Part shown: positions 1 to 64,000 of the stretch, piece by piece
Layout of the letters: every line of letters starts with the position of its first letter
Numbering within the stretch: position 1 is the first letter of the stretch
Assembly: GCA_001797465.1 (NCBI GenBank)
Contig: MGPQ01000010.1
Location: 186,001-250,000 of the forward strand
Direction: 5' to 3'
Source: Deltaproteobacteria bacterium GWB2_55_19
GTDB taxonomy: Bacteria > Desulfobacterota > GWC2-55-46
Length of the DNA: 64,000 nucleotides
Notes under the pieces: model-generated
Seen by the model: the letters and a program-made list of their open reading frames with translations, nothing else
Database searches by the model: none
What the model was told of the DNA's origin: nothing
Translations under genes and position numbers: made by a program

Positions 1-57
1 ATAACAGATGAAGGGATGGTTATCAAATGAAAGGGGCGGTATTTGTGGAAAAATCGA

Positions 58-141
58 CCTCCCCTTGCCCCTCCTTGTTAAGGAGGGGAGCTATAAATCT
101 CCTCCCCTTTTTATAAGGGGAGGCTGGGAGGGGTCGGTTTT
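58..141. repeat. two adjacent CCTCCCCTT-type inverted repeats
   Basis: Two hairpins lie side by side: CCCCTCCTT/AAGGAGGGG (68-76/80-88) and CCTCCCCTT/AAGGGGAGG (101-109/115-123). The second is followed by GGGAGGGGTCG and a GTCATTGC...GAAGCAATC tail. Near-identical copies occur near 3027, 8761, 28436 and 42221, so this is a dispersed intergenic repeat family. Nothing else is visible in bases 1-209; no coding start precedes arfB. Confidence 0.8.
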
Positions 142-209
142 GTCATTGCTACGACGAAGCAATCAGGTTCTTCTTGAATAATAGCCCGATAAAATCGTAA
201 ACTCCCCGC

Positions 210-629
210 ATGATACGCGTAACCGATAAAATTCATATAGACGAGAGCGAGATACAGGAGGAGTTTGTCCGCTCAAGGGGCCCCGGCGGCCAGCATGTGA
301 ACAAGGTTTCGACAGCCGTCCAACTCCGCTTTGATATCAGGTCCTCGAAATTGCCCGAGGAGGTCAAGGAGAGGCTCATACGCCTCGGGGGACACCGGGT
401 CACCGAAGAAGGCGTCATCATAATCTCGGCTCAGGAGACAAGGAGCAGGGAGATGAACAGGGCCGAGGCGCTGGAAAAGCTCCTCGACCTCATAAGGAAG
501 GCGACGGAGAGGCCCAAAAGAAGGATAAAGACAAGGCCGTCCCTATCGGCCAAAAACAAGAGGGTCGTTGAGAAGAAAACAAGGGGCGGCGCCAAAAAGA
601 TGAGGAGAAAGGTAAAGGGGGAGGAGTAG
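210..629 (+). CDS. arfB: ArfB/YaeJ-type peptidyl-tRNA hydrolase (ribosome rescue)
   Basis: This 139-residue protein has the release-factor catalytic motif GPGGQHVNK, with GGQ at residues 26-28. The rest of the N-terminal half matches the class-I release factor catalytic domain. The last 40 residues form a Lys/Arg-rich tail. GGQ plus a basic tail with no codon-recognition domain is the architecture of ArfB (YaeJ/ICT1), which hydrolyses peptidyl-tRNA on ribosomes stalled without a stop codon. The tail threads into the empty mRNA channel. The length matches the family (about 140). The ATG at 210 has only a weak Shine-Dalgarno. It stands alone, followed by a repeat-rich gap. Confidence 0.93.
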   Translation: MIRVTDKIHIDESEIQEEFVRSRGPGGQHVNKVSTAVQLRFDIRSSKLPEEVKERLIRLGGHRVTEEGVIIISAQETRSREMNRAEALEKLLDLIRKATERPKRRIKTRPSLSAKNKRVVEKKTRGGAKKMRRKVKGEE

Positions 630-653
630 AGGGGGCTGTGGGTTCAGCCTTGC

Positions 654-675
654 GTAGGGTGCGCTGAGCGCACCA
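654..675. repeat. GTAGGGTG...CACC hairpin repeat, copy 1
   Basis: A short palindrome GTAGGGTGCGC-TGA-GCGCACC. It belongs to a family of REP-like hairpins with copies at 773, 1064, 1841, 1885 and 10727. The pairing arms vary (GTGCGC or GTGGGC) but the outer GTAGGG/CCCTAC half is shared. Confidence 0.7.
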
Positions 676-772
676 TTTGAGTACTGTCCCTATATGGCTC
701 GGACTTGATAATGCCTCCAGCCTTATCCCAATGGTAAAGGGGGTGGCGAGTCCTTAAATATTATTTGTAAAA

Positions 773-793
773 GGTGCGCATAGCGCACCCTAC
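773..793. repeat. REP-like hairpin, copy 2
   Basis: GGTGCGC-ATA-GCGCACC followed by CTAC, in the opposite orientation to the copy at 654. The pair flanks an otherwise featureless stretch. Confidence 0.7.
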
Positions 794-867
794 CGTTGGC
801 TTTATAGCCCAACAAAAATAAAGGGAAGAAATGTTGGGCTTCGCTGCGCTCAGCACGACATTTTTTT

Positions 868-1030
868 TGTTTTTCAAACACACAGGGGCGCATGGCGGAT
901 AGCGCCTAAGGGAGGCCGGGGGAGCGAGCCGGGGCGCGAGGAGCGTAGCGACTTTAGGGGCGAGCGAACGAGGAAGAGGAGGAAGAAAGCGCTCGGAGCC
1001 ATCGCCAAAAGCGCGCAGAGCGCGCAAAAT
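868..1030 (-). repeat. 160-bp GC-rich dispersed repeat, copy 1 (inverted)
   Basis: Read on the minus strand this stretch has the same order of blocks as 13021-13185, 31541-31701 and 40391-40553. The blocks are a GCGCG-CTC-CGCGC-type hairpin, GGCTCCGAGCGCTT, CTTCCTCC, GTTCGCTCGCCCC, GGCTCGCTC, CTCCCTTA(G/T)GCG and a TGTGTTTG-AAAA end. It is closest to the copy at 40391. Open frames through it are low-complexity Pro/Arg/Leu strings and are not regarded as genes. It fills most of the 490-bp gap between arfB and the next gene. Confidence 0.8.
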
Positions 1031-1063
1031 GGCATTTGGCAAAGATTCTAAAAATAATTAAAA

Positions 1064-1084
1064 GGTGGGCGGAGCCCACCCTAC
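1064..1084. repeat. REP-like hairpin, copy 3
   Basis: GGTGGGC-GGA-GCCCACC followed by CTAC; same family as the copies at 773, 1841, 1885 and 10727. Confidence 0.75.
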
Positions 1085-1119
1085 GCGGCTGAATTTATTG
1101 GCCATCCAATACTTCAATT

Positions 1120-1827
1120 TTACCTCTTCCCCTTCTTCCCCGGGCACTGTACCGGTGTCTCGGTGTCGTTCGCGAGGTCGTGGCTGAAGCATTTGGCCGG
1201 GACGTCCTGCATCCGGCACTCATCGAGGAACATCCTTACCGTCGCCGTCTTCCCATCAAAGGACAATAGCTCGTACCCTATGGGGCTCTCGGGTTTTTTG
1301 ATTGGGATTTGTGCGCCCCTTTCCCCGTCGAAGATGTAGACGCCGTGGGAGCAGTGCGCCTTTTTATCCCCCACGGCTTTGAAATCGTCCATCCAGGTGT
1401 ATTCCTCTATCTCGAACGGCGTCTCTTTCCATTTAAGCGTCTTATTCAACGCGATGGCCCTCGGGGCCGCGTTTATTGCCTCTGGAGGAATGACGACGAA
1501 GTCGTCCTTTGGGCTGAAATGGAGCCTTCTGTAGATGTCCGCCTCGGTCAATGTCTTTTTGCCGCCGGGGTCCCTGAAGTTGACGGTCTTGATGAGTCCT
1601 TCTTCGTCGAAGAAGCTTATCCTCCAGAGCGCGCGGATGTCCGGGGCGACCTTAGCTTTTTTTGTCTGGGCCGCCTCTTTTACAAGCGTGAATGTGAGCT
1701 CGAACCTGCCCGAAGGGGAGTGGATGGTCTTTTTGGCGATAGGGTTCCCGAAGCCCATTAAGATGAGGGCGAATGCGATGGAGACTATGGGCAGTATCAG
1801 GCGCGCGGGTCTTAGTCTTTCAATCAT
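1120..1827 (-). CDS. hypothetical exported or membrane-anchored protein
   Basis: I do not recognise this family. The chosen ATG at 1827 gives 235 residues starting MIERLRPARLILPIVSIAFA, a short basic N-terminus followed by a hydrophobic segment (about residues 9-26). This is a signal peptide or N-terminal anchor. The remainder is soluble, with charged stretches, and has an IHSPSGRFELTF segment reminiscent of small periplasmic beta-rich domains. Near the C-terminus are Cys residues (HCSH, ECR, KCF, QCP) that could form disulfides in the periplasm. An upstream in-frame start at 1860 lies inside a hairpin repeat and is less likely. The gene is monocistronic and flanked by REP-like hairpins. Confidence 0.6.
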   Translation of the reverse strand: MIERLRPARLILPIVSIAFALILMGFGNPIAKKTIHSPSGRFELTFTLVKEAAQTKKAKVAPDIRALWRISFFDEEGLIKTVNFRDPGGKKTLTEADIYRRLHFSPKDDFVVIPPEAINAAPRAIALNKTLKWKETPFEIEEYTWMDDFKAVGDKKAHCSHGVYIFDGERGAQIPIKKPESPIGYELLSFDGKTATVRMFLDECRMQDVPAKCFSHDLANDTETPVQCPGKKGKR

Positions 1828-1840
1828 AATAGTTTCGATT

Positions 1841-1861
1841 GTAGGGTGGGCTACGCCCACC
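1841..1861. repeat. REP-like hairpin, copy 4
   Basis: GTAGGGTGGGC-TAC-GCCCACC, head-to-head with copy 5, which lies 23 bp away. Confidence 0.75.
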
Positions 1862-1884
1862 AGATCATCACTCCGAAAGAAAAT

Positions 1885-1905
1885 GGTGGACGGAGCCCAC
1901 CCTAC
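1885..1905. repeat. REP-like hairpin, copy 5
   Basis: GGTGGAC-GGA-GCCCACC followed by CTAC. Together with copy 4 it makes the inverted pair typical of REP doublets. Confidence 0.75.
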
Positions 1906-1950
1906 AACTGATTATATTTAAAAGTTTTCAGGAAGGGAGCCGGAATTGTT

Positions 1951-1991
1951 AAAAATATCTTGGGGGGAACTCTCTTCAGAAAGTTTCCCCC
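1951..1991 (-). terminator. rho-independent terminator of hemC operon
   Basis: On the minus strand, GGGGGAAACT (from 1991) pairs with AGTTCCCCCC (to 1962) with one mismatch. A T-rich run (AAAAATA on plus, 1951-1957) follows. It sits 14 bp past the hemC stop. Confidence 0.7.
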
Positions 1992-2004
1992 GTTCTTTTC
2001 CATC

Positions 2005-2949
2005 CTACGCAGACCCCGGCGGGGGGACCTGATAGAGGTCTTTGAGTATGTCGTACGCGCCGTTTTTGAGGAGTCTTTCGGCGAGTTCGACCCCGAGTTT
2101 TTCGCAGTTTTCTTTCGGGCCTGTGAGCGCGTCTTTTACGAGGGTCTTTCCGTCCGGGCTTGCGACGAGGCCCTTTAGCGTGAGCGTCTCTCCGGAGAGC
2201 GTCCCGTACGCCGCGATCGGCACCTGACAACCGCCTTCAAGTCTCTTGAGGAGCGCCCTTTCGGCCCGAACAGCGTATGAGGTCTCGGGGTGGTCGAAGA
2301 AGGCGACGAGGTCGTTAATGTACGCGTCGTTCGTCGGCGTCTCTATGCCGAGCGCGCCCTGGCCTATGGCCGGGAGGCTCACTTCGGGCGAGAGGAGCTC
2401 GGTAATCTTATCAGCCCAGCCGAGCCTTTTTACACCCGCGCCCGCGAGTATTATCGCGTCGAAGTGGCCGTCGTCGAGTTTTTTAAGGCGCGTGTCGAGG
2501 TTGCCGCGAAGTTGCAATATCTCGAAGTCGGGCCTAAGGTGAAGGAGCTGGGACTGCCGGCGGAGGCTCGAAGTGCCGATCTTCGCGCCTTTCGGGAGGT
2601 CGAGGAGCTTTATTTTATTCCTGCTGAATACCGCGTCCCTCGGGTCTTCACGCTCGGTTATGCAACGCAGATGCAGTCCGTCGGGGAAGAATGTCGGCAC
2701 GTCCTTCATGGAGTGCACCGCGAGGTGGACCCGGCCTTCGAGCAGCGCCTCTTCTATCTCCTTTACGAAGAGCCCCTTGCCGCCGACCTTGGCGAGCGGG
2801 ACGTCGAGGATCTTGTCTCCCGTCGTCTTTATCTTGGTGAGCGATACTTCTATGTCAGGGTATTTCTTTTCAAGCTCTGATTTTACCCAGTTCGCCTGCC
2901 AGAGGGCGAGGGCGCTGCCGCGGGTGCCGATGATTACTTTTTTCTTCAA
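2005..2949 (-). CDS. hemC: porphobilinogen deaminase (hydroxymethylbilane synthase)
   Basis: HemC polymerises four porphobilinogen molecules into hydroxymethylbilane in cytosolic tetrapyrrole synthesis. The protein is 314 residues, normal length. It carries GTRGSALAL at residues 8-16, GTSSLRRQ at 125-132 and LRGNLDTRL at 147-155. LEGGCQVPI holds Cys241, which attaches the dipyrromethane cofactor. The start is TTG at 2949, with AAGG-type pairing upstream. It is the last gene of the minus-strand run sirC-ccsA-hemA-hemC and is separated from hemA by a 107-bp gap that contains a CCTCCCCTT hairpin. Confidence 0.96.
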   Translation of the reverse strand: MKKKVIIGTRGSALALWQANWVKSELEKKYPDIEVSLTKIKTTGDKILDVPLAKVGGKGLFVKEIEEALLEGRVHLAVHSMKDVPTFFPDGLHLRCITEREDPRDAVFSRNKIKLLDLPKGAKIGTSSLRRQSQLLHLRPDFEILQLRGNLDTRLKKLDDGHFDAIILAGAGVKRLGWADKITELLSPEVSLPAIGQGALGIETPTNDAYINDLVAFFDHPETSYAVRAERALLKRLEGGCQVPIAAYGTLSGETLTLKGLVASPDGKTLVKDALTGPKENCEKLGVELAERLLKNGAYDILKDLYQVPPPGSA

Positions 2950-3026
2950 AGCCTTATTACCTTCCTGTTTTTGTATAGTTCCTTCTCTAACAAGTGGATG
3001 AGAGACTTAACTGCGACCCCACCCGA

Positions 3027-3047
3027 CCTCCCCTTGTCAAGGGGAGG
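3027..3047. repeat. CCTCCCCTT/AAGGGGAGG hairpin
   Basis: Perfect 9-bp inverted repeat with a 3-nt loop between hemA and hemC. It is a member of the dispersed family seen at 58, 8761, 28436 and 42221. Confidence 0.75.
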
Positions 3048-3056
3048 AGAAAAATT

Positions 3057-4361
3057 CTAATCTTCGTTGTTCTGCGCCTTTTTTACGGCCTCTTCGTCTA
3101 TGGTGAGGTCGAAGAGCTTCCTTATGGTGTCGATGTAAAGGTCCCCTTCCACCTTGTTCGCCTCTTTCTTGAGGTGCGTGACAGGGTGGTGGAGTATCTT
3201 ATTTACTATCGCCGAGGTCATGGCGTCCAAAACCTTCCGGTCTTTTTCGGAGAGGTGGTTCAAGGACGTGAGCGCCTTTTGCACCTCGGCCTTCCGAATT
3301 TGATCGCATGTCTGGCGTAGCGATATGATAGTGGGGACGACGTCGAGCGACTTTATCCAGCGGTAGAACTTCTCTATCTCCTCATCGACTATCTTTTCAG
3401 CCGCCTCCGCCTCCTTGGAGCGTTCCTGGAGGTTCGCCACGACCACGCCCTGGAGGTCGTCTACGTCGTAGACGTAGCAGTTGTCGATGTTGTTCACAAG
3501 CGGGTCGATGTTCCTCGGGACCGAGATGTCGATGAAGAACATCGGCTTTTGTTTGCGCTCGCGCATGACCTCGTGTATCTGGTCGGGCCTTATGATGAAG
3601 TTCGGCGCGCCGGTCGAGGCGATGACGATGTCGACGTTTTTGAGATAATGGGGGAACTCCCTGAACATTATCGCAGTGCCGCCGAAGCCCTTGACCATCT
3701 CTACGGCCTTCTCATACGTGCGGTTGGCAACGAGTATCTCCCTTATGCCGTTCGTAAGGAGGTGCTTGGCGGCGAGCTCGGCCATCTCTCCAGCGCCGAT
3801 GAGCATGCAGGATTTGCCGGATAAGTCCCCGAATATCTTTCTCGCGAGCTCTATCGCCGCGAAGCTGATGGATACGGCGGATTCCCCTATCTTCGTCTCG
3901 CTCCGGATCCTCTTGGCGACCTGGAATGCCTTGTGGTAGAGCTTGTTGACGATGACCCCGGCGGTGTTGTACTGGACCGCGTGACCGTAGGAGTCCTTGA
4001 CCTGCCCCAGTATCTGGGGTTCGCCCATGACCATGGAGTCCAGCCCCGCGCCTACCCTGAAGAGGTGCTTTACCGCGTCCTCGCCGAGGTGGACATACAG
4101 GTGTTCGTCGAGCTTTTCAAGCGGGATCGAGTGAAAGTCGGACAAAAACCTCTTTATCTGCCAGACACCCTTTTCCATGTCGTTCGTGATAGCCAGCACC
4201 TCGACCCGGTTGCAGGTGGAGAGGATCACGCCCTCGTTAAGCCCGAAGTTGTTCGTGAGCTTCTTCAAGGGTTCGCCGATCGTCTGGGAAGGGAATGAGA
4301 GCTTCTCCCTTATCTCTATCGGCGAGGTCTTATGGTTTAGTCCGACTATTATGAGGTTCAT
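3057..4361 (-). CDS. hemA: glutamyl-tRNA reductase
   Basis: HemA reduces glutamyl-tRNA(Glu) with NADPH to glutamate-1-semialdehyde, the first committed step of C5-pathway tetrapyrrole synthesis. The protein has 434 residues. The catalytic Cys50 lies in ILSTCNRVEV, and GLNHKTSPIEIREK sits at the N-terminus as in the family. The NADPH-binding segment is LIGAGEMAELAAKHLL. A C-terminal dimerisation helix follows. The ATG at 4361 is unambiguous. It is preceded by the CcsA/HemX-type membrane protein gene (35-bp gap), an arrangement long associated with control of HemA. Confidence 0.97.
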   Translation of the reverse strand: MNLIIVGLNHKTSPIEIREKLSFPSQTIGEPLKKLTNNFGLNEGVILSTCNRVEVLAITNDMEKGVWQIKRFLSDFHSIPLEKLDEHLYVHLGEDAVKHLFRVGAGLDSMVMGEPQILGQVKDSYGHAVQYNTAGVIVNKLYHKAFQVAKRIRSETKIGESAVSISFAAIELARKIFGDLSGKSCMLIGAGEMAELAAKHLLTNGIREILVANRTYEKAVEMVKGFGGTAIMFREFPHYLKNVDIVIASTGAPNFIIRPDQIHEVMRERKQKPMFFIDISVPRNIDPLVNNIDNCYVYDVDDLQGVVVANLQERSKEAEAAEKIVDEEIEKFYRWIKSLDVVPTIISLRQTCDQIRKAEVQKALTSLNHLSEKDRKVLDAMTSAIVNKILHHPVTHLKKEANKVEGDLYIDTIRKLFDLTIDEEAVKKAQNNED

Positions 4362-4395
4362 CTTCCATTCCGCGGAGCATTGGATCCCGGATTAT

Positions 4396-5214
4396 CTATT
4401 GCGAGAGCCCGTGGGCCCCGCCTGAGATCATGTTTATGATGACGAATGAAGCAAGGAGTATCATGAAGGCGACGCCTGAGAATATCGCCGCCTTCTTACC
4501 CCTCCACCCGGCGGTGAGCCTGCCGTGGAGGAGCGCGGCGTATAAGAACCATGTGATGAGCGACCATATCTGCCGGGGCTTCCAGTCCCAGTAGCTCCCG
4601 ATGGCGTACTCCGACCAGACCGCGCCGGTGATGATGGCTATCGTAAGGAGCGGAAAACCGTACTGGAGGCACTTGTAGTTGAGCTCGTCGAGCACGTCGA
4701 GCGAGGGCAGTATGAAGTAGAGCCCCTTGAGTTTCCTCTTTTTAAGGTATCTCTCCTGGATTATGTACATGATGCCTAAGAAGAAGGCGAGGGCGAAGAA
4801 GGCGTTGCCCATGAAGGCGAGTATCACGTGGACCGGGAGCCAGTAGCTCTCAAGGACCGGCGCAAGGGGGATTATCTCCTGCGGCAGGAGCGACGCGCTC
4901 AAGATCAGGAGGAGCGCGAACGGGGATACAAAGGCCCCAAGGACCCTCTGCCTGTACTTGAAGAGGAGGTACATGTAGAGCGCGATGACTATCCAGGAGA
5001 AGAACGTAAGGGACTCGTGCAGGCTTGTCGCCGGGGTCCTGCCCGCCGCGACCCAGCGGGTGACGATGGTGATCGTGTGGGCCGCGAACCCGAACATGAG
5101 GACGTACTGCGCCGCGTCGAGGAGCCTGTCTTTGCGCGCGAAGAGGTACCCTATGTAGACGAAGGTGGCCACGAGATATGCTATCGCCGTTATATGAAAG
5201 ACTATGTCACTCAC
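4396..5214 (-). CDS. CcsA/HemX-family membrane protein
   Basis: A 272-residue protein with about eight hydrophobic segments and a tryptophan-rich loop near residues 200-225 (GSYWDWKPRQIWSLITW). The loop corresponds to the WWD motif of CcsA/ResC haem-handling proteins in system II cytochrome c maturation. The usual WDPKE core is WKPRQ here. With the hemA-adjacent position, this favours the HemX-like branch, implicated in controlling HemA levels, over a true CcsA. The start is GTG at 5214, 9 bp after the sirC stop, so the genes are translationally close. Family membership is sure; the HemX versus CcsA choice is inference. Confidence 0.85.
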   Translation of the reverse strand: MSDIVFHITAIAYLVATFVYIGYLFARKDRLLDAAQYVLMFGFAAHTITIVTRWVAAGRTPATSLHESLTFFSWIVIALYMYLLFKYRQRVLGAFVSPFALLLILSASLLPQEIIPLAPVLESYWLPVHVILAFMGNAFFALAFFLGIMYIIQERYLKKRKLKGLYFILPSLDVLDELNYKCLQYGFPLLTIAIITGAVWSEYAIGSYWDWKPRQIWSLITWFLYAALLHGRLTAGWRGKKAAIFSGVAFMILLASFVIINMISGGAHGLSQ

Positions 5215-5223
5215 TATCTATCT

Positions 5224-5907
5224 CTAAGCCTGCCTCTTCCCAAGTTTTAAATCAACCCCCAGAGCGGAGAGAGAAAACCCCTTCCCGAGTAGGTCTTTAA
5301 GGTACGCGTCTATCTTTCCGGGTGAGCCCTCCCTTATCCAGACGGGTATCGGAGAATTCACCAAGGCTTTGATTACTCTTTCTTTTTTAACACGATCGAT
5401 GTTGCTTTTCAATAGCTTATTCCGGACCTTGCCGATGAGTTCGGTAAACTTCCCGTACTCCTCCCCTATCTCTTCTTCGAGCCGCTCCCGCATCTTTTTA
5501 GCGAGCAACGGGGCCTTTCCTGAGGTCGAGACGGCGAAAAAGAGCGGGTCCCGGTCTACTATGGAGGGTACTATGAACGAGCACTTATCAGGGTCGTCGG
5601 CGGCATTAATGAGTACCCCCCTCTTTTTGGCCTCATTATAAACGGACGCGTTTACGGCCCTGTCGTTCGATGCCGATATGACAAGGAAGACGCCTTTGAG
5701 GTCGCCCTCCTGGTACTTCCTTTTGATGAGGGTTATGCTTCCTTTGTCCGCAAGTCCCTTGACGGCCTTTGCAACGGTCGGGCTTACGACCGTGACCTTT
5801 GAACCGGCTGAGAGGAGGCCCTCGATCTTACGCAGGGCGACTAAGCCAGCGCCTATCACGAGGCTCTGCCTTCCCTTTATGTCGAGGAATATCGGATAGT
5901 AGCGCAT
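5224..5907 (-). CDS. sirC: precorrin-2 dehydrogenase / sirohydrochlorin ferrochelatase (CysG N-domain)
   Basis: A 227-residue protein beginning with MRYYPIFLDIKGR and a Rossmann GAGLVALRKIEGLL segment for NAD binding. NAADDPDKCSFIVPSIV contains the conserved Asp of Met8/CysG-N/SirC. No uroporphyrinogen methyltransferase domain follows, so this is the stand-alone enzyme that oxidises precorrin-2 to sirohydrochlorin. It feeds sirohaem or cobalamin/haem d1 branches. It is the first gene of the tetrapyrrole operon; a 235-bp gap lies upstream, in which I see nothing definite. Confidence 0.92.
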   Translation of the reverse strand: MRYYPIFLDIKGRQSLVIGAGLVALRKIEGLLSAGSKVTVVSPTVAKAVKGLADKGSITLIKRKYQEGDLKGVFLVISASNDRAVNASVYNEAKKRGVLINAADDPDKCSFIVPSIVDRDPLFFAVSTSGKAPLLAKKMRERLEEEIGEEYGKFTELIGKVRNKLLKSNIDRVKKERVIKALVNSPIPVWIREGSPGKIDAYLKDLLGKGFSLSALGVDLKLGKRQA

Positions 5908-6142
5908 TTAAAGGGATTATACCCTCATCCTATCCTTTTTCGTCATAAAATCAGAAAAATTAAGCAAAAATATCCGGCAGATAGTTCGCGGTGGTAATTA
6001 TCTCAAGAAAAGATTAAAAAATACTGAAAAGTAGATATAAATTTTAATAATCTTCATGCGCAGTCGAATGCCGCGGTTCGGACAGGCGCTATGATGGATT
6101 GAAAAACCGGCGAAGGAATGGGCCTTGCGTGCAGACAGAGTT

Positions 6143-6388
6143 TTACCTGTTTTCTTCCCCCTGGCCCTTTCGCGCCTCCGAGATCTCCCGTTTACGCTTT
6201 ATCCTCCCCGGTATCGAGGCTATGAGCGCCGTAGCTACCCCGACGACGAACGTCGCAAGGAGTATGAGCACGAGCGGGGCCTCGAAGGACCACCTGAGGA
6301 AAGAGACTATCGTCGCCTGAGAGTTCTGGAGAGAGAAGATCACGGCGATAAAAGCGAGGACGATCGCGATTACAAATGAAATGTTCAT
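6143..6388 (-). CDS. LapA-domain (DUF1049) small inner-membrane protein
   Basis: 81 residues with two transmembrane segments: MNISFVIAIVLAFIAVIFSL and a second around 35-58. A short cytoplasmic tail rich in Arg/Lys/Glu follows (PGRIKRKREISEARKGQ). A conserved Asn-Ser-Gln segment (QNSQ) lies between the helices. This is the LapA/YciS-like lipopolysaccharide-assembly A domain pattern. In E. coli LapA acts with LapB in LPS regulation; no lapB is nearby. The ATG at 6388 has a GGGG Shine-Dalgarno-like stretch upstream. Confidence 0.8.
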   Translation of the reverse strand: MNISFVIAIVLAFIAVIFSLQNSQATIVSFLRWSFEAPLVLILLATFVVGVATALIASIPGRIKRKREISEARKGQGEENR

Positions 6389-6421
6389 GGTCCCCTTTTT
6401 TGGCGTATTTTTAAAAGAATC

Positions 6422-6443
6422 GGGGGCCTTTTTCGAGGCCCCC
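6422..6443 (-). terminator. terminator of the coiled-coil gene
   Basis: Perfect GGGGGCC/GGCCCCC 7-bp hairpin with an 8-nt loop. On the minus strand it is followed by GATTCTTTT. It lies just past the stop of the coiled-coil gene. Confidence 0.7.
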
Positions 6444-6464
6444 GTAAGGCTCCGCTTAAGAGGG

Positions 6465-6758
6465 CTACTTGAACTTCGTCCGCGCCTCCTCGATAGAGGC
6501 TTTCAGCTCTCCAACGGCCCTCGTTATCCCGCCCTTGAGCGCGGACCAGGCCTCGTCGCTCGAACCCTTGAGTTCCTTGAGCTTGCCGGATACCTCGTCC
6601 TTCTTCCTGTTGAGCGAGGCTATTTGCCGCGCGTATTCATTCTTAGCCTCTGTTGCCGCTGTCCCCGCCTTTGCCTCAAGCGCGTGAATCGTAGCTTCCC
6701 ACTCCCTGACCTGGTCCTCAATCATCTTCTGGTACTCTTTCCTGTCCTTGAGCTCCAT
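6465..6758 (-). CDS. small coiled-coil protein
   Basis: 97 residues from the ATG at 6758, which is preceded by a strong AAGGAGG 6 nt upstream; this decides the start against a longer frame to 6806. The sequence is almost entirely helical and charged (Lys/Glu/Ala heptads) from residue 5 to 95, with no Cys, signal peptide or membrane segment. It resembles widespread small hypothetical coiled-coil proteins described as stress- or cell-envelope-associated; no function can be assigned. It has its own terminator at 6422-6443. Confidence 0.75.
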   Translation of the reverse strand: MELKDRKEYQKMIEDQVREWEATIHALEAKAGTAATEAKNEYARQIASLNRKKDEVSGKLKELKGSSDEAWSALKGGITRAVGELKASIEEARTKFK

Positions 6759-6816
6759 CAATGCCTCCTTGTGAAGGGTTATGGGACGGGTGCGCAATAA
6801 ATCCAACCAGGACCTC

Positions 6817-8265
6817 TCAGACGATATCCCCGATGTGCCAGACCTCCTCGCCCGAGGCTCCTGCGTAGACGATCATCACCTCGCCGCGGCAGTCGCTCAA
6901 GGGGAGGCGTATTTCGTAGTTATTCGTTTTAAGCGACTCCGCAAAATGAAAGACCGAGGGCCTGAAGACCTCGCGGTCAAAGGCGACGTCAATCATTACG
7001 GATGAGAGCGACTCAAGCCCCTTTTCCCCGAATTTTTCTATCTTGATGACGCAGGTCTCTGTCTTCTCGTCTATCGAATACCGCGCCTTTACCTTAGGGC
7101 CCTTTCGCTTTGGGCAATGAGCGGCTTCCTCCGCCTCGAAAAGCGAGAACGGGCGCGCCCCCTTGCCGTAGCGTCTCTTCGGGTTATCGAGAGACTTAGA
7201 CGACGCGATAGAGAGGAGACGCTCCTCCACCGTGCGAATGGACAGCTCGCCGGAGTCTATCCCTATCCAGCGTCTGCCGAGCTTTTCCGCTACGGCAAGC
7301 GTCGTGCCCGCCCCGGCAAAGCAGTCGAGTACGAGGTCGCCCTCGTTCGAGGCGGCCTTTATGATTCGCGCGAGGAGTGCTTCGGGCTTCTGCGTCGGGT
7401 ACCCGGTCTTTTCGTCGTTGCTTAAGTGCATGGCGTCCGGGATGTCGTCCCAGACGTCGCCGACGAGCTTGTCTTCAATAAGCCAACTGTCCTGCTCTTT
7501 AAGGAAGTATTTGATCCTGATATTCCCGTTCTTAGTCTCGTAGATCCTGCCTTCTTTTCTGAGGGCTGAAATGGATGCGTCCGTATAATCGCCGCGCGGA
7601 GAGGTCTTGAACCACCTGCCGGATGAGTCCTGTCTGAAGCCGGCCTCGCCCTTCCTCACCCTCTTTTGCGTGAACTGCTGGTTGAAGACGCGCCCCTTTC
7701 CGCCGTACCAGAGTATTATATCGTGGTTCCTGGAGAACTGAGAGGCTTTTGCCTTTGCGCCTCTGCCGCCGTAGCTCCAGACGATGTCGTTAAGGAAGTT
7801 TTCCTCGCCGAATACCTCGTCCATGATTATCTTGACGTAATGTGCCTTCTTCCAGTCGAGGTGGACGAATATTGAACCGTCGTCCGAGAGTAGCTCGCGG
7901 AGGATTATGAGCCTTTCCCGGAGGAACTCTACAAAACCGGCGCCGATAATCTTATCGTCGTAGGCGCGAAGGTCTTTTTTGGATTTGAACGAGAGGTTCG
8001 TCGAGAAGGGCGGGTCGATGCAGACGAGGCGGAGGCCCGTCGTATTGTCCGAGTTTTTTATCAGCCCTTCCCGCTTCATCTCAAGGAGGGCTTTTAAGGC
8101 AGGCAGGTTCTCGCCGTGTATGAGCATGTTCGCGGGCGCACCCTTTCCAAAGGCCTTCACCTCTGAGAGCGGGGTCGTTTTGGAGGAGAGTATCCGGGAT
8201 TCCTTATTCTTGCCCGGATATATGAGTTCGCAAGCGGCATTTTTTTCAACAAGCCTTTTTACCAT
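6817..8265 (-). CDS. orphan DNA adenine/cytosine-N4 methyltransferase, beta class
   Basis: 482 residues. The catalytic motif IV is CIDPPFS near residue 90. The AdoMet-binding motif is VLDCFAGAGTTLAVAEKLG near residue 315. With the catalytic motif before the AdoMet motif, this is the beta-class order shared with type III Mod subunits. A YPTQKPEALLARII segment (motif X type) precedes motif I. The last 120 residues are an unrecognised C-terminal extension. No restriction endonuclease, Res subunit or specificity gene is adjacent, so it looks like an orphan methylase. The start is ATG at 8265 with a poor ribosome site. Confidence 0.88.
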   Translation of the reverse strand: MVKRLVEKNAACELIYPGKNKESRILSSKTTPLSEVKAFGKGAPANMLIHGENLPALKALLEMKREGLIKNSDNTTGLRLVCIDPPFSTNLSFKSKKDLRAYDDKIIGAGFVEFLRERLIILRELLSDDGSIFVHLDWKKAHYVKIIMDEVFGEENFLNDIVWSYGGRGAKAKASQFSRNHDIILWYGGKGRVFNQQFTQKRVRKGEAGFRQDSSGRWFKTSPRGDYTDASISALRKEGRIYETKNGNIRIKYFLKEQDSWLIEDKLVGDVWDDIPDAMHLSNDEKTGYPTQKPEALLARIIKAASNEGDLVLDCFAGAGTTLAVAEKLGRRWIGIDSGELSIRTVEERLLSIASSKSLDNPKRRYGKGARPFSLFEAEEAAHCPKRKGPKVKARYSIDEKTETCVIKIEKFGEKGLESLSSVMIDVAFDREVFRPSVFHFAESLKTNNYEIRLPLSDCRGEVMIVYAGASGEEVWHIGDIV

Positions 8266-8412
8266 GCAGGTATTTTATAGGAAAATGCGTGGATATAAAA
8301 GGGTTTTGAAGGCCGAGCGCAGACCGGCACACGCCACACGTGGGCGCGTGAAGTTTTCCCTTGATTTGGGAGGCCGTTTGCCTGAATATTAGTACTTAAG
8401 AAAGGAGGCCGC

Positions 8413-8730
8413 ATGAAACCTTACAGGCTCCACATATTCGTCTGCCAGGGCAAGAGGTGCGCCTCAAGGGGCTCCGAGGACCTCCTTGAGGCTCTCAAAG
8501 ACCGGATAAAAATGGAAGGGTTAAAGGACATTAAGGTCTCGAAGAGCGGGTGCCAGAAGGTCTGCAAGGAGACGGATATTGAGGGCGAGTATTCGCCTGC
8601 GGTCGTCATCTACCCCGAGGGCGTCTGGTACAGGAAGGTCGCTGTCTCGGACCTCGACGATATAATCGAGAGGCACGTTAAAAAGGGGGAGGTCGTCGAA
8701 AGGCTCCTCCACTACAGGATGGTGAAGTAG
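8413..8730 (+). CDS. thioredoxin-fold [2Fe-2S] ferredoxin
   Basis: 105 residues. Four Cys are placed as C-x4-C (HIFVCQGKRC, residues 11 and 16) and C-x3-C (GCQKVC, about 47 and 51). This is the ligand pattern of Shethna-type thioredoxin-fold ferredoxins, also found fused to NuoE/HoxE-like subunits. The C-terminal part (SPAVVIYPEGVWYRKV) matches the family. It is cytosolic, with no signal peptide. The ATG at 8413 follows a GAAAGGAGG ribosome site. No partner oxidoreductase gene is adjacent. Confidence 0.87.
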   Translation: MKPYRLHIFVCQGKRCASRGSEDLLEALKDRIKMEGLKDIKVSKSGCQKVCKETDIEGEYSPAVVIYPEGVWYRKVAVSDLDDIIERHVKKGEVVERLLHYRMVK

Positions 8731-8953
8731 GCGCGTGCTGCGTTTTATAATCTCCCCTCACCCCTCTTTATGAAAGAGGGGGATTTCGTGATTTACCCCT
8801 CTCCTTTACAAGGGGAGGCCGGGAGGGGTGATTTGAAAAAGGCGACCTCCCGTAAGCCCCTCCTTGTTAAGGATGGGTATCAAAAACCTTCCCCCTTTTT
8901 AAAGGGGGACTGAGGGGCGATTATCAAAAGCACTCTCTCTTAAGAAAGGTCTC
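8731..8953. repeat. cluster of intergenic CCCCT(C)-type hairpins
   Basis: This 220-bp gap is made of the dispersed CCTCCCC hairpin family: CCCCTCTTT/AAAGAGGGG (8761-8769/8773-8781), an imperfect CCCTCTCCTTT..AAGGGGAGG unit near 8796-8818, and CCCCCTTTTTAAAGGGGG near 8902-8919. No gene is visible. Confidence 0.7.
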
Positions 8954-10579
8954 ATGAAGACAGCTTTTTACATCAAGGTCCTTATCTGCCTCATTCTCCT
9001 CGCCATGCCTTCGGCTGGGTACGCGAAGACCGTAAGGATAGCGGTCATGCCCTGGAAGGTAAACTCTTCCGATGACATGGAGTTCGTAAAGAACGCGGTC
9101 GCGGACATGCTCTCGTCCCGGCTCGGCTCAAAGGATTCCGTTGAGCTCATCCGTCCTGAGGCGGTAAAAGAGGCGCTCGGCGAAAAGAAGGCCTTGAACG
9201 ACGCTTCCGCCATAGAGGCCGGGAAAAAGCTCAAAGCCGACTATGTCCTCTCAGGCTCTCTTACTGTAATAGGGACCGCCGTGTCCATGGACGCGGCCCT
9301 CATTAACGTCGCAACCGCCTCCTCGACCCCCCTTTATTCGAATGCCTCGGGGCTCGCGTCCGTCGTCGGCCTCATAGACAAGCTCTCCGAAGACGTCCTT
9401 GTTGCAACTGGTCTGAAACAGCTTGTCGCGTTGCCGCTCCCGAAGGCAGAGGCCTCTGCAACGCTTAAGGCAAAGAACGAGGCGAAGGACGTGGCCCACA
9501 GGCCGGAGGCTGAAAGCTACATAGTAAAGCCGACGGAAGACGCTAAAAGGCCGGTCCTCTGGAAGAGCGCGCCGATAGAGGGGTTGTTCAAGGCCGCGGT
9601 ATCGGCTGACCTCGACAACGACAATGTGAAGGAGATAGTCCTCGTTTCCGGGAAATCCATCATCATAGCGAGGAAGGAAGGGGACGCCCTTAAATCCATA
9701 AAGGAATTGAAGGAGAACGGACACGGGGAGTTCTTCGCGGCCTCCATTATAGACGCTGACAACGACGGCAGAGAGGAACTCTATATTTCAAGGATAGAGG
9801 ACGAGCGCGCCTCCGGGCTCTCAATCGAGTTCAGGGAGGGCGACTTCAGGGTAGTATCAAAAGACATACCCTTTATGATGAGGACCGTCGATGGGGAGAA
9901 GGGCCCTGTATTGATAGGTCAGAGGTTCAGGAAGTCCGACGGCATCTACGGCCCGCTCGTTGCGCTTGAGAAACAAGGCGATTCCGTTGTCGAGAAGGGC
10001 GCCTTTCCCGTGGCGCTCCCGAGGAGGGCCGACATTTACAGGTTCGATTCCGTCGACCTTACGGGAGACGGCGTGGCCGAGCTCCTGACTCTGGACGACA
10101 GGGGATTTCTCCACATCTACAAAAAGGGCGCGAATGAAAAATGGGAGGAGACAGCCAAATCCGTCGATTACTATGGCGGCACCCTTAATTATATAAGGTT
10201 CGGGTCCGACCAGCCCGGTGTGGCTGAAGCGGAGCCGGTTCCTATCGAGGGGAGGTTCTTCCACGCGGACCTGAATAACGATGGAAAGGCAGAGGTCGTC
10301 ATAAAGAAGAACACGCCGGGCGGGCTCGGAAGGAGCGCCGAGAGGGCGTCGTCGTACAAGAGCGGCGAGGTCGTGAGCCTGTCATGGGACGAGAAGGCCA
10401 TGAGTCTTGTAGCCGAGAACTGGCGGACAAAAGAGGTCGGAGGGTATGTCTCGGACTTTTTTGTCGGGGATTTAGACAAGGACGGGTCGCCTGAGGTGGT
10501 GCTCCTTGTAGTAGAGGGGACTGAAAAGCTCTTCGGAACGCCAAAAAGTTATATACTTTCTCTCCGTCTTTCTATATAA
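8954..10579 (+). CDS. exported protein: FlgT/TolB-like N-domain plus VCBS/FG-GAP repeats
   Basis: 541 residues with a cleavable signal peptide (hydrophobic residues 7-21, cleavage after SAGYA). Residues about 25-160 form an alpha/beta domain (VRIAVMPWKVNSSDD...ADYVLSGSLT) like the penicillin-binding-protein-activator or FlgT-like domains of envelope proteins. From about residue 205 come at least five Asp-rich repeats of the form DLDNDNVKE, DADNDGREE, DLTGDGVAE, DLNNDGKAE and DLDKDGSPE. These are FG-GAP/VCBS beta-propeller blades with calcium-binding loops. It is likely periplasmic or surface exposed. The function is unknown; the fusion is a sensor- or scaffold-like architecture. The ATG at 8954 follows AAGAAAGG. 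Confidence 0.85.
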   Translation: MKTAFYIKVLICLILLAMPSAGYAKTVRIAVMPWKVNSSDDMEFVKNAVADMLSSRLGSKDSVELIRPEAVKEALGEKKALNDASAIEAGKKLKADYVLSGSLTVIGTAVSMDAALINVATASSTPLYSNASGLASVVGLIDKLSEDVLVATGLKQLVALPLPKAEASATLKAKNEAKDVAHRPEAESYIVKPTEDAKRPVLWKSAPIEGLFKAAVSADLDNDNVKEIVLVSGKSIIIARKEGDALKSIKELKENGHGEFFAASIIDADNDGREELYISRIEDERASGLSIEFREGDFRVVSKDIPFMMRTVDGEKGPVLIGQRFRKSDGIYGPLVALEKQGDSVVEKGAFPVALPRRADIYRFDSVDLTGDGVAELLTLDDRGFLHIYKKGANEKWEETAKSVDYYGGTLNYIRFGSDQPGVAEAEPVPIEGRFFHADLNNDGKAEVVIKKNTPGGLGRSAERASSYKSGEVVSLSWDEKAMSLVAENWRTKEVGGYVSDFFVGDLDKDGSPEVVLLVVEGTEKLFGTPKSYILSLRLSI

Positions 10580-10617
10580 TATGGCTCTTTAAACCCTCCA
10601 GCAACCCAATCAAAAAC

Positions 10618-10693
10618 GGCGGTGTAGCTCAGATGGCAGAGCAGGGGTCTCATAAGCCCCGGGTCCGTGGTTCGAATCCACGCACCGCCACCA
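10618..10693 (+). tRNA. tRNA with CAT anticodon (Met elongator, or Ile2)
   Basis: A cloverleaf with a 7-bp acceptor stem GGCGGTG/CACCGCC, discriminator A and encoded CCA (10691-10693). The anticodon CAT is at 10651-10653 in loop CTCATAA, and the T-arm loop is TTCGAAT. CAT anticodons serve Met or, when C34 becomes lysidine, Ile; the subtype is not resolved here. A TATAAT at 10575-10580 is a likely -10 element. A second CAT tRNA is at 35636. Confidence 0.95.
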
Positions 10694-10726
10694 GATTATT
10701 TCAGTCAATCCAACATATTTTATAAT

Positions 10727-10747
10727 GGTGGGCAAAGCCCACCCTAT
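10727..10747. repeat. REP-like hairpin, copy 6
   Basis: GGTGGGC-AAA-GCCCACC followed by CTAT, downstream of the tRNA. The remaining bases to 10889 show nothing I can support as a gene. Confidence 0.7.
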
Positions 10748-10889
10748 GAGACTCAAAAATTATTTTGAATGGCGCGCGCAACACACCCTGCACGGCCAGG
10801 TCGATTGGGAGATATGGGATGCCTGCGTAAACGAGAGGGCAAAAGGCCGGTCGATGTTGGCGGGCCCGGGGCCTTCGATGCGCCGGAGT

Positions 10890-11555
10890 TCAGTAGCTCT
10901 GGTAGAGCCAGACGACCTTGCCCAGCACGAACTCCCTGTTCAATTCGCCGGCGTAGACGGCGGTATGCGGAAATGTCGGGTTGTCGGGCTTAAGGACCAC
11001 CTTGTCAGAGTGGATGAATACCCTCTTGATGCTCACGCCCTCAAAGTTAAGCCACACGGCGTAGATGTCGCCGCTCACGAGCCTCTTGTCATTGACGTCT
11101 ATGCCGACGGTCGCGTCATGGAGTATATTCGGCGCCATCGCCTCGCCTCTGACCCGCAATGCCAGAGACCCTTTCACGAAGTCCTTCTTGAGGACCATAA
11201 TGCTATCGATGTGGTCGGTGCCGGGAAAGTCCCTCGGGCCGCCCGCGGACAGCATGTCATAGACCTTCGCGCAGACAAAGTGCTCCCCGAAAGCGGACCT
11301 CGGCTCGCAGGCGTGTTCCGCGTTTATCATGTCGTAGCTCGAAATGGGCCCTGAGCCGGTAAGGAGCCAGTCGAGCTTTACCCCGCCTATAAAGGATATC
11401 TTGCGCAGAGCCGTGATATCCGGGTTCCGCTTGTCCTTTTCGTAGTCGCTAATAGTGGCCACCCTGTTGAAATCAAGCCTCTTGGCAAATTCCGCCTGAT
11501 TGACCTTCAGGATATCCTGCCTGACGTAGCGTATTCTTTCACCGAGTGTGTTCAT
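10890..11555 (-). CDS. XRE/CI-type repressor with S24 peptidase fold, catalytic Ser replaced by Ala
   Basis: 221 residues from ATG 11555 (MNTLGERIRYVRQ). An earlier TTG frame to 11645 lacks support. Residues 5-65 are a helix-turn-helix of the phage CI type, ending in LDWLLTGSGP. Residues about 95-215 are a LexA/CI-like S24 fold. The nucleophile position of the usual G-(D/E)-S-M motif reads RVRGEAMAP: Ala139, codon GCG. The Lys dyad partner is present as Lys177 in VSIKRV. It is therefore probably a repressor that cannot self-cleave. There is no clear Shine-Dalgarno, and repeated GCGTAAAAT boxes lie upstream, so autoregulation is likely. Confidence 0.88.
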   Translation of the reverse strand: MNTLGERIRYVRQDILKVNQAEFAKRLDFNRVATISDYEKDKRNPDITALRKISFIGGVKLDWLLTGSGPISSYDMINAEHACEPRSAFGEHFVCAKVYDMLSAGGPRDFPGTDHIDSIMVLKKDFVKGSLALRVRGEAMAPNILHDATVGIDVNDKRLVSGDIYAVWLNFEGVSIKRVFIHSDKVVLKPDNPTFPHTAVYAGELNREFVLGKVVWLYQSY

Positions 11556-11568
11556 AAAATACAGTTGA

Positions 11569-11610
11569 GCGTAAAATTTCACTTGACATTTATACGCAGT
11601 AGCGTAAAAT
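11569..11610. promoter_or_regulatory. candidate operator of the CI-type repressor
   Basis: GCGTAAAAT occurs at 11569-11577 and 11602-11610, 33 bp apart (about three helical turns). The second copy forms an inverted repeat with TTATACGC at 11590-11597 (7 of 8 match, 4-bp centre). The sites lie immediately upstream of the repressor start, as expected for self-regulation. Confidence 0.5.
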
Positions 11611-11756
11611 GGCTCGATACCCTGATTGAGAAGTACAGTCTCCAATTAAACATACAATTTTTTGGATTTCTCATTTATAGCATTTAGCGGTCTTTCAGTC
11701 AATACGCAACCGGGAAAAAAGATAAAAAATATAACGAAAGGGGTTTATCGCGGGAT

Positions 11757-12209
11757 ATGGCCGTTAATTATTTAAGGGTTTTCGAGAGGATGCTCAAGGC
11801 CGGAAGGCTGAAAAACGGCTCACAGCTGGCAAAGGCCCTCGGCGTATCCCCGCAGGCGGTCTCGAATTACAAGAAGAGGGGGGAGCTGCCTGCGAGCCTC
11901 GTATTCAAGTTCGCGGAGACATACAGCGTCTCAATCGACTGGCTTATTACAGGGGTTGCCAGGCCCGGAGACTCAGCAGAGCTCTCGAGGCCCGCATACG
12001 CGAGCGAGGCGGACGGCCGCTATTCCGTAGACAGCGTAGACAAGGCCTGGTTGCCTTCAAGCATAAACGACCTTATGATGCTCTCGCCCGACGAGATTAT
12101 ATACGTCGGGAGGCTCCTTAAGGTGCTCCGGGGCCCGGAGAGGTATGTCCCCGCTGTAAAGGTCTGTATCGACTCGTTCCTAAAGGCGGGGGAGCTATCG
12201 AACCATTGA
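11757..12209 (+). CDS. phage CI-type helix-turn-helix protein
   Basis: 150 residues. The N-terminal 65 residues match the bacteriophage CI repressor HTH domain: LAKALGVSPQAVSNYKKRG is the recognition-helix region, ending SIDWLITG. No S24 peptidase domain follows; the C-terminal 80 residues are unrecognised and end in a short helical segment. It is divergent from the S24-type regulator with 200 bp between them. The DWL(L/I)TG hallmark is shared by both, so the pair may derive from one mobile-element regulatory module. The ATG at 11757 is preceded by a poor ribosome site (AACGAAAGGGG further upstream). Confidence 0.82.
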   Translation: MAVNYLRVFERMLKAGRLKNGSQLAKALGVSPQAVSNYKKRGELPASLVFKFAETYSVSIDWLITGVARPGDSAELSRPAYASEADGRYSVDSVDKAWLPSSINDLMMLSPDEIIYVGRLLKVLRGPERYVPAVKVCIDSFLKAGELSNH

Positions 12210-12246
12210 GGTCCATTTTATAGGTTGGTTGTGAGATCATGATCAG

Positions 12247-12286
12247 ACTGGCGGCCCCTCCACCGGAGGGGCCGCCAGTTTTTTTT
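12247..12286 (+). terminator. strong rho-independent terminator
   Basis: Perfect 15-bp stem (12247-12261 with 12265-12279), 3-nt loop, then eight T. It ends the CI-type gene. Confidence 0.93.
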
Positions 12287-12474
12287 ATGTGCCGCGTTCA
12301 TTCTCTCTTAGGGCAGATACCCGGCGGCCTTCCGCGCGGTATCGCATGGGCTTGACAACTAATCAGGGGACAGGTTACATTTAAAAGCGGAAATAAATCG
12401 GGATGCGGACAGGAAATAGCCTGCCTGTAAGCGGTTATCCGTCCCACCCGTATATAAAATCAGGAGGGGTATTA

Positions 12475-12939
12475 ATGGCACAGGCTAAAAAAGGCGATCA
12501 TGTGAAGGTGCACTACAAGGGCACACTCGAGGACGGGTCGGAGTTCGATGCTTCCACAAACAGAGAGCCTATTGAATTCACGCTGGGCGACGGCATGCTG
12601 CTCCCCGGCTTCGAGCAGGCCGTTGAGGGAATGGACGAGGGCGAGACGAGGAATATAAGGATACCGGCTGACGAGGGCTACGGGCCGTACTTCCAGGACC
12701 TTGTGATAGAGTTCGACAAGGGGCAGTTCCCGCCGGACCTCGAGCCGAGGATAGGCGAGCACCTCGAGCTTCAGCAGGAGGACGGGACCTCGACTGTCGT
12801 AAAAATATTGCAGATCTCCGGCGACAAGGTAAGCCTGGACGCGAACCATCCGCTCGCGGGCAAGGACCTCCTTTTTGAGATAATGCTGCTGGCTGTAAAC
12901 ACCTGTTGCCATGACCATGGACATACGCCCGAGGCGTGA
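12475..12939 (+). CDS. SlyD-like FKBP-type peptidyl-prolyl isomerase
   Basis: 154 residues from the ATG at 12475, chosen because AGGAGGGG lies 5 nt upstream; a longer frame to 12403 is rejected. The FKBP core is KKGDHVKVHYKGTLEDGSEF then FDAS, with the chaperone insert (IF domain) between PADEGYG and DANHPLAGK. This is the SlyD arrangement. The C-terminus is short and ends CCHDHGHTPEA, a small metal-binding-like tail instead of the long His-rich tail of E. coli SlyD. It assists prolyl isomerisation and folding in the cytosol. A TTGACA at 12353-12358 is a plausible -35 element. Confidence 0.93.
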   Translation: MAQAKKGDHVKVHYKGTLEDGSEFDASTNREPIEFTLGDGMLLPGFEQAVEGMDEGETRNIRIPADEGYGPYFQDLVIEFDKGQFPPDLEPRIGEHLELQQEDGTSTVVKILQISGDKVSLDANHPLAGKDLLFEIMLLAVNTCCHDHGHTPEA

Positions 12940-12941
12940 AC

Positions 12942-12978
12942 CTAACGCGCGCGGCCTGATAAAGGCCGCGCGCGTTAG
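12942..12978 (+). terminator. long perfect hairpin after the FKBP gene
   Basis: A 15-bp perfect stem CTAACGCGCGCGGCC/GGCCGCGCGCGTTAG with a 7-nt loop, 2 bp past the stop. No long T-run follows, so its termination efficiency is uncertain. Confidence 0.65.
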
Positions 12979-13020
12979 TCTTACATGAGCCTGGCCAACA
13001 AAGATTCCGCGCGGAATCAA

Positions 13021-13185
13021 ATTTTTGCACGCTTGCCGCGTGCTTTTGGCACAGGTCTCGCTCGCTTTCAGTCGCCCCTGCCCACTCGCTCGCCCCGAAG
13101 ACGCGCTTCGCGTCGAATCACCCCCGGCTCGCTCGTCTCATCCTCCCTTATGCTTCGCGCATCCTTGCCCGGTATTTTTTAAAAC
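13021..13185 (+). repeat. 160-bp GC-rich dispersed repeat, copy 2
   Basis: The most divergent copy of the family also at 868, 31541 and 40391. It retains CACTCGCTCGCCCC, the GCGCTTCGCGT hairpin, GGCTCGCTC and CTCCCTTATGC in the same order. It occupies the gap before the phosphate-regulated unit. Confidence 0.7.
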
Positions 13186-13314
13186 TTAAAAACTGTATTA
13201 TTGAACGTTGGCCTTACCCTGAAACACCTGTTTTCCCTTCATATCAGGGGTTGTCGTATGCCGCATGTACACGCAAAAAGCGGGGCCTGCAATAAATCCG
13301 GGGGTGACGCTATT

Positions 13315-13357
13315 ATAACATCCCTGTCACATTCCCTTAACAATCCTCGCATAGAAT
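13315..13357 (+). promoter_or_regulatory. PhoB-type promoter A (three 11-bp-phased boxes plus TAGAAT)
   Basis: ATAACA (13315), GTCACA (13326) and TTAACA (13337) are exactly 11 bp apart. Then come 9 nt and the -10 element TAGAAT (13352-13357). No separate -35 is present. Direct repeats with 11-bp phase replacing the -35 are the design of PhoB/PhoP-activated promoters. The predicted start is near 13364. It drives the Cys-rich gene, the porin and pstS. Confidence 0.8.
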
Positions 13358-13386
13358 GGGTTCAAATAAATCGAGGAGAAAAGAGA

Positions 13387-13563
13387 ATGAACTGTCCGTA
13401 TCTTGAAAAGGGAATGACTGAGATGTGCGCCGCGTCAATCACGTCGCTTGTTCCGTCCGCGGAGGAGGCCGAGGAATACTGTTTGACCGAGGAGCACTAC
13501 CGCTGTCCCATGCTCCTGGGGCACGTCCTGCGCTCAGGCGCCGAGCGGGCTTACAGCCACTAA
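13387..13563 (+). CDS. Cys-rich miniprotein of the phosphate island
   Basis: 58 residues beginning MNCPYLEKGMTEMCAAS. The ATG at 13387 has GAGGAG upstream and lies just after promoter A, which decides against a longer frame to 13201. Four Cys occur, as NCPYL, MCA, YCLTEEHY and RCPML. The CPYL-x-C...C-L...C layout recurs in the miniprotein at 16820-16999. It has no signal peptide or membrane segment. It could bind metal or an Fe-S cluster; the function is unknown. It is first in a run with the OprP-like porin (35-bp gap) and pstS, and presumably phosphate-starvation induced. Confidence 0.75.
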   Translation: MNCPYLEKGMTEMCAASITSLVPSAEEAEEYCLTEEHYRCPMLLGHVLRSGAERAYSH

Positions 13564-13598
13564 ATAGACTTTAAAATAAAGAAGGAGGAGCAACAGGG

Positions 13599-14774
13599 AT
13601 GAAGAGAAAGCTGTATATGATGATGGGGGCGGCCGCCTTAGGCCTCCTGACCGCTAACGCCGCAAAGGCCGAGTTCGCCTTCGGCGAAGAGACAAAGGGT
13701 ATAACGCTTACGAGCAACGAATCAGATCTGAACATCAGGATAAGGCTCCAACCGAGGTTCGACTTCGGCGACCTCGTGAAATCAGAGGACGGCAGGTCTT
13801 ACGAGAGCGAGTCAGACCTTTATCTTCGGAGGGTCCGCCTCGAAATGGGCGGGCACCTCCTTACGAAGACGATAAAGTACAACCTGACCCTTTCGGCTGA
13901 CAAGTGGGAGCAGACCGGACACGCAGACGAGGTAAGTCTCCTCTACGGGTATGTCGAGTGGGACGCCGACGAGGCATATTCGTTCCAGGTCGGCAAGTAC
14001 AAGCTCCCGTACTCGAGGGTCTCCCTCACCTCGTCCTCGAAACAGCTCCTCATAGAGAGGCCCGCCTCGACCGAGGCGGCTAAGAAGGTCTTCGGCGAGA
14101 CTGACGCGTACTACCAGCCCAAGGCGGCAATATTCGGAAAGGCGCTCGACGGCGTTTTAGGCTACGAGGTCGCGGTCGCGGACGGCTGGCAGAACGGAGA
14201 GACTATTCACACCGACACGACCGTCTTCACCTCCTCGCCCCTGTATGTGGCGCGAATAGAGCTCTCCCCGCCAGGCTGGCTGGAAAAGTCGAAGAGCGAC
14301 GCGCACCTCGGCAAGGGCCAGCACCTGACCCTGGGGCTTAACCTCGCCAACCAGTCTTCGATAGAGTACGCGGAGAACGGGTATGAGGAAGACAGGTCCC
14401 TCTGGGGCTTCGATGTATCCGGCCACTATAACAACATAACGGCGCAGGCCGAGTACAACGAGTGGGAGGTAGACTCCAGCGACCCGACGATCGGGACCTC
14501 GAAGCCGAGGGGCTGGTATGTGCAGGCGGGTTACCTGGTAGACGGACTTAATATCGAGCCTGTGGCGAGGTACGAGGTCTACGACCAGAACTCCGAGGCC
14601 GAGAACAAGGAGGAGCGGAACACGACCTTCGGGGCCAACTGGTACGGCAAGGGACACAGCCTGAAGGTAGGCGCCAACTGGGTCCATACCGATTATGATT
14701 CCGCGGCAAAGGGCGCGCTTGCGGAAGCTGACTCCAAGGACACTTACCAGGTCCAGGCGCAGATGTACTTCTAA
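13599..14774 (+). CDS. OprP/OprO-like phosphate-selective porin
   Basis: 391 residues with a signal peptide (about residues 1-24, cleavage after AAKA). The rest is a beta-rich, Gly/Tyr/Asp-rich outer membrane protein ending in a terminal aromatic, VQAQMYF, the beta-barrel C-terminal signature. Segments such as RIRLQPRFDFGDL, FQVGKYKLPYSRV and YGYVEWDADE match the phosphate-selective porin O/P family. Such porins pass phosphate or polyphosphate across the outer membrane. Its place between a PhoB-type promoter and pstS supports a phosphate role. The ATG at 13599 has GGAGGAG upstream. Confidence 0.9.
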   Translation: MKRKLYMMMGAAALGLLTANAAKAEFAFGEETKGITLTSNESDLNIRIRLQPRFDFGDLVKSEDGRSYESESDLYLRRVRLEMGGHLLTKTIKYNLTLSADKWEQTGHADEVSLLYGYVEWDADEAYSFQVGKYKLPYSRVSLTSSSKQLLIERPASTEAAKKVFGETDAYYQPKAAIFGKALDGVLGYEVAVADGWQNGETIHTDTTVFTSSPLYVARIELSPPGWLEKSKSDAHLGKGQHLTLGLNLANQSSIEYAENGYEEDRSLWGFDVSGHYNNITAQAEYNEWEVDSSDPTIGTSKPRGWYVQAGYLVDGLNIEPVARYEVYDQNSEAENKEERNTTFGANWYGKGHSLKVGANWVHTDYDSAAKGALAEADSKDTYQVQAQMYF

Positions 14775-14798
14775 CAGGCAAGCCGAAGTATTTACGGA

Positions 14799-14850
14799 TT
14801 TACGGGGAGCCGCTGACCTCCCCGTAAATACCCCGAGAAAACTCGGGGTT
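14799..14850 (+). terminator. two tandem hairpins between porin and pstS
   Basis: TTTACGGGGAG/CTCCCCGTAAA (14799-14809/14818-14828) is followed by CCCCGAG-AAAA-CTCGGGG (14831-14848) and TTCTTC. A third hairpin, GGGGCGGG/CCCGCCCC, spans 14863-14884. They may attenuate read-through into pstS or stabilise transcript ends, since pstS has no clear promoter of its own. Confidence 0.6.
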
Positions 14851-14926
14851 CTTCATCCTGCCGGGGCGGGGTAACACCCGCCCCGCCTTATAACCTGAAA
14901 CGATTCGCAAAGAAAAAGGAGATGAA

Positions 14927-15967
14927 ATGAGGAAGACCCTTCTGGCCCTTTCTATCGCTACACTTGCGTTCTCCGCAGGAGCCGCTTCCGCCGATACGCT
15001 CATAAACGGCGCGGGCGCGACGTTCCCGTACCCGCTCTATTCGAAGTGGGCCTACGAGTACGCTAAAAAGACCGGTATGAAGATGAACTACCAGTCTATC
15101 GGGTCCGGCGGCGGCATAAAGCAGATAAAGGCCAAGACCGTGGACTTCGGGGCCTCGGACGCGCCGCTTTTCACTAAAGATCTGGACGAAGCAGGCCTTG
15201 CGCAGTTCCCTGCGGCGATAGGCGGCGTGGTGCCGGTCGTGAACCTCCAGGGCGTAAAACCCGGAGAGATGAGGCTTACGCCCGAAGTCCTCGCGGACAT
15301 ATATCTCGGCAAGATCACGAAGTGGAACGACAAGAGGCTTACCGAACTTAACCCCGGCGTCGAGCTCCCCGAAGACTCGATCACCGTCGTGCATCGCTCA
15401 GACGGAAGCGGCACGACCTGGATATTCACCAACTACCTCGACAAGGTCAGCAAGGAGTGGCATGACAAGGCCGGGTTCGGCACGGCCGTAAACTGGCCTG
15501 CGGGTGTCGGCGGCAAGGGGAACGAGGGCGTAGCCACATACGTCAAGAGGATAAAGAACACCATCGGCTACGTCGAGTACGCCTACGCGCTCCAGAACAA
15601 GCTCGCGCACGCGAAGATGCAGAACAGGGAAAAGGCCTTTGTAGAGCCGTCGATCGAGTCCTTCATGTCCGCGGCCTCGGGCGCGGACTGGAAGAACACC
15701 CCCGGATACGCGGTGGTGCTTACCGACCAGCAGGGAAAAAATTCCTGGCCCATAGCCGGCGCGACCTTCATACTCGTACACAGGAGCGCGACGAACTGCG
15801 AGAACACCAGGGCTGTACTCGATTTCTTCGACTGGGCTTATGAGAACGGCTCCGAGATGGCTAAGTCACTCGACTACGTGCCTATACCTAAGTCCGTCTA
15901 TCAGTTAATGGAGGAGAGCTGGACTGGGGGCATTACCTGCAACGGCGCGTCTCTCTGGAAGAAGTAG
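14927..15967 (+). CDS. pstS: phosphate ABC transporter substrate-binding protein
   Basis: 346 residues with a signal peptide ending SAGAASA. The mature N-terminus is LINGAGATFPYPLYSKWAYE. Phosphate-contacting segments are visible: GAGATFPYP, SIGSGGGIKQI, GASDAPL and HRSDGSGTTWIF. This is the high-affinity periplasmic phosphate receptor that normally delivers to PstCAB. No pstC, pstA, pstB or phoU follows, so the permease must be elsewhere. The ATG at 14927 follows AAAGGAG. Confidence 0.96.
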   Translation: MRKTLLALSIATLAFSAGAASADTLINGAGATFPYPLYSKWAYEYAKKTGMKMNYQSIGSGGGIKQIKAKTVDFGASDAPLFTKDLDEAGLAQFPAAIGGVVPVVNLQGVKPGEMRLTPEVLADIYLGKITKWNDKRLTELNPGVELPEDSITVVHRSDGSGTTWIFTNYLDKVSKEWHDKAGFGTAVNWPAGVGGKGNEGVATYVKRIKNTIGYVEYAYALQNKLAHAKMQNREKAFVEPSIESFMSAASGADWKNTPGYAVVLTDQQGKNSWPIAGATFILVHRSATNCENTRAVLDFFDWAYENGSEMAKSLDYVPIPKSVYQLMEESWTGGITCNGASLWKK

Positions 15968-15994
15968 GAGGCCGTAGTTCATAAGGTCCTCATC

Positions 15995-16030
15995 AAGGCC
16001 GCCCCGTTCCACGGGGCGGCCTTATTTTTT
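15995..16030 (+). terminator. strong terminator of pstS
   Basis: 13-bp perfect stem (15995-16007 with 16011-16023), 3-nt loop, followed by ATTTTTT. Confidence 0.93.
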
Positions 16031-16057
16031 CCTCAATTTCAAAACAGCCATCCAGAC

Positions 16058-16100
16058 TTAACACCCCCGTAACACTCCCTTAACAGGACTGCGGTAGAAT
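16058..16100 (+). promoter_or_regulatory. PhoB-type promoter B upstream of phoB
   Basis: TTAACA (16058), GTAACA (16069) and TTAACA (16080) are 11 bp apart. Then come 9 nt and TAGAAT (16095-16100). The architecture is identical to promoter A. This implies positive autoregulation of the response regulator. Confidence 0.82.
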
Positions 16101-16112
16101 TCCCATAAACAG

Positions 16113-16805
16113 ATGAAGCAGAAGATACTCGCCGTAGACGACGAAGTAGATATCCTCAACCTCCTCAGGTACAACCTCGTGAACGAGGGGTTCGCGTTCA
16201 TCCCGGCCGAGGACGGGCCTGAGGCGCTCGAACTCGCCAGTAGGTTGCGGCCGGACATGATACTCCTCGACCTCATGTTGCCGAACATGGAAGGTAACGA
16301 AGTCTTAAGGAGGCTTAAGGCCGACCCGGATACGCGCCGGATACCTGTCATCATGCTCACAGCCAGGGGCGAGGAGATAGACAGGGTCATAGGGCTCGAG
16401 CTCGGGGCCGACGACTATATCGTAAAGCCCTTCAGCCCGAGAGAGCTTGTGCTCCGGATAAAGGCGGTCCTCAGGAAAGGCGGCTCCTTTGAAGACACAA
16501 AGGTCATAAAGGCGGGACCCGTCTCGATTGACACCGAAAGGTTCCGGGTCTTCGTGGACGGGAAAGAGGCGGAGTTGACGGCCGCCGAGTTCAGGATACT
16601 CCTTTCGCTCGTGCGGTCAAAGGGCAGGCCCCTCGGAAGGGAGACGCTCCTTAGGAGGATAGGTGCGGACGAGGGTTCGTCAGGGGAGAGGACCATAGAC
16701 ACCCATGTGAGGAGGATAAGGGAGAAGCTTGGACCCCACGGAGACCTCGTCGAGACGATACGGGGTTACGGATACAGGTTCAGGGATACCGAAGACGCCC
16801 TTTAG
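16113..16805 (+). CDS. phoB: PhoB-like response regulator (OmpR family)
   Basis: 230 residues. The receiver domain (1-120) has acidic pocket Asp9/Asp10, phosphoacceptor Asp53 in ILLDLMLP, and Lys in IVKPF. A winged-helix DNA-binding domain follows (about 130-225), ending TIRGYGYRF as in OmpR/PhoB regulators. PhoB identity rests on family similarity plus three PhoB-box promoters around it. No PhoR kinase gene is adjacent. The predicted transcription start (about 16107) is only some 6 nt before the ATG at 16113, leaving no room for a Shine-Dalgarno, so the mRNA is nearly leaderless. Confidence 0.9.
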   Translation: MKQKILAVDDEVDILNLLRYNLVNEGFAFIPAEDGPEALELASRLRPDMILLDLMLPNMEGNEVLRRLKADPDTRRIPVIMLTARGEEIDRVIGLELGADDYIVKPFSPRELVLRIKAVLRKGGSFEDTKVIKAGPVSIDTERFRVFVDGKEAELTAAEFRILLSLVRSKGRPLGRETLLRRIGADEGSSGERTIDTHVRRIREKLGPHGDLVETIRGYGYRFRDTEDAL

Positions 16806-16819
16806 TCTACGGCGCCCGC

Positions 16820-16999
16820 CTATATGATCGCCGCCTCCTCGTTGTAACACCTGAGCACCGTGCATCCTTCGAACCCGTCGCTTAAGCATACGTGTATGTC
16901 GGCCCCCGAGGACTCCCTGATAAATGCGTCTTCTATCCTGCAACGAGCGCCGTCACATGTGCCCTGAAGGTAAGGGCAGGCGTTTTCCAGACCGAACAT
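16820..16999 (-). CDS. second Cys-rich miniprotein of the phosphate island
   Basis: 59 residues, MFGLENACPYLQGTCDG at the N-terminus, then RCRIED, VCLSDG, GCTVLRC. There are seven Cys in 59 residues. The CPYL...C core and the C-L...C spacing mirror the miniprotein at 13387. The start at 16999 has AAAGGAGG 7 nt upstream and lies about 31 nt after promoter C. It converges on phoB with a 14-bp gap. It has no signal peptide. Metal, Fe-S or redox roles are conceivable; the family is unknown to me. Confidence 0.75.
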   Translation of the reverse strand: MFGLENACPYLQGTCDGARCRIEDAFIRESSGADIHVCLSDGFEGCTVLRCYNEEAAII

Positions 17000-17036
17000 G
17001 TCTACCTCCTTTTAGAAAAACAATTTCAATGAGGGG

Positions 17037-17068
17037 ATTCTATCCGGAGTTTGTCAACCCCAGGTTAC
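17037..17068 (-). promoter_or_regulatory. PhoB-type promoter C (minus strand)
   Basis: Read on the minus strand: GTAACC, 5 nt, TTGACA, 9 nt, TAGAAT. The last box starts 11 bp after the previous one, and the 9-nt gap and TAGAAT are identical to promoters A and B. A third upstream box (ATCATC) is weak. It serves the Cys-rich gene at 16820-16999. Confidence 0.65.
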
Positions 17069-17098
17069 GGGAGGATGATTTATCGCGGGGAATCGGGG

Positions 17099-18151
17099 TT
17101 ATGCCTTGACCGGGCCGAAGGACCTGCGGAGGCGTAGCGAGGCGCTCACAAGCGCCATGAGGACGGGTACTTCCACGAGCGGGCCGATGACCGCGGCAAA
17201 GGCCTCGGCAGAGCCTATGCCGAATGTGGCTATGGCCACTGCTATGGCGAGCTCGAAGTTGTTGGAGGCGGCGGTGAAGGCGACGGATGCCGTCTTTTCG
17301 TAGTCAGCTCCGGCGCGTCTGGCCATCCAGAAGCTTACGAAGAACATGACGATGAAATAAACAAGGAGCGGGGCCGCGACCCTCGCGGCGTCAAGCGGTA
17401 GCCCTATTATCTCCCCGCCCTTCAGGCTGAACATGACGGCGATGGTAAAGAGGAGCGCGGCAAGCGTGAGCGGGGCGATCGACGGCACGAACCTCTTTTC
17501 ATACCAGTCAGCCCCGCGCGCCCTTATTAGAAATAACCTTGTAAGCATCCCGCCGAAGAACGGGACCCCTAAATAGATGAGGACGCTTCCGGCGATATCG
17601 AGGATGGTGACGCTTACAACAGCGCCCCCGGCCCCGAATATCGGCGGCAGTATCGTCACGAAGAACCAGGCGTATAAACTGTAGAAGAGGACCTGGAAGA
17701 CGCTGTTGAAGGCTACGAGCCCGGCCGCGTACTCGGCGTCCCCGCGAGCGAGCCCGTTCCATACGATCACCATCGCGATGCACCGCGCGATGCCGACGAG
17801 TATGAGCCCGGTCATGTAGCCTGGGTAGCCTTTCAGGAACACGATGGCGAGGAGGAACATGAGCACGGGCCCAATGACCCAGTTCTGGACGAGCGAAAGG
17901 GCGAGGACCCTTGAATCCCTGAATACCCTGCCGAGTTCCTCATAGCGCACGCGCGCGAGCGGCGGGTACATCATTATTATGAGCCCCGCGGCTATCGGTA
18001 TGTTCGTGGTCCCTGAGTTTAAGGAGTTTATGTTTGTGGCGACATCCGGCGCGGCCCAGCCGATGAGGACGCCCGCGGCCATCGCAAGTATTATCCAGAG
18101 GGTCAGGAACCTGTCGAGGAAAGAGAGCCTTTTGGTGCTTTGCGTCTTCAT
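17099..18151 (-). CDS. acr3: ACR3-family arsenite efflux transporter
   Basis: 350 residues with ten predicted transmembrane helices. The conserved ACR3 segment [16 protein letters not shown] contains the essential TM4 Cys. [20 protein letters not shown] at the N-terminus and the [18 protein letters not shown] helix are also family hallmarks. It exports arsenite using the proton motive force. Its start overlaps the arsC stop by 4 bp (ATGA), so the two are translationally coupled. It is the last gene of the arsRC-acr3 operon. Confidence 0.95.
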
Positions 18152-18597
18152 TTGTTCGTGCCGATTATCTCCGGGAGCCTTTCGATGAATTCCCTTATCT
18201 CGTCCCGGACCCTCCTGTATTGGGTAAGCGCCTCCTCGTGCGTTTTTGCGCCCTTAGCAAGGCGCGGCGGGTCGTCGAAGGGTGCGTGGATCCTCTTTTT
18301 AGCGCCCGGGAAGACCGGGCAGTTCTCATCAGCCGTTGAGCAGACGGTGACGACGAGGTCGAAGGGGATTCCCTTAAAATCGTCGACGGACTTTGACCGC
18401 TGAGAGGAGATGTCCACACCGGCTTCAATCATCGCGTCAATTGCCAGCGGGTCGAGCCCCTTAGGGGCGGTCCCGGCCGAGTACGGCTCAATGATATCCG
18501 CTAGCAGCACCATTGCCCACGCCTCAGCCATCTGGCTCCTGCAGGAGTTGCCGGTACATAAGAACAGCGCCTTTATCTTTTTTCCTGCGTCCTGCAA
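18148..18597 (-). CDS. arsC: thioredoxin-coupled arsenate reductase
   Basis: 149 residues of the low-molecular-weight-phosphatase-like ArsC family. The active loop CTGNSCR spans residues 14-20 (Cys14 nucleophile, Arg20). Cys86 and Cys93 are spaced 72 and 7 residues from it, exactly as the Cys10/82/89 triad of Bacillus subtilis ArsC. It reduces arsenate to arsenite using thioredoxin. The start is TTG at 18597, overlapping the end of arsR by 25 bp. Confidence 0.95.
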
Positions 18598-18938
18598 AGG
18601 GCCTCCCTTGAAACGCGCGTTATTTTCTTAAGGGCCTGCGAGTCCTCAATGATGGATGCGTCCCCTGAGAGCGCGTTGAGCGCCCACTTGAGGGCCGAGG
18701 CCGCTTTTTTCGACGAGCCCTTGCCGGCAAGCATATAGTATACCCAGCGGTTGTCTTTCCGCGAGCGGATAAGGCCGGACGCGCTTAAGATATGGAGGTG
18801 CTTGGATACTGTAGAAGGGGCGAGCCCCAAAAGTTCCACGACCTGGCATACGCAGAGCTCGCCACCTTTGAGCGCCGATATTATCCGGAGCCTCATCCTG
18901 TCCGAGAGGGCCTTGGTTATAAGGAGAGTCTCTTCCAT
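18573..18938 (-). CDS. arsR: ArsR-family metalloid-responsive repressor
   Basis: 121 residues from ATG 18938; a TTG two codons upstream (18944) is an alternative. The arsenic-sensing site ELCVCQVVELL has Cys29 and Cys31 in helix 3. A winged-HTH with LAPSTVSKHLHILSASGLI follows. It represses the ars operon until As(III) binds. The predicted transcription start (near 18939) coincides with the start codon, so the mRNA appears leaderless. The operator AATTCG/CGAATT sits between the promoter hexamers. Confidence 0.94.
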   Translation of the reverse strand: MEETLLITKALSDRMRLRIISALKGGELCVCQVVELLGLAPSTVSKHLHILSASGLIRSRKDNRWVYYMLAGKGSSKKAASALKWALNALSGDASIIEDSQALKKITRVSREALCRTQEKR

Positions 18939-18945
18939 AGCCAAT

Positions 18946-18975
18946 ATTATAATTCGCCAAATGACGAATTGTCAA
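18946..18975 (-). promoter_or_regulatory. ars promoter and operator
   Basis: On the minus strand: consensus TTGACA (18975-18970), an 18-nt spacer, TATAAT (18951-18946). The spacer holds a dyad AATTCG-N8-CGAATT (18951-18970), so bound ArsR would cover the spacer and parts of both hexamers. Confidence 0.85.
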
Positions 18976-19075
18976 CCGTAAATGCGAAGGATGCCCTGAT
19001 GCCCCTCAACGAATGCCGCGGCAGGCATGGGTTTGGTGATAAGGAAGGGCGCCCGCGTCCATGCCCGCCCCCGCG

Positions 19076-19162
19076 CTATCTCGCGAATACGCCGAAGGCT
19101 ATGGCGGCGCCTATGATTGCGTGTACGAGGAACTCGATTCCTGCGTCGGTCCATCTCTCCAT
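19076..19162 (-). CDS. possible 28-residue small membrane protein
   Basis: ATG 19162 is preceded by GGAGGAG 6 nt upstream. The product is MERWTDAGIEFLVHAIIGAA followed by MAFGVFAR, a single hydrophobic helix with charged ends. It begins 24 bp after the stop of the response regulator and could be co-transcribed with it. The length gives little statistical support; it may instead be chance. Confidence 0.35.
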   Translation of the reverse strand: MERWTDAGIEFLVHAIIGAAIAFGVFAR

Positions 19163-19186
19163 TGTTTTTCTCCTCCACAGGCCGCG

Positions 19187-19564
19187 CTATGCCGCTTTTG
19201 CGTTGTCCAGAAGGCTCTGGACCTTCCGGAACAGCTCATTCAACCCGAAGGGCTTTGACACATAGTCGTCGGCCCCGGCCTCAAACCCGGAGTTTATGTC
19301 GCTGTCCATGGATTTTGCGCTGAACATCAGTACCGGACGGCCGCGATTCATCTGTTTCAGCTCCCTGCAGAGGTCCCAGCCGTTCATCCCGGGCAACATC
19401 AGGTCGAGTATGACGAGATCCGGGGCGAAAGAGGCCGCTTTTTTAAGGCCCTCGACCCCGTCGAGCGCGCCTTCGGTCAGAAACCCCTTCCTCGTCAGGT
19501 TTATGTCGAGGAGCGAGACGAGGTCTATGTCGTCTTCCACTATGAGTATCCGCTTTTTGTCCAT
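19187..19564 (-). CDS. single-domain response regulator (CheY-like)
   Basis: 125 residues consisting only of a receiver domain: acidic pocket Glu10/Asp11/Asp12, phosphoacceptor Asp54 (VILDLMLPG), a switch Ser in MFSAKSMDSD and Lys in VSKPFG. No output domain follows. It must act by docking on a partner or as a phosphate relay; no kinase is nearby. The ATG at 19564 has GGAGAGAAG upstream. Confidence 0.92.
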   Translation of the reverse strand: MDKKRILIVEDDIDLVSLLDINLTRKGFLTEGALDGVEGLKKAASFAPDLVILDLMLPGMNGWDLCRELKQMNRGRPVLMFSAKSMDSDINSGFEAGADDYVSKPFGLNELFRKVQSLLDNAKAA

Positions 19565-19680
19565 CTCTTCTCTCCTTTGTCTTGATGATAGGATTATGAC
19601 GCCCCTGTGTGAACGGGCTGTTACGGGGAGGTGAAGGTTTGAGTAAAGCAGGCTTATCGGGCGGGGTGCGCGGCGTCAAC

Positions 19681-19708
19681 AAAAAAAAGCCCCCGTGAAT
19701 GCGGGGGC
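19681..19708 (-). terminator. minus-strand terminator with GCCCCCG stem
   Basis: GCCCCCG-TGAATG-CGGGGGC with a run of eight A on plus (T on minus). No protein gene ends here on the minus strand; the next one upstream already has the terminator at 19811. Confidence 0.8.
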
Positions 19709-19810
19709 CGTCATAGGAAAGGGCCGTTTAATTGAGTTCGGTCTTTGCCGATATACAGTCGCAGGGCGGAGAACGCATGAGGGAGGGGCTGGCGCGTCTT
19801 TGTTTTACAT

Positions 19811-19844
19811 AAAAAAAGCCCCCGTTTTCACGGGGGCTTTTTTT
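19811..19844. terminator. bidirectional terminator of the cold-shock gene
   Basis: A7-GCCCCCGT-TTTC-ACGGGGGC-T7, symmetric with T-runs on both strands, 19 bp past the csp stop. Confidence 0.92.
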
Positions 19845-19862
19845 GTATATCCTTTTCCGGTA

Positions 19863-20063
19863 TTACCGGGGGATCACGTTTATCGCCTTTGAACCCTTCG
19901 CGTCCTTTGTTTCCTCGAACTCGACTGCCTGACCTTCCCTCAGGGTCTTGAAACCATCGCCCTGTATGGAAGAGTAGTGGACGAAAAGATCGTCACCGGA
20001 CTCACGCTCGATGAACCCAAAACCCTTGGATTCGTTGAACCACTTTACTGTGCCCTTTGCCAT
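19863..20063 (-). CDS. cspA: cold-shock-domain protein
   Basis: 66 residues, [20 protein letters not shown], with RNP1 KGFGFIE and RNP2 DLFVHYSSI, the standard size of CspA-like RNA/ssDNA chaperones. The ATG at 20063 has AGGAGGTC upstream; a frame to 20144 is rejected. A strong promoter lies 86-120 bp upstream, leaving a long 5' leader of about 85 nt as in cold-regulated csp genes. The exact paralogue name is not resolvable. Confidence 0.95.
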
Positions 20064-20155
20064 TTGCTTATGACCTCCTTTCTCCAAATTCATAAGTCTT
20101 TGAGGTCCATCTGCAAATGCTTTCCAGAACGATACCTGCAACACTTATTCTCACT

Positions 20156-20184
20156 ACTATACAGCAGACTGGAAAGTATGTCAA
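20156..20184 (-). promoter_or_regulatory. csp promoter
   Basis: Minus strand TTGACA (20184-20179), 17-nt spacer, TATAGT (20161-20156). The predicted start is near 20149, giving an 85-nt untranslated leader. Confidence 0.85.
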
Positions 20185-20339
20185 CAATTATTTAAAATCC
20201 GTTGCCGGGGCTGGTGCCGTCGGATTGGCAAGGCCTTCTTATCAGGTGGTGCTCGAACAGCGGTCCATTCCGATGTGCCGTTCTTCTCTTGCGGAGAAGC
20301 TCCCCATGGTCATTCTCTCCAGGTAAAAAATATAAACCT

Positions 20340-21422
20340 TCAGTGCCTGTGAAAGTGGTGGAGGTCCGGCACATGGGCGTGGCTGTGCGTGAGCTCGGCG
20401 TGGGTGTGCATGTGGCTGTGAGGCCCGGTTGAGTCCCCTTCGCCGGCGTGGCCGTGGTGTGCGTCATGGGTGTGGGCGTGATCATGGCAGAGCCCGGCAT
20501 GGGTATGTTCGTGATCGTGGTGCTCCTTCAGTATCAGCCAGAGCCCCGTAAGCATCAGGACCGAGGCCGCGATTATTTGCGGCGTCATCCGCTCTCCGAG
20601 AAGCGTTATCGAGACCGCCACCCCGATAAACGGGGCGGCCCCGAAGTATGTGCTCGTCCTCGATGTCCCGAGGTTTCTAAGGGCGTAGATGAAAAGCACA
20701 AGGGATGCCCCGTACGATAGCGCCCCCAATATCAGGGAACCGGCAAGCGATGGGAGAGGGGGGAGCGTAGCGCCAGCGGCAAAGGCTATGGCGAGGTTGG
20801 CGACCCCGGCGGCAAGCCCCTTGAGCCTCGATATCACATACGGGTCCCTGTGCGACAATTCCCTGGTGAGATTGTTGTCAATGGCCCACATGAGGGCCGA
20901 GGCCAGGACCAATAGCGACCCGTGCCTGACCTGCCAACCGCCTGACCCGGGCGCGTAGGTGAGGACGGAGCCGGCGGCGAGCATTACCGCCGCGGAAGCC
21001 CAGATATTTCTCCCGACATGCTCGCGGAAGATAAGGGCGGCGAGCAGAACCGTCAAGACCCCTTCCATATTCAGGAGCAGCGAAGCCGCCGATGCCTCTG
21101 TGGCGTCAAGTCCGAAGAGCAGAAAGAGCGGGGCGGCGACCCCTCCGGCGAGTATGGAGCCCGCGAGATAAAAATAATCCCTGCCCCTTAAGGACGCTTC
21201 GCGTGAGCTCGCGGACGAAGAGCCCCGGCGGAGCATCGATACAAGGGTGAGGCCCGCGAAACTCCCCAGATACAAGAGCCCTGCGAGCATCAACGGCGTG
21301 ACGGATCCCAGGAGGAGCTTTGAGAACGGGGCGCTTATCCCGAAGAAGAAGGCGGCGCCGAGCGCGGCGGCCAGCCCACCCCTTTTGGATGCGCGATGTT
21401 CGTGATCAAGTGTTTGTGCCAC
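20340..21422 (-). CDS. EamA/DMT-family transporter with long His-rich C-terminal tail
   Basis: 360 residues. About ten transmembrane helices form two EamA repeats (AALGAAFFFGISAPFSKLLL, then ALMWAIDNNLTRELS). The last 60 residues are exceptional: runs of His with Asp/Glu/Thr, such as HHDHEHTHAGLCHDHAHTHD, with more than twenty His. Such tails bind Ni, Zn, Co or Cu in metal transporters and chaperones. EamA proteins export diverse metabolites; a metal link here is inference from the tail. The gene is monocistronic. Confidence 0.88.
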   Translation of the reverse strand: MAQTLDHEHRASKRGGLAAALGAAFFFGISAPFSKLLLGSVTPLMLAGLLYLGSFAGLTLVSMLRRGSSSASSREASLRGRDYFYLAGSILAGGVAAPLFLLFGLDATEASAASLLLNMEGVLTVLLAALIFREHVGRNIWASAAVMLAAGSVLTYAPGSGGWQVRHGSLLVLASALMWAIDNNLTRELSHRDPYVISRLKGLAAGVANLAIAFAAGATLPPLPSLAGSLILGALSYGASLVLFIYALRNLGTSRTSTYFGAAPFIGVAVSITLLGERMTPQIIAASVLMLTGLWLILKEHHDHEHTHAGLCHDHAHTHDAHHGHAGEGDSTGPHSHMHTHAELTHSHAHVPDLHHFHRH

Positions 21423-21621
21423 AATAAATATTTTGCTTTAGGGCCGGATATAAGTCAATGCAGTTGTTGGGGGAAGGCGCATAGTCCGGGAATCGACAGC
21501 GAGCCGTAGGCGAGTAGCACCGTTGCGGTCAGACATGGCTGGTCATGGCACGAGCTTGCCGCTCACTTTTTTGTTTTGGAACAGCTCATGTGTGCGGCGC
21601 GCCTCCTTCAGAAATAGAAAT

Positions 21622-21653
21622 AAAAAACGCCCCACCGCAAGCGGTGAGGCGTT
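21622..21653 (-). terminator. terminator of tRNA-Asn
   Basis: AACGCCcCACCGC-AA-GCGGTGaGGCGTT with one mismatch. T6 on the minus strand follows. It lies 38 bp past the tRNA 3' end. Confidence 0.82.
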
Positions 21654-21690
21654 AACAAGCCCAGACGTGGGTTAGTCTGAGCGTCCAGTC

Positions 21691-21766
21691 TGGCTCCCAG
21701 GGAGGGATTCGAACCCCCGACATGGTGGTTAACAGCCACCCGCTCTGCCGGCTGAGCTACCTGGGA
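21691..21766 (-). tRNA. tRNA-Asn(GTT)
   Basis: Acceptor stem TCCCAGG/CCTGGGA, discriminator G, encoded CCA. The anticodon loop is CTGTTAA with anticodon GTT, and the T-arm is GGGGGTTCGAATCCC. Confidence 0.97.
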
Positions 21767-21960
21767 ATTAAAGACCAGTATATTAATATTTCCGCTCGAT
21801 TCAAGTCAAGGGTTTTATGATATTAGGGCCTCAAAAGGCCCTTGTTTGCCCCGTCACCCCAACCTCCAAGGCAACCCCCGCCCCTTTTTACCTTCCACCC
21901 CCGCAATGCCTGTGTTATGATTTTACGTTAAAACTTACAGGTTTTCATTATAACAAAACC

Positions 21961-24900
21961 ATGTCTGAAGTCCCTGAGAAGCAATATTCGCTGAATGACG
22001 CCGTCCGCGTCCTCGGCACGCTAAAGAGAGGCGGGAGGCTAAAGCTCACCGGCCTCCACGGCTCGTCAAAGGCCCTTCTCATCGCGTCTGCGTTCAAGAG
22101 GCTCGGAAGGCCCGTCTTCGTTATCGCTGGAGGGGAGGAGTCCGCCGAGGAGTTTACTGAGGATTTGAGGTTCTTCCTCCCTGAGTCTTCGGTCATCTTC
22201 TATCCATCCCCCGAGGTCCTCCCATTTGAGCCCCAGCCCGCGCACCAGGAGATATTGTCCTCACGCATGGAGGTCCTCTTCAACCTGCTCTCAAGCGGGC
22301 CAAAGGTCTGCGTCGCTTCAGCCGCTACCCTCATGCAGAGGGTCATGCCGAGGGATCTGCTTTCAAAGAGGATAATCGTCCTGAAGGAAGGGGAAGAGGT
22401 CCAGAGGGACGGCCTCGTCCAGAACCTTCAGGAGCTCGGGTATCTCCGCATGTCGCTCGTCGAAGAGCGCGGCGAGATGTCGGTAAGGGGCGGCATACTC
22501 GATATCTTCCCGCCCATGTACGCTTCTCCCTTGAGGGTAGAATTCTTCGGGGACGAGATCGAATCCATCCGTGGCTTCGATATCTCGACGCAGAGGTCTC
22601 TCGACGGGATAAAGGAAGCGCGTATCCTCCCGGCAAAGGAGGCGGCGCTCCCGAGGGACGGAAGGTTCGAGGCTCGCGAAAGGCTCATGGAGAGGGCGGA
22701 CGCTCTGCAACTCAAGCGCGAGGCCTGGGAGCCTATTTCGGACAAATTAAGGGAGGGCTCTAACCTTGGCGGCCTGTACACGCTCCTTCCGCTCCTTTAC
22801 CCCCGGCTTGAGACGGTATTCGATTATCTCAAGGACGAAACGCTCGTCGCTCTCGTCGAGCCCGACCTCGTCTCCTCCGAAATCGAGAGGTTCGAGCGCG
22901 ACCTTAAGAACGCCGAAGAGCGGCTTAAAGCAGGAAGACAGTTCTTCGTGCCTCCGCACGACCTGTATCTCGCGCCCGAGGAGGCGCGCGCTTCTTTCGG
23001 AAATAGAGCGCTCCTTGAGATCGAATCGATCCGGGGCGCGGGTACGGTATTCCCCGTTGAATCGAACCTCGACCTCAGGCAGGAGATGGGTCTGAAAAAG
23101 GGGACTGACGAGCTGTTAAAGCCTCTTGCGGATAGGATCGGCGCGTGGCTTATGGAAAGGAAGTCGGTCTACATTTCGGCGCATAACAAGGCGCAGGCCG
23201 AGCGTACAAGGGACCTCCTTTCCGGCTATGACTTAAGCCCCGTTGTCATAAAGGGCGCGGATATACTCGCGCGCGAAGACGGCGGCCTCTGTATCGCCAT
23301 TGGCGCTATTTGCACCGGCTTCAGGCTCCCGCTCGACTCAATCGCCGTCATCTCCGAGGAAGAGGTCTTTGGCGAGCGCGCCAGGAGGAGGGCGCCGCCT
23401 TCGAGGAAACTCGACGCATTTTTGACCGAGCTTCAGGATTTATCCGTCGGAGACTTCATAGTGCACGCCCAGCACGGCATAGGCCTATACAGGGGGTTGA
23501 AGAGGCTCGCAATCGACAATATCGAGAGCGATTTCCTGCTCCTTGAATACCGCGGCGGGGACAAGCTCTACCTCCCGGTCGGGAGGCTGGACCTCGTATC
23601 GAAGTACCACGGGGTCGAGGGAAAATCCCCCGATCTCGACAAGCTCGGCGGCCCCGGGTGGGAAAAGGCCAAGAGGAAGGTAAAGGCGTCGGTTGAGAGG
23701 CTCGCCGGCGAGTTATTGAAGCTCTACGCCGAGCGCCAGGTCGCCGACGGGTTCGCCTTTTCTCCGCCGGAGAGGTTATTTCAGGAGTTCGAGGCCTCTT
23801 TTGAGTTTGACGAGACCCCGGACCAGGCCCGCGCCATAGAGGAGACCTTGAAGGACATGGAGGAGCCCCGTCCCATGGACAGGCTCATATGCGGGGACGT
23901 CGGCTACGGCAAGACCGAGGTCGCGATCCGCGCCGCGTTCAAGGCCGTGCTCGACAAGAAACAGGTCGCGGTCCTCGTGCCGACTACGGTCCTTGCCCAA
24001 CAGCACTTCAGGACTTTTTCCAGGAGACTGGCCCCATATCCGGTAACAGTAGATGTACTCAGCCGGTTCAGGTCAAAAAAGGAGCAGAAAGAGGTCGTCG
24101 AGGGGATGAAAAACGGGACTGTCGACATCCTTATCGGCACCCACAGGTTATTGCAAAAGGACATAGAATTCAAGGACCTGGGGCTGATAGTCATTGACGA
24201 GGAGCACAGGTTCGGGGTCGCCCACAAGGAAAGGCTTAAATCGATCCGGAAAAAGGTCGACTGCATGACCCTTACCGCCACCCCGATCCCCCGGACCCTA
24301 CATATGTCACTGGCTTCGATAAGGGAGTTGAGTATAATAAATACGCCTCCGGAAGACAGGCTCGCCATAAGGACAAATGTCGTAAGGTTCGACGAGGAGG
24401 CGATAAGGGAGGCGATAGAGAGGGAGCTCAATCGAGGCGGCCAGGTCTTCTTCGTCCATAACAGGATACAGTCCATAGGAAAGATAGAGGAGTTCCTGAG
24501 GAAGGCCGTGCCCGAGGCTAAGGTCGCCGTGGCCCACGGCCAGATGAAGGAAGGCGAGCTCGAGAAGAAGATGCTCGGGTTCATAAACAGGGAGTACGAC
24601 ATATTGCTCTCAACCGCGATAATCGAATCCGGCCTCGACATTCCGTCAGCCAACACCATCATTATAAACAGGGCGGACAGGTTTGGGCTTGCCGAGCTCT
24701 ATCAGTTAAGGGGGCGCGTGGGCAGGTCCAAGCACAGGGCCTACGCGTACTTCATATGCCCGTCGATCGCCGAGCTTACCGACGACGCGCGGAAAAGGAT
24801 GGAGGTCATTCAAGAGCTCTGCGAGCCGGGCTCCGGCTTTAAGATCGCCACATACGACCTCGAAATACGGGGCGCGGGCGAGCTCCTCGGCTCGGCCCAG

Positions 24901-25443
24901 TCAGGGCAGATCGCCGAGGTCGGGTTTGAAATGTACACGCAGTTGCTTGAAGAGGCCGTGAGGGAGCTGAAGGGCGAGGAGATAGTAGAGGAGGTCGAGC
25001 CGGAAATCAACCTCAAGGTCTCGCAGTACATCCCCGAGGAGTACATGCCGGACGCGAGACAGAGGCTCTCTTTCTACAAACGGCTCGCCTCAGTCCAGTC
25101 CGAGTACGACATAACGGCCATAGAAGAAGAGATGGCGGACCGCTACGGAGAGGTCCCGGCGCTTATCCTTAACCTCATGCAGATAATGTCCTTGAAGCTC
25201 CCCCTTAAAAAGGTCCGCGCCAAAGAGCTCATACAGAAGGGGACGAGGCTCTACTTCGCCTTCCAGGACCTCTCGGGGTCGGACCACGGCAAGGCGATCG
25301 TCGGGAAGGCGCTTTCCATGGCCTCAAAGGAGCCGACGCGGTACAGGCTCACCCCTGACGGGCACTTTATCGTATACATGAAAGAGACAGCCTCGCCCAT
25401 AGAAGAGGCGAGATATGTGTTGAAAGAGTTTCTCAAGGGGTGA
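21961..25443 (+). CDS. mfd: transcription-repair coupling factor
   Basis: 1160 residues from ATG 21961; the longer frame to 21817 lacks a ribosome site and family support. Domains in order: UvrB-like N-terminal module, CarD-like RNA-polymerase interaction domain (SVGDFIVHAQHGIGLYRG near 500), and helicase motor with Walker A GDVGYGKTEVAI. Then come DEEH in VIDEEHRFGV, TATPIPRTLHMSL, a RecG-like TRG region and the C-terminal TRCF domain. Mfd pushes stalled RNA polymerase off lesions and recruits UvrA; uvrA lies 3 kb downstream. The stop overlaps the leader of the next gene. Confidence 0.97.
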   Translation: MSEVPEKQYSLNDAVRVLGTLKRGGRLKLTGLHGSSKALLIASAFKRLGRPVFVIAGGEESAEEFTEDLRFFLPESSVIFYPSPEVLPFEPQPAHQEILSSRMEVLFNLLSSGPKVCVASAATLMQRVMPRDLLSKRIIVLKEGEEVQRDGLVQNLQELGYLRMSLVEERGEMSVRGGILDIFPPMYASPLRVEFFGDEIESIRGFDISTQRSLDGIKEARILPAKEAALPRDGRFEARERLMERADALQLKREAWEPISDKLREGSNLGGLYTLLPLLYPRLETVFDYLKDETLVALVEPDLVSSEIERFERDLKNAEERLKAGRQFFVPPHDLYLAPEEARASFGNRALLEIESIRGAGTVFPVESNLDLRQEMGLKKGTDELLKPLADRIGAWLMERKSVYISAHNKAQAERTRDLLSGYDLSPVVIKGADILAREDGGLCIAIGAICTGFRLPLDSIAVISEEEVFGERARRRAPPSRKLDAFLTELQDLSVGDFIVHAQHGIGLYRGLKRLAIDNIESDFLLLEYRGGDKLYLPVGRLDLVSKYHGVEGKSPDLDKLGGPGWEKAKRKVKASVERLAGELLKLYAERQVADGFAFSPPERLFQEFEASFEFDETPDQARAIEETLKDMEEPRPMDRLICGDVGYGKTEVAIRAAFKAVLDKKQVAVLVPTTVLAQQHFRTFSRRLAPYPVTVDVLSRFRSKKEQKEVVEGMKNGTVDILIGTHRLLQKDIEFKDLGLIVIDEEHRFGVAHKERLKSIRKKVDCMTLTATPIPRTLHMSLASIRELSIINTPPEDRLAIRTNVVRFDEEAIREAIERELNRGGQVFFVHNRIQSIGKIEEFLRKAVPEAKVAVAHGQMKEGELEKKMLGFINREYDILLSTAIIESGLDIPSANTIIINRADRFGLAELYQLRGRVGRSKHRAYAYFICPSIAELTDDARKRMEVIQELCEPGSGFKIATYDLEIRGAGELLGSAQSGQIAEVGFEMYTQLLEEAVRELKGEEIVEEVEPEINLKVSQYIPEEYMPDARQRLSFYKRLASVQSEYDITAIEEEMADRYGEVPALILNLMQIMSLKLPLKKVRAKELIQKGTRLYFAFQDLSGSDHGKAIVGKALSMASKEPTRYRLTPDGHFIVYMKETASPIEEARYVLKEFLKG

Positions 25444-25490
25444 TATATTTAATGGGCTTGAGTGGCCGTTGCAAGTACGGAGATATATTG

Positions 25491-26417
25491 ATGAAATATA
25501 TTGCTCGTATGGTGCGGGGCTTAAAGCTGGGGGCCTTAGCGCTTATGCTCGTTGGGTGCATGGCCTCAACTGAGAACGATGTGTTATACGTCGTCAAGGT
25601 CAACGACGCCGTCATCACCTACACCCAGTACAGGGACGCGCTCAAAAGACTCATCCCCTCTGACAGGAATTACGCGCCTGAGGAGATAACAGAGCTCAAG
25701 AAGGACCTCGTAAACGAGCTCGTCGAAGAGGAACTCGTCCTTTACGAGGCCAGGAGGCTCCAACTCAAGGTCTCCGAGGCCGAGGTCTCAGCCGAGGAAG
25801 AGGTCTTGAGGAAAGACTACGGGGACGAGACATTCAGGGAGACTATAAGCGAGAGGTACGGCTCCATTGATAAATGGAAAGAGGAGATCAGGCGTAAGCT
25901 CCTCATCCAGAAGATGGTGGAGAGGGTCACATCAGGCGGCAGGGTCACCGACGAGGCGGCCCTCAAATATTATAAGGAGCATATAAGGGACTATTACAGG
26001 CCCCCGGAGGTGCGGGCCAGGATGATAGTCGTCGGCTCGTATAACGAGGCGAGGAAGATAAGAAAGAGGCTCACCCCGGCAAACTTCGCGGTAGTCGCGG
26101 AAGAGGCCTCGCTCGGCCCCGAGAACAAGGCCGGAGGCGACCTCGGGTTCTTCGCGAGGGGCGAGATGCCCAAAGAGTTCGAGGCTGTGGTCTTCAGATT
26201 AGGGCCCGGCGAGATAAGCCCGGTAGTGAAGACCGATTACGGCTACCACATCTTCCTCGTCGAGGGGAAGAGGAAGGCCGCCAAAGAGGACTTCGCCTCC
26301 GTAAAAAAGAAGATTATCGAACATATACAGGCCGATGAGGCCGACAGGGTGTTTTCGGAATGGATAAGGGAACAGAAAAAAATTTCAAAGATAGAGATAA
26401 GGCGGGAGCTCCTCTGA
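25491..26417 (+). CDS. parvulin-type peptidyl-prolyl isomerase lipoprotein
   Basis: 308 residues from ATG 25491. Lipobox LVGC places the acylated Cys at residue 23. A SurA-N-like helical region spans about 35-165. A rotamase (PpiC) domain runs about 180-280, with LGFFARGEMPKEFEAVVF and GYHIFLVEGKR. It resembles PrsA/SurA foldases anchored to a membrane leaflet. It lies 48 bp after mfd and 2 bp before surA, so the two foldases are probably co-translated. Confidence 0.9.
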   Translation: MKYIARMVRGLKLGALALMLVGCMASTENDVLYVVKVNDAVITYTQYRDALKRLIPSDRNYAPEEITELKKDLVNELVEEELVLYEARRLQLKVSEAEVSAEEEVLRKDYGDETFRETISERYGSIDKWKEEIRRKLLIQKMVERVTSGGRVTDEAALKYYKEHIRDYYRPPEVRARMIVVGSYNEARKIRKRLTPANFAVVAEEASLGPENKAGGDLGFFARGEMPKEFEAVVFRLGPGEISPVVKTDYGYHIFLVEGKRKAAKEDFASVKKKIIEHIQADEADRVFSEWIREQKKISKIEIRRELL

Positions 26418-26419
26418 GG

Positions 26420-27370
26420 ATGTTTTTTCGTGCGGTCAAGATCGCGCTCGCGCCGCTCCTCATGGTGGTTTTGTTCAGCGCGGAGGCCCGGTCTGAGGTC
26501 GTCGACAGGGTAGTCGCGGTAATAAACGACAGCATCATTACCCTGTCCGAATTAAACGCCGCCTCGGCTTTTGCTGCCGAGAGGCTCAGCCCCGCTGACA
26601 AGAAGGACGGGAAAAAGGCCGAGGAGCTCCGGGGAAAGATGCTCGACGGGCTCATCGAGCAGAAGCTCGTAAAACAGGCGGCTGACAAGGCGGGTATAGA
26701 CATAAGCGAGCGGGAGATAGACCTCGCGGTCGACGACATTAAAAAGCAGAACGGGCTTACGCAGGAGAGCCTCCTCCTGGCGCTCGCCCAGGGCGGGCTT
26801 ACTTATAAGGAGTACAGGGAACAGCTGAAGGAGCAGATACGGCAGGTGAAGTTCGTAAACAAGGAGATACGCTCGAAGATACTGGTCCTGCCTGAGGACA
26901 TCGAGGCGTACTGGCGCCAGCGCCAGGACGAGTTCATCTCCCCTTCCGCGTACAGGCTGAACATGATATTCATACCTTCCGCCGACAAGGACGTCTACAA
27001 ATTGAAGCTCAAGGCCGTGGAGGATGGGATAAAAAAAGGCGAGCCGTTCGGTGATCTCGCCAGAGCGTATTCCGAAGGCTTCGGCGCCTCCTCAGGCGGG
27101 GAGATGGGGTGGATGAAGGCGGGCGAGCTCGATAAATCCGTGGAGGACGCCGCGTCGAAGCTCAAGGCAGGTTCCATAGCCGGGCCCATGGTCAACTCAG
27201 AGGGCGCGTACTTCATCGAGCTCGTTGAGACGAAGCCTGCCGCGCCCATGCCGCTTGAAGAGGTAAGGGGCAGGATACAGGATAAGCTCTTCAAAAAGAC
27301 GATGGACGAGCGGTTCGACTTCTGGCTGGAGGAGGTCAAGAAATCCGCTCATATAGAGATCAGGCTGTAA
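26420..27370 (+). CDS. surA: SurA-like periplasmic chaperone/isomerase
   Basis: 316 residues from ATG 26420, with an N-terminal signal (hydrophobic 8-20, cleavage near ARS). VVDRVVAVINDSIITLSEL is the typical SurA mature N-terminus. A SurA-N helical chaperone domain is followed by a single PpiC domain (about 185-280, with GGEMGWMKAGEL). E. coli SurA has two parvulin domains and 428 residues; this is the one-domain form common outside gamma-proteobacteria. It escorts outer membrane proteins such as porins. Confidence 0.88.
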   Translation: MFFRAVKIALAPLLMVVLFSAEARSEVVDRVVAVINDSIITLSELNAASAFAAERLSPADKKDGKKAEELRGKMLDGLIEQKLVKQAADKAGIDISEREIDLAVDDIKKQNGLTQESLLLALAQGGLTYKEYREQLKEQIRQVKFVNKEIRSKILVLPEDIEAYWRQRQDEFISPSAYRLNMIFIPSADKDVYKLKLKAVEDGIKKGEPFGDLARAYSEGFGASSGGEMGWMKAGELDKSVEDAASKLKAGSIAGPMVNSEGAYFIELVETKPAAPMPLEEVRGRIQDKLFKKTMDERFDFWLEEVKKSAHIEIRL

Positions 27371-27412
27371 AAAGCCTTATAGCGCAGCCAAAATATACGG
27401 ACTTGGAAAAAA

Positions 27413-27444
27413 CCCCTTGACGCCTGCGGCGCGAGGGGGCTTTC
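27413..27444 (+). terminator. candidate terminator after surA
   Basis: CCCCT-TGA-CGCC-TGC-GGCG-CG-AGGGG imperfect stem followed by CTTTCATT, 43 bp past the surA stop. Confidence 0.5.
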
Positions 27445-27466
27445 ATTTCAGGGCAGGAAAAACACC

Positions 27467-28426
27467 ATGAAAAAACCCATTATCGCGATCACCATGGGCG
27501 ACCCCGTCGGGGTCGGCCCGGAAATAATATTGAAGGCGCTCCGCGACAAACGGGTGCGTAAAATCGCGAGCCCGGTCGTTTTCGGGGACGCCGGCGTCCT
27601 GAACCACATAGCCGGTAAGCTCGGCCTGAAGCCCTTATCAGAGGACGAGGTCATAAACGTCTCGGCGCTTGATTTGAATACGTTGAAGCCCGGAAAACCC
27701 ACAAGGGATTCCGGGCTCGCCATGATATCATATATAGAAGGAGCTGTTCGGATGGCCTCGAACTGGGGCGCGGACGCTATTGTCACCGCCCCGATAAGCA
27801 AGGAGGCGGCAAAGAAGGCGGGGTTCAAGTTCCCGGGACACACGGAGTTCATCGCGCATCTTACAAACACCAAAGACTTCGCCATGATGCTCGGCGGCGT
27901 AGACCTCAAGGTCATATTGGTCACCATACACGAAGCGATACGGGACGTGCCCAGGCTTGTGACAAGGCAGTCGGTGCTTAAGACAATCAAGATAACGGAT
28001 AAGTCTTTCAAGGAGTTCTTCGGCCTCAAAAGGCCGAGGATAGCCGTCGCGGGCTTGAACCCGCACGCGGGGGAGGGCGGGATGTTCGGGGACGAGGAGA
28101 AAAAGACGATAGCCCCTGCGATAAAAAAGGCGCGCGCCTTGGGCATAAACGCCATTGGGCCTCTGCCGCCGGATACGGTTTTTTACAGGGCCGTCAAAAA
28201 GAAGGAGTTCGACTGCGTGGTATGCATGTACCATGACCAGGGGCTCGGGCCATTAAAGCTCCTCCACTTCGAGGACGGGATAAACGCGACACTCGGGTTG
28301 CCCATAATACGGACTTCCGTCGACCACGGGACCGCGTACGATATAGCGTGGAAGGGCGTTGCCTCGCCGGAGAGCCTCGTATCGGCGATAGAGATAGCCG
28401 CGGATATGGCGAACAAGAGAAAATAG
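27467..28426 (+). CDS. pdxA: 4-hydroxythreonine-4-phosphate dehydrogenase
   Basis: 319 residues. PIIAITMGDPVGVGPEIILK is the PdxA N-terminal signature. The metal-binding His residues lie in FPGHTEFIAHL, GLNPHAGEGGMFG and MYHDQGLGPLKLLHF. It oxidises 4-phosphohydroxy-threonine in the DXP-dependent pyridoxal phosphate pathway. The ATG at 27467 follows GGGCAGGAA. No pdxJ is nearby. Confidence 0.96.
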   Translation: MKKPIIAITMGDPVGVGPEIILKALRDKRVRKIASPVVFGDAGVLNHIAGKLGLKPLSEDEVINVSALDLNTLKPGKPTRDSGLAMISYIEGAVRMASNWGADAIVTAPISKEAAKKAGFKFPGHTEFIAHLTNTKDFAMMLGGVDLKVILVTIHEAIRDVPRLVTRQSVLKTIKITDKSFKEFFGLKRPRIAVAGLNPHAGEGGMFGDEEKKTIAPAIKKARALGINAIGPLPPDTVFYRAVKKKEFDCVVCMYHDQGLGPLKLLHFEDGINATLGLPIIRTSVDHGTAYDIAWKGVASPESLVSAIEIAADMANKRK

Positions 28427-28435
28427 TATATTACC

Positions 28436-28500
28436 CCTCCCCTTAACAAGGGGAGGCGGGGTGGGGTCGTTTTTGTCATTGCGAGCAAAGCGAAGCAATC
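28436..28500. repeat. CCTCCCCTT hairpin with GTCATTGCGAG tail
   Basis: CCTCCCCTT-AAC-AAGGGGAGG (28436-28456), then GGGGTGGGGTCG and TTTTTGTCATTGCGAGCAAAGCGAAGCAATCT. The same two-part structure occurs at 101-175, so hairpin and tail form one dispersed unit. Confidence 0.75.
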
Positions 28501-28583
28501 TCAAGGGGCTTCATTCGCCGGAGAGACCGTTTTATTCGCGATTATCGTAGCACCGAATCCGTTCCTTTAAACATCTCGAAATA

Positions 28584-31433
28584 ATGGAAAAAATAACCAT
28601 AAAAGGCGCGAGGGTACATAACCTCAAGTCCATAGACCTCGAAATACCGCGCGACAAGCTCGTCGTCATAACGGGCGTCTCCGGCTCTGGAAAGTCCTCG
28701 CTTGCCTTCGACACCATATACGCCGAGGGGCAGAGGCGCTATGTCGAGAGCCTGTCCGCCTACGCCCGCCAGTTCCTCGAGCAGATGGACAAGCCCGACG
28801 TGGATTCCATTGAAGGCCTCTCCCCGGCCATCTCCATCGAGCAGAAGACCACGTCGAAAAACCCCCGCTCCACCGTCGGGACCGTAACCGAGGTATACGA
28901 TTACCTGAGGCTCCTCTTCGCCCGAATAGGAGAGCCGCACTGCTACAATTGCGGCAAACTCATCACATCGCAGACCGTCCAGCAGATGGCCGACAGGATA
29001 ATGGAGCTTCAGCAGGGCTCGAAGATAGTCCTCCTCTCCCCGATAGTCAGGGGGAGAAAGGGCGAGTACAGGAAAGAGCTCGACTCCTTAAGGAAAGACG
29101 GATACACAAAGGTCAAGATAGACGGGGCGATGCTCGACCTCTCCGAGGTCTCATCGCTCGACAAGAGGAAGAAGCATAATATAGACGTCGTCATCGACAG
29201 GCTCATCATAAAGGAAGGGATTTTACGGAGGCTTACGGACTCTTTAGAGGTCGCCGCGCGCCTCGCAGAAGGGCTCGTCAAGATCGAGGTCAACGGCGCG
29301 AAAGAGCTCTTATTTAACGAAAAACTCTCGTGCGTCGCCTGCGGCATAAGCTACCCGGAGATAAACCCCACGACCTTTTCCTTCAACTCGCCTTACGGCG
29401 CGTGCACTGAGTGCAAGGGGCTCGGCGAAAAATTCTATTTCGACGCCGCGCTCGTCATCCCTGACGACAACTTATCGCTTAAGGAAGGGGTGATCGCTCC
29501 CTGGGCAAAGTCGACCGGCAAGCAGGCATCGTTCTGGTACTTGTCGATGCTGGAAGCGCTCTCGCGCCATTACGGGTTTTCCGTCAACACGCCGTTCAAA
29601 AAGCTCCCGGAGAGGATACGAGGCATCATGCTGAACGGCTCCGGCGAGGATGAGATTGAGTTCCTGTATCAAAGCGACAAATCGCGCTATACCTACACGC
29701 AGGTCTTCGAGGGCGTATTGCAGAACCTGGAGAGGCGCTACCGCGAGACCGATTCCGATGACGTGAGGGAGGACCTCGAAAAATACATGGATTCCCAGCC
29801 GTGCCCGGTATGCGAGGGCGCGCGCCTTAAGAAGGAGTCGCTTTTCATAAAGGTCGATGGAAAATCCATAAGCGATATCGTCAGGATGTCCATAAAGGAA
29901 GCGCTCTGGTTCTTCAAGGCGCTGAAACTCCCGCCTTTGAAACAGGAGATAGCGCGCAGAATTTTGAAAGAGGTCGGCGAGAGGCTCAACTTCCTTACCA
30001 ACGTAGGCCTCGATTACATCGCGCTCGAACGGGCGGCCTCTACCCTCTCCGGCGGCGAGGGACAGAGGATAAGGCTCGCCACCCAGATAGGCTCAAGCCT
30101 CGTCGGCGTCCTCTACATACTCGACGAGCCTTCCATAGGCCTCCACCAGAGGGACAACCGGAGGCTCTTATCCGCGCTACGGAGGCTCCGCGACATGGGC
30201 AACTCCGTCCTCGTCGTGGAGCACGACGAGGAGACGATGATGGAGGCCGACTATATCATCGACATGGGGCCTGGCGCGGGCGTCCACGGCGGGGAGATAG
30301 TCGCAAAAGGGGCTTATTCAGAGATCATAAAGAACCAGGCGTCTCTTACGGGCAAGTACCTCTCGGGCGTACTCGAAATACCCGTGCCATTGAAGAGGAA
30401 GAGGCCGGACGGAAGGAACATCGTCCTAAAGGACGTAAAGGCGAATAACCTTAAAAACATTACGGTGAAGTTTCCTGTCGGGCTCATGACGTGCGTGACT
30501 GGTGTCTCCGGCTCAGGCAAATCGACGCTCATAATCGACACCTTGTATAAGAACCTCGCAAAGAGGCTCTATGATTCCAAAGTGAGGGCAGGTGACCTCG
30601 CGTCGATTACGGGCCTTGAGTTCATAGACAAGGTAATCGACATCGACCAGTCTCCGATAGGCAGGACCCCGCGCTCGAACCCCGCTACCTACACCGGGCT
30701 CTTTACCCCCATAAGGGAGCTTTTCAGCGAGCTCCCGGAGGCGCGGGTGAGGGGCTACGGCCCGGGGCGGTTCAGTTTCAATGTGAAAGGCGGCAGGTGC
30801 GAGTCCTGCAAGGGTGACGGGCTCATAAAGGTCGAGATGCACTTCCTCCCTGACGTCTACGTGACGTGCGACGCGTGCAGGGGCGAGCGTTACAACAGGG
30901 ACACGCTGGAAGTCCGCTACAAGGGCAAGAACATCTCCGAGTGCCTGAACTTATCGGTAGCCGAAGGGCTCCAATTCTTCGAGCACATGCCGCAGATAAG
31001 GGAGAAGCTCAAGACCCTTAACGAAGTAGGGCTCGGATATATCAGGATCGGCCAGCCATCGACGACGCTCTCCGGCGGCGAGGCGCAGAGGATAAAGCTC
31101 TCAAGGGAACTGTCCAAGAGGGCTACGGGCAGGACCATCTACATACTCGACGAGCCGACGACCGGCCTCCACTTCGCGGACATCCAGAAACTGCTCGACG
31201 TGCTCAGAAGCTTAAGGGACGCGGGCAACACGATAGTAATAATCGAGCACAACCTTGACGTCATAAAGTCCGCCGACCATGTCATCGACCTTGGCCCAGA
31301 GGGCGGGGACGCAGGCGGCAGGATAATCGCCGAGGGCGCGCCTGAAGAGGTCGCGGGGACAAAGGGGTCGTACACCGGCGAGTTTTTGAAAGAGGTTTTA
31401 AAGAAGAGGCCGCAGAGGGCGGCGGTGAAGTAG
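28584..31433 (+). CDS. uvrA: excinuclease ABC subunit A
   Basis: 949 residues. Two ABC ATPase modules are present, with Walker [21 protein letters not shown] near residue 30 and [16 protein letters not shown] near 640. Signature motifs are [10 protein letters not shown] and [10 protein letters not shown]. Zinc-binding Cys clusters are [18 protein letters not shown] and [14 protein letters not shown]. It detects DNA lesions and loads UvrB. The length is normal. The ATG at 28584 has no strong Shine-Dalgarno (CTCGAAATA), but this is the standard N-terminus. Confidence 0.98.
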
Positions 31434-31540
31434 AAAAGGTTATTTTTTCCCGCTCTGCGGGTTCAGGTTTGTAACCTGGGCCCATTATTTCGTGACCCGA
31501 CTGCGGCTCGTCAGACTATTTGATTTTTTGCCCAAATCCC
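31434..31540. other. start of the uvrA-cytochrome gap
   Basis: The uvrA-to-cytochrome gap (31434-31863) begins with an imperfect GGGTTCAGGTT/AACCTGGGCCC hairpin at about 31459-31482, related to the perfect one at 42359-42383. I see no gene in it. The 160-bp repeat and a terminator fill most of the rest. Confidence 0.5.
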
Positions 31541-31701
31541 TTTTGCTCGCTCCGCGCGCTTATCCGCAGGGGCTCCTAACGCTTCCTTCCTCCCCCTTTC
31601 GCTCGCGCGCCCCTTAGAGCGCAAGCGTCTAATCCGCCCCGGCGCGCTCGCCTCCGCCTCCCTTATGCGTTCTTTGCCCTGCGCCTGTGTATTGGTAAAA
31701 A
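31541..31701 (+). repeat. 160-bp GC-rich dispersed repeat, copy 3
   Basis: Same block order as 868, 13021 and 40391: GCTCGCTCCGCGCGC, CGCTTCCTTCCTCCCC, TTCGCTCGCGCGCCCC, GCGCGCTCGC, CTCCCTTATGCG and a TGTGTATTGGTAAAAA end. Confidence 0.78.
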
Positions 31702-31805
31702 CTGAACAAAGCTAAGGAGTGGAGAACGGACAGTCGCCACCTATCATAAAATGAGTATTCGCAAGATCGGAGCGGCTTGGAAAACCGCGCCACAGGGAAG
31801 GCAAA

Positions 31806-31844
31806 ACAAGAGGGGCCCCTCCTTCGGAGGAGCCCCTCTTGTTT
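31806..31844. terminator. terminator hairpin of cytochrome gene
   Basis: A long, almost perfect stem around CTCC-TTC-GGAG, with AAGAGGGGC and GCCCCTCTT outer arms. It is symmetric on both strands and lies 20 bp past the minus-strand cytochrome stop. Confidence 0.75.
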
Positions 31845-31863
31845 GTAAAAACCTTAAAAAGAT

Positions 31864-32340
31864 TTAGTGCCTGAACTTCGCGTGGCAGGAGTTGCAGTTT
31901 TTTATGAGCGAGGCAAGGTGCTCAAGCGCCTTGTCGCGGTTGCCCGCCTTTGCCGCCGCAGACAACTCGTCCGCCTTCATGTGCACGGCCTTGCCTAATG
32001 ACACAAAGTCCTTTTCCCCGGTCATCTCGCCGACCTTTGCGCACCTCTGCTCTTCAGCGGGCGACCATCCGAGCTTGTCCTTGGAGACGGCCGCGGCCTT
32101 TTGAAGGTCGTTCGTTGCGAGCGCCGCGGTAATTTCGCTTATGGTGTCGAGGTGCATCCTCATCATGTTCTTCTGCATCGCCTTCATCGTCGCAGGGAGC
32201 TTCAATTCTATCCTGTCGTCGGGTTGAGCAGAGCCCTGCTTCATCATCATATCGTGCATCTTGGAATGATCGTCCTCGGCGAATGACGCTTCTGAGGCGA
32301 GCAAACCGACAGCCAGTATTGCGAAAAATAACCTTTTCAC
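31864..32340 (-). CDS. periplasmic class II-type cytochrome c (c'/c556-like)
   Basis: 158 residues from GTG 32340, which has AAGGAGG 6 nt upstream; this overrides a longer frame to 32394. The signal peptide is VKRLFFAILAVGLLASEASFA. The body is helical, and the single haem-binding CNSCH lies at the extreme C-terminus (CNSCHAKFRH). A C-terminal haem site after a four-helix bundle is the class II cytochrome c pattern. It is probably a soluble electron carrier or sensor in the periplasm. It lies 70 bp downstream of the other haem protein on the same strand. Confidence 0.83.
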   Translation of the reverse strand: MKRLFFAILAVGLLASEASFAEDDHSKMHDMMMKQGSAQPDDRIELKLPATMKAMQKNMMRMHLDTISEITAALATNDLQKAAAVSKDKLGWSPAEEQRCAKVGEMTGEKDFVSLGKAVHMKADELSAAAKAGNRDKALEHLASLIKNCNSCHAKFRH

Positions 32341-32410
32341 GAGTAACCTCCTTTTGATTTTCTTATATGATCGCAGAATCGAGCGGCTCGTCATATGACA
32401 TTTGCTAATT

Positions 32411-32953
32411 TCATTCCTTCGGGGAGATGACCGATATTATCCCACGGAGGTCCCCTGCCTTGAAGCCGTACGCCCTGTCATCAGGGTACTTTGAAAGCAC
32501 GAAAGCGGGCCTTGTATCCCTCTCGCCGTGGCAGGCGAGGCACGCGGACTCGACATATATCGGCCTCGTGTACCTGCTGAACCTCTTGCCGTCCTTCTCG
32601 AATGAGTCTGAGACCTCCTTGAGGTCCGCTTCCTTCATGAACCTCTCCATTATGGCCGCTTCCTCTGGCGTCGCGGCGTTTACGGGGTTCCGGTACTTCG
32701 TCGCCGCGTGCCTTATCTTCACGTCCCCCTTCTCGTTTATCTCCTTTACCCTCTTGCTCGCCGCGCCGCAGACCTTCTTGAAGGTATCCTCGTTGACCTC
32801 CGCCCCGGGCAGGACGAATGTCTTTGCGAGCGAGCTCCTCATCGAAATTATCTCCTCTGCGTAGGCGGGTCCGTCGGTTTCAGCGGCAACAGCCGCGGCC
32901 CCGAAAGACAGGACCAGAACGGACGCGATTGCTACTGACAATCTCTTCTGCAT
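32411..32953 (-). CDS. DUF3365/Tll0287-like periplasmic haem protein
   Basis: 180 residues from ATG 32953 (GGAGG upstream). A signal peptide ends at AAVAA. A single CXXCH (SACLACHGERD, about residue 141) lies within a segment ending YGFKAGDLRGIISVISP. That is the DUF3365 pattern, often the sensor part of chemoreceptors and kinases but here free-standing. FMKEADLKEVSD... MERF are also typical. It covalently binds one haem in the periplasm; the role is probably redox or gas sensing (inference). It is first of a two-gene unit with the class II cytochrome. Confidence 0.82.
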   Translation of the reverse strand: MQKRLSVAIASVLVLSFGAAAVAAETDGPAYAEEIISMRSSLAKTFVLPGAEVNEDTFKKVCGAASKRVKEINEKGDVKIRHAATKYRNPVNAATPEEAAIMERFMKEADLKEVSDSFEKDGKRFSRYTRPIYVESACLACHGERDTRPAFVLSKYPDDRAYGFKAGDLRGIISVISPKE

Positions 32954-33014
32954 GGGGCCTCCTCGTTGGGCATATTTATGCATAGTTACGAAACTCTGAA
33001 ACTATATATACCAT

Positions 33015-33050
33015 AAAAAGGCCGCCCTCTGCAACTTTAAAAAGGCGGCC
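33015..33050 (-). terminator. terminator of glyS
   Basis: GGCCGCC/GGCGGCC arms with a 17-nt loop. T-run on the minus strand (AAAAA, 33015-33019). It lies 33 bp past the glyS stop. Confidence 0.7.
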
Positions 33051-33082
33051 TGGAACAGCTTTATAAGACGGGGGGTCTCTTT

Positions 33083-35257
33083 CTAAACAGTAAGCCGGGA
33101 CAGGTCAGCTATCCTCCAGTACAGGCCCCGGAGAGAGCTTAAAAGGGAGAGCCTGTTATTCCTCACCCCCTCGTCCTCGGCCATGACCATGACCTTGTCA
33201 AAGAAGGCGTCTATGTCTCCTTTAATGGATGCGAGGGTCGAAAATACAGCCTCGTAGTCGCCCTTTTGCCAGTATCCCTCTATCTTCGGCGCTATCTCTT
33301 TTTCGGTATTGTATAGGCTCGCCTCCTCGGGGAGCGAGAAGAGGGATTCGTCCACCTTATCCGTCGTAATCGTCGCCCCTTTCAAGATGTTCGAGACCCT
33401 CTTGAAGGCGACGACAAGCGAGGCGCATGCCGGGTCCTTCTTGAAGCCTTCAAGGGCCTTTACCCTCTTGACCGCGTCCACTACGTCGAACCACGGCGCC
33501 GAGAGGACCGCGTCGATTGAGTCGAACGAGAGGTCTTGGGAGAGGAGCTGGTTCTTAAGCCTCTCCTTGAAGAACTCGAGGACGGCCTCTTTCGTCTCCT
33601 CGCGCCCCTTAAGGAGCTTCTTGCCGAGGAAGTCCAGCGCGGCGTCGACGAGCCCGTCAAGAGGCGCCCTGAAGCCCTTGTCGAGTATTATGGCTATTAT
33701 GCCGAGCGCCTGTCTGCGGAGCGCGTACTGGTCCTGCGCGCCTGTCGGTATGAGCCCGACGCCGAAGCACCCGGTGATGGTGTCGAGCTTGTCGGCAATC
33801 GACACTATCGCGCCGGGTACAGACACCGGGAGCGCCCCGCCGGAGGCGGACGGAAGGTAGTGCTCGTATATGGCGGTTGCGACCTCTTCGACCTCTCCCT
33901 CCCTCCTCGCGTATATGGCGCCCATGACGCCCTGGAGCTTCGGGAACTCCCCTACCATGCCGGAGGTAAGGTCGGCCTTGGCGAGGAGGGCGGCCCTTCC
34001 GAGCACGCACTTGGCGTAGAGGCCGGGGTCTGCGTTGGATCTATCGAGCGAGGCGGGGTCGAGTGCGTCTGTTGCGAAATCGGCCGGTTTTTCTCCGACA
34101 TCAACGGCCCTTGAGAAGCCGAGCTTCGCGCCTATAAAAATGGCGAGCGATGCGAACCTCTCGACCTTCTCGTAAGAGGTCCCGAGCTTCGCCTGGAAGA
34201 CGACGCCCTTAAGCGCGTCTACCCTGTCGACGAGCCTCTTCTTTATGTCCTGCTCGTAGTAGAACTTAGCGTCGTTCAGGCGCGCGCGGAGCACGCGTTC
34301 GTTCCCCTTCCTCACCACATCCATGTCAGTCGCCCTGGTATTGGCGACGGTGAGGAAGTACGGCATGAGAGCGCCGCTCCTGTTGACGATGGAAAAGTAC
34401 CTCTGGTGCTCCCGCATCGCGTTCACGATGACGTCGCGCGGCAGAGTCAGGAACTCTTCGCTGAAAGAGCCCCGGAGCACCACCGGGTACTCGACGAGAT
34501 AGGTCACCTCTTCCACAAGCCCCTCGTCCGGGAGGACCCTGCCGTCGGCCTTTCCCGCCTCATGAAGGAGCCCCTGTTCGATGATGGATCTCCTCTCAGC
34601 CGGATCGACTATGACATGCGCGTCCCGGAGCTTCTTTATGTAGGCGTCAGCGGAGCCGACCTCGAGCGGTCTTGTCCTGTCAGAGAGGAACCTGTGGCCG
34701 TAGGTGACGTTGCCGGCCTTTATATGGCCGAATGAGAAGTCGACAACGCGCCCGCCGTATACGGCGAGTATCCAGTGTATGGGTCTGGCGAACGAGATGT
34801 CGTAAGCCCCCCACCTCATCGCCTTTGCGAAAAAGTCCCTGTTGATGACGTCGAGCAGTATGCCGGGGAGTATCTTTTCCGTATCTTCGCCCTTTATCTC
34901 CTTTGTCGCACAGAGGTACTCGCCCTTGTCGGTCTTGACCCTCCGTAGGTCCTCTATCGCGACCCCCTGGGCCTTCGCGAAGCCGATGAGCGCGCCCGAG
35001 GGGTTGCCCTTTTCGTCGAATGCGGACTTGACCTGCGGCCCCCTTACCTCGACCTTCGCGTCCGGCTGTCTTTCGGCCATACCAGTGGCCATGAGGGCGA
35101 GTCTCCGGGGAGTCCCGACGGAGAGCACCGCCTCGTAGGATATCTTCCTTGAATCAAGGGATTTTTTTAGGAAGGCCTCGAGCGAGCCCAATGCCTTTGG
35201 CACAAAACCCGCCGGCATCTCTTCAGTGCCTATCTCGAACAGGAGGTCCTTTGACAT
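33083..35257 (-). CDS. glyS: glycyl-tRNA synthetase beta subunit
   Basis: 724 residues from ATG 35257; MSKDLLFEIGTEEMPAGFVP is the family N-terminus, so the longer frame to 35506 is rejected. It contains the characteristic GPQVKSAFD, MRWG and RPIHWILAVYGG segments. Farther on come the HD-type core and a C-terminal anticodon-binding (DALR-like) domain. GlyS pairs with GlyQ (alpha) to charge tRNA-Gly in the alpha2beta2 enzyme. glyQ usually precedes it but is absent here: upstream lies a 380-bp non-coding stretch and a plus-strand tRNA. Confidence 0.96.
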   Translation of the reverse strand: MSKDLLFEIGTEEMPAGFVPKALGSLEAFLKKSLDSRKISYEAVLSVGTPRRLALMATGMAERQPDAKVEVRGPQVKSAFDEKGNPSGALIGFAKAQGVAIEDLRRVKTDKGEYLCATKEIKGEDTEKILPGILLDVINRDFFAKAMRWGAYDISFARPIHWILAVYGGRVVDFSFGHIKAGNVTYGHRFLSDRTRPLEVGSADAYIKKLRDAHVIVDPAERRSIIEQGLLHEAGKADGRVLPDEGLVEEVTYLVEYPVVLRGSFSEEFLTLPRDVIVNAMREHQRYFSIVNRSGALMPYFLTVANTRATDMDVVRKGNERVLRARLNDAKFYYEQDIKKRLVDRVDALKGVVFQAKLGTSYEKVERFASLAIFIGAKLGFSRAVDVGEKPADFATDALDPASLDRSNADPGLYAKCVLGRAALLAKADLTSGMVGEFPKLQGVMGAIYARREGEVEEVATAIYEHYLPSASGGALPVSVPGAIVSIADKLDTITGCFGVGLIPTGAQDQYALRRQALGIIAIILDKGFRAPLDGLVDAALDFLGKKLLKGREETKEAVLEFFKERLKNQLLSQDLSFDSIDAVLSAPWFDVVDAVKRVKALEGFKKDPACASLVVAFKRVSNILKGATITTDKVDESLFSLPEEASLYNTEKEIAPKIEGYWQKGDYEAVFSTLASIKGDIDAFFDKVMVMAEDEGVRNNRLSLLSSLRGLYWRIADLSRLTV

Positions 35258-35364
35258 AAGTTTTATAAAAATACCAGAACTGTGATTAATTTCAACTCTA
35301 TTCTCTCGCTTGTGTTGTATAAATATAAGAGGCGATAAAGGGGTGAGGATTGAGAAAGATACCC

Positions 35365-35481
35365 CTGGCAAGCCCGGAGACCAGGACCGCGTAAAGCGTT
35401 TGACGCGATAGGGCGCCTTGTGCAGAGGACGTCCGCGCGCGAAGGTCTTAAGGGCGCAAGCCCCATTAAATGGCTTGCCAG
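35365..35481 (+). ncRNA. candidate structured RNA upstream of tRNA(CAT)
   Basis: A 10-bp perfect closing stem CTGGCAAGCC (35365-35374) / GGCTTGCCAG (35472-35481) encloses 97 nt. Inside are AGACC/GGTCT (35378-35382 / 35444-35448) and a GGGC-GCAA-GCCC hairpin with a GNRA tetraloop (35452-35463). A T-run, ATATTTTT, follows on plus. No coding frame fits. I cannot assign it to a known class; the strand is inferred from the T-run. Confidence 0.45.
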
Positions 35482-35524
35482 AGATATTTTTCCGCGATTT
35501 CTGCACCCTACCGTGTAAAACGGC

Positions 35525-35554
35525 TTGACAAATAAGGGCTTATTTTCATAAAAT
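35525..35554 (+). promoter_or_regulatory. promoter of tRNA(CAT)
   Basis: TTGACA (35525-35530), 18-nt spacer, TAAAAT (35549-35554). The predicted start is near 35561, 75 nt before the tRNA. Confidence 0.75.
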
Positions 35555-35635
35555 GAAAAGATTCACGGAAGACGCGCTCTTTTGGAATATGATTGCGTAA
35601 CGGGCCGGGGCAGGAAACCGGCTTTGTCTGCCGAA

Positions 35636-35711
35636 GGGCCCATAGCTCAGTTGGAAGAGCCACCGGCTCATAACCGGTCGGTCCCTGGTTCGAGCCCAGG
35701 TGGGCCCACCA
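35636..35711 (+). tRNA. tRNA with CAT anticodon (second in window)
   Basis: Acceptor GGGCCCA/TGGGCCC, discriminator A and encoded CCA. The anticodon CAT is at 35669-35671 in loop CTCATAA, with T-loop TTCGAGC. It could be Met elongator or Ile2; it differs in sequence from the CAT tRNA at 10618, so the two may be the Met/Ile2 pair. Confidence 0.95.
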
Positions 35712-35773
35712 TTTTTTTTAAAGAACCTGCATTATGGCCCGCGCAAGCGCGGCGCCGGGACCTGGAGGTCTTT

Positions 35774-36502
35774 TTGCGCGACAGCATGAAATACCTTGAG
35801 AGGATCCAGAGGATAGACCTGGAGATCAAGGGGTTCGACGAAGAGGGGAAGTCCTACGCGCTTAAGCTTGAAAATCTCGCCTCTGAAATAGAGGCGGCAA
35901 AGAAGAACGCTGAAACACTCGGCCAGGAGGCCGAAGCCATAAGGGCGCTTATCAAGGGGTCGGAAGAGAAGATAAGGGAGAGCGCCGAGCGGACAGGCAA
36001 AGACGAAAAAAAGATGGGTGCGGTAAAGAACGACAGGGAGCTGAGCGCCCTTACCAAGGAGATAAACGCCGCGAACAAGACTAAAAAACTCTGCGAGATG
36101 GAAATGGCGGCTCACGCCCAGAAGCTCGACGAGAAGAACGCGGCGTTGAAGGCGGCAGAGGACTTTGTCGCCGGGAAGACCGTTGAGGCCGAGTCTCTCA
36201 AGACCGAAATCGAGGCCAAAAACACCGAATGGAAAGAGGCGCTCGGAAAGAAAGAGGCGGAAAAGACGTCGCTTAAGGCGAATGTAAGGCCCGAGGTCTT
36301 CAGGAAGTACGAGATGATCAGGTCGAGAAGGGGCGGCCTGGGCCTGGCGCTCGTAAAGAACGAAACTTGTCAGGGCTGTTATATCCACATCCCCCCGCAG
36401 GTCTACATCCAGCTCAAAAGAGGGACGGACGAACTCATGACATGCCCTCACTGCCACCGCATACTCTACGTAGAGAGCCAGGGCCAGCTCGAGGCGATAT
36501 AA
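35774..36502 (+). CDS. C4-type zinc-ribbon coiled-coil protein (DUF164/CdsZ-like)
   Basis: About 242 residues. Residues about 5-175 are a long coiled coil (MKYLERIQRIDLEIKGFDEE onward). The C-terminus has two Cys pairs, CQGCY and CPHCH, forming a zinc ribbon (TCQGCYIHIPPQVY...LMTCPHCHRILY). This is the widespread DUF164 family, linked by others to nucleic-acid or ribosome-associated roles. A TTG at 35774 has GGAGG 6 nt upstream; ATG 35786 is the alternative. A longer frame through the tRNA is spurious. It is co-directional with rnhA and rnpB. Confidence 0.87.
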   Translation: MRDSMKYLERIQRIDLEIKGFDEEGKSYALKLENLASEIEAAKKNAETLGQEAEAIRALIKGSEEKIRESAERTGKDEKKMGAVKNDRELSALTKEINAANKTKKLCEMEMAAHAQKLDEKNAALKAAEDFVAGKTVEAESLKTEIEAKNTEWKEALGKKEAEKTSLKANVRPEVFRKYEMIRSRRGGLGLALVKNETCQGCYIHIPPQVYIQLKRGTDELMTCPHCHRILYVESQGQLEAI

Positions 36503-36506
36503 GGCA

Positions 36507-37124
36507 ATGCCCGGCAAACCCGCGGACCTCTCAACCGTTGATAAGTTCCTCGAGGAGCTCTCTGATACACTCGACATCCGGAAGACGATAACCAAACTCG
36601 GATTAACTGAAGAAGACGCGCGGACTTTCCTGCTCGGCCTAAGGAAGAAAAAAAAGTCCGGCGTTGTCATGGATTTATTCGTGGGGCGTGAAGCGAGCGC
36701 CTCCGTCCGCGCGCCTCTGAGGTGCGTAGTCAACATCGACGGTGCCTCTCGCGGAAACCCCGGAAAGGCCGGGGCCGGGGCGCTCATAAAAGACGTCGAA
36801 GGCCGCGTCCTCAAGGCCCTGAAAAAATACCTCGGCAAAGCGACCAACAACGTCGCAGAGTACAGCGCGCTTCTCGTGGCACTCAAGGGGGCCTCTGACC
36901 TCGGTTGCAGGGAAATAGAGGTCCTCGCAGACTCGGAACTGCTCGTAAAACAGATAAACGGCGTCTACAAGGTAAAGAGCGAAGACCTACGGCCCCTCTA
37001 CGAAGAGGCGGTCTCTCTCCTCAAAGGGTTCAAGTCTTACAAGGTAAGACACGTATACAGGGAACAGAACTCGGCCGCGGACAAACTCGCCAATGAGGCG
37101 ATCGACTCCGCCGAGCATAGATAA
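36507..37124 (+). CDS. RNase HI-family protein with N-terminal extension
   Basis: 205 residues. The RNase H fold occupies residues about 73-200: NIDGASRGNPGKAGAGALI gives the first catalytic Asp, NNVAEYSALLVAL the catalytic Glu, VLADSELLVKQI the second Asp, and REQNSAADKLANEAID the last Asp. The N-terminal 70 residues are an uncharacterised helical extension with a basic Arg/Lys patch. It would cleave RNA in RNA-DNA hybrids. It starts 4 bp after the zinc-ribbon gene and ends 5 bp before rnpB. Confidence 0.92.
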   Translation: MPGKPADLSTVDKFLEELSDTLDIRKTITKLGLTEEDARTFLLGLRKKKKSGVVMDLFVGREASASVRAPLRCVVNIDGASRGNPGKAGAGALIKDVEGRVLKALKKYLGKATNNVAEYSALLVALKGASDLGCREIEVLADSELLVKQINGVYKVKSEDLRPLYEEAVSLLKGFKSYKVRHVYREQNSAADKLANEAIDSAEHR

Positions 37125-37129
37125 GGCTT

Positions 37130-37519
37130 ACCGGAGGGTGCAGGGCGGCCGCTGTCGTGAGAACGATAGAGGAAAGTCCGGACACCGCAGGGCAGGGAGG
37201 TCGTTAACGACGACCGGGGGCGACCCCAGGGAAAGGGCCACAGAAAAGGAGACCGCCTCGGGGGATTTATTCTCCGGGGCAAGGGTGAAAAGGCGGGGCA
37301 AGAGCCCGCCAGGGCGCCGGGTGACCGGCGTCAATTGGCAACCCCCTCCCGGTGCAAGGCCAAATAGGTTCCGCAATAAGTGCGGCCCGTACTTGTTTCC
37401 CGCGAGGGAATGGCGGAACGGGTTGGCCGCTTGAGCCGCGCGGCAACGCGCGGCCCAGTTGAATGGCCGCCGGCCCGGGAAACCGGGCTTACAGGATCCG
37501 GCTTACGGCGCCCTCCGGT
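37130..37519 (+). ncRNA. rnpB: RNase P RNA, bacterial type A
   Basis: The catalytic RNA that trims tRNA 5' ends. It has GAGGAAAGTCCGGAC (37169-37183), the universal P4/CR-I core, and its partner ACAGGATCCGGCTTACGG (from 37491). The P1 helix is ACCGGAGGG (37130-37138) with CCCTCCGGT (37511-37519). About 390 nt, usual for the class. A TATTTTTAT follows. It directly abuts the RNase HI gene. Confidence 0.96.
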
Positions 37520-37530
37520 ATTTTTATCTG

Positions 37531-37741
37531 AAAATTGTTATTTTTTCTGACTGCCCGGCGCAGGGCCAAAGTCTCGAAAGGAGCCTTTGACCATATTAAT
37601 GTCCATTCCCGTTCGATACGGATTTGCCCGTCCGGCCAGGACTGTGTCAGGACGTAAATAAAAAAGCTCACATATTCCCATATATGCTGCGCTTTTTATT
37701 TCCGCTTTCCTTGACCTCAGAAAAAATACCTAATCTTTAGA
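37531..37741. repeat. 210-bp dispersed repeat with variable centre, copy 1
   Basis: Matches 63297-63507. The left arm is (A)AATTGTTATTTTT...GACTGC..GGCGCAGGGCCAAAGT. A centre of about 40 bp is unrelated between copies. The right arm starts GTTCGATACGGATTTGCCCG, continues through AGGACTGTGTCAGG and holds an inverted repeat AAATAAAAA-GC / GC-TTTTTATTT. It ends CCTAATCTTTAGAG. It lies right after rnpB. The GATACGGATTTGCCCGTCC core also occurs three times at 61235-61440. Confidence 0.85.
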
Positions 37742-38138
37742 GATAACCTTTAGTTAGAAGTTTTGGAAGATCACCAGTCTGCAAGGTATTCCTCTTAATC
37801 CCCTCACCCATCTCTCACAAGGAGAGATGGGACTTTACGGAGAGGGCAACAGAAGAGAGAGTCAACTGGCCGTAAGCAGGTAAAAAGCCGTGTTCCCGCA
37901 GGAAAAACCCTCTGTCGTTTCGTCAGTTAACGCTTTTTAATCCTTGACTCTCCGAGGTTTAACTTCCCTGTCTTATAAGGTTATTGTTTTAGCTTAAGTC
38001 GCTTATTTTAGCTGATGGCTTTCGGTGACGGGCGTCACCGGATTTTTTTGCGGGACAGCTTAACATCGCCTCGAATTCGTATATATTTTGCAATTTATGG
38101 ACGGGCCGAGGCCCGTAGTTTCCTGGAGAGGATAGGAC
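37742..38138. other. intergenic region before adenylate cyclase
   Basis: About 400 bp without a supportable gene. It holds CATCTCTC/GAGAGATG-type inverted bases near 37809-37829, relatives of the CCTCCCC hairpins, and AT-rich sequence further on. The cyclase ribosome site CTGGAGAGGA is at its end. Confidence 0.5.
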
Positions 38139-39572
38139 TTGCGGATAGGGATAAAAATAAAGCTTGCGCTCGTGCTCTCGGGCCTTCTTTTCCTTACTGC
38201 TTTTACCATCGGCGCGATCCTCATCGCGCATCAGAGGTCGTCCCTTGAGGCGCAGATGCGCTCCATGGCCGGGACTATCACGCACGAGTTCGCGAGCGAC
38301 GCCAAGATCCCGCTCATGCAGAAGGACACCCTTGCCATGTCCCTCCTCGTCCAGACTATCATGAAGTATCCCGGCATACAGGACGCCTATATCCTCAACT
38401 ACAACTTCCAGATAGAGGCCCATAGGGAGATCCCGGAGATAGGTCTGCTCTTCTACGAGGGCAAGGACCTCATAGCAAAGACCGAGGGGCCTGCCCCCTG
38501 GCTCATAAAGGAGGGCGACGGGCTTATTACCTTCGTCTCTCCCATCATATTCCAGCAGACGACAGTCGGGTACACGGCGGTCGCTTTTTCGGACAGCTTC
38601 ATAAAGGAGAGGGTGCTCCTCGCGATAAAGAGGGTGGCTATAATCGGCTCTGTCGCGGTCGTGCTCGTCTCGCTCCTCTCCATCCCGCTTTCCTCGACGC
38701 TTTTAAGGCCTATATTCCGGCTCTTGCGGGGGACCAAAGAGATAGCGATGGGCAACTTCGATTACCGTATCCCCGAGGGCGGCAAGGACGAGATAGGCGA
38801 CCTCGTGAGCTCATTCAACAGGATGGGCTCGGAGTTGAAGAAGAAGGAGATATTGAAGGGCGTTTTCAACAGGTACGTGAGCGCGCACGTCGCCGACGAG
38901 ATATTGAAGGAGCCGGAGCGCATAAGGCTCGGCGGCGACAGAAGAGAGGTCACCGTCCTCTTCGCCGATATCCGGGGGTTCACCTCCATAACGCAGAGGT
39001 TGTCCCCGGAGGAGACGGTAGAGGTCTTGAACAGCTACTTTACGCTCATCACCGAGATAATATTCCGTTTCGAGGGGACGATAGACAAGTTCATCGGGGA
39101 CGCCGTCATGTGCGTCTTTGGCGCGCCGATAAGCATGCCTGGGCACCTGGAGCAGGGTGTCGCGTCGGCGATGGCCATACAGCTCGCCATAGACGAGGTG
39201 AACAAGATAAGGGGGGGCCGCGGGCTCGTCACCTTCAAGATGGGCATAGGGCTCGCATCAGGCACGGTCATCGTCGGCAACATGGGCTCACATACGAGGA
39301 TGGACTACACCGCCGTCGGGGACGCCGTGAACATGGCCTCGCGCCTTACAGACCTCGCGAAGGGCGGGGACATCCTCGTAGGCGAGGATGTCTACAAGTC
39401 TTTAGCGGATAAGGTAACGGCTACGAAGATGGAGAGCGTTTCCATAAAGGGCGTGGATGCGCCGGTCACGCTTTATAATATTTCGGGGCTCAAAGGCAGG
39501 TTCGCCGAAGAGGTCATTGAGATAATAAAAGACGCCATCCCCGAGCTTGAGAGGCAGGGCCTTGTCATATAG
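38139..39572 (+). CDS. membrane-bound class III adenylate cyclase with HAMP
   Basis: 477 residues from a TTG at 38139 that follows GGAGAGGA. TM1 spans about residues 8-29, a periplasmic sensor 30-165, TM2 168-190 and HAMP 191-245. The catalytic domain (about 265-440) has VLFADIRGFTSI (metal Asp), EGTIDKFIGDAVM (adenine-selecting Lys) and MDYTAVGDAVNMASRL (Asp partner and transition-state Asn/Arg). The Lys/Asp pair predicts ATP to cAMP, not GTP. It is an environmental sensor whose ligand is unknown. Its stop lies inside the start of the next gene. Confidence 0.92.
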   Translation: MRIGIKIKLALVLSGLLFLTAFTIGAILIAHQRSSLEAQMRSMAGTITHEFASDAKIPLMQKDTLAMSLLVQTIMKYPGIQDAYILNYNFQIEAHREIPEIGLLFYEGKDLIAKTEGPAPWLIKEGDGLITFVSPIIFQQTTVGYTAVAFSDSFIKERVLLAIKRVAIIGSVAVVLVSLLSIPLSSTLLRPIFRLLRGTKEIAMGNFDYRIPEGGKDEIGDLVSSFNRMGSELKKKEILKGVFNRYVSAHVADEILKEPERIRLGGDRREVTVLFADIRGFTSITQRLSPEETVEVLNSYFTLITEIIFRFEGTIDKFIGDAVMCVFGAPISMPGHLEQGVASAMAIQLAIDEVNKIRGGRGLVTFKMGIGLASGTVIVGNMGSHTRMDYTAVGDAVNMASRLTDLAKGGDILVGEDVYKSLADKVTATKMESVSIKGVDAPVTLYNISGLKGRFAEEVIEIIKDAIPELERQGLVI

Positions 39573-40362
39573 ATATGTCTTACTCATAGGGCTTCTTCTC
39601 GTTGTTGCCGGCTGTGTGCAGATGTCCCCCAGGTACATGAAGGGGACCGAGTACGAGCGGGCGCTCTTTCTCTACGAGAACGGCAGGCTTGAAGAGGCGC
39701 TCAAAAAAGCGGATTCGATACCGAAGGAGAGCGCCGACTATAAGTACGCCAGAAGGCTCATTACCGACATAAACTCCGCTTACACGATGATATCGAGGAG
39801 GCACGCGGACCTCGCCGACGACCTTGAAAAGGCGGGCATCTACGGGGTTGCGATAGAGGAGTACAGGCTGGCGCTCCGTTATAACCCGTCGAACGCGCTT
39901 GCGAAGGGCAAGATAGGGTCTCTAACCGAGGCGCTCGATGAGAACAGGGGCGCGGACAACAAGAGGGTCGTCCGGGACAGGAAGAGGAAGGACGAGCGCG
40001 ACGAGCCCGAGTATCAGGCTAACCTGCATTACATGAAGGGGAAGATGTACTATGAAACGAAGGAATGGGGGCGCGCCGTCGAGGAGCTCTCGGACGTCTT
40101 GAAGCTCGTCCCTGTGTACATGAACACCGAGGAGCTCCTTGTAAAGGCGAAGAAGGAGCGCGACAGGGCCGTGGAAAGGCTCATAAAGAGCGGGATATCG
40201 TATTTCCAGTCCGAGGAGATGGAATTTGCGATACGGGAGTGGGACTCGGCGCTCGACCTCGACCCCGGAAACAAGACCGCGGCGGATTACCGCTCCCGCG
40301 CGGAAGCGATCATGGAGAGGCTAAAGAACATAAGGGAGAAGCAGGAGAAGAGGCCGCTGTAA
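39562..40362 (+). CDS. TPR-like lipoprotein
   Basis: About 266 residues. The lipobox VAGC gives Cys18 from a TTG at 39562; TTG 39547 is an alternative. No ATG exists upstream of the signal. The mature part has tetratricopeptide-like helices, with repeats such as YERALFLYENGRLEEAL, YGVAIEEYRLALRYNPSNAL, WGRAVEELSDVLKLVP and FAIREWDSALDLDPGNKTA. It overlaps the adenylate cyclase stop, so it is translationally linked and may be its accessory. It is probably a periplasmic scaffold anchored to a membrane; the function is unknown. Confidence 0.85.
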   Translation: MSYRYVLLIGLLLVVAGCVQMSPRYMKGTEYERALFLYENGRLEEALKKADSIPKESADYKYARRLITDINSAYTMISRRHADLADDLEKAGIYGVAIEEYRLALRYNPSNALAKGKIGSLTEALDENRGADNKRVVRDRKRKDERDEPEYQANLHYMKGKMYYETKEWGRAVEELSDVLKLVPVYMNTEELLVKAKKERDRAVERLIKSGISYFQSEEMEFAIREWDSALDLDPGNKTAADYRSRAEAIMERLKNIREKQEKRPL

Positions 40363-40390
40363 GCGGGGATATTGGCTTTTTTCGAAAGGC

Positions 40391-40553
40391 CTTTTTGCGC
40401 GCTCCGCGCGCTTTTGTCGATGGCTCCGAGCGCTTCCTTCCTCCCCTTCCTCGTTCGCTCGCCCCCTGAGCGCTTCGCGTCTATCCACCCTCGGCTCGCT
40501 CACCCCAGCCGCCCTTAGGCGCTCTCCGCCATGCGCCCGTGTGTTTGTAAAAA
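40391..40553 (+). repeat. 160-bp GC-rich dispersed repeat, copy 4
   Basis: The best-preserved relative of copy 1: GCGCGCTCCGCGCGC, GATGGCTCCGAGCGCTTCC, TTCGTTCGCTCGCCCC, GCGCTTCGCGT, GGCTCGCTC and CCCTTAGGCGCTCTCCGCCA in order. It begins 28 bp after the lipoprotein stop. Confidence 0.82.
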
Positions 40554-40694
40554 TACAGCAAAATAATGTGGGTAGGCGCCGTCCACCAAATCTTTTGCGG
40601 GTTCAAGTCTGCGATCGGGACCCTTATTCATAACCCCGCCTGAGATTAAAACCCAACTGTAATTTTTTACTATCCTTTTCCGGATCCCTGTGCT

Positions 40695-40900
40695 ATGATT
40701 TATTGTTTTCGTTTACTCGACGCCATTCGGTCGGCGTCGGGCTGTGCGTTGGTTGGCCCCCCTTTTTTCAGGCTACCTCTAAAAATAGTCCTTTCTACTG
40801 ACCTGATTTTTAGAAATAGCCTTCAACCTCTCCCAGATTAACCTTTAACGATCCCGCCTAGACCGACTCATATTTGAGTAGGCAGTTTCCGGAGTATTTC
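40695..40900 (+). promoter_or_regulatory. promoter and structured leader of rhlE
   Basis: TATGAT (40695-40700) is the likely -10, giving a leader of about 190 nt. The leader holds CGACGCC/GGCGTCG (40718-40724/40733-40739), a CCCCCCTTTTTT tract near 40757-40768, and CTAAAAAT/ATTTTTAG (40779-40786/40806-40813). Long structured leaders are usual for cold-inducible DEAD-box helicase genes. Control here is inferred. Confidence 0.4.
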
Positions 40901-42202
40901 ATGTCATTCGATTCACTCGGCCTTCGCGCCGAACTGCTCGCCGCTGTCTCAACGGAGGGCTACACTATCCCCACGCCTATTCAGTCCAAGACCATCCCCT
41001 TGATACTTGAGGGGCGCGACGTACTTGCCGGGGCCCAGACCGGCACAGGCAAGACGGCCGCCTTCACCCTGCCGATGTTACAGCTCTTGAGCCTTAGCGG
41101 GCAGGGCGAAAAAGGTCGTTTCCCGAGGGCGCTTGTGCTCGCGCCGACGCGCGAGCTCGCGGCACAGGTCAACGAAAGCATCCGTACCTACGGCAGGAAC
41201 CTCCGCCAGAGCTCGACCGTCGTTTTCGGCGGCGTAGGCATACAACCGCAGATAGACGCATTAAGGCGCGGGGTGGACATACTCGTAGCGACGCCGGGGC
41301 GGCTCCTCGACCACGCCGGACAGGGTACGGTGAACCTCTCCAAAGTCGAGATACTGGTTTTGGACGAGGCCGACCGCATGCTGGACATGGGTTTCATCCA
41401 CGACATCAAGAGGATATTGAAGCTCCTCCCGTCCAAGAGGCAGAACCTGCTCTTTTCCGCGACGTACAATGACGAGGTCAAGCGTCTCGCCGACGGGCTC
41501 CTCCATAACCCCGCTCTCGTCGAGGTAGCGCGGAGGAACACCGCGGCTGAGAACGTCTCTCAGGTCGTGCACCCGGTCGGGCACACGCGCAAACGCGAAC
41601 TCCTCTCGCACCTTATAAGAGAGAAGGACTGGCGCCAGGCGCTCGTATTTACCCGCACCAAGCACGGCGCGAACAGGCTTGCGACGCAACTTGTGACCGA
41701 CGGCATAAACGCGACGGCCATCCACGGCAACAAGAGCCAGTCGGCGCGCACAAAGGCGCTCGCGGATTTCAAGAGCGGCGCGGTAAAGATACTGGTAGCC
41801 ACCGACATCGCCGCGCGCGGCCTTGACATCGACAGTCTCCCGCATGTCGTCAACTACGACCTCCCGAATGTCCCCGAGGACTATGTCCACCGTATTGGGA
41901 GGACAGGCCGGGCCGGGGCGAACGGTATCGCGCTCTCGCTCGTCTCGTCTGAAGAGAAGGACCTGCTTGTTAATATCCAGAGGCTCCTCGGCCGCAATAT
42001 CCCGGTCGAAGAGGTCCAGGGATTCAAGTTTGAGGCTTCATCAGGGTCCGCTCCTTCGACCAGGCAACCCGATGGGCGGCACGATCATAACCGTCCCCGT
42101 AGGCCAGACGGCTTTGGCGGAAACTCCTCGCGCCGCCCGTTCAGGCAGGGCAAAGAGGCGGCGGGGCGCAGGGGCGAGGCAACGGGACGCAAAGGACGAT
42201 AA
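40901..42202 (+). CDS. rhlE: DEAD-box RNA helicase, RhlE type
   Basis: 433 residues from ATG 40901 (GGAG 6 nt upstream); a TTG frame to 40874 is less likely. Motifs: Q-motif and [11 protein letters not shown] (I), PTRELAAQV (Ia), [11 protein letters not shown] (II), SAT (III), [11 protein letters not shown] (V) and [10 protein letters not shown] (VI). The C-terminal 60 residues are a basic RG/Arg-rich tail typical of RhlE. It unwinds RNA in ribosome assembly or mRNA decay. It is monocistronic, with a strong terminator. Confidence 0.95.
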
Positions 42203-42220
42203 TAGGAGTTGCCTCAATCT

Positions 42221-42243
42221 CCTCCCCTTTTTTCAAGGGGAGG
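42221..42243. repeat. CCTCCCCTT/AAGGGGAGG hairpin
   Basis: Perfect 9-bp arms with a 5-nt loop, 18 bp past the rhlE stop; same family as 58, 3027 and 28436. Confidence 0.75.
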
Positions 42244-42265
42244 CTCTGAGGGGTGAGTTTTTTCG

Positions 42266-42299
42266 ACAGGCGCGGTTTTCGAACCGCGCCTGTTTTTTT
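42266..42299 (+). terminator. terminator of rhlE
   Basis: 12-bp stem ACAGGCGCGGTT/AACCGCGCCTGT closed by a TTCG tetraloop, then T7. Confidence 0.95.
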
Positions 42300-42358
42300 G
42301 TGTCTTTAAAAAATCACATCCCATAGGTGAGCGCGCTTTTTTGAAGTTACGAACTGTT

Positions 42359-42383
42359 GGGTTCAGGTTGTAAACCTGAACCC
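42359..42383. repeat. perfect 11-bp hairpin
   Basis: GGGTTCAGGTT-GTA-AACCTGAACCC; a degenerate copy is at 31459-31482. The rest of the 42300-42600 gap holds no gene that I can support. Confidence 0.6.
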
Positions 42384-42620
42384 GCGTAAATGACATCGGT
42401 TTTGAGACTGGATCCCCGATAAGAACCTCGGGGACGACATGCAAAAAAAATACGTACACCGTCATTCCCGCGCGCCTCAAGCGGGAATCCAGCTCTTTTT
42501 AGGCGGGGCTCGTTAGTCTCGCCTGTCATTTTTTTGTTATTTTCATCAACCCCCGCCCCCTTCGGAGCCGCTGGTTATTTATTCACACCATTTCACACAA
42601 AAACCTCCGCTCGCCACACC

Positions 42621-42652
42621 TTATCCACAGGTTAATCCACACCTGTGGATGA
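42621..42652. promoter_or_regulatory. cluster of three DnaA-box-like sites
   Basis: TTATCCACA at 42621-42629 is a perfect DnaA box. TAATCCACA (42633-42641) and the reverse-strand TCATCCACA (42644-42652) each differ at one position. Three in 32 bp, upstream of an AT-rich stretch and of the mraZ promoter. Either DnaA-linked control of the division cluster or a replication-related site; no dnaA, dnaN or gidA is in the window. Confidence 0.55.
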
Positions 42653-42733
42653 ATCTCCCCTGTCCCCTCGAATCCCCCTGTAAATACGCCATTTTCACAA
42701 TCTTTTTTGACTCAAAAAAACCTTAAATTTTCC

Positions 42734-42762
42734 TTGACAAAAAAAGGCGCGAGGAATATAGT
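42734..42762 (+). promoter_or_regulatory. promoter of the dcw cluster
   Basis: TTGACA (42734-42739), 17-nt spacer, TATAGT (42757-42762); predicted start near 42769. Confidence 0.85.
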
Positions 42763-42772
42763 TACCGGGAGT

Positions 42773-42830
42773 GTGGTATAAAGTGGTATAAAGTGGTATA
42801 GAACCCTTTGAAAGTGGTATGAAGTGGAGG
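42773..42830 (+). promoter_or_regulatory. MraZ-type operator repeats
   Basis: GTGG boxes start at 42773, 42783, 42793, 42814 and 42824: 10-bp direct repeats of the form GTGGTATAAA, with one missing step. They are in the predicted 5' leader of mraZ. MraZ regulators bind 10-bp-phased G-rich direct repeats at their own promoter in several bacteria; autoregulation is inferred from position and form. Confidence 0.75.
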
Positions 42831-42908
42831 CGCGGGGGCGGGGAGATTCCAGCGGGATTTCCTGCCTTTGCGAACCCGTATCACGGCAAAATAAGAGAAG
42901 GACGAGCG

Positions 42909-43343
42909 ATGTTCAGGGGTAGGTACGAACACACGATAGACGCCAAGGGAAGGCTCTCGATACCATCGAGGTTCAGGGAGACCCTTAACGAGCGGTACGA
43001 CTCGCGTCTTGTCGTCACCACATACGACAGCTGTCTCATCGCGTACCCCCTTCTCGAATGGCAGGTGCTCGAAGAAAAGGTCTCGGCCCTTCCCGAGTTC
43101 AAGAAAGACACCAAGGCGTTCCTGAGGTTTTTCTATTCGAGCGCGACCGACTGCGCCATAGACAAGCTCGGCAGGATTCTCGTCCCGCAGGCGTTGCGCG
43201 ATTACGCGAAGCTTGAGAAGGACGTTATACTCGTAGGCACGTTCAGGCACGTCGAGATCTGGTCCAAGCCGCTCTGGGAGAAGGCCGAGGCCCAGGCCGC
43301 CGAGGAGGACATCGTAAACACGCTCGAACGGCTGGGGCTTTAG
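42909..43343 (+). CDS. mraZ: division/cell-wall cluster regulator MraZ
   Basis: 144 residues from ATG 42909 (AGAAGGA upstream); the longer frame to 42819 overlaps the operator repeats. MFRGRYEHTIDAKGRLSIPS and a second SpoVT/AbrB-like half (DCAIDKLGRILVPQALRDY) are diagnostic. It forms ring-shaped oligomers and binds direct repeats upstream of itself. First gene of the cluster. Confidence 0.95.
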   Translation: MFRGRYEHTIDAKGRLSIPSRFRETLNERYDSRLVVTTYDSCLIAYPLLEWQVLEEKVSALPEFKKDTKAFLRFFYSSATDCAIDKLGRILVPQALRDYAKLEKDVILVGTFRHVEIWSKPLWEKAEAQAAEEDIVNTLERLGL

Positions 43344-44279
43344 TTGGAGTTTCTGCATCTCCCCGTGATGGAGCGGGAAGTAATAGAGGCGCTCCGGTGC
43401 GGGGGCGGCGCCGTTTACGTGGACGGGACTGTCGGCGGCGGCGGACATGCGAAGGCGGTTTTGGAGGCGAGTTCTCCGGACGGAAGGCTCGTAGGGATAG
43501 ATAGGGACGACGACGCGCTTGACGCCGCCCGCAGCGCTCTCTCAGGGTTCGGGGACAGGGTAACGTTAGTCAAGGCCAATTTCCGGGAGATACGGAAGGT
43601 CGTTGAAGGTCTGGGGATAAAAGGGGTGGACGGGGTCATCCTCGACCTCGGTGTATCGTCCTTCCAGTTCGACGCGATAGATCGCGGGTTCAGCTTTAGA
43701 AACGAGGCCAGGCTCGACATGAGGATGGATAGAAGCCAGAAGTTATCCGCCTACGACCTCGTGAACGGGGCGGATTTTGATGAGCTCACTCGGATATTCA
43801 GGGAGTACGGAGAGGAAAGAGAGGCCCGGAGGATAACAAGGGCCTTGCTTGCCGCCCGTGAGAGAAGGCCGATAGAGACGACGGTTGAGCTCGCGAACCT
43901 GATTTCGCTATCTGTGCCCAGGAAGCTCCAGTCAAAGGGGATACACCCGGCGACACGGGTCTTCCAGGCGCTCCGCATAGCGGTGAACGACGAGCTCGGG
44001 TCGCTCAAAGACGGACTTTCAGGCTCATTTGATGTCTTAAAAGGCGGCGGGAGGCTCGCCGTAATCTCCTTCCACTCGCTCGAAGACAGGATCGTCAAGG
44101 TTTTTTTCAGGGGACTCGCCACGGGATGCGTCTGTCCGCCGCGCTTCCCGCAGTGCGTATGCGGACAAAGGCCAAGGGCGACGCTCGTAACGAGAAAGTC
44201 CATCACCCCGTCCGAGGAAGAGACAGGATTGAACCCCAGGGCCAGGAGCGCGAGGCTCCGCGTGGTGGAGAAGATATAA
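43344..44279 (+). CDS. rsmH: 16S rRNA (cytosine1402-N4) methyltransferase
   Basis: 311 residues. It starts with TTG at 43344, immediately after the mraZ stop. HLPVMEREVIEALR and VDGTVGGGGHAKAVL at the N-terminus (AdoMet site), LDLGVSSFQFD and the C-terminal GLNPRARSARLRV are RsmH/MraW hallmarks. It methylates C1402 of 16S rRNA. Confidence 0.96.
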   Translation: MEFLHLPVMEREVIEALRCGGGAVYVDGTVGGGGHAKAVLEASSPDGRLVGIDRDDDALDAARSALSGFGDRVTLVKANFREIRKVVEGLGIKGVDGVILDLGVSSFQFDAIDRGFSFRNEARLDMRMDRSQKLSAYDLVNGADFDELTRIFREYGEEREARRITRALLAARERRPIETTVELANLISLSVPRKLQSKGIHPATRVFQALRIAVNDELGSLKDGLSGSFDVLKGGGRLAVISFHSLEDRIVKVFFRGLATGCVCPPRFPQCVCGQRPRATLVTRKSITPSEEETGLNPRARSARLRVVEKI

Positions 44280-44289
44280 GGAGGAGCTT

Positions 44290-44640
44290 ATGTCCGAAAC
44301 GGCGGTAGCGAGAAAGATGTCGATGCAGGGGGTGCTTACCGGGCAGGACGTAAAGGTGAGGAGGGATCTCCGCGATATGAGCTTCCTCTACCTCTCGATC
44401 CTCATCTCCTTCGCCCTCATAGCCGTCGCCTCGGCGTTCGTCTGGTCAAGGCTCATGGTCGTGAACCTCGGCTACGAGATATCCAAGGCCAACTCCGCGC
44501 GCGGAAGCCTGACAGAGCAGAACAAGCGCCTCCGGGTAGAGTACATGAAGCTCAAATCACCGGAAAGGATAGAAAAGATAGCCTCCTCCGAGCTCGGGCT
44601 CATACACCCGAAGGGCGAACAGATAGTCAACGTCAGATGA
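44290..44640 (+). CDS. ftsL: cell division protein FtsL
   Basis: 116 residues. A cytoplasmic basic N-tail, one TM helix (about residues 31-53, FLYLSILISFALIAVASAFV), then a periplasmic leucine-zipper-like coiled coil. The position between rsmH and ftsI settles the call, as FtsL sequence is poorly conserved. It bridges FtsB/FtsQ with FtsWI. The ATG follows AAGGAGG, and the stop overlaps ftsI (ATGA). Confidence 0.88.
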   Translation: MSETAVARKMSMQGVLTGQDVKVRRDLRDMSFLYLSILISFALIAVASAFVWSRLMVVNLGYEISKANSARGSLTEQNKRLRVEYMKLKSPERIEKIASSELGLIHPKGEQIVNVR

Positions 44641-46634
44641 GAAAGAGACCGGCTGACACGGGACGATATTTCAGGCTCCGCATCTATGTCGTCCTCGGCT
44701 TTTTCGTCATCTTCTTCGCGGCCATATTCGGCAGGGCCTTTCAGCTCCAGGTGTTGGACAGCGGAAGGCTCAAGCACCTCGCCCAGAAACAGCACAGGAA
44801 GACCATCAACATCCAGTCAAAGAGGGGCGACATCTACGACAGGAACCTGAAGGAACTCGCGGTCTCGATAGAGGTCGATTCCGTCTTCGCCCAGCCGGGG
44901 AAGATAGTCTCCCCAAGGGCCGCGGCAAGGGCGCTCTCTCCGATTATCGCGGTGAGCGCGTCCGAGATAGAGAGGAAGATAAAGTCGCAACCCAACTTCG
45001 TCTGGCTCAAAAGGCAGGTAGACCTCAAGGAAGATGACAGAAAACTTTTGTCGAAGATAGAGGGCGTTGGGGTGGTGAAAGAGGCGCGGCGCTTCTACCC
45101 CAACCGCCAGCTCGCCTCGAACATCATAGGCTTTACCGGGCTTGACTCCAACGGGCTTGAGGGCGTTGAGCGCTATTACGACGCCACACTCAAAGGGGCA
45201 TCGCGGAAGTTCGTCGGCGACAAGGACGCGATGGGCCGCCTCCTCCTCTTCGAGGACCTGGACAAGACCTTGCCCGTTCAGGGCATGGAGGTAGAGCTGA
45301 CGATAGACAAGACGATCCAGTACATCGCCGAGAAGGCGTTGAAGAAGGCGGTCGAGGAGGCCGGGGCAAAGGGCGGCACGGCGCTCGTCATGGACCCCAT
45401 GACCGGAGAGATGCTCGCGATGGCGTCGCTCCCCACATTCGACCCGAACGACATCAAGAGGTTCGAGCCCAAGCACTGGAGGAACAGGAACATCACGGAC
45501 GCCTTCGAGCCGGGCTCGACTTTCAAGCTCTTCCTCATATCCGCCGCGCTCGAGGAGAACGCCGTAAAGCCGAAGGAGTCGATATACTGCGAGAACGGGA
45601 GCTACCGCGTCGCCGACCGCGTATTCCATGACCACGAGAAGCACGGGTGGCTGACCGTCCCTCAGATAATAAAGGTATCGAGCAACATAGGCTCCGCCAA
45701 GATAGGAGAGAGGCTCGGAAAGGTCCAGCTCTACAGGTACCTTAAGGCCTTCGGCTTCGGCGGCAAGACCGGGATAGACCTCCCCGGCGAGGCTGTCGGG
45801 GCGCTCCGGCACCACTCGACCTGGTCAGGCGTTACAATAGACACCGTCTCCTTCGGGCAGGGCGTCTCTGTCACAGGCATTCAGCTCATCTCGGCCTTAT
45901 CCACGATCGCTAACGGCGGCTTCCTAATGAAGCCCTACGTCGTAAGGTCGGTGAAGGACTCAAACGGCGCGATAGTCTCGGAGACTAACCCGGTGATAAT
46001 GAGGAAGGTCATCTCCGAGGACACGGCCAAAAGGATTACCGACATGCTCGTCGGCGTCACAGAAGAGGGCGGCACCGGGACCAACGCGGCGATCGATGAC
46101 TTCGAGGCCGCCGGGAAGACCGGCACCGCGCAGAAGCCGGACCTTAAGAACGGCGGCTATATGAAGGGCGCGTACCTCGCGTCGTTCATCGGCTTTGCGC
46201 CGGCCCGCGCGCCGAGGCTCTCTATCCTTGTTACGATAGACGAACCCAGGGGCGAGATATATTACGGAGGCCAGGTCGCGGCGCCGGTATTTAAGGAGAT
46301 AGCCGAGCAGTCCCTCTCATACATGGGCGTCTTCCCGGAGAACAGGAAGGGGCCGGCCGTGCAGTCCGTAAAGGCGGAAAAGGAAGCCTTTGCCCATGCC
46401 GTTGCGCTTGATATCGCGGACGAGACCAACGCAGTGGAAACGGCCGGAGGCATGACAGAGCGCCCGATGTCGGTCCCGGATTTTAACGGCAGGACCGTAA
46501 GGGCGGTCCTGAAGATGGCCCGCGACAAGGCGTTCGATGTCGAGATAAACGGCTCAGGGAGGGCTTACGCCCAGAGGCCGGCGCCGGGGCAGTCGATACC
46601 GGCAAAAGGTGCGGTCGCCGTCTCGTTCCAATGA
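44637..46634 (+). CDS. ftsI: septal peptidoglycan transpeptidase FtsI (PBP3) with PASTA domain
   Basis: 665 residues. TM about 15-35, class B PBP dimerisation domain, then the transpeptidase: GSTFK (Ser294, Lys297), SSN at 349-351 and KTGTA near 495. A C-terminal PASTA domain (SVPDFNGRTVRAVLKMARDK) is more like SpoVD/PBP2x than E. coli FtsI. It crosslinks septal glycan with FtsW. A 162-bp gap follows, the largest within the cluster. Confidence 0.95.
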   Translation: MRKRPADTGRYFRLRIYVVLGFFVIFFAAIFGRAFQLQVLDSGRLKHLAQKQHRKTINIQSKRGDIYDRNLKELAVSIEVDSVFAQPGKIVSPRAAARALSPIIAVSASEIERKIKSQPNFVWLKRQVDLKEDDRKLLSKIEGVGVVKEARRFYPNRQLASNIIGFTGLDSNGLEGVERYYDATLKGASRKFVGDKDAMGRLLLFEDLDKTLPVQGMEVELTIDKTIQYIAEKALKKAVEEAGAKGGTALVMDPMTGEMLAMASLPTFDPNDIKRFEPKHWRNRNITDAFEPGSTFKLFLISAALEENAVKPKESIYCENGSYRVADRVFHDHEKHGWLTVPQIIKVSSNIGSAKIGERLGKVQLYRYLKAFGFGGKTGIDLPGEAVGALRHHSTWSGVTIDTVSFGQGVSVTGIQLISALSTIANGGFLMKPYVVRSVKDSNGAIVSETNPVIMRKVISEDTAKRITDMLVGVTEEGGTGTNAAIDDFEAAGKTGTAQKPDLKNGGYMKGAYLASFIGFAPARAPRLSILVTIDEPRGEIYYGGQVAAPVFKEIAEQSLSYMGVFPENRKGPAVQSVKAEKEAFAHAVALDIADETNAVETAGGMTERPMSVPDFNGRTVRAVLKMARDKAFDVEINGSGRAYAQRPAPGQSIPAKGAVAVSFQ

Positions 46635-46796
46635 GAATTGGTTTGAAAAAACTGCCTGTTTCGTGAGAAAATAATAAGTTATGGAATGCATTGTCCGGGC
46701 CTCCTAACTCTTTGGTTTTAAAGGTATTTTTAAATTCCAGTGATGAGACTAAGGATACAGATTTTAGTCCTCTCCTTCTGTTAATATCAGGGGTCT
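46635..46796. other. gap between ftsI and murE
   Basis: AT-rich relative to its neighbours, with TTTTAAAGGTATTTTTAAATTCC near 46714-46737 but no convincing hexamer pair. An internal promoter is possible; no gene is visible. Confidence 0.4.
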
Positions 46797-48314
46797 ATGG
46801 TGTTAGACACTCTCATAAGGGCGCTTGACGCAAGGGTCGTAGGCAGGAGGGATGTCGAGGTATGCGGAATTGCCTATGACTCAAGGGCCGTTGCCAAGGG
46901 ATTCCTCTTCGCGGCGATACCCGGAGAGCATGTGGACGGACACACGTTCATAGTCAGGGCGGCCGAGGCCGGGGCATCGTGCGTCCTCGCCGAAAGGGAG
47001 ACGGAAGGCATAGCCGCGACCCAGGTGATAGTGAAAGACATTCGCTCTGCGCTCTCGAAGGTCTCGGCCGCTTTTTACGGCGAACCATCGAAGAGGCTCT
47101 CTCTCGTCGGGGTGACAGGCACGAACGGCAAGACGACGACGACCTATTTGATCGAATCCGTATTCAGGGCCGCGAATCTAAACCCCGGCGTCATAGGCAC
47201 GATCAACTACAGGTACAACGGGAAGACCTTCGATGCCCCGCACACGACCCCGCAGGCCCCGGACCTCCAGAGGCTCCTTAAAGAGATGGCGGACGCGGGA
47301 GTGACCCACGCCGTTATGGAGGCCTCGTCCCACGCGCTTGAGCAGAAGAGGGCGGGGGATTGCGCCTTCAAAGTGGGCATATTCACGAACCTCACGCTCG
47401 ACCACCTCGATTACCACAAGACGATGGATGAGTACTTCAGCGCCAAGGCGATGTTATTCGAGCTCGTGAAGAATAACTCGGGAAGGACTATCGTTAACAT
47501 CGACGATGCCTGGGGCAGGAAATTGAAGGAGATGTACCCGGCATCGATTACAGTGAGCCTCAAGGACGGCGCGGACATCTACCCGGCCAGGTACTCGCTT
47601 AAGGACGGCATGACAGAGGCGGCCGTAAGGACGCCCTCGGGGGATGTGACAATATCGTCGCACCTCGTCGGCGAGTATAACCTTCAGAACATACTTGCGG
47701 CGATAGCCGCCGCATACGCGCTCGGGATAGAGGGCGCGAGGATATCCGAAGGCATCTCTAACCTCGCGAGGGTCCCCGGCAGGCTTGAGAAGATCGAGGC
47801 AGGGGGCGCGCGCCCTTTCAGGGCCTATGTCGATTACGCGCATACGAGCGACGCGCTTGAGAGGGCCTTGAACGCACTCCGCCCCGTATCAAAAGGGAGG
47901 GTCATCACCGTCTTCGGGTGCGGCGGCAACAGGGACAGGACCAAGCGCCCTAAGATGGGCGGGATATCGGCGAGGTTGTCGGACGTGACGATCATAACCT
48001 CAGACAACCCGAGGGACGAAGACCCGATCGAAATAATAAAGGAAATAGAGGCGGGGATAGAGGGGCTTGCGAAAAAAAGGCCGGACGAACCGCTCTCCGG
48101 CCATTGCTACGCGGTCATACCCGACAGGACAGAGGCGATATGGAAGGCCGTTTCAGAGGTTGCCTCCGGGGACACCATATTGGTAGCCGGCAAGGGGCAC
48201 GAGGACTATCAGATAGTCAAAGGCAGGAAGGGCCGCTTTAGCGATTTCGAGGTGTTGCGCTCCGCGATAGAGGGCAACGATAAGGCCGGGCCACTGAGGT
48301 CCAATGGACATTAG
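46797..48314 (+). CDS. murE: UDP-MurNAc-tripeptide synthetase (meso-DAP adding)
   Basis: 505 residues. The ATP site is [14 protein letters not shown]. The DNPR motif in ITSDNPRDEDP selects meso-diaminopimelate, indicating DAP-type peptidoglycan. Carbamylated-Lys region and ligase C-domain (VAGKGHEDYQI) are present. Start ATG 46797 with AGGGG upstream; the end overlaps murF by 11 bp. Confidence 0.97.
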   Translation: MVLDTLIRALDARVVGRRDVEVCGIAYDSRAVAKGFLFAAIPGEHVDGHTFIVRAAEAGASCVLAERETEGIAATQVIVKDIRSALSKVSAAFYGEPSKRLSLVGVTGTNGKTTTTYLIESVFRAANLNPGVIGTINYRYNGKTFDAPHTTPQAPDLQRLLKEMADAGVTHAVMEASSHALEQKRAGDCAFKVGIFTNLTLDHLDYHKTMDEYFSAKAMLFELVKNNSGRTIVNIDDAWGRKLKEMYPASITVSLKDGADIYPARYSLKDGMTEAAVRTPSGDVTISSHLVGEYNLQNILAAIAAAYALGIEGARISEGISNLARVPGRLEKIEAGGARPFRAYVDYAHTSDALERALNALRPVSKGRVITVFGCGGNRDRTKRPKMGGISARLSDVTIITSDNPRDEDPIEIIKEIEAGIEGLAKKRPDEPLSGHCYAVIPDRTEAIWKAVSEVASGDTILVAGKGHEDYQIVKGRKGRFSDFEVLRSAIEGNDKAGPLRSNGH

Positions 48315-49686
48315 CGTTCAAGAGATAATCGACGCCATTGGCGGCGAGCTGATACACGGGGGTAGCGTCCTCCGCGCAAACGGCGTCTCGACGGATTCGA
48401 GAAAGGAGTCCTGCGGCGCGGTATTTTTCGCGTTGAAGGGCCCCAGCTTCGACGGCCACAGGTTCGTCTCCGACGCGCTCAAAAGGGGGGCGTCTGCCGC
48501 GGTCATCGATGGCCCGGTCGCCGGAGAGATACCCGCCAACGCTTCAGTTATCAGGGTAAAGGACACGCTCTTTGCGCTCGGAGAGCTCGGCAGATACATA
48601 AGGGGCCTCTATAATATACCGCTCATCGCCATCTCCGGGTCAGCGGGAAAGACGACTACAAAGGAGATGACGGCTTCGATTCTCTCGCAGTCGAGGAAGG
48701 TATTGAAGACCGAGGGGAACCTGAACAACCGCATAGGCCTTCCGCTCACCTTGTCCGGTCTTGGTAAGGCCCATAAGGCCGCCGTCATCGAGCTCGGCAT
48801 AAGCGAGTTCTTTGAGATGGAGCGGCTCGTCGATATATGCGCGCCGGATATCGCGCTCCTCACGAACATCGGCAGGGCGCACCTTCTGACGCTCGGCTCC
48901 ATAGAGGGTGTGGCGAAGGCGAAGGGGCCGCTCTTTACGAAGCTCTCAGCCGACAAGTACAGGGCTGTCAATCTCGACGACCCGCTCATAAGGGCGCTCG
49001 CCGGGAAGAGCGGAAAACAGGTCACGTTCTCTATAAAGGAGAAGGCCGACGTCCGCGTAAGGGAGTACTCGTTAGAAGACTCCTTCGGCGGCGCTGTTGC
49101 GCTCTACGAGGTGGCGGGCAAGGACGTGACTGTGCGGTTCTCGGCCCCCGGCGCGACGAACATCATAAACGGGGCGGCGGCGATTGCGGCTACACTCCCG
49201 CTCGGCCCGTCGCTTAAGGATATCGAGGAAGGGCTCTCGTCGTTTTCGTCTGTCCACGGCAGGATGGAGATAGTGAAGGTCGACGGCTTTACGGTCTTAG
49301 ACGATACCTACAACGCGAACCCGGAGTCTATGGCCTCGGCCCTCCGCACGCTCGCGAAGGCCCCCGGCAGGAAGGTCGCCGTGATCGGCGACATGCTCGA
49401 GCTCGGCGGGGCGTCGTCCATCGAGCATTACGAGATAGGCCTGCTCTCCGGCAGGCTCGGCATAGACGTCGTCGTCGCCATAGGCGAATGGGCCGCCGAG
49501 GTAGCGAACGGCGCGAGCGCCGGAGGCGTAAAAAGCGTCGAGGCCTTCGGGGATAAGGGAGCCGCCCTTCCGGCGGTGAAAAAAATAGCGAGGCCAGGGG
49601 ACGCGGTCCTCGTAAAGGCGTCGAGGGGCCTCTGCCTTGAATACATAGTCGAAGGGCTCAAAGCCTCGTTCAGAGAGGCTGTCTGA
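48304..49686 (+). CDS. murF: UDP-MurNAc-pentapeptide synthetase
   Basis: 460 residues. P-loop GSAGKTTTKEMTASIL, NLNNRIGLPLTLSGL and DDTYNANPESMASAL are MurF signatures. It adds D-Ala-D-Ala, which the ddl gene in this cluster supplies. Start ATG 48304 lies inside the murE end. Confidence 0.97.
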   Translation: MDISVQEIIDAIGGELIHGGSVLRANGVSTDSRKESCGAVFFALKGPSFDGHRFVSDALKRGASAAVIDGPVAGEIPANASVIRVKDTLFALGELGRYIRGLYNIPLIAISGSAGKTTTKEMTASILSQSRKVLKTEGNLNNRIGLPLTLSGLGKAHKAAVIELGISEFFEMERLVDICAPDIALLTNIGRAHLLTLGSIEGVAKAKGPLFTKLSADKYRAVNLDDPLIRALAGKSGKQVTFSIKEKADVRVREYSLEDSFGGAVALYEVAGKDVTVRFSAPGATNIINGAAAIAATLPLGPSLKDIEEGLSSFSSVHGRMEIVKVDGFTVLDDTYNANPESMASALRTLAKAPGRKVAVIGDMLELGGASSIEHYEIGLLSGRLGIDVVVAIGEWAAEVANGASAGGVKSVEAFGDKGAALPAVKKIARPGDAVLVKASRGLCLEYIVEGLKASFREAV

Positions 49687-49728
49687 TTTTTTGAATAGCG
49701 CCCTTTAAAGGGCTTTGAAAGGAACTGG

Positions 49729-50802
49729 ATGCTCTATTACTTTTTATACCCTCTGGCAAAGCACCACACGTTCTTTAACGTGTTCCAGTACATAAGCTTC
49801 AGGACCATATACGCGGCGATAACCGCGCTCCTCTTGAGCTTCGTTTTGGGTCCGTACCTCATAAACAAGCTCAAGGTGCTCAAATTCGGTGAGGTCGTGA
49901 GGACCGACGGGCCGGCCACGCACTTAAGCAAGGCCGGTACGCCCACGATGGGCGGGGCGATAATACTCCTCGTCGTCACCGTCTCGGTTCTTCTCTGGGG
50001 GAACATAACCAACATCAATGTCTGGGTCCTCACCTTCGTCACCGTCGGCATGGGGCTCATCGGCTTCATAGACGATTACATAAAGGTCGTAAAAAAGGAC
50101 AAGAAGGGGCTTCGCGGCAGGATAAAGTTTTCAGCCCAGGTCGGTATCGCGCTCGCCGCCGCGCTCATGCTCTACTTCAATAATATCGAGACGCTCGTGG
50201 CCATACCGTTTTTCAAGGAGGCGCAGATAGACTTCAAGGTCTTCTACATACCGTTTACGGTCCTCGTCATAGTCGGGGCCTCGAACGCGGTCAACCTTAC
50301 CGACGGGCTCGACGGCCTCGCCATCGGCCCCATGATAATAGCCGCGGCGACCTACATGCTGCTTGCCTATCTCGTGGGGCACGTAAAGATAGCCAGCTAC
50401 CTCCATATCATGTACGTGCCAAAGGCCGGAGAGCTCGCGGTCTTCGCCGGCGCGATGGTCGGGGCCTCCCTGGGCTTTCTCTGGTTCAACACCTATCCGG
50501 CGCAGGTATTCATGGGGGACGTCGGTTCGCTCTCATTAGGAGGGGCGCTCGGGACGCTCGCGGTCATAACAAAGCACGAGATACTCCTCATACTCGTAGG
50601 CGGCATATTCGTAGTAGAGGCGCTCTCGGTGATATTCCAGGTGGGGTCCTACAAGCTCACCGGCAAGAGGGTCTTCGCCATGGCCCCCATACACCACCAT
50701 TACGAGATAAAGGGCTGGCCCGAGCCCAAGATAATAGTCAGGTTCTGGATAATAGCGATAATACTGGCGCTCCTTGCCATAAGCACGCTGAAGATCAGGT
50801 GA
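49729..50802 (+). CDS. mraY: phospho-MurNAc-pentapeptide translocase
   Basis: 357 residues, ten TM helices. Family motifs: [44 protein letters not shown] (catalytic Asp), VFMGDVGSL and [17 protein letters not shown]. Makes lipid I in the inner membrane. Stop overlaps the GTG of murD (GTGA). Confidence 0.98.
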
Positions 50803-52208
50803 CGACGACCGCTGAAAATATCGCGCCGCGCGGGAACGGCGGAGGGCTCAAAAGGGCGAAAGAGGCGCTCTCGGGAAGGCGCGCTCTCGTTGTGGGCCTC
50901 GCCTCGACCGGGCTTTCAGCCGCGAGGTTCCTGAAAAAATGCGGGGCCGTCGTAACGGCGACGGACTCGAAACCTTTGAAAGACATCCCTGCGGCAGGGG
51001 AGTTAAACGCCCTCGGCATCGAGGTGAAGGCGGGCGGCCACGAGGGGCTTGAGAACCTCGGGTTCGACCTCGTCATCGTCAGCCCCGGAGTGCCGCATGG
51101 CCTTAAGCTCCTCTGCGACCTCCGGGACCTCGGCGCCGAGGTCATAAGCGACGTCGAGCTCGCATACAGGTTTATTGACGCGCCCGTAATAGCCATAGCC
51201 GGTACGAACGGCAAGACTACGACCACGACGCTCCTCGGCGAGGTCCTGAAAGACGCGGGGAAAAAGGCCTTTGTAGGGGGCAATATCGGCACCCCGGCCG
51301 TTGAGTTCGTGGAGCGCGAAATGGAGGCCGATTACTGCGTGCTGGAGATAAGCAGTTTCCACCTCGAGACGACGGAGAGGTTTAACCCGCATGTAGGGGT
51401 GCTCCTTAATATCACCGAGGACCACCTCGACAGGTACAGGGATTTTGGACACTACGCCGAGACGAAGTTCCGCCTGTTCAGGAACCAGACCGCCTCCGAC
51501 TACGCGGTCGTGAACGTTAACGACCCGGTCATCGCCTCGCGCGTACAGAAGGGGCTCGGTAAAGGCAGGATAATCCCGTTCTCGGTGGAGGGGGAACTCA
51601 AGGACGGCCTCTCCTGCAACGGGGCCGAGATAATCTTCAGGTGCTCGGAAAAAGAGGAGAGGTACCCGGTAGCTGATATAAGGCTTAAGGGGCTCCATAA
51701 CATCGAGAACGTCATGGCCGTCATAGCCGCGGCGCGCGTCCTGGGCGTCGGGAGGGACGAGATACTCGCGACTCTTAAGAGGTTCGAGGGGCTCCCCCAC
51801 AGGATGGAGTTCGTTATGGAGAGGAACGGGGTCGCATATATAGACGATTCCAAGGGCACGAACATCGGGTCATTGATGATGGCCCTCAGGGGGCTCAAGG
51901 GGCCGGTGATACTCATAGCCGGAGGGGTCGACAAGGGCGGCGACTACCGTGTTTTGTCCTCTCTTGTAAAGGAAAAGGTCGCTCTCATGGTCCTCATTGG
52001 AGAGGCGCGTTTTAAGATTAAAGAGGCGCTCGGCGCTGTTACCGGGACGGTGATGGCGGAATCCTTAAAAGAGGCCGTCGAGGTCTCGGAAAAAAACGCG
52101 AAGGCCGGGGATACGGTCCTACTCTGCCCGGCCTGCTCAAGCTTCGACATGTTCAGGAACTACAAGGAACGCGGGGACAAGTTCAAGGGATTTGTGAGGG
52201 CGCTTTGA
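50799..52208 (+). CDS. murD: UDP-MurNAc-L-Ala:D-Glu ligase
   Basis: 469 residues. It starts with GTG in a GTGA overlap with mraY. ATP site [37 protein letters not shown] and [10 protein letters not shown] match MurD. It adds D-glutamate to UDP-MurNAc-L-Ala. It overlaps ftsW by 4 bp (TTGA). Confidence 0.97.
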
Positions 52209-53305
52209 TAAGGTTCCGCGACGTCGACAGGTTATTGATCGTATCCACCCTGATACTCCTCGCCATAGGGGTAGTGATGGTCTATTCGACCTCTTCCGTC
52301 GTGGCGTTGAAGAGGTTCGGGGACCAGTACTTCTTCGTAAGGAAGCACCTGACATTCGCCGTCGCAGGCGTCGTCTTCTTCGTGCTCGCGGCGCGCGTGC
52401 CGTACGGATTTTACAGGAAGATGGCGTACCCGATACTCGCGCTTGCGGCGGTATTCCTCATCTGCATCTACATACCAGGCATCGGGTTTTCCGCCGGAGG
52501 GGCGAAGAGGTGGATAAGGCTCGGCCCGCTCGCCTTCCAGCCCTCGGAGCCGGCGAAGCTCGCGGTCATCTTCTTCCTCGCGTACTCGCTCGCCGGAAAG
52601 GCGGAGAGGATAAAGAATTTTTCGACCGGATTCCTCCCGAACATGCTGTTCCCGGGGATAGTCATACTATTAATCGTGATGGAGCCGGACCTGGGGACCG
52701 CTGTTACGCTCGCCGCCATCGTAATACTTATGAACTTCGCGGCAGGCGCGCGGTTAAGGCACCTACTGGCGTTGGGGCTCGCGGTCCTGCCGTTCCTCTA
52801 CCTCCTTATGACGAACTTCAGGTACATGATAACGAGGTTGCAGATATTCCTCGACCCGTGGAAGGACCCGGAGGGCAAGGGCTTTCAGATGATACAGTCG
52901 TTCCTCGCCTTCGGCTCCGGAGGCATCGACGGCGTCGGGCTCGGAGAGGGTAGGCAGAAGCTTTTTTTCCTCCCCGAGGCGCATACCGACTTCATACTAT
53001 CGGTCATAGGCGAGGAGCTCGGGTTCCTGGGGGTCGCGGTAGTGATAGCCTTTTACGCGATATTCCTTTATTCGGGCACGAGGATAGCGCTTAAGGCAAA
53101 GGACCTGCACGGGACGTACCTCGCGCTCGGCCTTACATTCATGGTCGTCCTGCAGGCGGCGATAAACATGGCGGTCGTAATGGGGCTCCTTCCGCCCAAG
53201 GGCCTGCCCCTGCCGTTCATAAGCTACGGCGGCACCTCGCTCGTCGTCAATATGATAGCCGTAGGCGTAATACTCAATATCTGCATAAGGGAGAACGAGG
53301 CCTGA
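52205..53305 (+). CDS. ftsW: septal glycosyltransferase FtsW (SEDS family)
   Basis: 366 residues with about ten TM helices. The start is TTG in a TTGA overlap with murD. LPEAHTDFILSVIGEELGF and the Pro-rich PPKGLPLPFISYGGTSL are SEDS hallmarks; the catalytic Asp is within EAHTDF. Polymerises lipid II with FtsI. A 366-residue form is typical. Confidence 0.96.
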   Translation: MIRFRDVDRLLIVSTLILLAIGVVMVYSTSSVVALKRFGDQYFFVRKHLTFAVAGVVFFVLAARVPYGFYRKMAYPILALAAVFLICIYIPGIGFSAGGAKRWIRLGPLAFQPSEPAKLAVIFFLAYSLAGKAERIKNFSTGFLPNMLFPGIVILLIVMEPDLGTAVTLAAIVILMNFAAGARLRHLLALGLAVLPFLYLLMTNFRYMITRLQIFLDPWKDPEGKGFQMIQSFLAFGSGGIDGVGLGEGRQKLFFLPEAHTDFILSVIGEELGFLGVAVVIAFYAIFLYSGTRIALKAKDLHGTYLALGLTFMVVLQAAINMAVVMGLLPPKGLPLPFISYGGTSLVVNMIAVGVILNICIRENEA

Positions 53306-54396
53306 GCCTTACATTCGTAATGGCCGGGGGCGGCACCGGGGGGCACCTCTTCCCGGCCCTCGCCCTCGCCGAGGAGTTCAGGGGACGCGACACGCTCGCC
53401 TCCATCACCTTCATTGGCGCGAAGGGCGGGCTCGAGGAGAGGATAGTGCCGAAGTACGGCTACCCTCTGAAGGTCTTGAGCGTAGAGGGGATAAAGAGGA
53501 GAGGTACGCTAAAAAAAATTAAGGCGCTCGTCCTGGCCTTTTCATCGACGATAAAGGCGCTCGGCATATTGAAGGATTTAAACCCGGACGGGGTAATAGG
53601 GAGCGGCGGCTACTCGTCGGCCCCGGTGGTGTTCGCGGCCCGGCTCTTAGGGATACGGACGGCGGTACTTGAGCAGAACGCCCTCCCGGGGCTGACGAAC
53701 AGGGTCCTGGGAAAGGTCGTTGACAGGGTTTATGTCTCGTTCGACGAGGCCCGGCGCCACTTTCCGGGAGGCAAAACGGTCCTTGCCGGGAACCCGGTGA
53801 GGAAAGAGATACTTAAGGGCGCCTCCGACAAGAGGGCGCGCTCAAAGGGAGAGAGGTTCTCGATACTTGTATTCGGCGGCTCGCAGGGGGCAGTCGCCAT
53901 AAACGCGGCCTTCTTGGACGCAACCGAGTACCTGACCGACATCTGGCCGAACCTGTTGGTCGTGCACCAGACAGGCGAGGACGGGTACGAGAAGGCGAAA
54001 GAAGGCTACAAAAGAAAGAACCTCAAGGCTGAGGTCTTTAAATTCATAGACGACATGGCAACGGCCTACAAAGGCGTGGATCTCGTCGTATGCAGGGCAG
54101 GGGCGACCTCGCTCGCCGAGATAACGGCCTTGGGGATACCATCGATACTGATCCCGTACCCGTTCGCGGCAGACGATCACCAGAGCGCGAACGCGAGGTG
54201 TTTATCCGACGCCGGGGGCGCGGTGATGATAAGGCAGGACGAGCTAACGGGCGCGTCCCTCGCTTCAGCCATAAAGCGGCTCTACGGGGACTTCGAGGCC
54301 GCCGAAGCGATGAGGAAGAAGGCGCGGGCGCTCGGCAGGCCGGGGGCCGCAAAAACGATAGCCGACGATTTCTTGAAGATAATAGGAAAAGGATAG
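53302..54396 (+). CDS. murG: UDP-GlcNAc:lipid I GlcNAc-transferase, probable CTG start
   Basis: 364 residues if begun at CTG 53302, which overlaps the ftsW stop (CTGA) and has GGAG upstream. The first ATG (53320) would begin MAGGGTGGHLFP, cutting off the first beta strand LTFVM that precedes the GGGTGGH donor loop in MurG. No ATG, GTG or TTG lies in frame between. Acceptor/donor motifs: GGYSSAPVVFAARL, EQNALPGLTNR and CRAGATSLAEITALG. It makes lipid II at the inner leaflet. The CTG start is inference; the gene is certain. Confidence 0.95.
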   Translation: MSLTFVMAGGGTGGHLFPALALAEEFRGRDTLASITFIGAKGGLEERIVPKYGYPLKVLSVEGIKRRGTLKKIKALVLAFSSTIKALGILKDLNPDGVIGSGGYSSAPVVFAARLLGIRTAVLEQNALPGLTNRVLGKVVDRVYVSFDEARRHFPGGKTVLAGNPVRKEILKGASDKRARSKGERFSILVFGGSQGAVAINAAFLDATEYLTDIWPNLLVVHQTGEDGYEKAKEGYKRKNLKAEVFKFIDDMATAYKGVDLVVCRAGATSLAEITALGIPSILIPYPFAADDHQSANARCLSDAGGAVMIRQDELTGASLASAIKRLYGDFEAAEAMRKKARALGRPGAAKTIADDFLKIIGKG

Positions 54397-54401
54397 GGAA
54401 G

Positions 54402-55781
54402 ATGTATAGAGGAAAAATAAGGAAGATCCACTTCATAGGCATAGGCGGCTCCGGCATGAACGGCATAGCCGAGGTGCTCATCAACATGGGGTACAACGTA
54501 ACAGGCTCGGACCTCTCGGAGACCGACGTTACGAGGAGGCTTAAAAACCTCGGCGCGACGATATTCACCGGCCACCGGGCGGAAAACGTCCTGGACGCGC
54601 ACTGCGTCGTATACTCATCAGCCGTCAAAAAGGACAACCCCGAGGTCAGGGAGGCGCTCTCAAGGCAGATACCGATAATCCCGAGGGCCGAGATGCTCTC
54701 CGAGCTCATGAGGATGAAGTACGGGATAGCCGTGGCCGGCACCCACGGCAAGACTACTACGACGTCGATGATCTCGATGATACTCGCCTCAGCCAAGATG
54801 GACCCGACGATAGTCACTGGCGGCAAGCTCAATAGTCTCGGCGCGAACGCCAGGCTCGGGACCGGGGACTTCCTCGTAGCAGAAGCGGACGAGAGCGACG
54901 GCAGTTTCCTGAAACTTTCCCCGACCATAGCCATAGTGACGAACATAGACAGGGAGCACATGGACCACTACGAGGACATGGAGGACGTTAAGGCCTCGTT
55001 CCTGAACTTCATGAACAAGGTCCCGTTCTACGGGTGCGCGGTCATTTGCCTCGACCACCCGGCCATCCAATCCCTCATACCGAAGATATCGAGGAGGTTC
55101 ATCTCCTACGGTTTCACCGCCCAGGCCGACATACACGCGAGAAACATAAGGCACAGAGGCATGCAGACTATCTACGAGGTCTGGGGGGGGAAGAAACAGC
55201 TCGGAGAAATAACGCTGAACCTCCCGGGAGAGCATAACGTGTATAACTCGCTTGCGGCCGTGGCTGTCTCTCGCGAGCTCGATATAGACTTTGCGACTAT
55301 AAAGGCCGGGCTTGAGGGCTTCACCGGGGTCGAGCGGAGGTTCCACGTAAGGGGTGCCGTTGCCGGGGTCACCGTAGTCGACGACTACGGCCACCACCCG
55401 GAGGAGATAAAGGCGGTCTTGAAGGCCGCGAAGAAGGGGTTTGACGCCCGCCTCGTCGTAGTATTCCAGCCGCACAGGTACTCGAGGACGCAGGACCTCT
55501 TCAACGAGTTCTTATCGGCCTTCAACGACGCGGAAAAGCTCGTCATCACCGACGTCTACGCCGCTGGCGAAGAGAGGATAGAAGGCGCTTCGGGCGAGGC
55601 CCTGTATCAGGGGATAAAGGCCTACGGACACAAGGACGTATCCTACATGCCGGGCCCGTTGATCCTGCCGCACCTCGAAGGGAGTGTAGAGTCAGGCGAC
55701 ATGGTCATCACCCTCGGGGCCGGAGACATCTGGAAGACCGGCATGGCTTTGCTTGAGAGCCTAAGGAAGAGGGTTTCCTAA
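54402..55781 (+). CDS. murC: UDP-MurNAc:L-alanine ligase
   Basis: 459 residues from ATG 54402 (GGGAAG upstream); an upstream frame to 54090 runs inside murG and is rejected. HFIGIGGSGMNGIAEV, ATP site AGTHGKTTTTSMISMI, EADESDGSF and DDYGHHPEEIKAV are MurC signatures. First cytosolic amino-acid addition in the pathway. Confidence 0.97.
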   Translation: MYRGKIRKIHFIGIGGSGMNGIAEVLINMGYNVTGSDLSETDVTRRLKNLGATIFTGHRAENVLDAHCVVYSSAVKKDNPEVREALSRQIPIIPRAEMLSELMRMKYGIAVAGTHGKTTTTSMISMILASAKMDPTIVTGGKLNSLGANARLGTGDFLVAEADESDGSFLKLSPTIAIVTNIDREHMDHYEDMEDVKASFLNFMNKVPFYGCAVICLDHPAIQSLIPKISRRFISYGFTAQADIHARNIRHRGMQTIYEVWGGKKQLGEITLNLPGEHNVYNSLAAVAVSRELDIDFATIKAGLEGFTGVERRFHVRGAVAGVTVVDDYGHHPEEIKAVLKAAKKGFDARLVVVFQPHRYSRTQDLFNEFLSAFNDAEKLVITDVYAAGEERIEGASGEALYQGIKAYGHKDVSYMPGPLILPHLEGSVESGDMVITLGAGDIWKTGMALLESLRKRVS

Positions 55782-56716
55782 TGCGCAAGTCCAAAGGAGA
55801 GGATATGGCGGTGCAGTATTCGTTGTTCTTCATTCAGCGCTTCAAGGGCAAGGTGCTCTTCAACGTGCCGATGAGCGAGTACACTTCCATTAAAATCGGC
55901 GGGCCCGCCGACGTGATGGCCTTTCCGCAGGACGAAGGCGATCTTAAGGACATACTCGCCTTTGCGGAAGCGAAGAGTTTCCCTTTCTACATACTCGGCG
56001 GCGGCACGAACCTACTCGTCCGGGACGGCGGCATCAGGTCTATCGTCATAAACATGTCCGAGGGGTTCAAGGACATAGTCTGGGAGGACGAGACTAACGC
56101 GTCGGTCGGCGCGGGAGTGCGCCTCTCCGAGCTGCTCTTCCAGTGCAGGGAGCGGGGGCTAACCGGTTTCGAGTTCGCTTCAGGCATCCCCGGCACCATA
56201 GGCGGCGCGGTAATGATGAACGCCGGAGCGTACGGCGGCGAGATGAAGGACATCGTCGAGGGCGTTGAGGTCATCGGCAAAAAGGGCGTTAAAAACTTTA
56301 TCCCTAAAAAGGACCTCGCATTCGCATACAGGAAGGCGGAGGTCCCGAAGGGCGCGGCCGTCACAAGGGCGCATATGAAGTTTGAAAAATCGACGCCCGA
56401 CGCCGTGAAGGAAAAGATAAGGGACTTGAAGGAGCGCAGAAAAACGACCGCCCACATAACATTTCCGAACGCCGGTTCCGTATTCAGGAACCCCGAGAAC
56501 AAGTCAGCCGGAAGGCTTATAGAAGAGGCGGGGCTCAAGGGCGAGAGGTCCGGTGACGCGCAGATTTCCGAAGTCCACGCCAACTACATCGTGAACCTCG
56601 GGGCCGCCAAGGCAAAGGACGTCCTCTCGCTCATGGCGCTCATCCGCGACAGGGTATACAGCCAGAAAGGGGTCGTCCTCGAGCCTGAGATAAAGGTCAT
56701 AGGAGAGGACCAGTAA
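55781..56716 (+). CDS. murB: UDP-N-acetylenolpyruvoylglucosamine reductase
   Basis: 311 residues. The ATG overlaps the murC TAA (TAATG). Type-II-like MurB: FAD-binding YTSIKIGGPADVM and LGGGTNLLVRDGGI, catalytic Ser in NAGSVFRNPENKSAG and Glu in LEPEIKVIG. Reduces enolpyruvyl to lactyl group with NADPH. Confidence 0.97.
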   Translation: MRKSKGEDMAVQYSLFFIQRFKGKVLFNVPMSEYTSIKIGGPADVMAFPQDEGDLKDILAFAEAKSFPFYILGGGTNLLVRDGGIRSIVINMSEGFKDIVWEDETNASVGAGVRLSELLFQCRERGLTGFEFASGIPGTIGGAVMMNAGAYGGEMKDIVEGVEVIGKKGVKNFIPKKDLAFAYRKAEVPKGAAVTRAHMKFEKSTPDAVKEKIRDLKERRKTTAHITFPNAGSVFRNPENKSAGRLIEEAGLKGERSGDAQISEVHANYIVNLGAAKAKDVLSLMALIRDRVYSQKGVVLEPEIKVIGEDQ

Positions 56717-56717
56717 G

Positions 56718-57632
56718 TTGGCGAAGGCACCTTTGAAAAATAAGAAGATAGGCGTCCTTTTGGGGGGGACATCCGAAGAAAGGGAGATATCCCTCAAGAC
56801 CGGGGGAGCGGTATTGAAGGCGCTCCTCGCGAAGGGCTACAACGCCGTCGCCATCGACGCTGGCAGAGACATCGCGTCATTGCTCGTCTCGAAAAAGATC
56901 GAGGTCGCCTTTATCGCGCTCCACGGCAGATACGGCGAGGACGGCTGCATACAGGGGCTCCTTGAGGTGATGGGGATACCTTACACCGGCTCCGGCGTCC
57001 AGGCGTCATCCATCGCCATGGACAAGGCCGCGGCAAAAAAACTCTTCCTCCACCACGGCGTCTCGACACCAGGGTCGTTCGAATACGCCGGGGGCAAGGC
57101 GGGGAGGCTCAAGCTCCCGGTCGTCGTAAAGCCCTCGACGCAGGGTTCGGCGATAGGCGTGACGATCGTCAGAAAAAAGGCTGAACTCGCCTCCGCCATA
57201 GCCGAGGCGAAGAAGCACGGGGGAGAGCCGGTAATAGAAGAGTACATCGAGGGCAGAGAGCTTACGGTCTCGATACTCAACGGCCGCGTCCTGCCGGTAA
57301 TAGAGATAAGGCCGAAGGAAGGCTTCTACGATTACAGGGCCAAGTACACGAAAGGGGCAACCGATTTTCTCTGCCCCGCCCCCTTGACAAAGGCCCTCGA
57401 AAAAAAGGTTTCGAAAGAGGCCCTTAAGGCCTACGAGGCCTTAAGGTGCAGCGGCGCCGCCAGGGTGGATGTCATGCTCGGGGCGAACGGCAACCCCTGT
57501 GTCCTTGAAGTGAATACCATCCCCGGGATGACGGAATTAAGCCTGTTCCCGAGGGCCGCGTTCGCCGCAGGCATGGACTACCCGGCGCTTGTCGTGGAGA
57601 TGCTCAAGGGCGCGGGCATCAACAAGGTTTAG
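56718..57632 (+). CDS. ddl: D-alanine-D-alanine ligase
   Basis: 304 residues, starting with TTG 56718 just after the murB stop. GGTSEEREISLKTG, ATP-grasp VVVKPSTQGSAIGVTIV, EEYIEGRELTVSILNG and EVNTIPGMTELS are diagnostic. Makes the dipeptide used by MurF. DdlB-like position in the dcw cluster. Confidence 0.97.
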   Translation: MAKAPLKNKKIGVLLGGTSEEREISLKTGGAVLKALLAKGYNAVAIDAGRDIASLLVSKKIEVAFIALHGRYGEDGCIQGLLEVMGIPYTGSGVQASSIAMDKAAAKKLFLHHGVSTPGSFEYAGGKAGRLKLPVVVKPSTQGSAIGVTIVRKKAELASAIAEAKKHGGEPVIEEYIEGRELTVSILNGRVLPVIEIRPKEGFYDYRAKYTKGATDFLCPAPLTKALEKKVSKEALKAYEALRCSGAARVDVMLGANGNPCVLEVNTIPGMTELSLFPRAAFAAGMDYPALVVEMLKGAGINKV

Positions 57633-57769
57633 TTAAGGGCCTCAAAAGCCCTTTGCCGTTTTGATCTGTCAAAAAAAGAGAGGCATACTCCCCGGTTTTT
57701 TTTCGAATAGAAAAGCCCTTTGGGATTTGTCTTACTTACTCAAGGACGAACGGAACTTTAGTCACGCTG

Positions 57770-58609
57770 ATGAAGCCAGTCAAATCAAAAAAGAGGAACA
57801 GGCGCTGGAGGGAGCCCTTTCGGGTGCGCGCGAAGAGGACCGGGCTTAAGACCGTAAAGGCCGTCGCGCTCATCGGAGCGCTCCCGGCGCTCGCATTCGC
57901 CGCATGGAAGGGGTACAACACGCTCATTACCACGCAATACCTCTCGGTCATCGCGGTTAACGTGAACGGCTCGGAGAGGATACCGAAGGAAGAGATAGCC
58001 GCGCTCTCAGGCATAAAGGAGGGGCAGAACATACTCTCCTTTGAGACAGGGCAGGCGGAGGCCTCGATAAAGACGAACCCGTGGATAGAGGATGCGAAGG
58101 TCGAGAGGTCGTACCCCGACGTCATCGACATAGAGGTCAGGGAGAGGTCGCCGGTCGCGCTCGTCAAGCTCGACGTACTCTATGTGATGGACTCCAGCGG
58201 GGTCGTCTTCAAGAAGTACGCCCCTGACGACGACCTCGACCTCCCGATCGTAACAGGGCTTACGATGGCGGGGCTGATGGATTCGACAAAAGTGCCGGAC
58301 GAGGGGCTCATGGACCTTATCGGCGTCCTCTCGGCGCGAGCGGGCTTCAACATCGCGAAGGTATCGGAGATAAGCGTCGACCCGGTATTCGGGTTTTCTA
58401 TATACACGCTGGAGGAAGGCGTGAGGCTCGACGTCGGCAGGGACTCGTTCGAAGAGAAGCTCTCCGCCTTCGAGCGCGTTTTAGGGACGCGCAACGGGGT
58501 CTTGCGCGGCATCGAGGCGTTCGACCTCTATAATCCGCGGGCAGTGACAGTAAGGTTCAACACCAATGTGGTACAGGAAGGCGGTGGGACGGATGGCCAA
58601 AAAGGATAA
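57770..58609 (+). CDS. ftsQ: cell division protein FtsQ
   Basis: 279 residues. A basic cytoplasmic N-tail (KSKKRNRRWREPFRVRAKR), a TM helix (about 30-50), then a POTRA domain (VIAVNVNGSERIPKEEIAAL) and the FtsQ beta domain (WIEDAKVERSYPDVIDIEVRERSPVAL). Connects FtsL/FtsB with the divisome. ATG at 57770. The preceding 137 bp hold no gene. Its end overlaps ftsA by 17 bp. Confidence 0.93.
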   Translation: MKPVKSKKRNRRWREPFRVRAKRTGLKTVKAVALIGALPALAFAAWKGYNTLITTQYLSVIAVNVNGSERIPKEEIAALSGIKEGQNILSFETGQAEASIKTNPWIEDAKVERSYPDVIDIEVRERSPVALVKLDVLYVMDSSGVVFKKYAPDDDLDLPIVTGLTMAGLMDSTKVPDEGLMDLIGVLSARAGFNIAKVSEISVDPVFGFSIYTLEEGVRLDVGRDSFEEKLSAFERVLGTRNGVLRGIEAFDLYNPRAVTVRFNTNVVQEGGGTDGQKG

Positions 58610-59822
58610 CATAGTGGTAGGTCTCGATATCGGGACCACGAAGATATGCGCCATCGTCGGCGAAAAGACCAGGGACTCGGTCGAGATAATCGGCATAGGC
58701 GTCCACGCCTCGAAGGGGCTCAGAAAGGGCGTCGTCGTCAATATTGAATCGACCGTCGAGTCCATCAGAAAGGCGGTCGAGGAGGCCGAGCTAATGGCCG
58801 GGTGCGAGGTTAACCGCGTCTACTGCGGAATCGCCGGCGGCCACATACGCGCCTTCAACAGCCACGGCGTCATAGCGATAAAGAACCGCGAGATATCGCA
58901 GGCCGACATAGACAGGGTCATAGAGGCCGCGCAGGCCGTCGTCATCCCGCCGGACAGGGAGGTTATCCACGTCATCCCCCAGGAGTACATAGTAGACGAC
59001 CAGGAGGGGATACAGGAGCCGCTCGGCATGATAGGCATCAGGCTCGAGGTAAAGGTCCACATCGTGACCGCGGCGGTCACCTCGGCGCAGAACATCGTCA
59101 AGTGCGCGAACAAGGCCGGGCTCGACGTCGCCGACATAGTCCTTCAACAGATAGCGTCGAGCGAAGCGGTCCTGAACCCGGATGAGAGGGAGATAGGCGT
59201 CGTCCTCGTCGACATCGGCGGCGGCACGACGGACATCGCCCTCTACCACGCGGGCACGATAAAGTACACGACCGTAATATCCCTCGGAGGCAACCAGGTA
59301 ACCGGAGACATCTCGGTCGGGCTCCGCACGACCGCGAGCGAGGCGGAAAAGATCAAGAAGCAGTTCGGCAACGCCATGACCGCGCTCGTCTCAAAAGACG
59401 ACATGGTAGAGGTCCAGTCCGTCGGCGGCGGCAAGTCCAGGACTGTCTCCAGGTACATGCTCTGCGAGATAATAGAGCCCAGGGTCGAGGAGATATTCCA
59501 GCTGGTAAAAAGGGAGATAATGAAGTCCGGGTACGACAACCTGGTCTCTTCCGGCATAGTCCTGACAGGCGGGACCGCGGCGATGGAAGGCATAACCGAG
59601 CTCGCCGAGCAGGTATTCAACCTCCCGGTCAGGAGGGGCCTCCCGATGGGCATAACCGGGCTCGTGGACGTGGTGAAATCCCCGATGTACTCGACTGGCG
59701 TTGGGCTCGTCCAGTACGGCGGCAAGCACCTCGCCGGCACGCAGTTCCAGAGGGGGAGCGAGAACAAGATCTTCAACAAGCTGACGTCAAGGATGAAGGA
59801 GTGGATGAAGGAGTTCTTCTAA
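58593..59822 (+). CDS. ftsA: cell division ATPase FtsA
   Basis: 409 residues from ATG 58593 (MAKKDNIVVGLDIGTTKICA); the longer frame to 58566 lies inside ftsQ. Actin-like fold: phosphate loops GLDIGTTK and VLVDIGGGTTDIALY. 1C subdomain is present. A C-terminal amphipathic helix ends RMKEWMKEFF for membrane binding. Anchors FtsZ. Confidence 0.97.
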   Translation: MAKKDNIVVGLDIGTTKICAIVGEKTRDSVEIIGIGVHASKGLRKGVVVNIESTVESIRKAVEEAELMAGCEVNRVYCGIAGGHIRAFNSHGVIAIKNREISQADIDRVIEAAQAVVIPPDREVIHVIPQEYIVDDQEGIQEPLGMIGIRLEVKVHIVTAAVTSAQNIVKCANKAGLDVADIVLQQIASSEAVLNPDEREIGVVLVDIGGGTTDIALYHAGTIKYTTVISLGGNQVTGDISVGLRTTASEAEKIKKQFGNAMTALVSKDDMVEVQSVGGGKSRTVSRYMLCEIIEPRVEEIFQLVKREIMKSGYDNLVSSGIVLTGGTAAMEGITELAEQVFNLPVRRGLPMGITGLVDVVKSPMYSTGVGLVQYGGKHLAGTQFQRGSENKIFNKLTSRMKEWMKEFF

Positions 59823-59875
59823 AAAAGGGCTCCATTAACTGATTACGGCGGGTGACAAACCAAGGAGGTGGGACG

Positions 59876-61060
59876 ATGGTTATCGAGATGGATGAGAATT
59901 TCAACCGGGGTGCGAGGCTCAAAGTCATCGGGGTAGGCGGGTGCGGCGGCAACGCGGTGAATACGATGATCGAGTGCGGCCTCGAGGGCGTGGAGTTCCT
60001 GGCCGCGAACACGGACAGCCAGGCGCTTGAGAAATCGCTCGCGCACACGAAGATCCAGCTGGGCGGCTCTCTCACCAAGGGGCTCGGCGCCGGGGCTAAC
60101 CCCGAGATCGGGCGGAACGCTGCGATGGAATCCAAAGACGCGCTCATCGAGGCGTTGAAGGGCGCCGACATGGTCTTCATAACCGCGGGCATGGGCGGCG
60201 GAACCGGCACCGGCGCGGGCCCCGTTGTAGCCGAGGCCGCGAAGGCCGCTGGCGCGCTCGTGGTGGCCGTAGTCACCAAGCCCTTTGCATTCGAGGGGTC
60301 GAAAAAGATGAAGCAGGCCGATGACGGGCTTAAAAGGCTCAAGGACGTCGTCGACACGGTCATCACCATACCGAACCAGAGGCTCCTCTCCGTCGCCAGC
60401 AAGAACACCTCGCTTAAGGACGCGTTCAAGAGGGGGGACGAGGTTCTCCTCCAGGCCGTCAAGGGTATCTCCGACGTCATCACAGTATCCGGGCTCGTGA
60501 ACGTGGACTTCGCGGACGTGCGCACTATCATGTCCGAGATGGGCCAGGCGCTCATGGGTAGCGGCGTCGCCACAGGAGAGAACAGGGCAGTCGAGGCCGC
60601 GAGGAAGGCGATATCGTCGCCGCTCCTCGAAGACATCTCCATTAGCGGCGCCAGAGGCGTGCTTATAAACATCACAGGTTCCTCGGACCTCACCATACAC
60701 GACGTCCACGAGGCCTCATCCTTAATCCACGAGGAGGCGCACGACGACGCGCACATCATCTTCGGCGCGGTTATCGATGAATCGATGGGCGATGAGGTCA
60801 GGGTAACGGTAATCGCCACAGGTTTTGGAAAGGTGCATGAGGCGCGGACCCCGATGCAGATGCCGATGCAGATGGGGAAGGAGATAATACCCCAGGCCGA
60901 CATCATAGAAGACCTCGACGTCCCGACCGTCATCAGGAGGGAAAAGGGCTTTGAGCTCCGTAGCCACGAGTACCGGAGGCTTACCAGACTCGGCGGGCAC
61001 AACGCGGACGACGAGGACATGTATGACACGCCGACCTTTTTGAGGAAACAGGCGGATTAG
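59876..61060 (+). CDS. ftsZ: cell division GTPase FtsZ
   Basis: 394 residues from ATG 59876 (CAAGGAGG upstream); a frame to 59852 is rejected. GTP-binding [13 protein letters not shown] and [17 protein letters not shown]7 loop NVDFADV. The conserved C-terminal peptide is [11 protein letters not shown], for FtsA/ZipA-type partners. Forms the Z-ring. Last gene of the cluster; a stable GGCCCCGA..TCGGGGC hairpin lies about 60 bp downstream (61118-61154) without a T-run. Confidence 0.98.
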
Positions 61061-61117
61061 ATTAGGTAGCCTCAAGAAGAGTAGACCCGACCCCGGGGGC
61101 GTGCCATTCCGGCGCGT

Positions 61118-61154
61118 AAGGCCCCGAAGGAGAGGTATCCCTGTTCCTCGGGGC
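61118..61154. other. stable hairpin downstream of ftsZ
   Basis: GCCCCGA..AGG-tatc-CCT..TCGGGGC forms a long imperfect stem without a T-run. It could stabilise the dcw transcript 3' end. The remaining bases 61061-61234 show nothing else recognisable. Confidence 0.4.
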
Positions 61155-61234
61155 TAAGGCAGGTATTTTAATGTACCAGCTTTGACGCCAGAGTTCTTCG
61201 GAAGTTACCGGGGCAAGAGCAATCAAGTCGTCTC

Positions 61235-61440
61235 GATATAGCTTTGCCCGTCCGGCGAGGGTACTCGGCGTACGGCCAGATTCAAATTCGGTTGCTCCAG
61301 GCCTTCCGGACTCAAAGCAGTCTGATACGGATTTGCCCGTCCGGCAAGGGTACTCGGCGTACGGCCAGATTCAAATTCGGTTGCTCCAGGCCTTCCGGAC
61401 TCAAAGCAGTCTGATACGGATTTGCCCGTCCGGCAAGGAC
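61235..61440. repeat. 89-bp tandem repeat with GATACGGATTTGCCCG core
   Basis: Core starts at 61235, 61324 and 61413 (period 89 bp): two full units plus a terminal core. The first core is diverged (GATATAGCTTTGCCCG). Units 1 and 2 are otherwise virtually identical (GTACTCGGCGTACGGCCAGA, then GGTTGCTCCAGGCCTTCCGG). Each core contains TTGCC-CGTCC-GGCAA, a small hairpin. The same core sits in the 210-bp repeats at 37531 and 63297. Confidence 0.9.
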
Positions 61441-61535
61441 ACCTCCTTGTAAACCTGTCGGATATATGTGATAATTTCACCTGACGGGGGCGGCGTCTTG
61501 GACGCGCGCGGCCACCCCCTGCCATTCTTGAGGAA

Positions 61536-61554
61536 ACGGGGCTGAAAGCCCCGT
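61536..61554. repeat. perfect 8-bp hairpin
   Basis: ACGGGGCT-GAA-AGCCCCGT, immediately before the coding frame of the radical-SAM gene. It may be the end of the upstream repeat. Confidence 0.5.
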
Positions 61555-61689
61555 GAGGGCCGGTCTATTTCCTGGAATCTCAAAAAAAAAGTAAGGGAGA
61601 CGCTCTCAAAAGAGACGGGCGCCGTCCATAAGGAGCACGGCGGCAGGGTAAGGGTCTGCCTTGTCTGGCCGAACGCCTATTCGCTCGGC

Positions 61690-63297
61690 ATGGCTAACCT
61701 CGGTTTCCAGACCGCCTATCACCTGATAAACAGCCTTGATAACGCTGTCTGCGAGCGCGTCTTCCTCCCGGATAAGGGAGATATCGACGAGTTCAGGCGG
61801 ACTTCGACGGAGCTCTTTTCATATGAATCGCAGACGCCGCTCCGTGAGTTCGACATCGTCGCCTTTTCGCTCCCCTTTGAGGACGACTATGTAAATATCG
61901 CCAGGGTCCTCGGCCTCGCCAATATCCCGGTATTTTCGGCGGAGCGGAACTTAAGGCCGCTCGTTATCGCCGGCGGCGTAGCCGTCTCCCTTAACCCCGA
62001 GCCGCTCGCTGACATTATTGATGCGTTCATAGCCGGCGAGGGCGAGGGCTCGCTCCCTTCGTTCATCGAAAGGTTCAGGGCCCTGAAGGACGGGCCTGCG
62101 GTGGCGTTACTTTCCGGCCTCGACGAACTCCCCTGGACTTATATTCCGTCGTTTTATGAGTATTCATACGACGGCCCCGCCATAAAAGATGTAAAGAGGA
62201 AGGCAGGGGCAAAGGAGAAGGTCACAGGCAAAAAGGCCTTCGACCTCGGCAACTTCCCGATACCGCAGTCGTTCATTACAACGCCTGATTCCGAGTTCCG
62301 GGACACATATCTGATAGAGGTCGAGCGCGGGTGCGGGAGGGGTTGCAGGTTCTGTGCCGCCGGTTTTCTATATTTGCCGCCGCGCTGGAGAAAGACCGAG
62401 GATGTTAAAGAGGCGCTCTCGGAAGGCCTCAAGCGCGCTGGAAAGGCAGGGCTCATAGGGACCGCCGTCTCCGAGCACCCCGATATAAATGAGATCATAG
62501 GTTTCGGCGTGGAAAAGGAAGGGGGCGTGACGCTCTCGTCCCTGAGGCTCGACATGATAGACGCGGACCTCCTCGCCCTCCTTAAGAAGAGCGGCTATAA
62601 GACGATAACGCTCGCCCCGGAGGCCGCTACCGAAAGGATGCGCTCTGTCATTAACAAGGGGATAACTGACGACGAGATAATGGACGCCGTCGCGCTCATA
62701 AGGGAGGCGGGGTTTTTAAAGCTCAAGCTCTACTATCTCGTGGGCCTGCCCACTGAGACCGACGAGGACGCGGAGGCCATAGTCGCGCTTACGAAGAGGA
62801 TAAAAGCAATGATGGCGAGGGGGCAGATATCTCTAAGCATAAACCCCTTTATCCCCAAGCCCTTCACGCCGTTCCAGTGGATGGAGTTCGAGGACCCCTC
62901 TGTAATCGACAGGAGGCTTAAGTCGATCTCAAAGGGGTTGCATAGGGAAAATGGGGTGAGCGTGAATACGATGTCCGCAAAAGAGGCGCTTATACAGGCG
63001 TATGTATCGCGCTCGGACAGGCGCGCGGGGAGCCTCATCGTCGAGGCCTCTCTTACAGGCTGGGCGCGGGTAATGAAGGCGCATGAGGCCTTTATCATGG
63101 AGTCCGTCAGCATGGAGCGTCCAAAGGACGCGATACTCCCGTGGGACATTATCGACCACGGCGTCAGAAAGAGTTATCTATGGAAGGAGTACGGCAAGGC
63201 GCTCGAAGCCCGTACGACGCCGCCATGCGAGGTCGGCGAATGTTTCAGGTGCGGGGTCTGTCTGCCGGAATATTTTGAAAAAGAAGGCTCCCTCTAA
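61690..63297 (+). CDS. radical SAM protein (B12-binding-like N-domain), 5' end unclear
   Basis: 535 residues from the first ATG (61690), but clearly coding sequence continues upstream in frame: RVRVCLVWPNAYSLGMANLG is the family N-terminus. No ATG, GTG or TTG precedes it before the stop at 61543. The radical SAM cluster motif CGRGCRFC (C-x3-C-x2-C) is within VERGCGRGCRFCAAGF. A C-terminal Cys cluster, CEVGECFRCGVC, may bind a second cluster or zinc. A GTG at 61553 would join if the A9 run at 61582-61590 slipped by one frame. Substrate unknown. Related to the next gene. Confidence 0.85.
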   Translation: MANLGFQTAYHLINSLDNAVCERVFLPDKGDIDEFRRTSTELFSYESQTPLREFDIVAFSLPFEDDYVNIARVLGLANIPVFSAERNLRPLVIAGGVAVSLNPEPLADIIDAFIAGEGEGSLPSFIERFRALKDGPAVALLSGLDELPWTYIPSFYEYSYDGPAIKDVKRKAGAKEKVTGKKAFDLGNFPIPQSFITTPDSEFRDTYLIEVERGCGRGCRFCAAGFLYLPPRWRKTEDVKEALSEGLKRAGKAGLIGTAVSEHPDINEIIGFGVEKEGGVTLSSLRLDMIDADLLALLKKSGYKTITLAPEAATERMRSVINKGITDDEIMDAVALIREAGFLKLKLYYLVGLPTETDEDAEAIVALTKRIKAMMARGQISLSINPFIPKPFTPFQWMEFEDPSVIDRRLKSISKGLHRENGVSVNTMSAKEALIQAYVSRSDRRAGSLIVEASLTGWARVMKAHEAFIMESVSMERPKDAILPWDIIDHGVRKSYLWKEYGKALEARTTPPCEVGECFRCGVCLPEYFEKEGSL

Positions 63298-63507
63298 AAA
63301 TTGTTATTTTTCCCGACTGCTAGGCGCAGGGCCAAAGTTGGTAGGGAGTCTCTGGTCAGACCAGTTCACCAGCCGTTCGATACGGATTTGCCCGTCCGGC
63401 TAGGACTGTGTCAGGCCTGAAATAAAAATGCTCACATATTGCCCATATATGCTGCGCTTTTTATTTCCGTCCTTCCTTGACCTTGGAAAAAATTCCTAAT
63501 TTTTAGA
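63297..63507. repeat. 210-bp dispersed repeat with variable centre, copy 2
   Basis: Both arms match 37531-37741 closely; the centre (about 63340-63374) does not. It includes the GATACGGATTTGCCCG core (63379 onward) and the AAATAAAAA..TTTTTATTT inverted repeat. It begins at the stop of the radical-SAM gene. Confidence 0.85.
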
Positions 63508-63605
63508 GGGAGCTAATAATAAAACGACAGGCGGAGTTTTCGAATCCTGCATTCGTTAACCTCCCCTCCCATAAGAGAGTGGACTATAATATTAAAAGGA
63601 AACCG

Positions 63606-64000
63606 ATGCAGGGCAATATAAAAGATTTTCTCCCGCTCGTAAGAAAGCCTTCGAGGTACATAGGCGGGGAGGTCAACTCGATAAAAAAAGACCTCTCGAA
63701 GGTGCGGCTCACCTTCGCCCTCGCCTTCCCGGACGCCTACGAGGTCGGGATGAGCCATCTGGGCCTTCAGATACTCTACCAGATTTTGAACGCGCGCGAG
63801 GATATCGCCTGCGAGCGCGTCTACGCGCCGTGGATAGATATGGAAGGGCTCCTCAGGGACAAGGGCATGAGGCTCTCCACCCTCGAGTCCTCGATACCGC
63901 TATCCGACCTCGACATACTCGGATTTTCTCTCCAGTACGAGCTCTCTTACACGAACATCCTCCAGATGATGGACTTGGGCGGCGTCCCGTTCTTCTCAAA
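63606..64000 (+). CDS. radical SAM protein, TIGR03960-like, truncated by window end
   Basis: The first 131 codons are in the window. MQGNIKDFLPLVRKPSRYIG and LAFPDAYEVGMSHLGLQILY match the N-terminal B12-binding-like domain of the uncharacterised TIGR03960 radical SAM family. These are usually next to a DUF2344 gene and rng/obg. ATG 63606 has AAAGGAAA upstream. The Fe-S motif lies beyond the window. The protein shares its (F/W)P(D/N)AY..GM..LG(L/F)Q pattern with the preceding gene, indicating paralogues. Confidence 0.85.
   Translation, partial: MQGNIKDFLPLVRKPSRYIGGEVNSIKKDLSKVRLTFALAFPDAYEVGMSHLGLQILYQILNAREDIACERVYAPWIDMEGLLRDKGMRLSTLESSIPLSDLDILGFSLQYELSYTNILQMMDLGGVPFFS

Follow-up and report, generated by a model that had tools for sequence, protein, structure and literature searches.

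Gene and Domain Organization of the Locus

The analyzed window, i.e., the whole stretch of 64,000 nucleotides, harbors a gene for a 221-aa S24-fold repressor and, in divergent orientation, a gene for a small helix-turn-helix (HTH) protein, separated by a control region at positions 11556-11756 (Table 1). The source genome is a 2.6-Mb MAG assembly, and the relatives used for comparison are "Deltaproteobacteria" MAGs, comprising 48 genomes of the order.

Table 1. Features of the S24 repressor locus (positions in the window; strand: +, forward; -, reverse;., unstranded).
Feature	Position	Strand	Remark
S24-fold repressor gene, 221 aa	10890..11555	-	ORF; ATG at 11555, stop 10890-10892
S24 domain, residues 93-221	10893-11279	-	
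Codon 177, Lys of the S24 dyad	11025..11027	-	Alignment; invariant in 20 orthologues
Codon 139, GCG (Ala), S24 nucleophile position	11139..11141	-	Alignment
Codons 104-105, Ala-Gly at the scissile-pair position	11241..11246	-	Alignment; pair not conserved in the family
Linker, residues 70-92 of the repressor		-	Variable among orthologues
HTH part, residues 1-69	11349-11555	-	XRE-type (HTH residues 4-67)
Second, weaker operator-like site TACAGTTGAGCGTA	11560..11573	.	Centres of this and the main site 33 bp apart
Putative rightward promoter TTGACA-N16-TAAAAT	11583..11610	+	Towards the HTH gene; main operator inside the spacer
Main operator-like site TACGCAGTAGCGTA	11593..11606	.	Palindrome TACGC-N4-GCGTA; order-wide conservation
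Leftward promoter-like sequence TTGACT-N17-TATAAA	11674..11702	-	Towards the S24 gene; faces the rightward promoter
Partner gene, 150-aa Phage_CI_repr-type HTH protein	11757..12209	+	Divergent; PF07022, E 2e-10
Terminator-like hairpin ending the partner transcript	12245..12281	+	17 pairs, then TTTTT

In the Pfam search the repressor matches Peptidase_S24 (PF00717) at residues 98-205 (E 2e-12), with 47.2 bits against a cut-off of 23.3, which places it in the fold family, and HTH_3 at residues 8-64 (E 9e-8). It also matches PHROG 4, "transcriptional repressor" (E 9e-33). The protein is not a LexA, as it reaches 24.4 bits with the LexA equivalog TIGR00498 (curated cut-off 110.95) and its N-terminus is an HTH_3 domain without the LexA winged helix. 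The AlphaFold model (mean pLDDT 83.6, pTM 0.58), in which the mutual placement of the domains is unsure, matches Thermotoga LexA, phage 186 CI and the LexA S119A mutant, with a Foldseek probability of 1.0 to LexA, CI and 186 CI. The domains, the PHROG assignment and the structural matches bear out the preliminary description of a CI/LexA-like repressor, and together support the assignment of the protein to a repressor fold of CI/LexA type which lacks the nucleophile.

Catalytic Residues of the S24 Domain

The Ser-Lys catalytic dyad of self-cleaving S24 repressors, like LexA and lambda CI, is absent from the protein, which combines Ala139 (motif RGEAMAP) with Lys177 (within VSIKRVF). The scissile bond, Ala-Gly or Cys-Gly in such repressors, is present as Ala104-Gly105, and the spacing of 34 from Gly105 to residue 139 is that from Gly85 to Ser119 in LexA. 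ORF and alignment thus confirm what had been read from the sequence before, namely a GEAM motif with Ala139 (GCG) next to a retained Lys177 and an in-register Ala104-Gly105 pair. The codon had also been described as one base away from TCG, and TCG is indeed found at this position in the orthologue L032 (92% identity).

A sequencing slip at codon 139 was considered and rejected, as alanine (GCT) is also found in two further MAGs of the genus, and farther orthologues have alanine or glycine. No substitute serine nucleophile is conserved in the orthologue alignment (Ser130 is proline in L032, and Ser176 is mostly threonine). Since the nucleophile is absent and no such substitute was found, RecA-stimulated self-cleavage of the 221-aa protein seems very unlikely.

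Variation of the Nucleophile Position Among Orthologues

A full-length orthologue with 45-92% identity was found in about 20 of the 48 genomes of the order. Residue 139 is serine in 10, glycine in 6 and alanine in 4 of 20 distinct close orthologues, and Gly137, Met140, Pro142, Lys177 and Arg178 are invariant among them. The codons at position 139 are GCG, GCT or GCC for alanine, GGA or GGC for glycine and TCG, TCC, AGC or AGT for serine. Several pairs differ by one base, e.g., the GCG described here and TCG in L032, or GGC in L040 and AGC in L038. By parsimony, at least seven changes among the three states are needed on the tree (minimum possible two), and the well-supported branches alone force two changes for alanine, two for glycine and three for serine. 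L032 groups with the genome studied here (support 100/99), and within the genus either two losses or one loss followed by a return to serine in L032 would fit the tree.

The scissile pair varies as well, being Ala-Gly, Ser-Gly, Ser-Arg, Ala-Lys, Val-Glu, Ser-Glu, Leu-Pro or deleted. Ala-Gly is also missing in the serine-bearing orthologues L006, L042, L007 and L055; in L003 and L040 it lies two residues earlier, where the alignment of the pair is uncertain. Some orthologues may still be able to cleave, as half of them have the serine and the sister L032 has the complete set of Ser, Lys and Ala-Gly. The preliminary description had proposed either a fixed alanine or a recent loss, and neither applies cleanly: residue 139 drifts between serine, alanine and glycine in a vertically kept orthologue group. 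Because of this drift, and because Ala-Gly is lost even in serine-bearing members, self-cleavage appears to be dispensable across the orthologue family and not lost solely in the protein described here.

Purifying selection acts on the S24 domain, with a pairwise dN/dS of 0.09-0.18 within the genus. For the Ala-Ala pair L033/L034 the value is 0.09, for the Gly-Gly pair L036/L005 0.15 and for two serine versions 0.05. From the low values in the Ala-Ala and Gly-Gly pairs it follows that the domain is kept after the serine is gone, presumably for dimerisation. The HTH part is the most conserved part of the protein (mean column entropy 0.73 bits), followed by the S24 domain (1.12) and the linker (2.26). 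Neither internal stops nor frameshifts were found in any orthologue.

Predicted Promoters and Operators of the Control Region

Both promoters were identified as consensus matches; transcription is predicted to start around 11617 (+) and 11667 (-), at a distance of about 50 bp. Each of the 20 intergenic regions compared contains TTGACA, 16-18 bases and TAnnAT in orientation towards the HTH gene, and the spacer holds TACGC-N4-GCGTA or the degenerate TACGCAAnnnGGTA. The spacer operator of this conserved promoter between the S24 and HTH genes is TACGCnnnnGCGTA. A counterpart of the weaker site can be read by eye in most related intergenic regions.

A single copy of the exact promoter-operator composite is present in each of 15 of the 48 genomes, in 14 of them at the S24 locus, and its reversed control pattern in none of the 48; by our estimate, fewer than 0.1 occurrences are expected by chance over all genomes. 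In G407, a member of the same genus, both the S24 gene and the operator copy are missing. An extra exact composite lies at an ORF edge near trxA/thioredoxin-like genes (L109, G400:C80:4982-5008), possibly as a second target or by chance.

The main site is the only one in the source genome with one mismatch to TTTACGCN4GCGTAAA. A wider regulon is not proposed for this motif, since beyond the locus only sites with two mismatches were found, at about the control rate.

In 19 of the 20 regions the leftward promoter-like sequence is found in the form TTGAC(T/G/C)-N17/18-TATAAN, and TGn often precedes its -10 element; it is absent in L007. In a single region its score is reached by 5-8% of shuffles, and this promoter is credible only through its recurrence at many loci. 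In the genus of the source genome a conserved half-site TACGCAACCGG (11700-11715) immediately precedes the facing promoter and is perhaps a third operator half-site.

Partner Gene and Genomic Neighborhood

The partner HTH gene adjoins the S24 gene at every locus long enough to show both, and the other flanks differ; the orthologue loci sit at different chromosomal places. S24 gene, partner and operator are found together in most families of the order. The neighbors in the window are chromosomal, including genes for tRNA-Met and an FKBP-type isomerase as well as pstS-like and phoB-like genes (names given from the sequence). No phage, plasmid or integrase context was found at the locus. Among viral contigs, phages and plasmids there is no close relative of the repressor; the viral contigs, searched with this single protein, yielded no relative, and the best phage match has 28% identity, among immunity repressors.

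Two paralogues of the partner are encoded in the source genome (G000:C10:22904-23344 and 87199-87588), and paralogues are present in most genomes of the genus; they share a conserved C-terminal helix motif DEIIYVGKLLKILR. No common pathway was obvious among the neighbors of the relatives or of the partner's paralogues. At 6817-8265 (-) there is a 482-aa ORF which resembles DNA methyltransferases and has a DPPF motif, without a restriction partner among the listed surrounding ORFs.

Comparison With Known Regulators

The face-to-face promoters of P2-like phages are separated by 40-60 bp, and the lytic one is overlapped by a repressor operator (PMC7498355). In phage 186, the lysogenic promoter is subject to interference from the lytic promoter, and the antirepressor Tum, which is under LexA control, brings about release (PMC7708051). 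At sequence level this layout, with face-to-face promoters and an operator over the early one, is found here, too. As in the 186/P2 switch, the operator covers the promoter that would be silenced, and a second small DNA-binding protein is encoded by the opposing transcript. The repressor resembles CI of 186 and P2-like phages in its S24-type fold, and 186 CI is likewise released without self-cleavage, by Tum; the structural match with 186 CI (structure 2fjr) has a sequence identity of only 13%. Unlike in these phages, however, the pair is chromosomal, without phage genes, integrase, CII or Tum nearby, and the partner is a Phage_CI_repr-type HTH protein instead of Apl or Cox, so the locus does not belong to a P2-like phage.

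With the RecA-responsive repressors LexA, lambda CI and P22 C2 the protein shares an HTH and an S24 domain, the dyad lysine and an in-register Ala-Gly pair, but not the nucleophile serine. A further LexA-family regulator without the catalytic serine is LexA of Synechocystis, which also lacks Ala-Gly (PMC4759255), for which modification has been reported (PMC7567884), and which regulates without self-cleavage (PMC4759255, PMC7567884). In contrast to the protein described here, it is the LexA of its genome and has a wide regulon. In our case, a canonical LexA, which has Ser, Lys and Ala-Gly, is encoded elsewhere as the only other S24 protein of the genome, only one operator region was seen, and the N-terminus is of the XRE type instead of a winged helix. 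Two further papers (PMC10754441, PMC12273997) were considered as precedents for a repressor without the serine and rejected as such.

LexA-family regulators without the serine and S24-fold repressors released without cleavage are therefore already known from Synechocystis LexA and 186 CI, respectively. In the open-paper literature, no description was found of an orthologue group which combines a Ser/Ala/Gly drift with a conserved gene pair and operator. Annotation pipelines label such proteins "LexA family" or "S24 peptidase", which implies an SOS response, and this group shows that selection can maintain an S24 domain which lacks the catalytic residue. The natural Ser/Ala/Gly series with the same partner and operator is suited to asking how cleavage-dependent release is replaced. 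Outside a phage, conserved face-to-face promoters would provide a chromosomal equivalent to the 186/P2 switch.

Proposed Regulation and Alternative Explanations

The locus is probably a chromosomal, vertically inherited CI/Cro-like two-gene switch, the repressor of which no longer cleaves itself. For the direction of regulation, the role of the partner and the inducing signal, we infer the following. The S24-fold protein would dimerise via its C-terminal domain, and its dimers would bind the TACGC-N4-GCGTA operators at 11593-11606 and 11560-11573, which lie about three helical turns apart. Binding at the main operator within the -35/-10 spacer would block the rightward promoter and silence the divergent HTH gene. 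Because the promoter of the S24 gene faces the rightward promoter, this silencing would relieve transcriptional interference on it, in the manner of CI in phage 186. With alanine at the nucleophile position (alanine, glycine or serine in the relatives), release should need no RecA-stimulated self-cleavage and could instead depend on the HTH partner, on an antirepressor or ligand, or on a modification. A more far-reaching version, possible but rather doubtful, is that of a domesticated bistable phage-type switch as old as the bacterial order, which has abandoned self-cleavage: the catalytic site would drift freely between serine, alanine, glycine and perhaps a regained serine, the rest of the domain would stay conserved, and the divergent HTH protein would be the releasing factor.

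As both HTH proteins are encoded beside the operator and binding by the S24 protein is deduced from sequence, the partner itself could be the operator-binding repressor, with the S24 protein modulating it or acting elsewhere. This is unlikely, as the partner paralogues elsewhere in the genome are not accompanied by a further promoter-operator copy, genomes without the S24 orthologue mostly lack the operator, and the strong conservation of the HTH in the S24 protein matches that of the operator. Cleavage by another nucleophile of the protein, or in trans by another S24 protein, would agree with the retained Lys177 and Ala-Gly, and trans activity of LexA towards other S24 proteins can occur in the laboratory. 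We nevertheless hold it to be highly improbable, since no alternative serine next to Lys177 is conserved and Ala-Gly is absent in several relatives, including serine-bearing ones. Likewise highly improbable is a decaying, once-cleavable prophage repressor in which Ser139Ala marks early pseudogenisation. S24/XRE repressors are typical of temperate phages, and here the nucleophile is missing with no phage nearby; against decay speaks that the S24 domain is still under purifying selection once the residue has changed, that most families of the order have orthologues accompanied by this partner and operator, and that the reading frames of all orthologues are intact.

More Distant S24 Relatives

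Farther S24 relatives (L008-L014; genus g77, family f46) within the same phylum are fused to a Phage_CI_repr-like HTH. Their nucleophile position is occupied by asparagine (GANM, GTNM or ADNM) and the dyad lysine is replaced by arginine (RRVF), which makes them a second group without both catalytic residues. Histidine is found at the nucleophile position in L017, L020 and L022.
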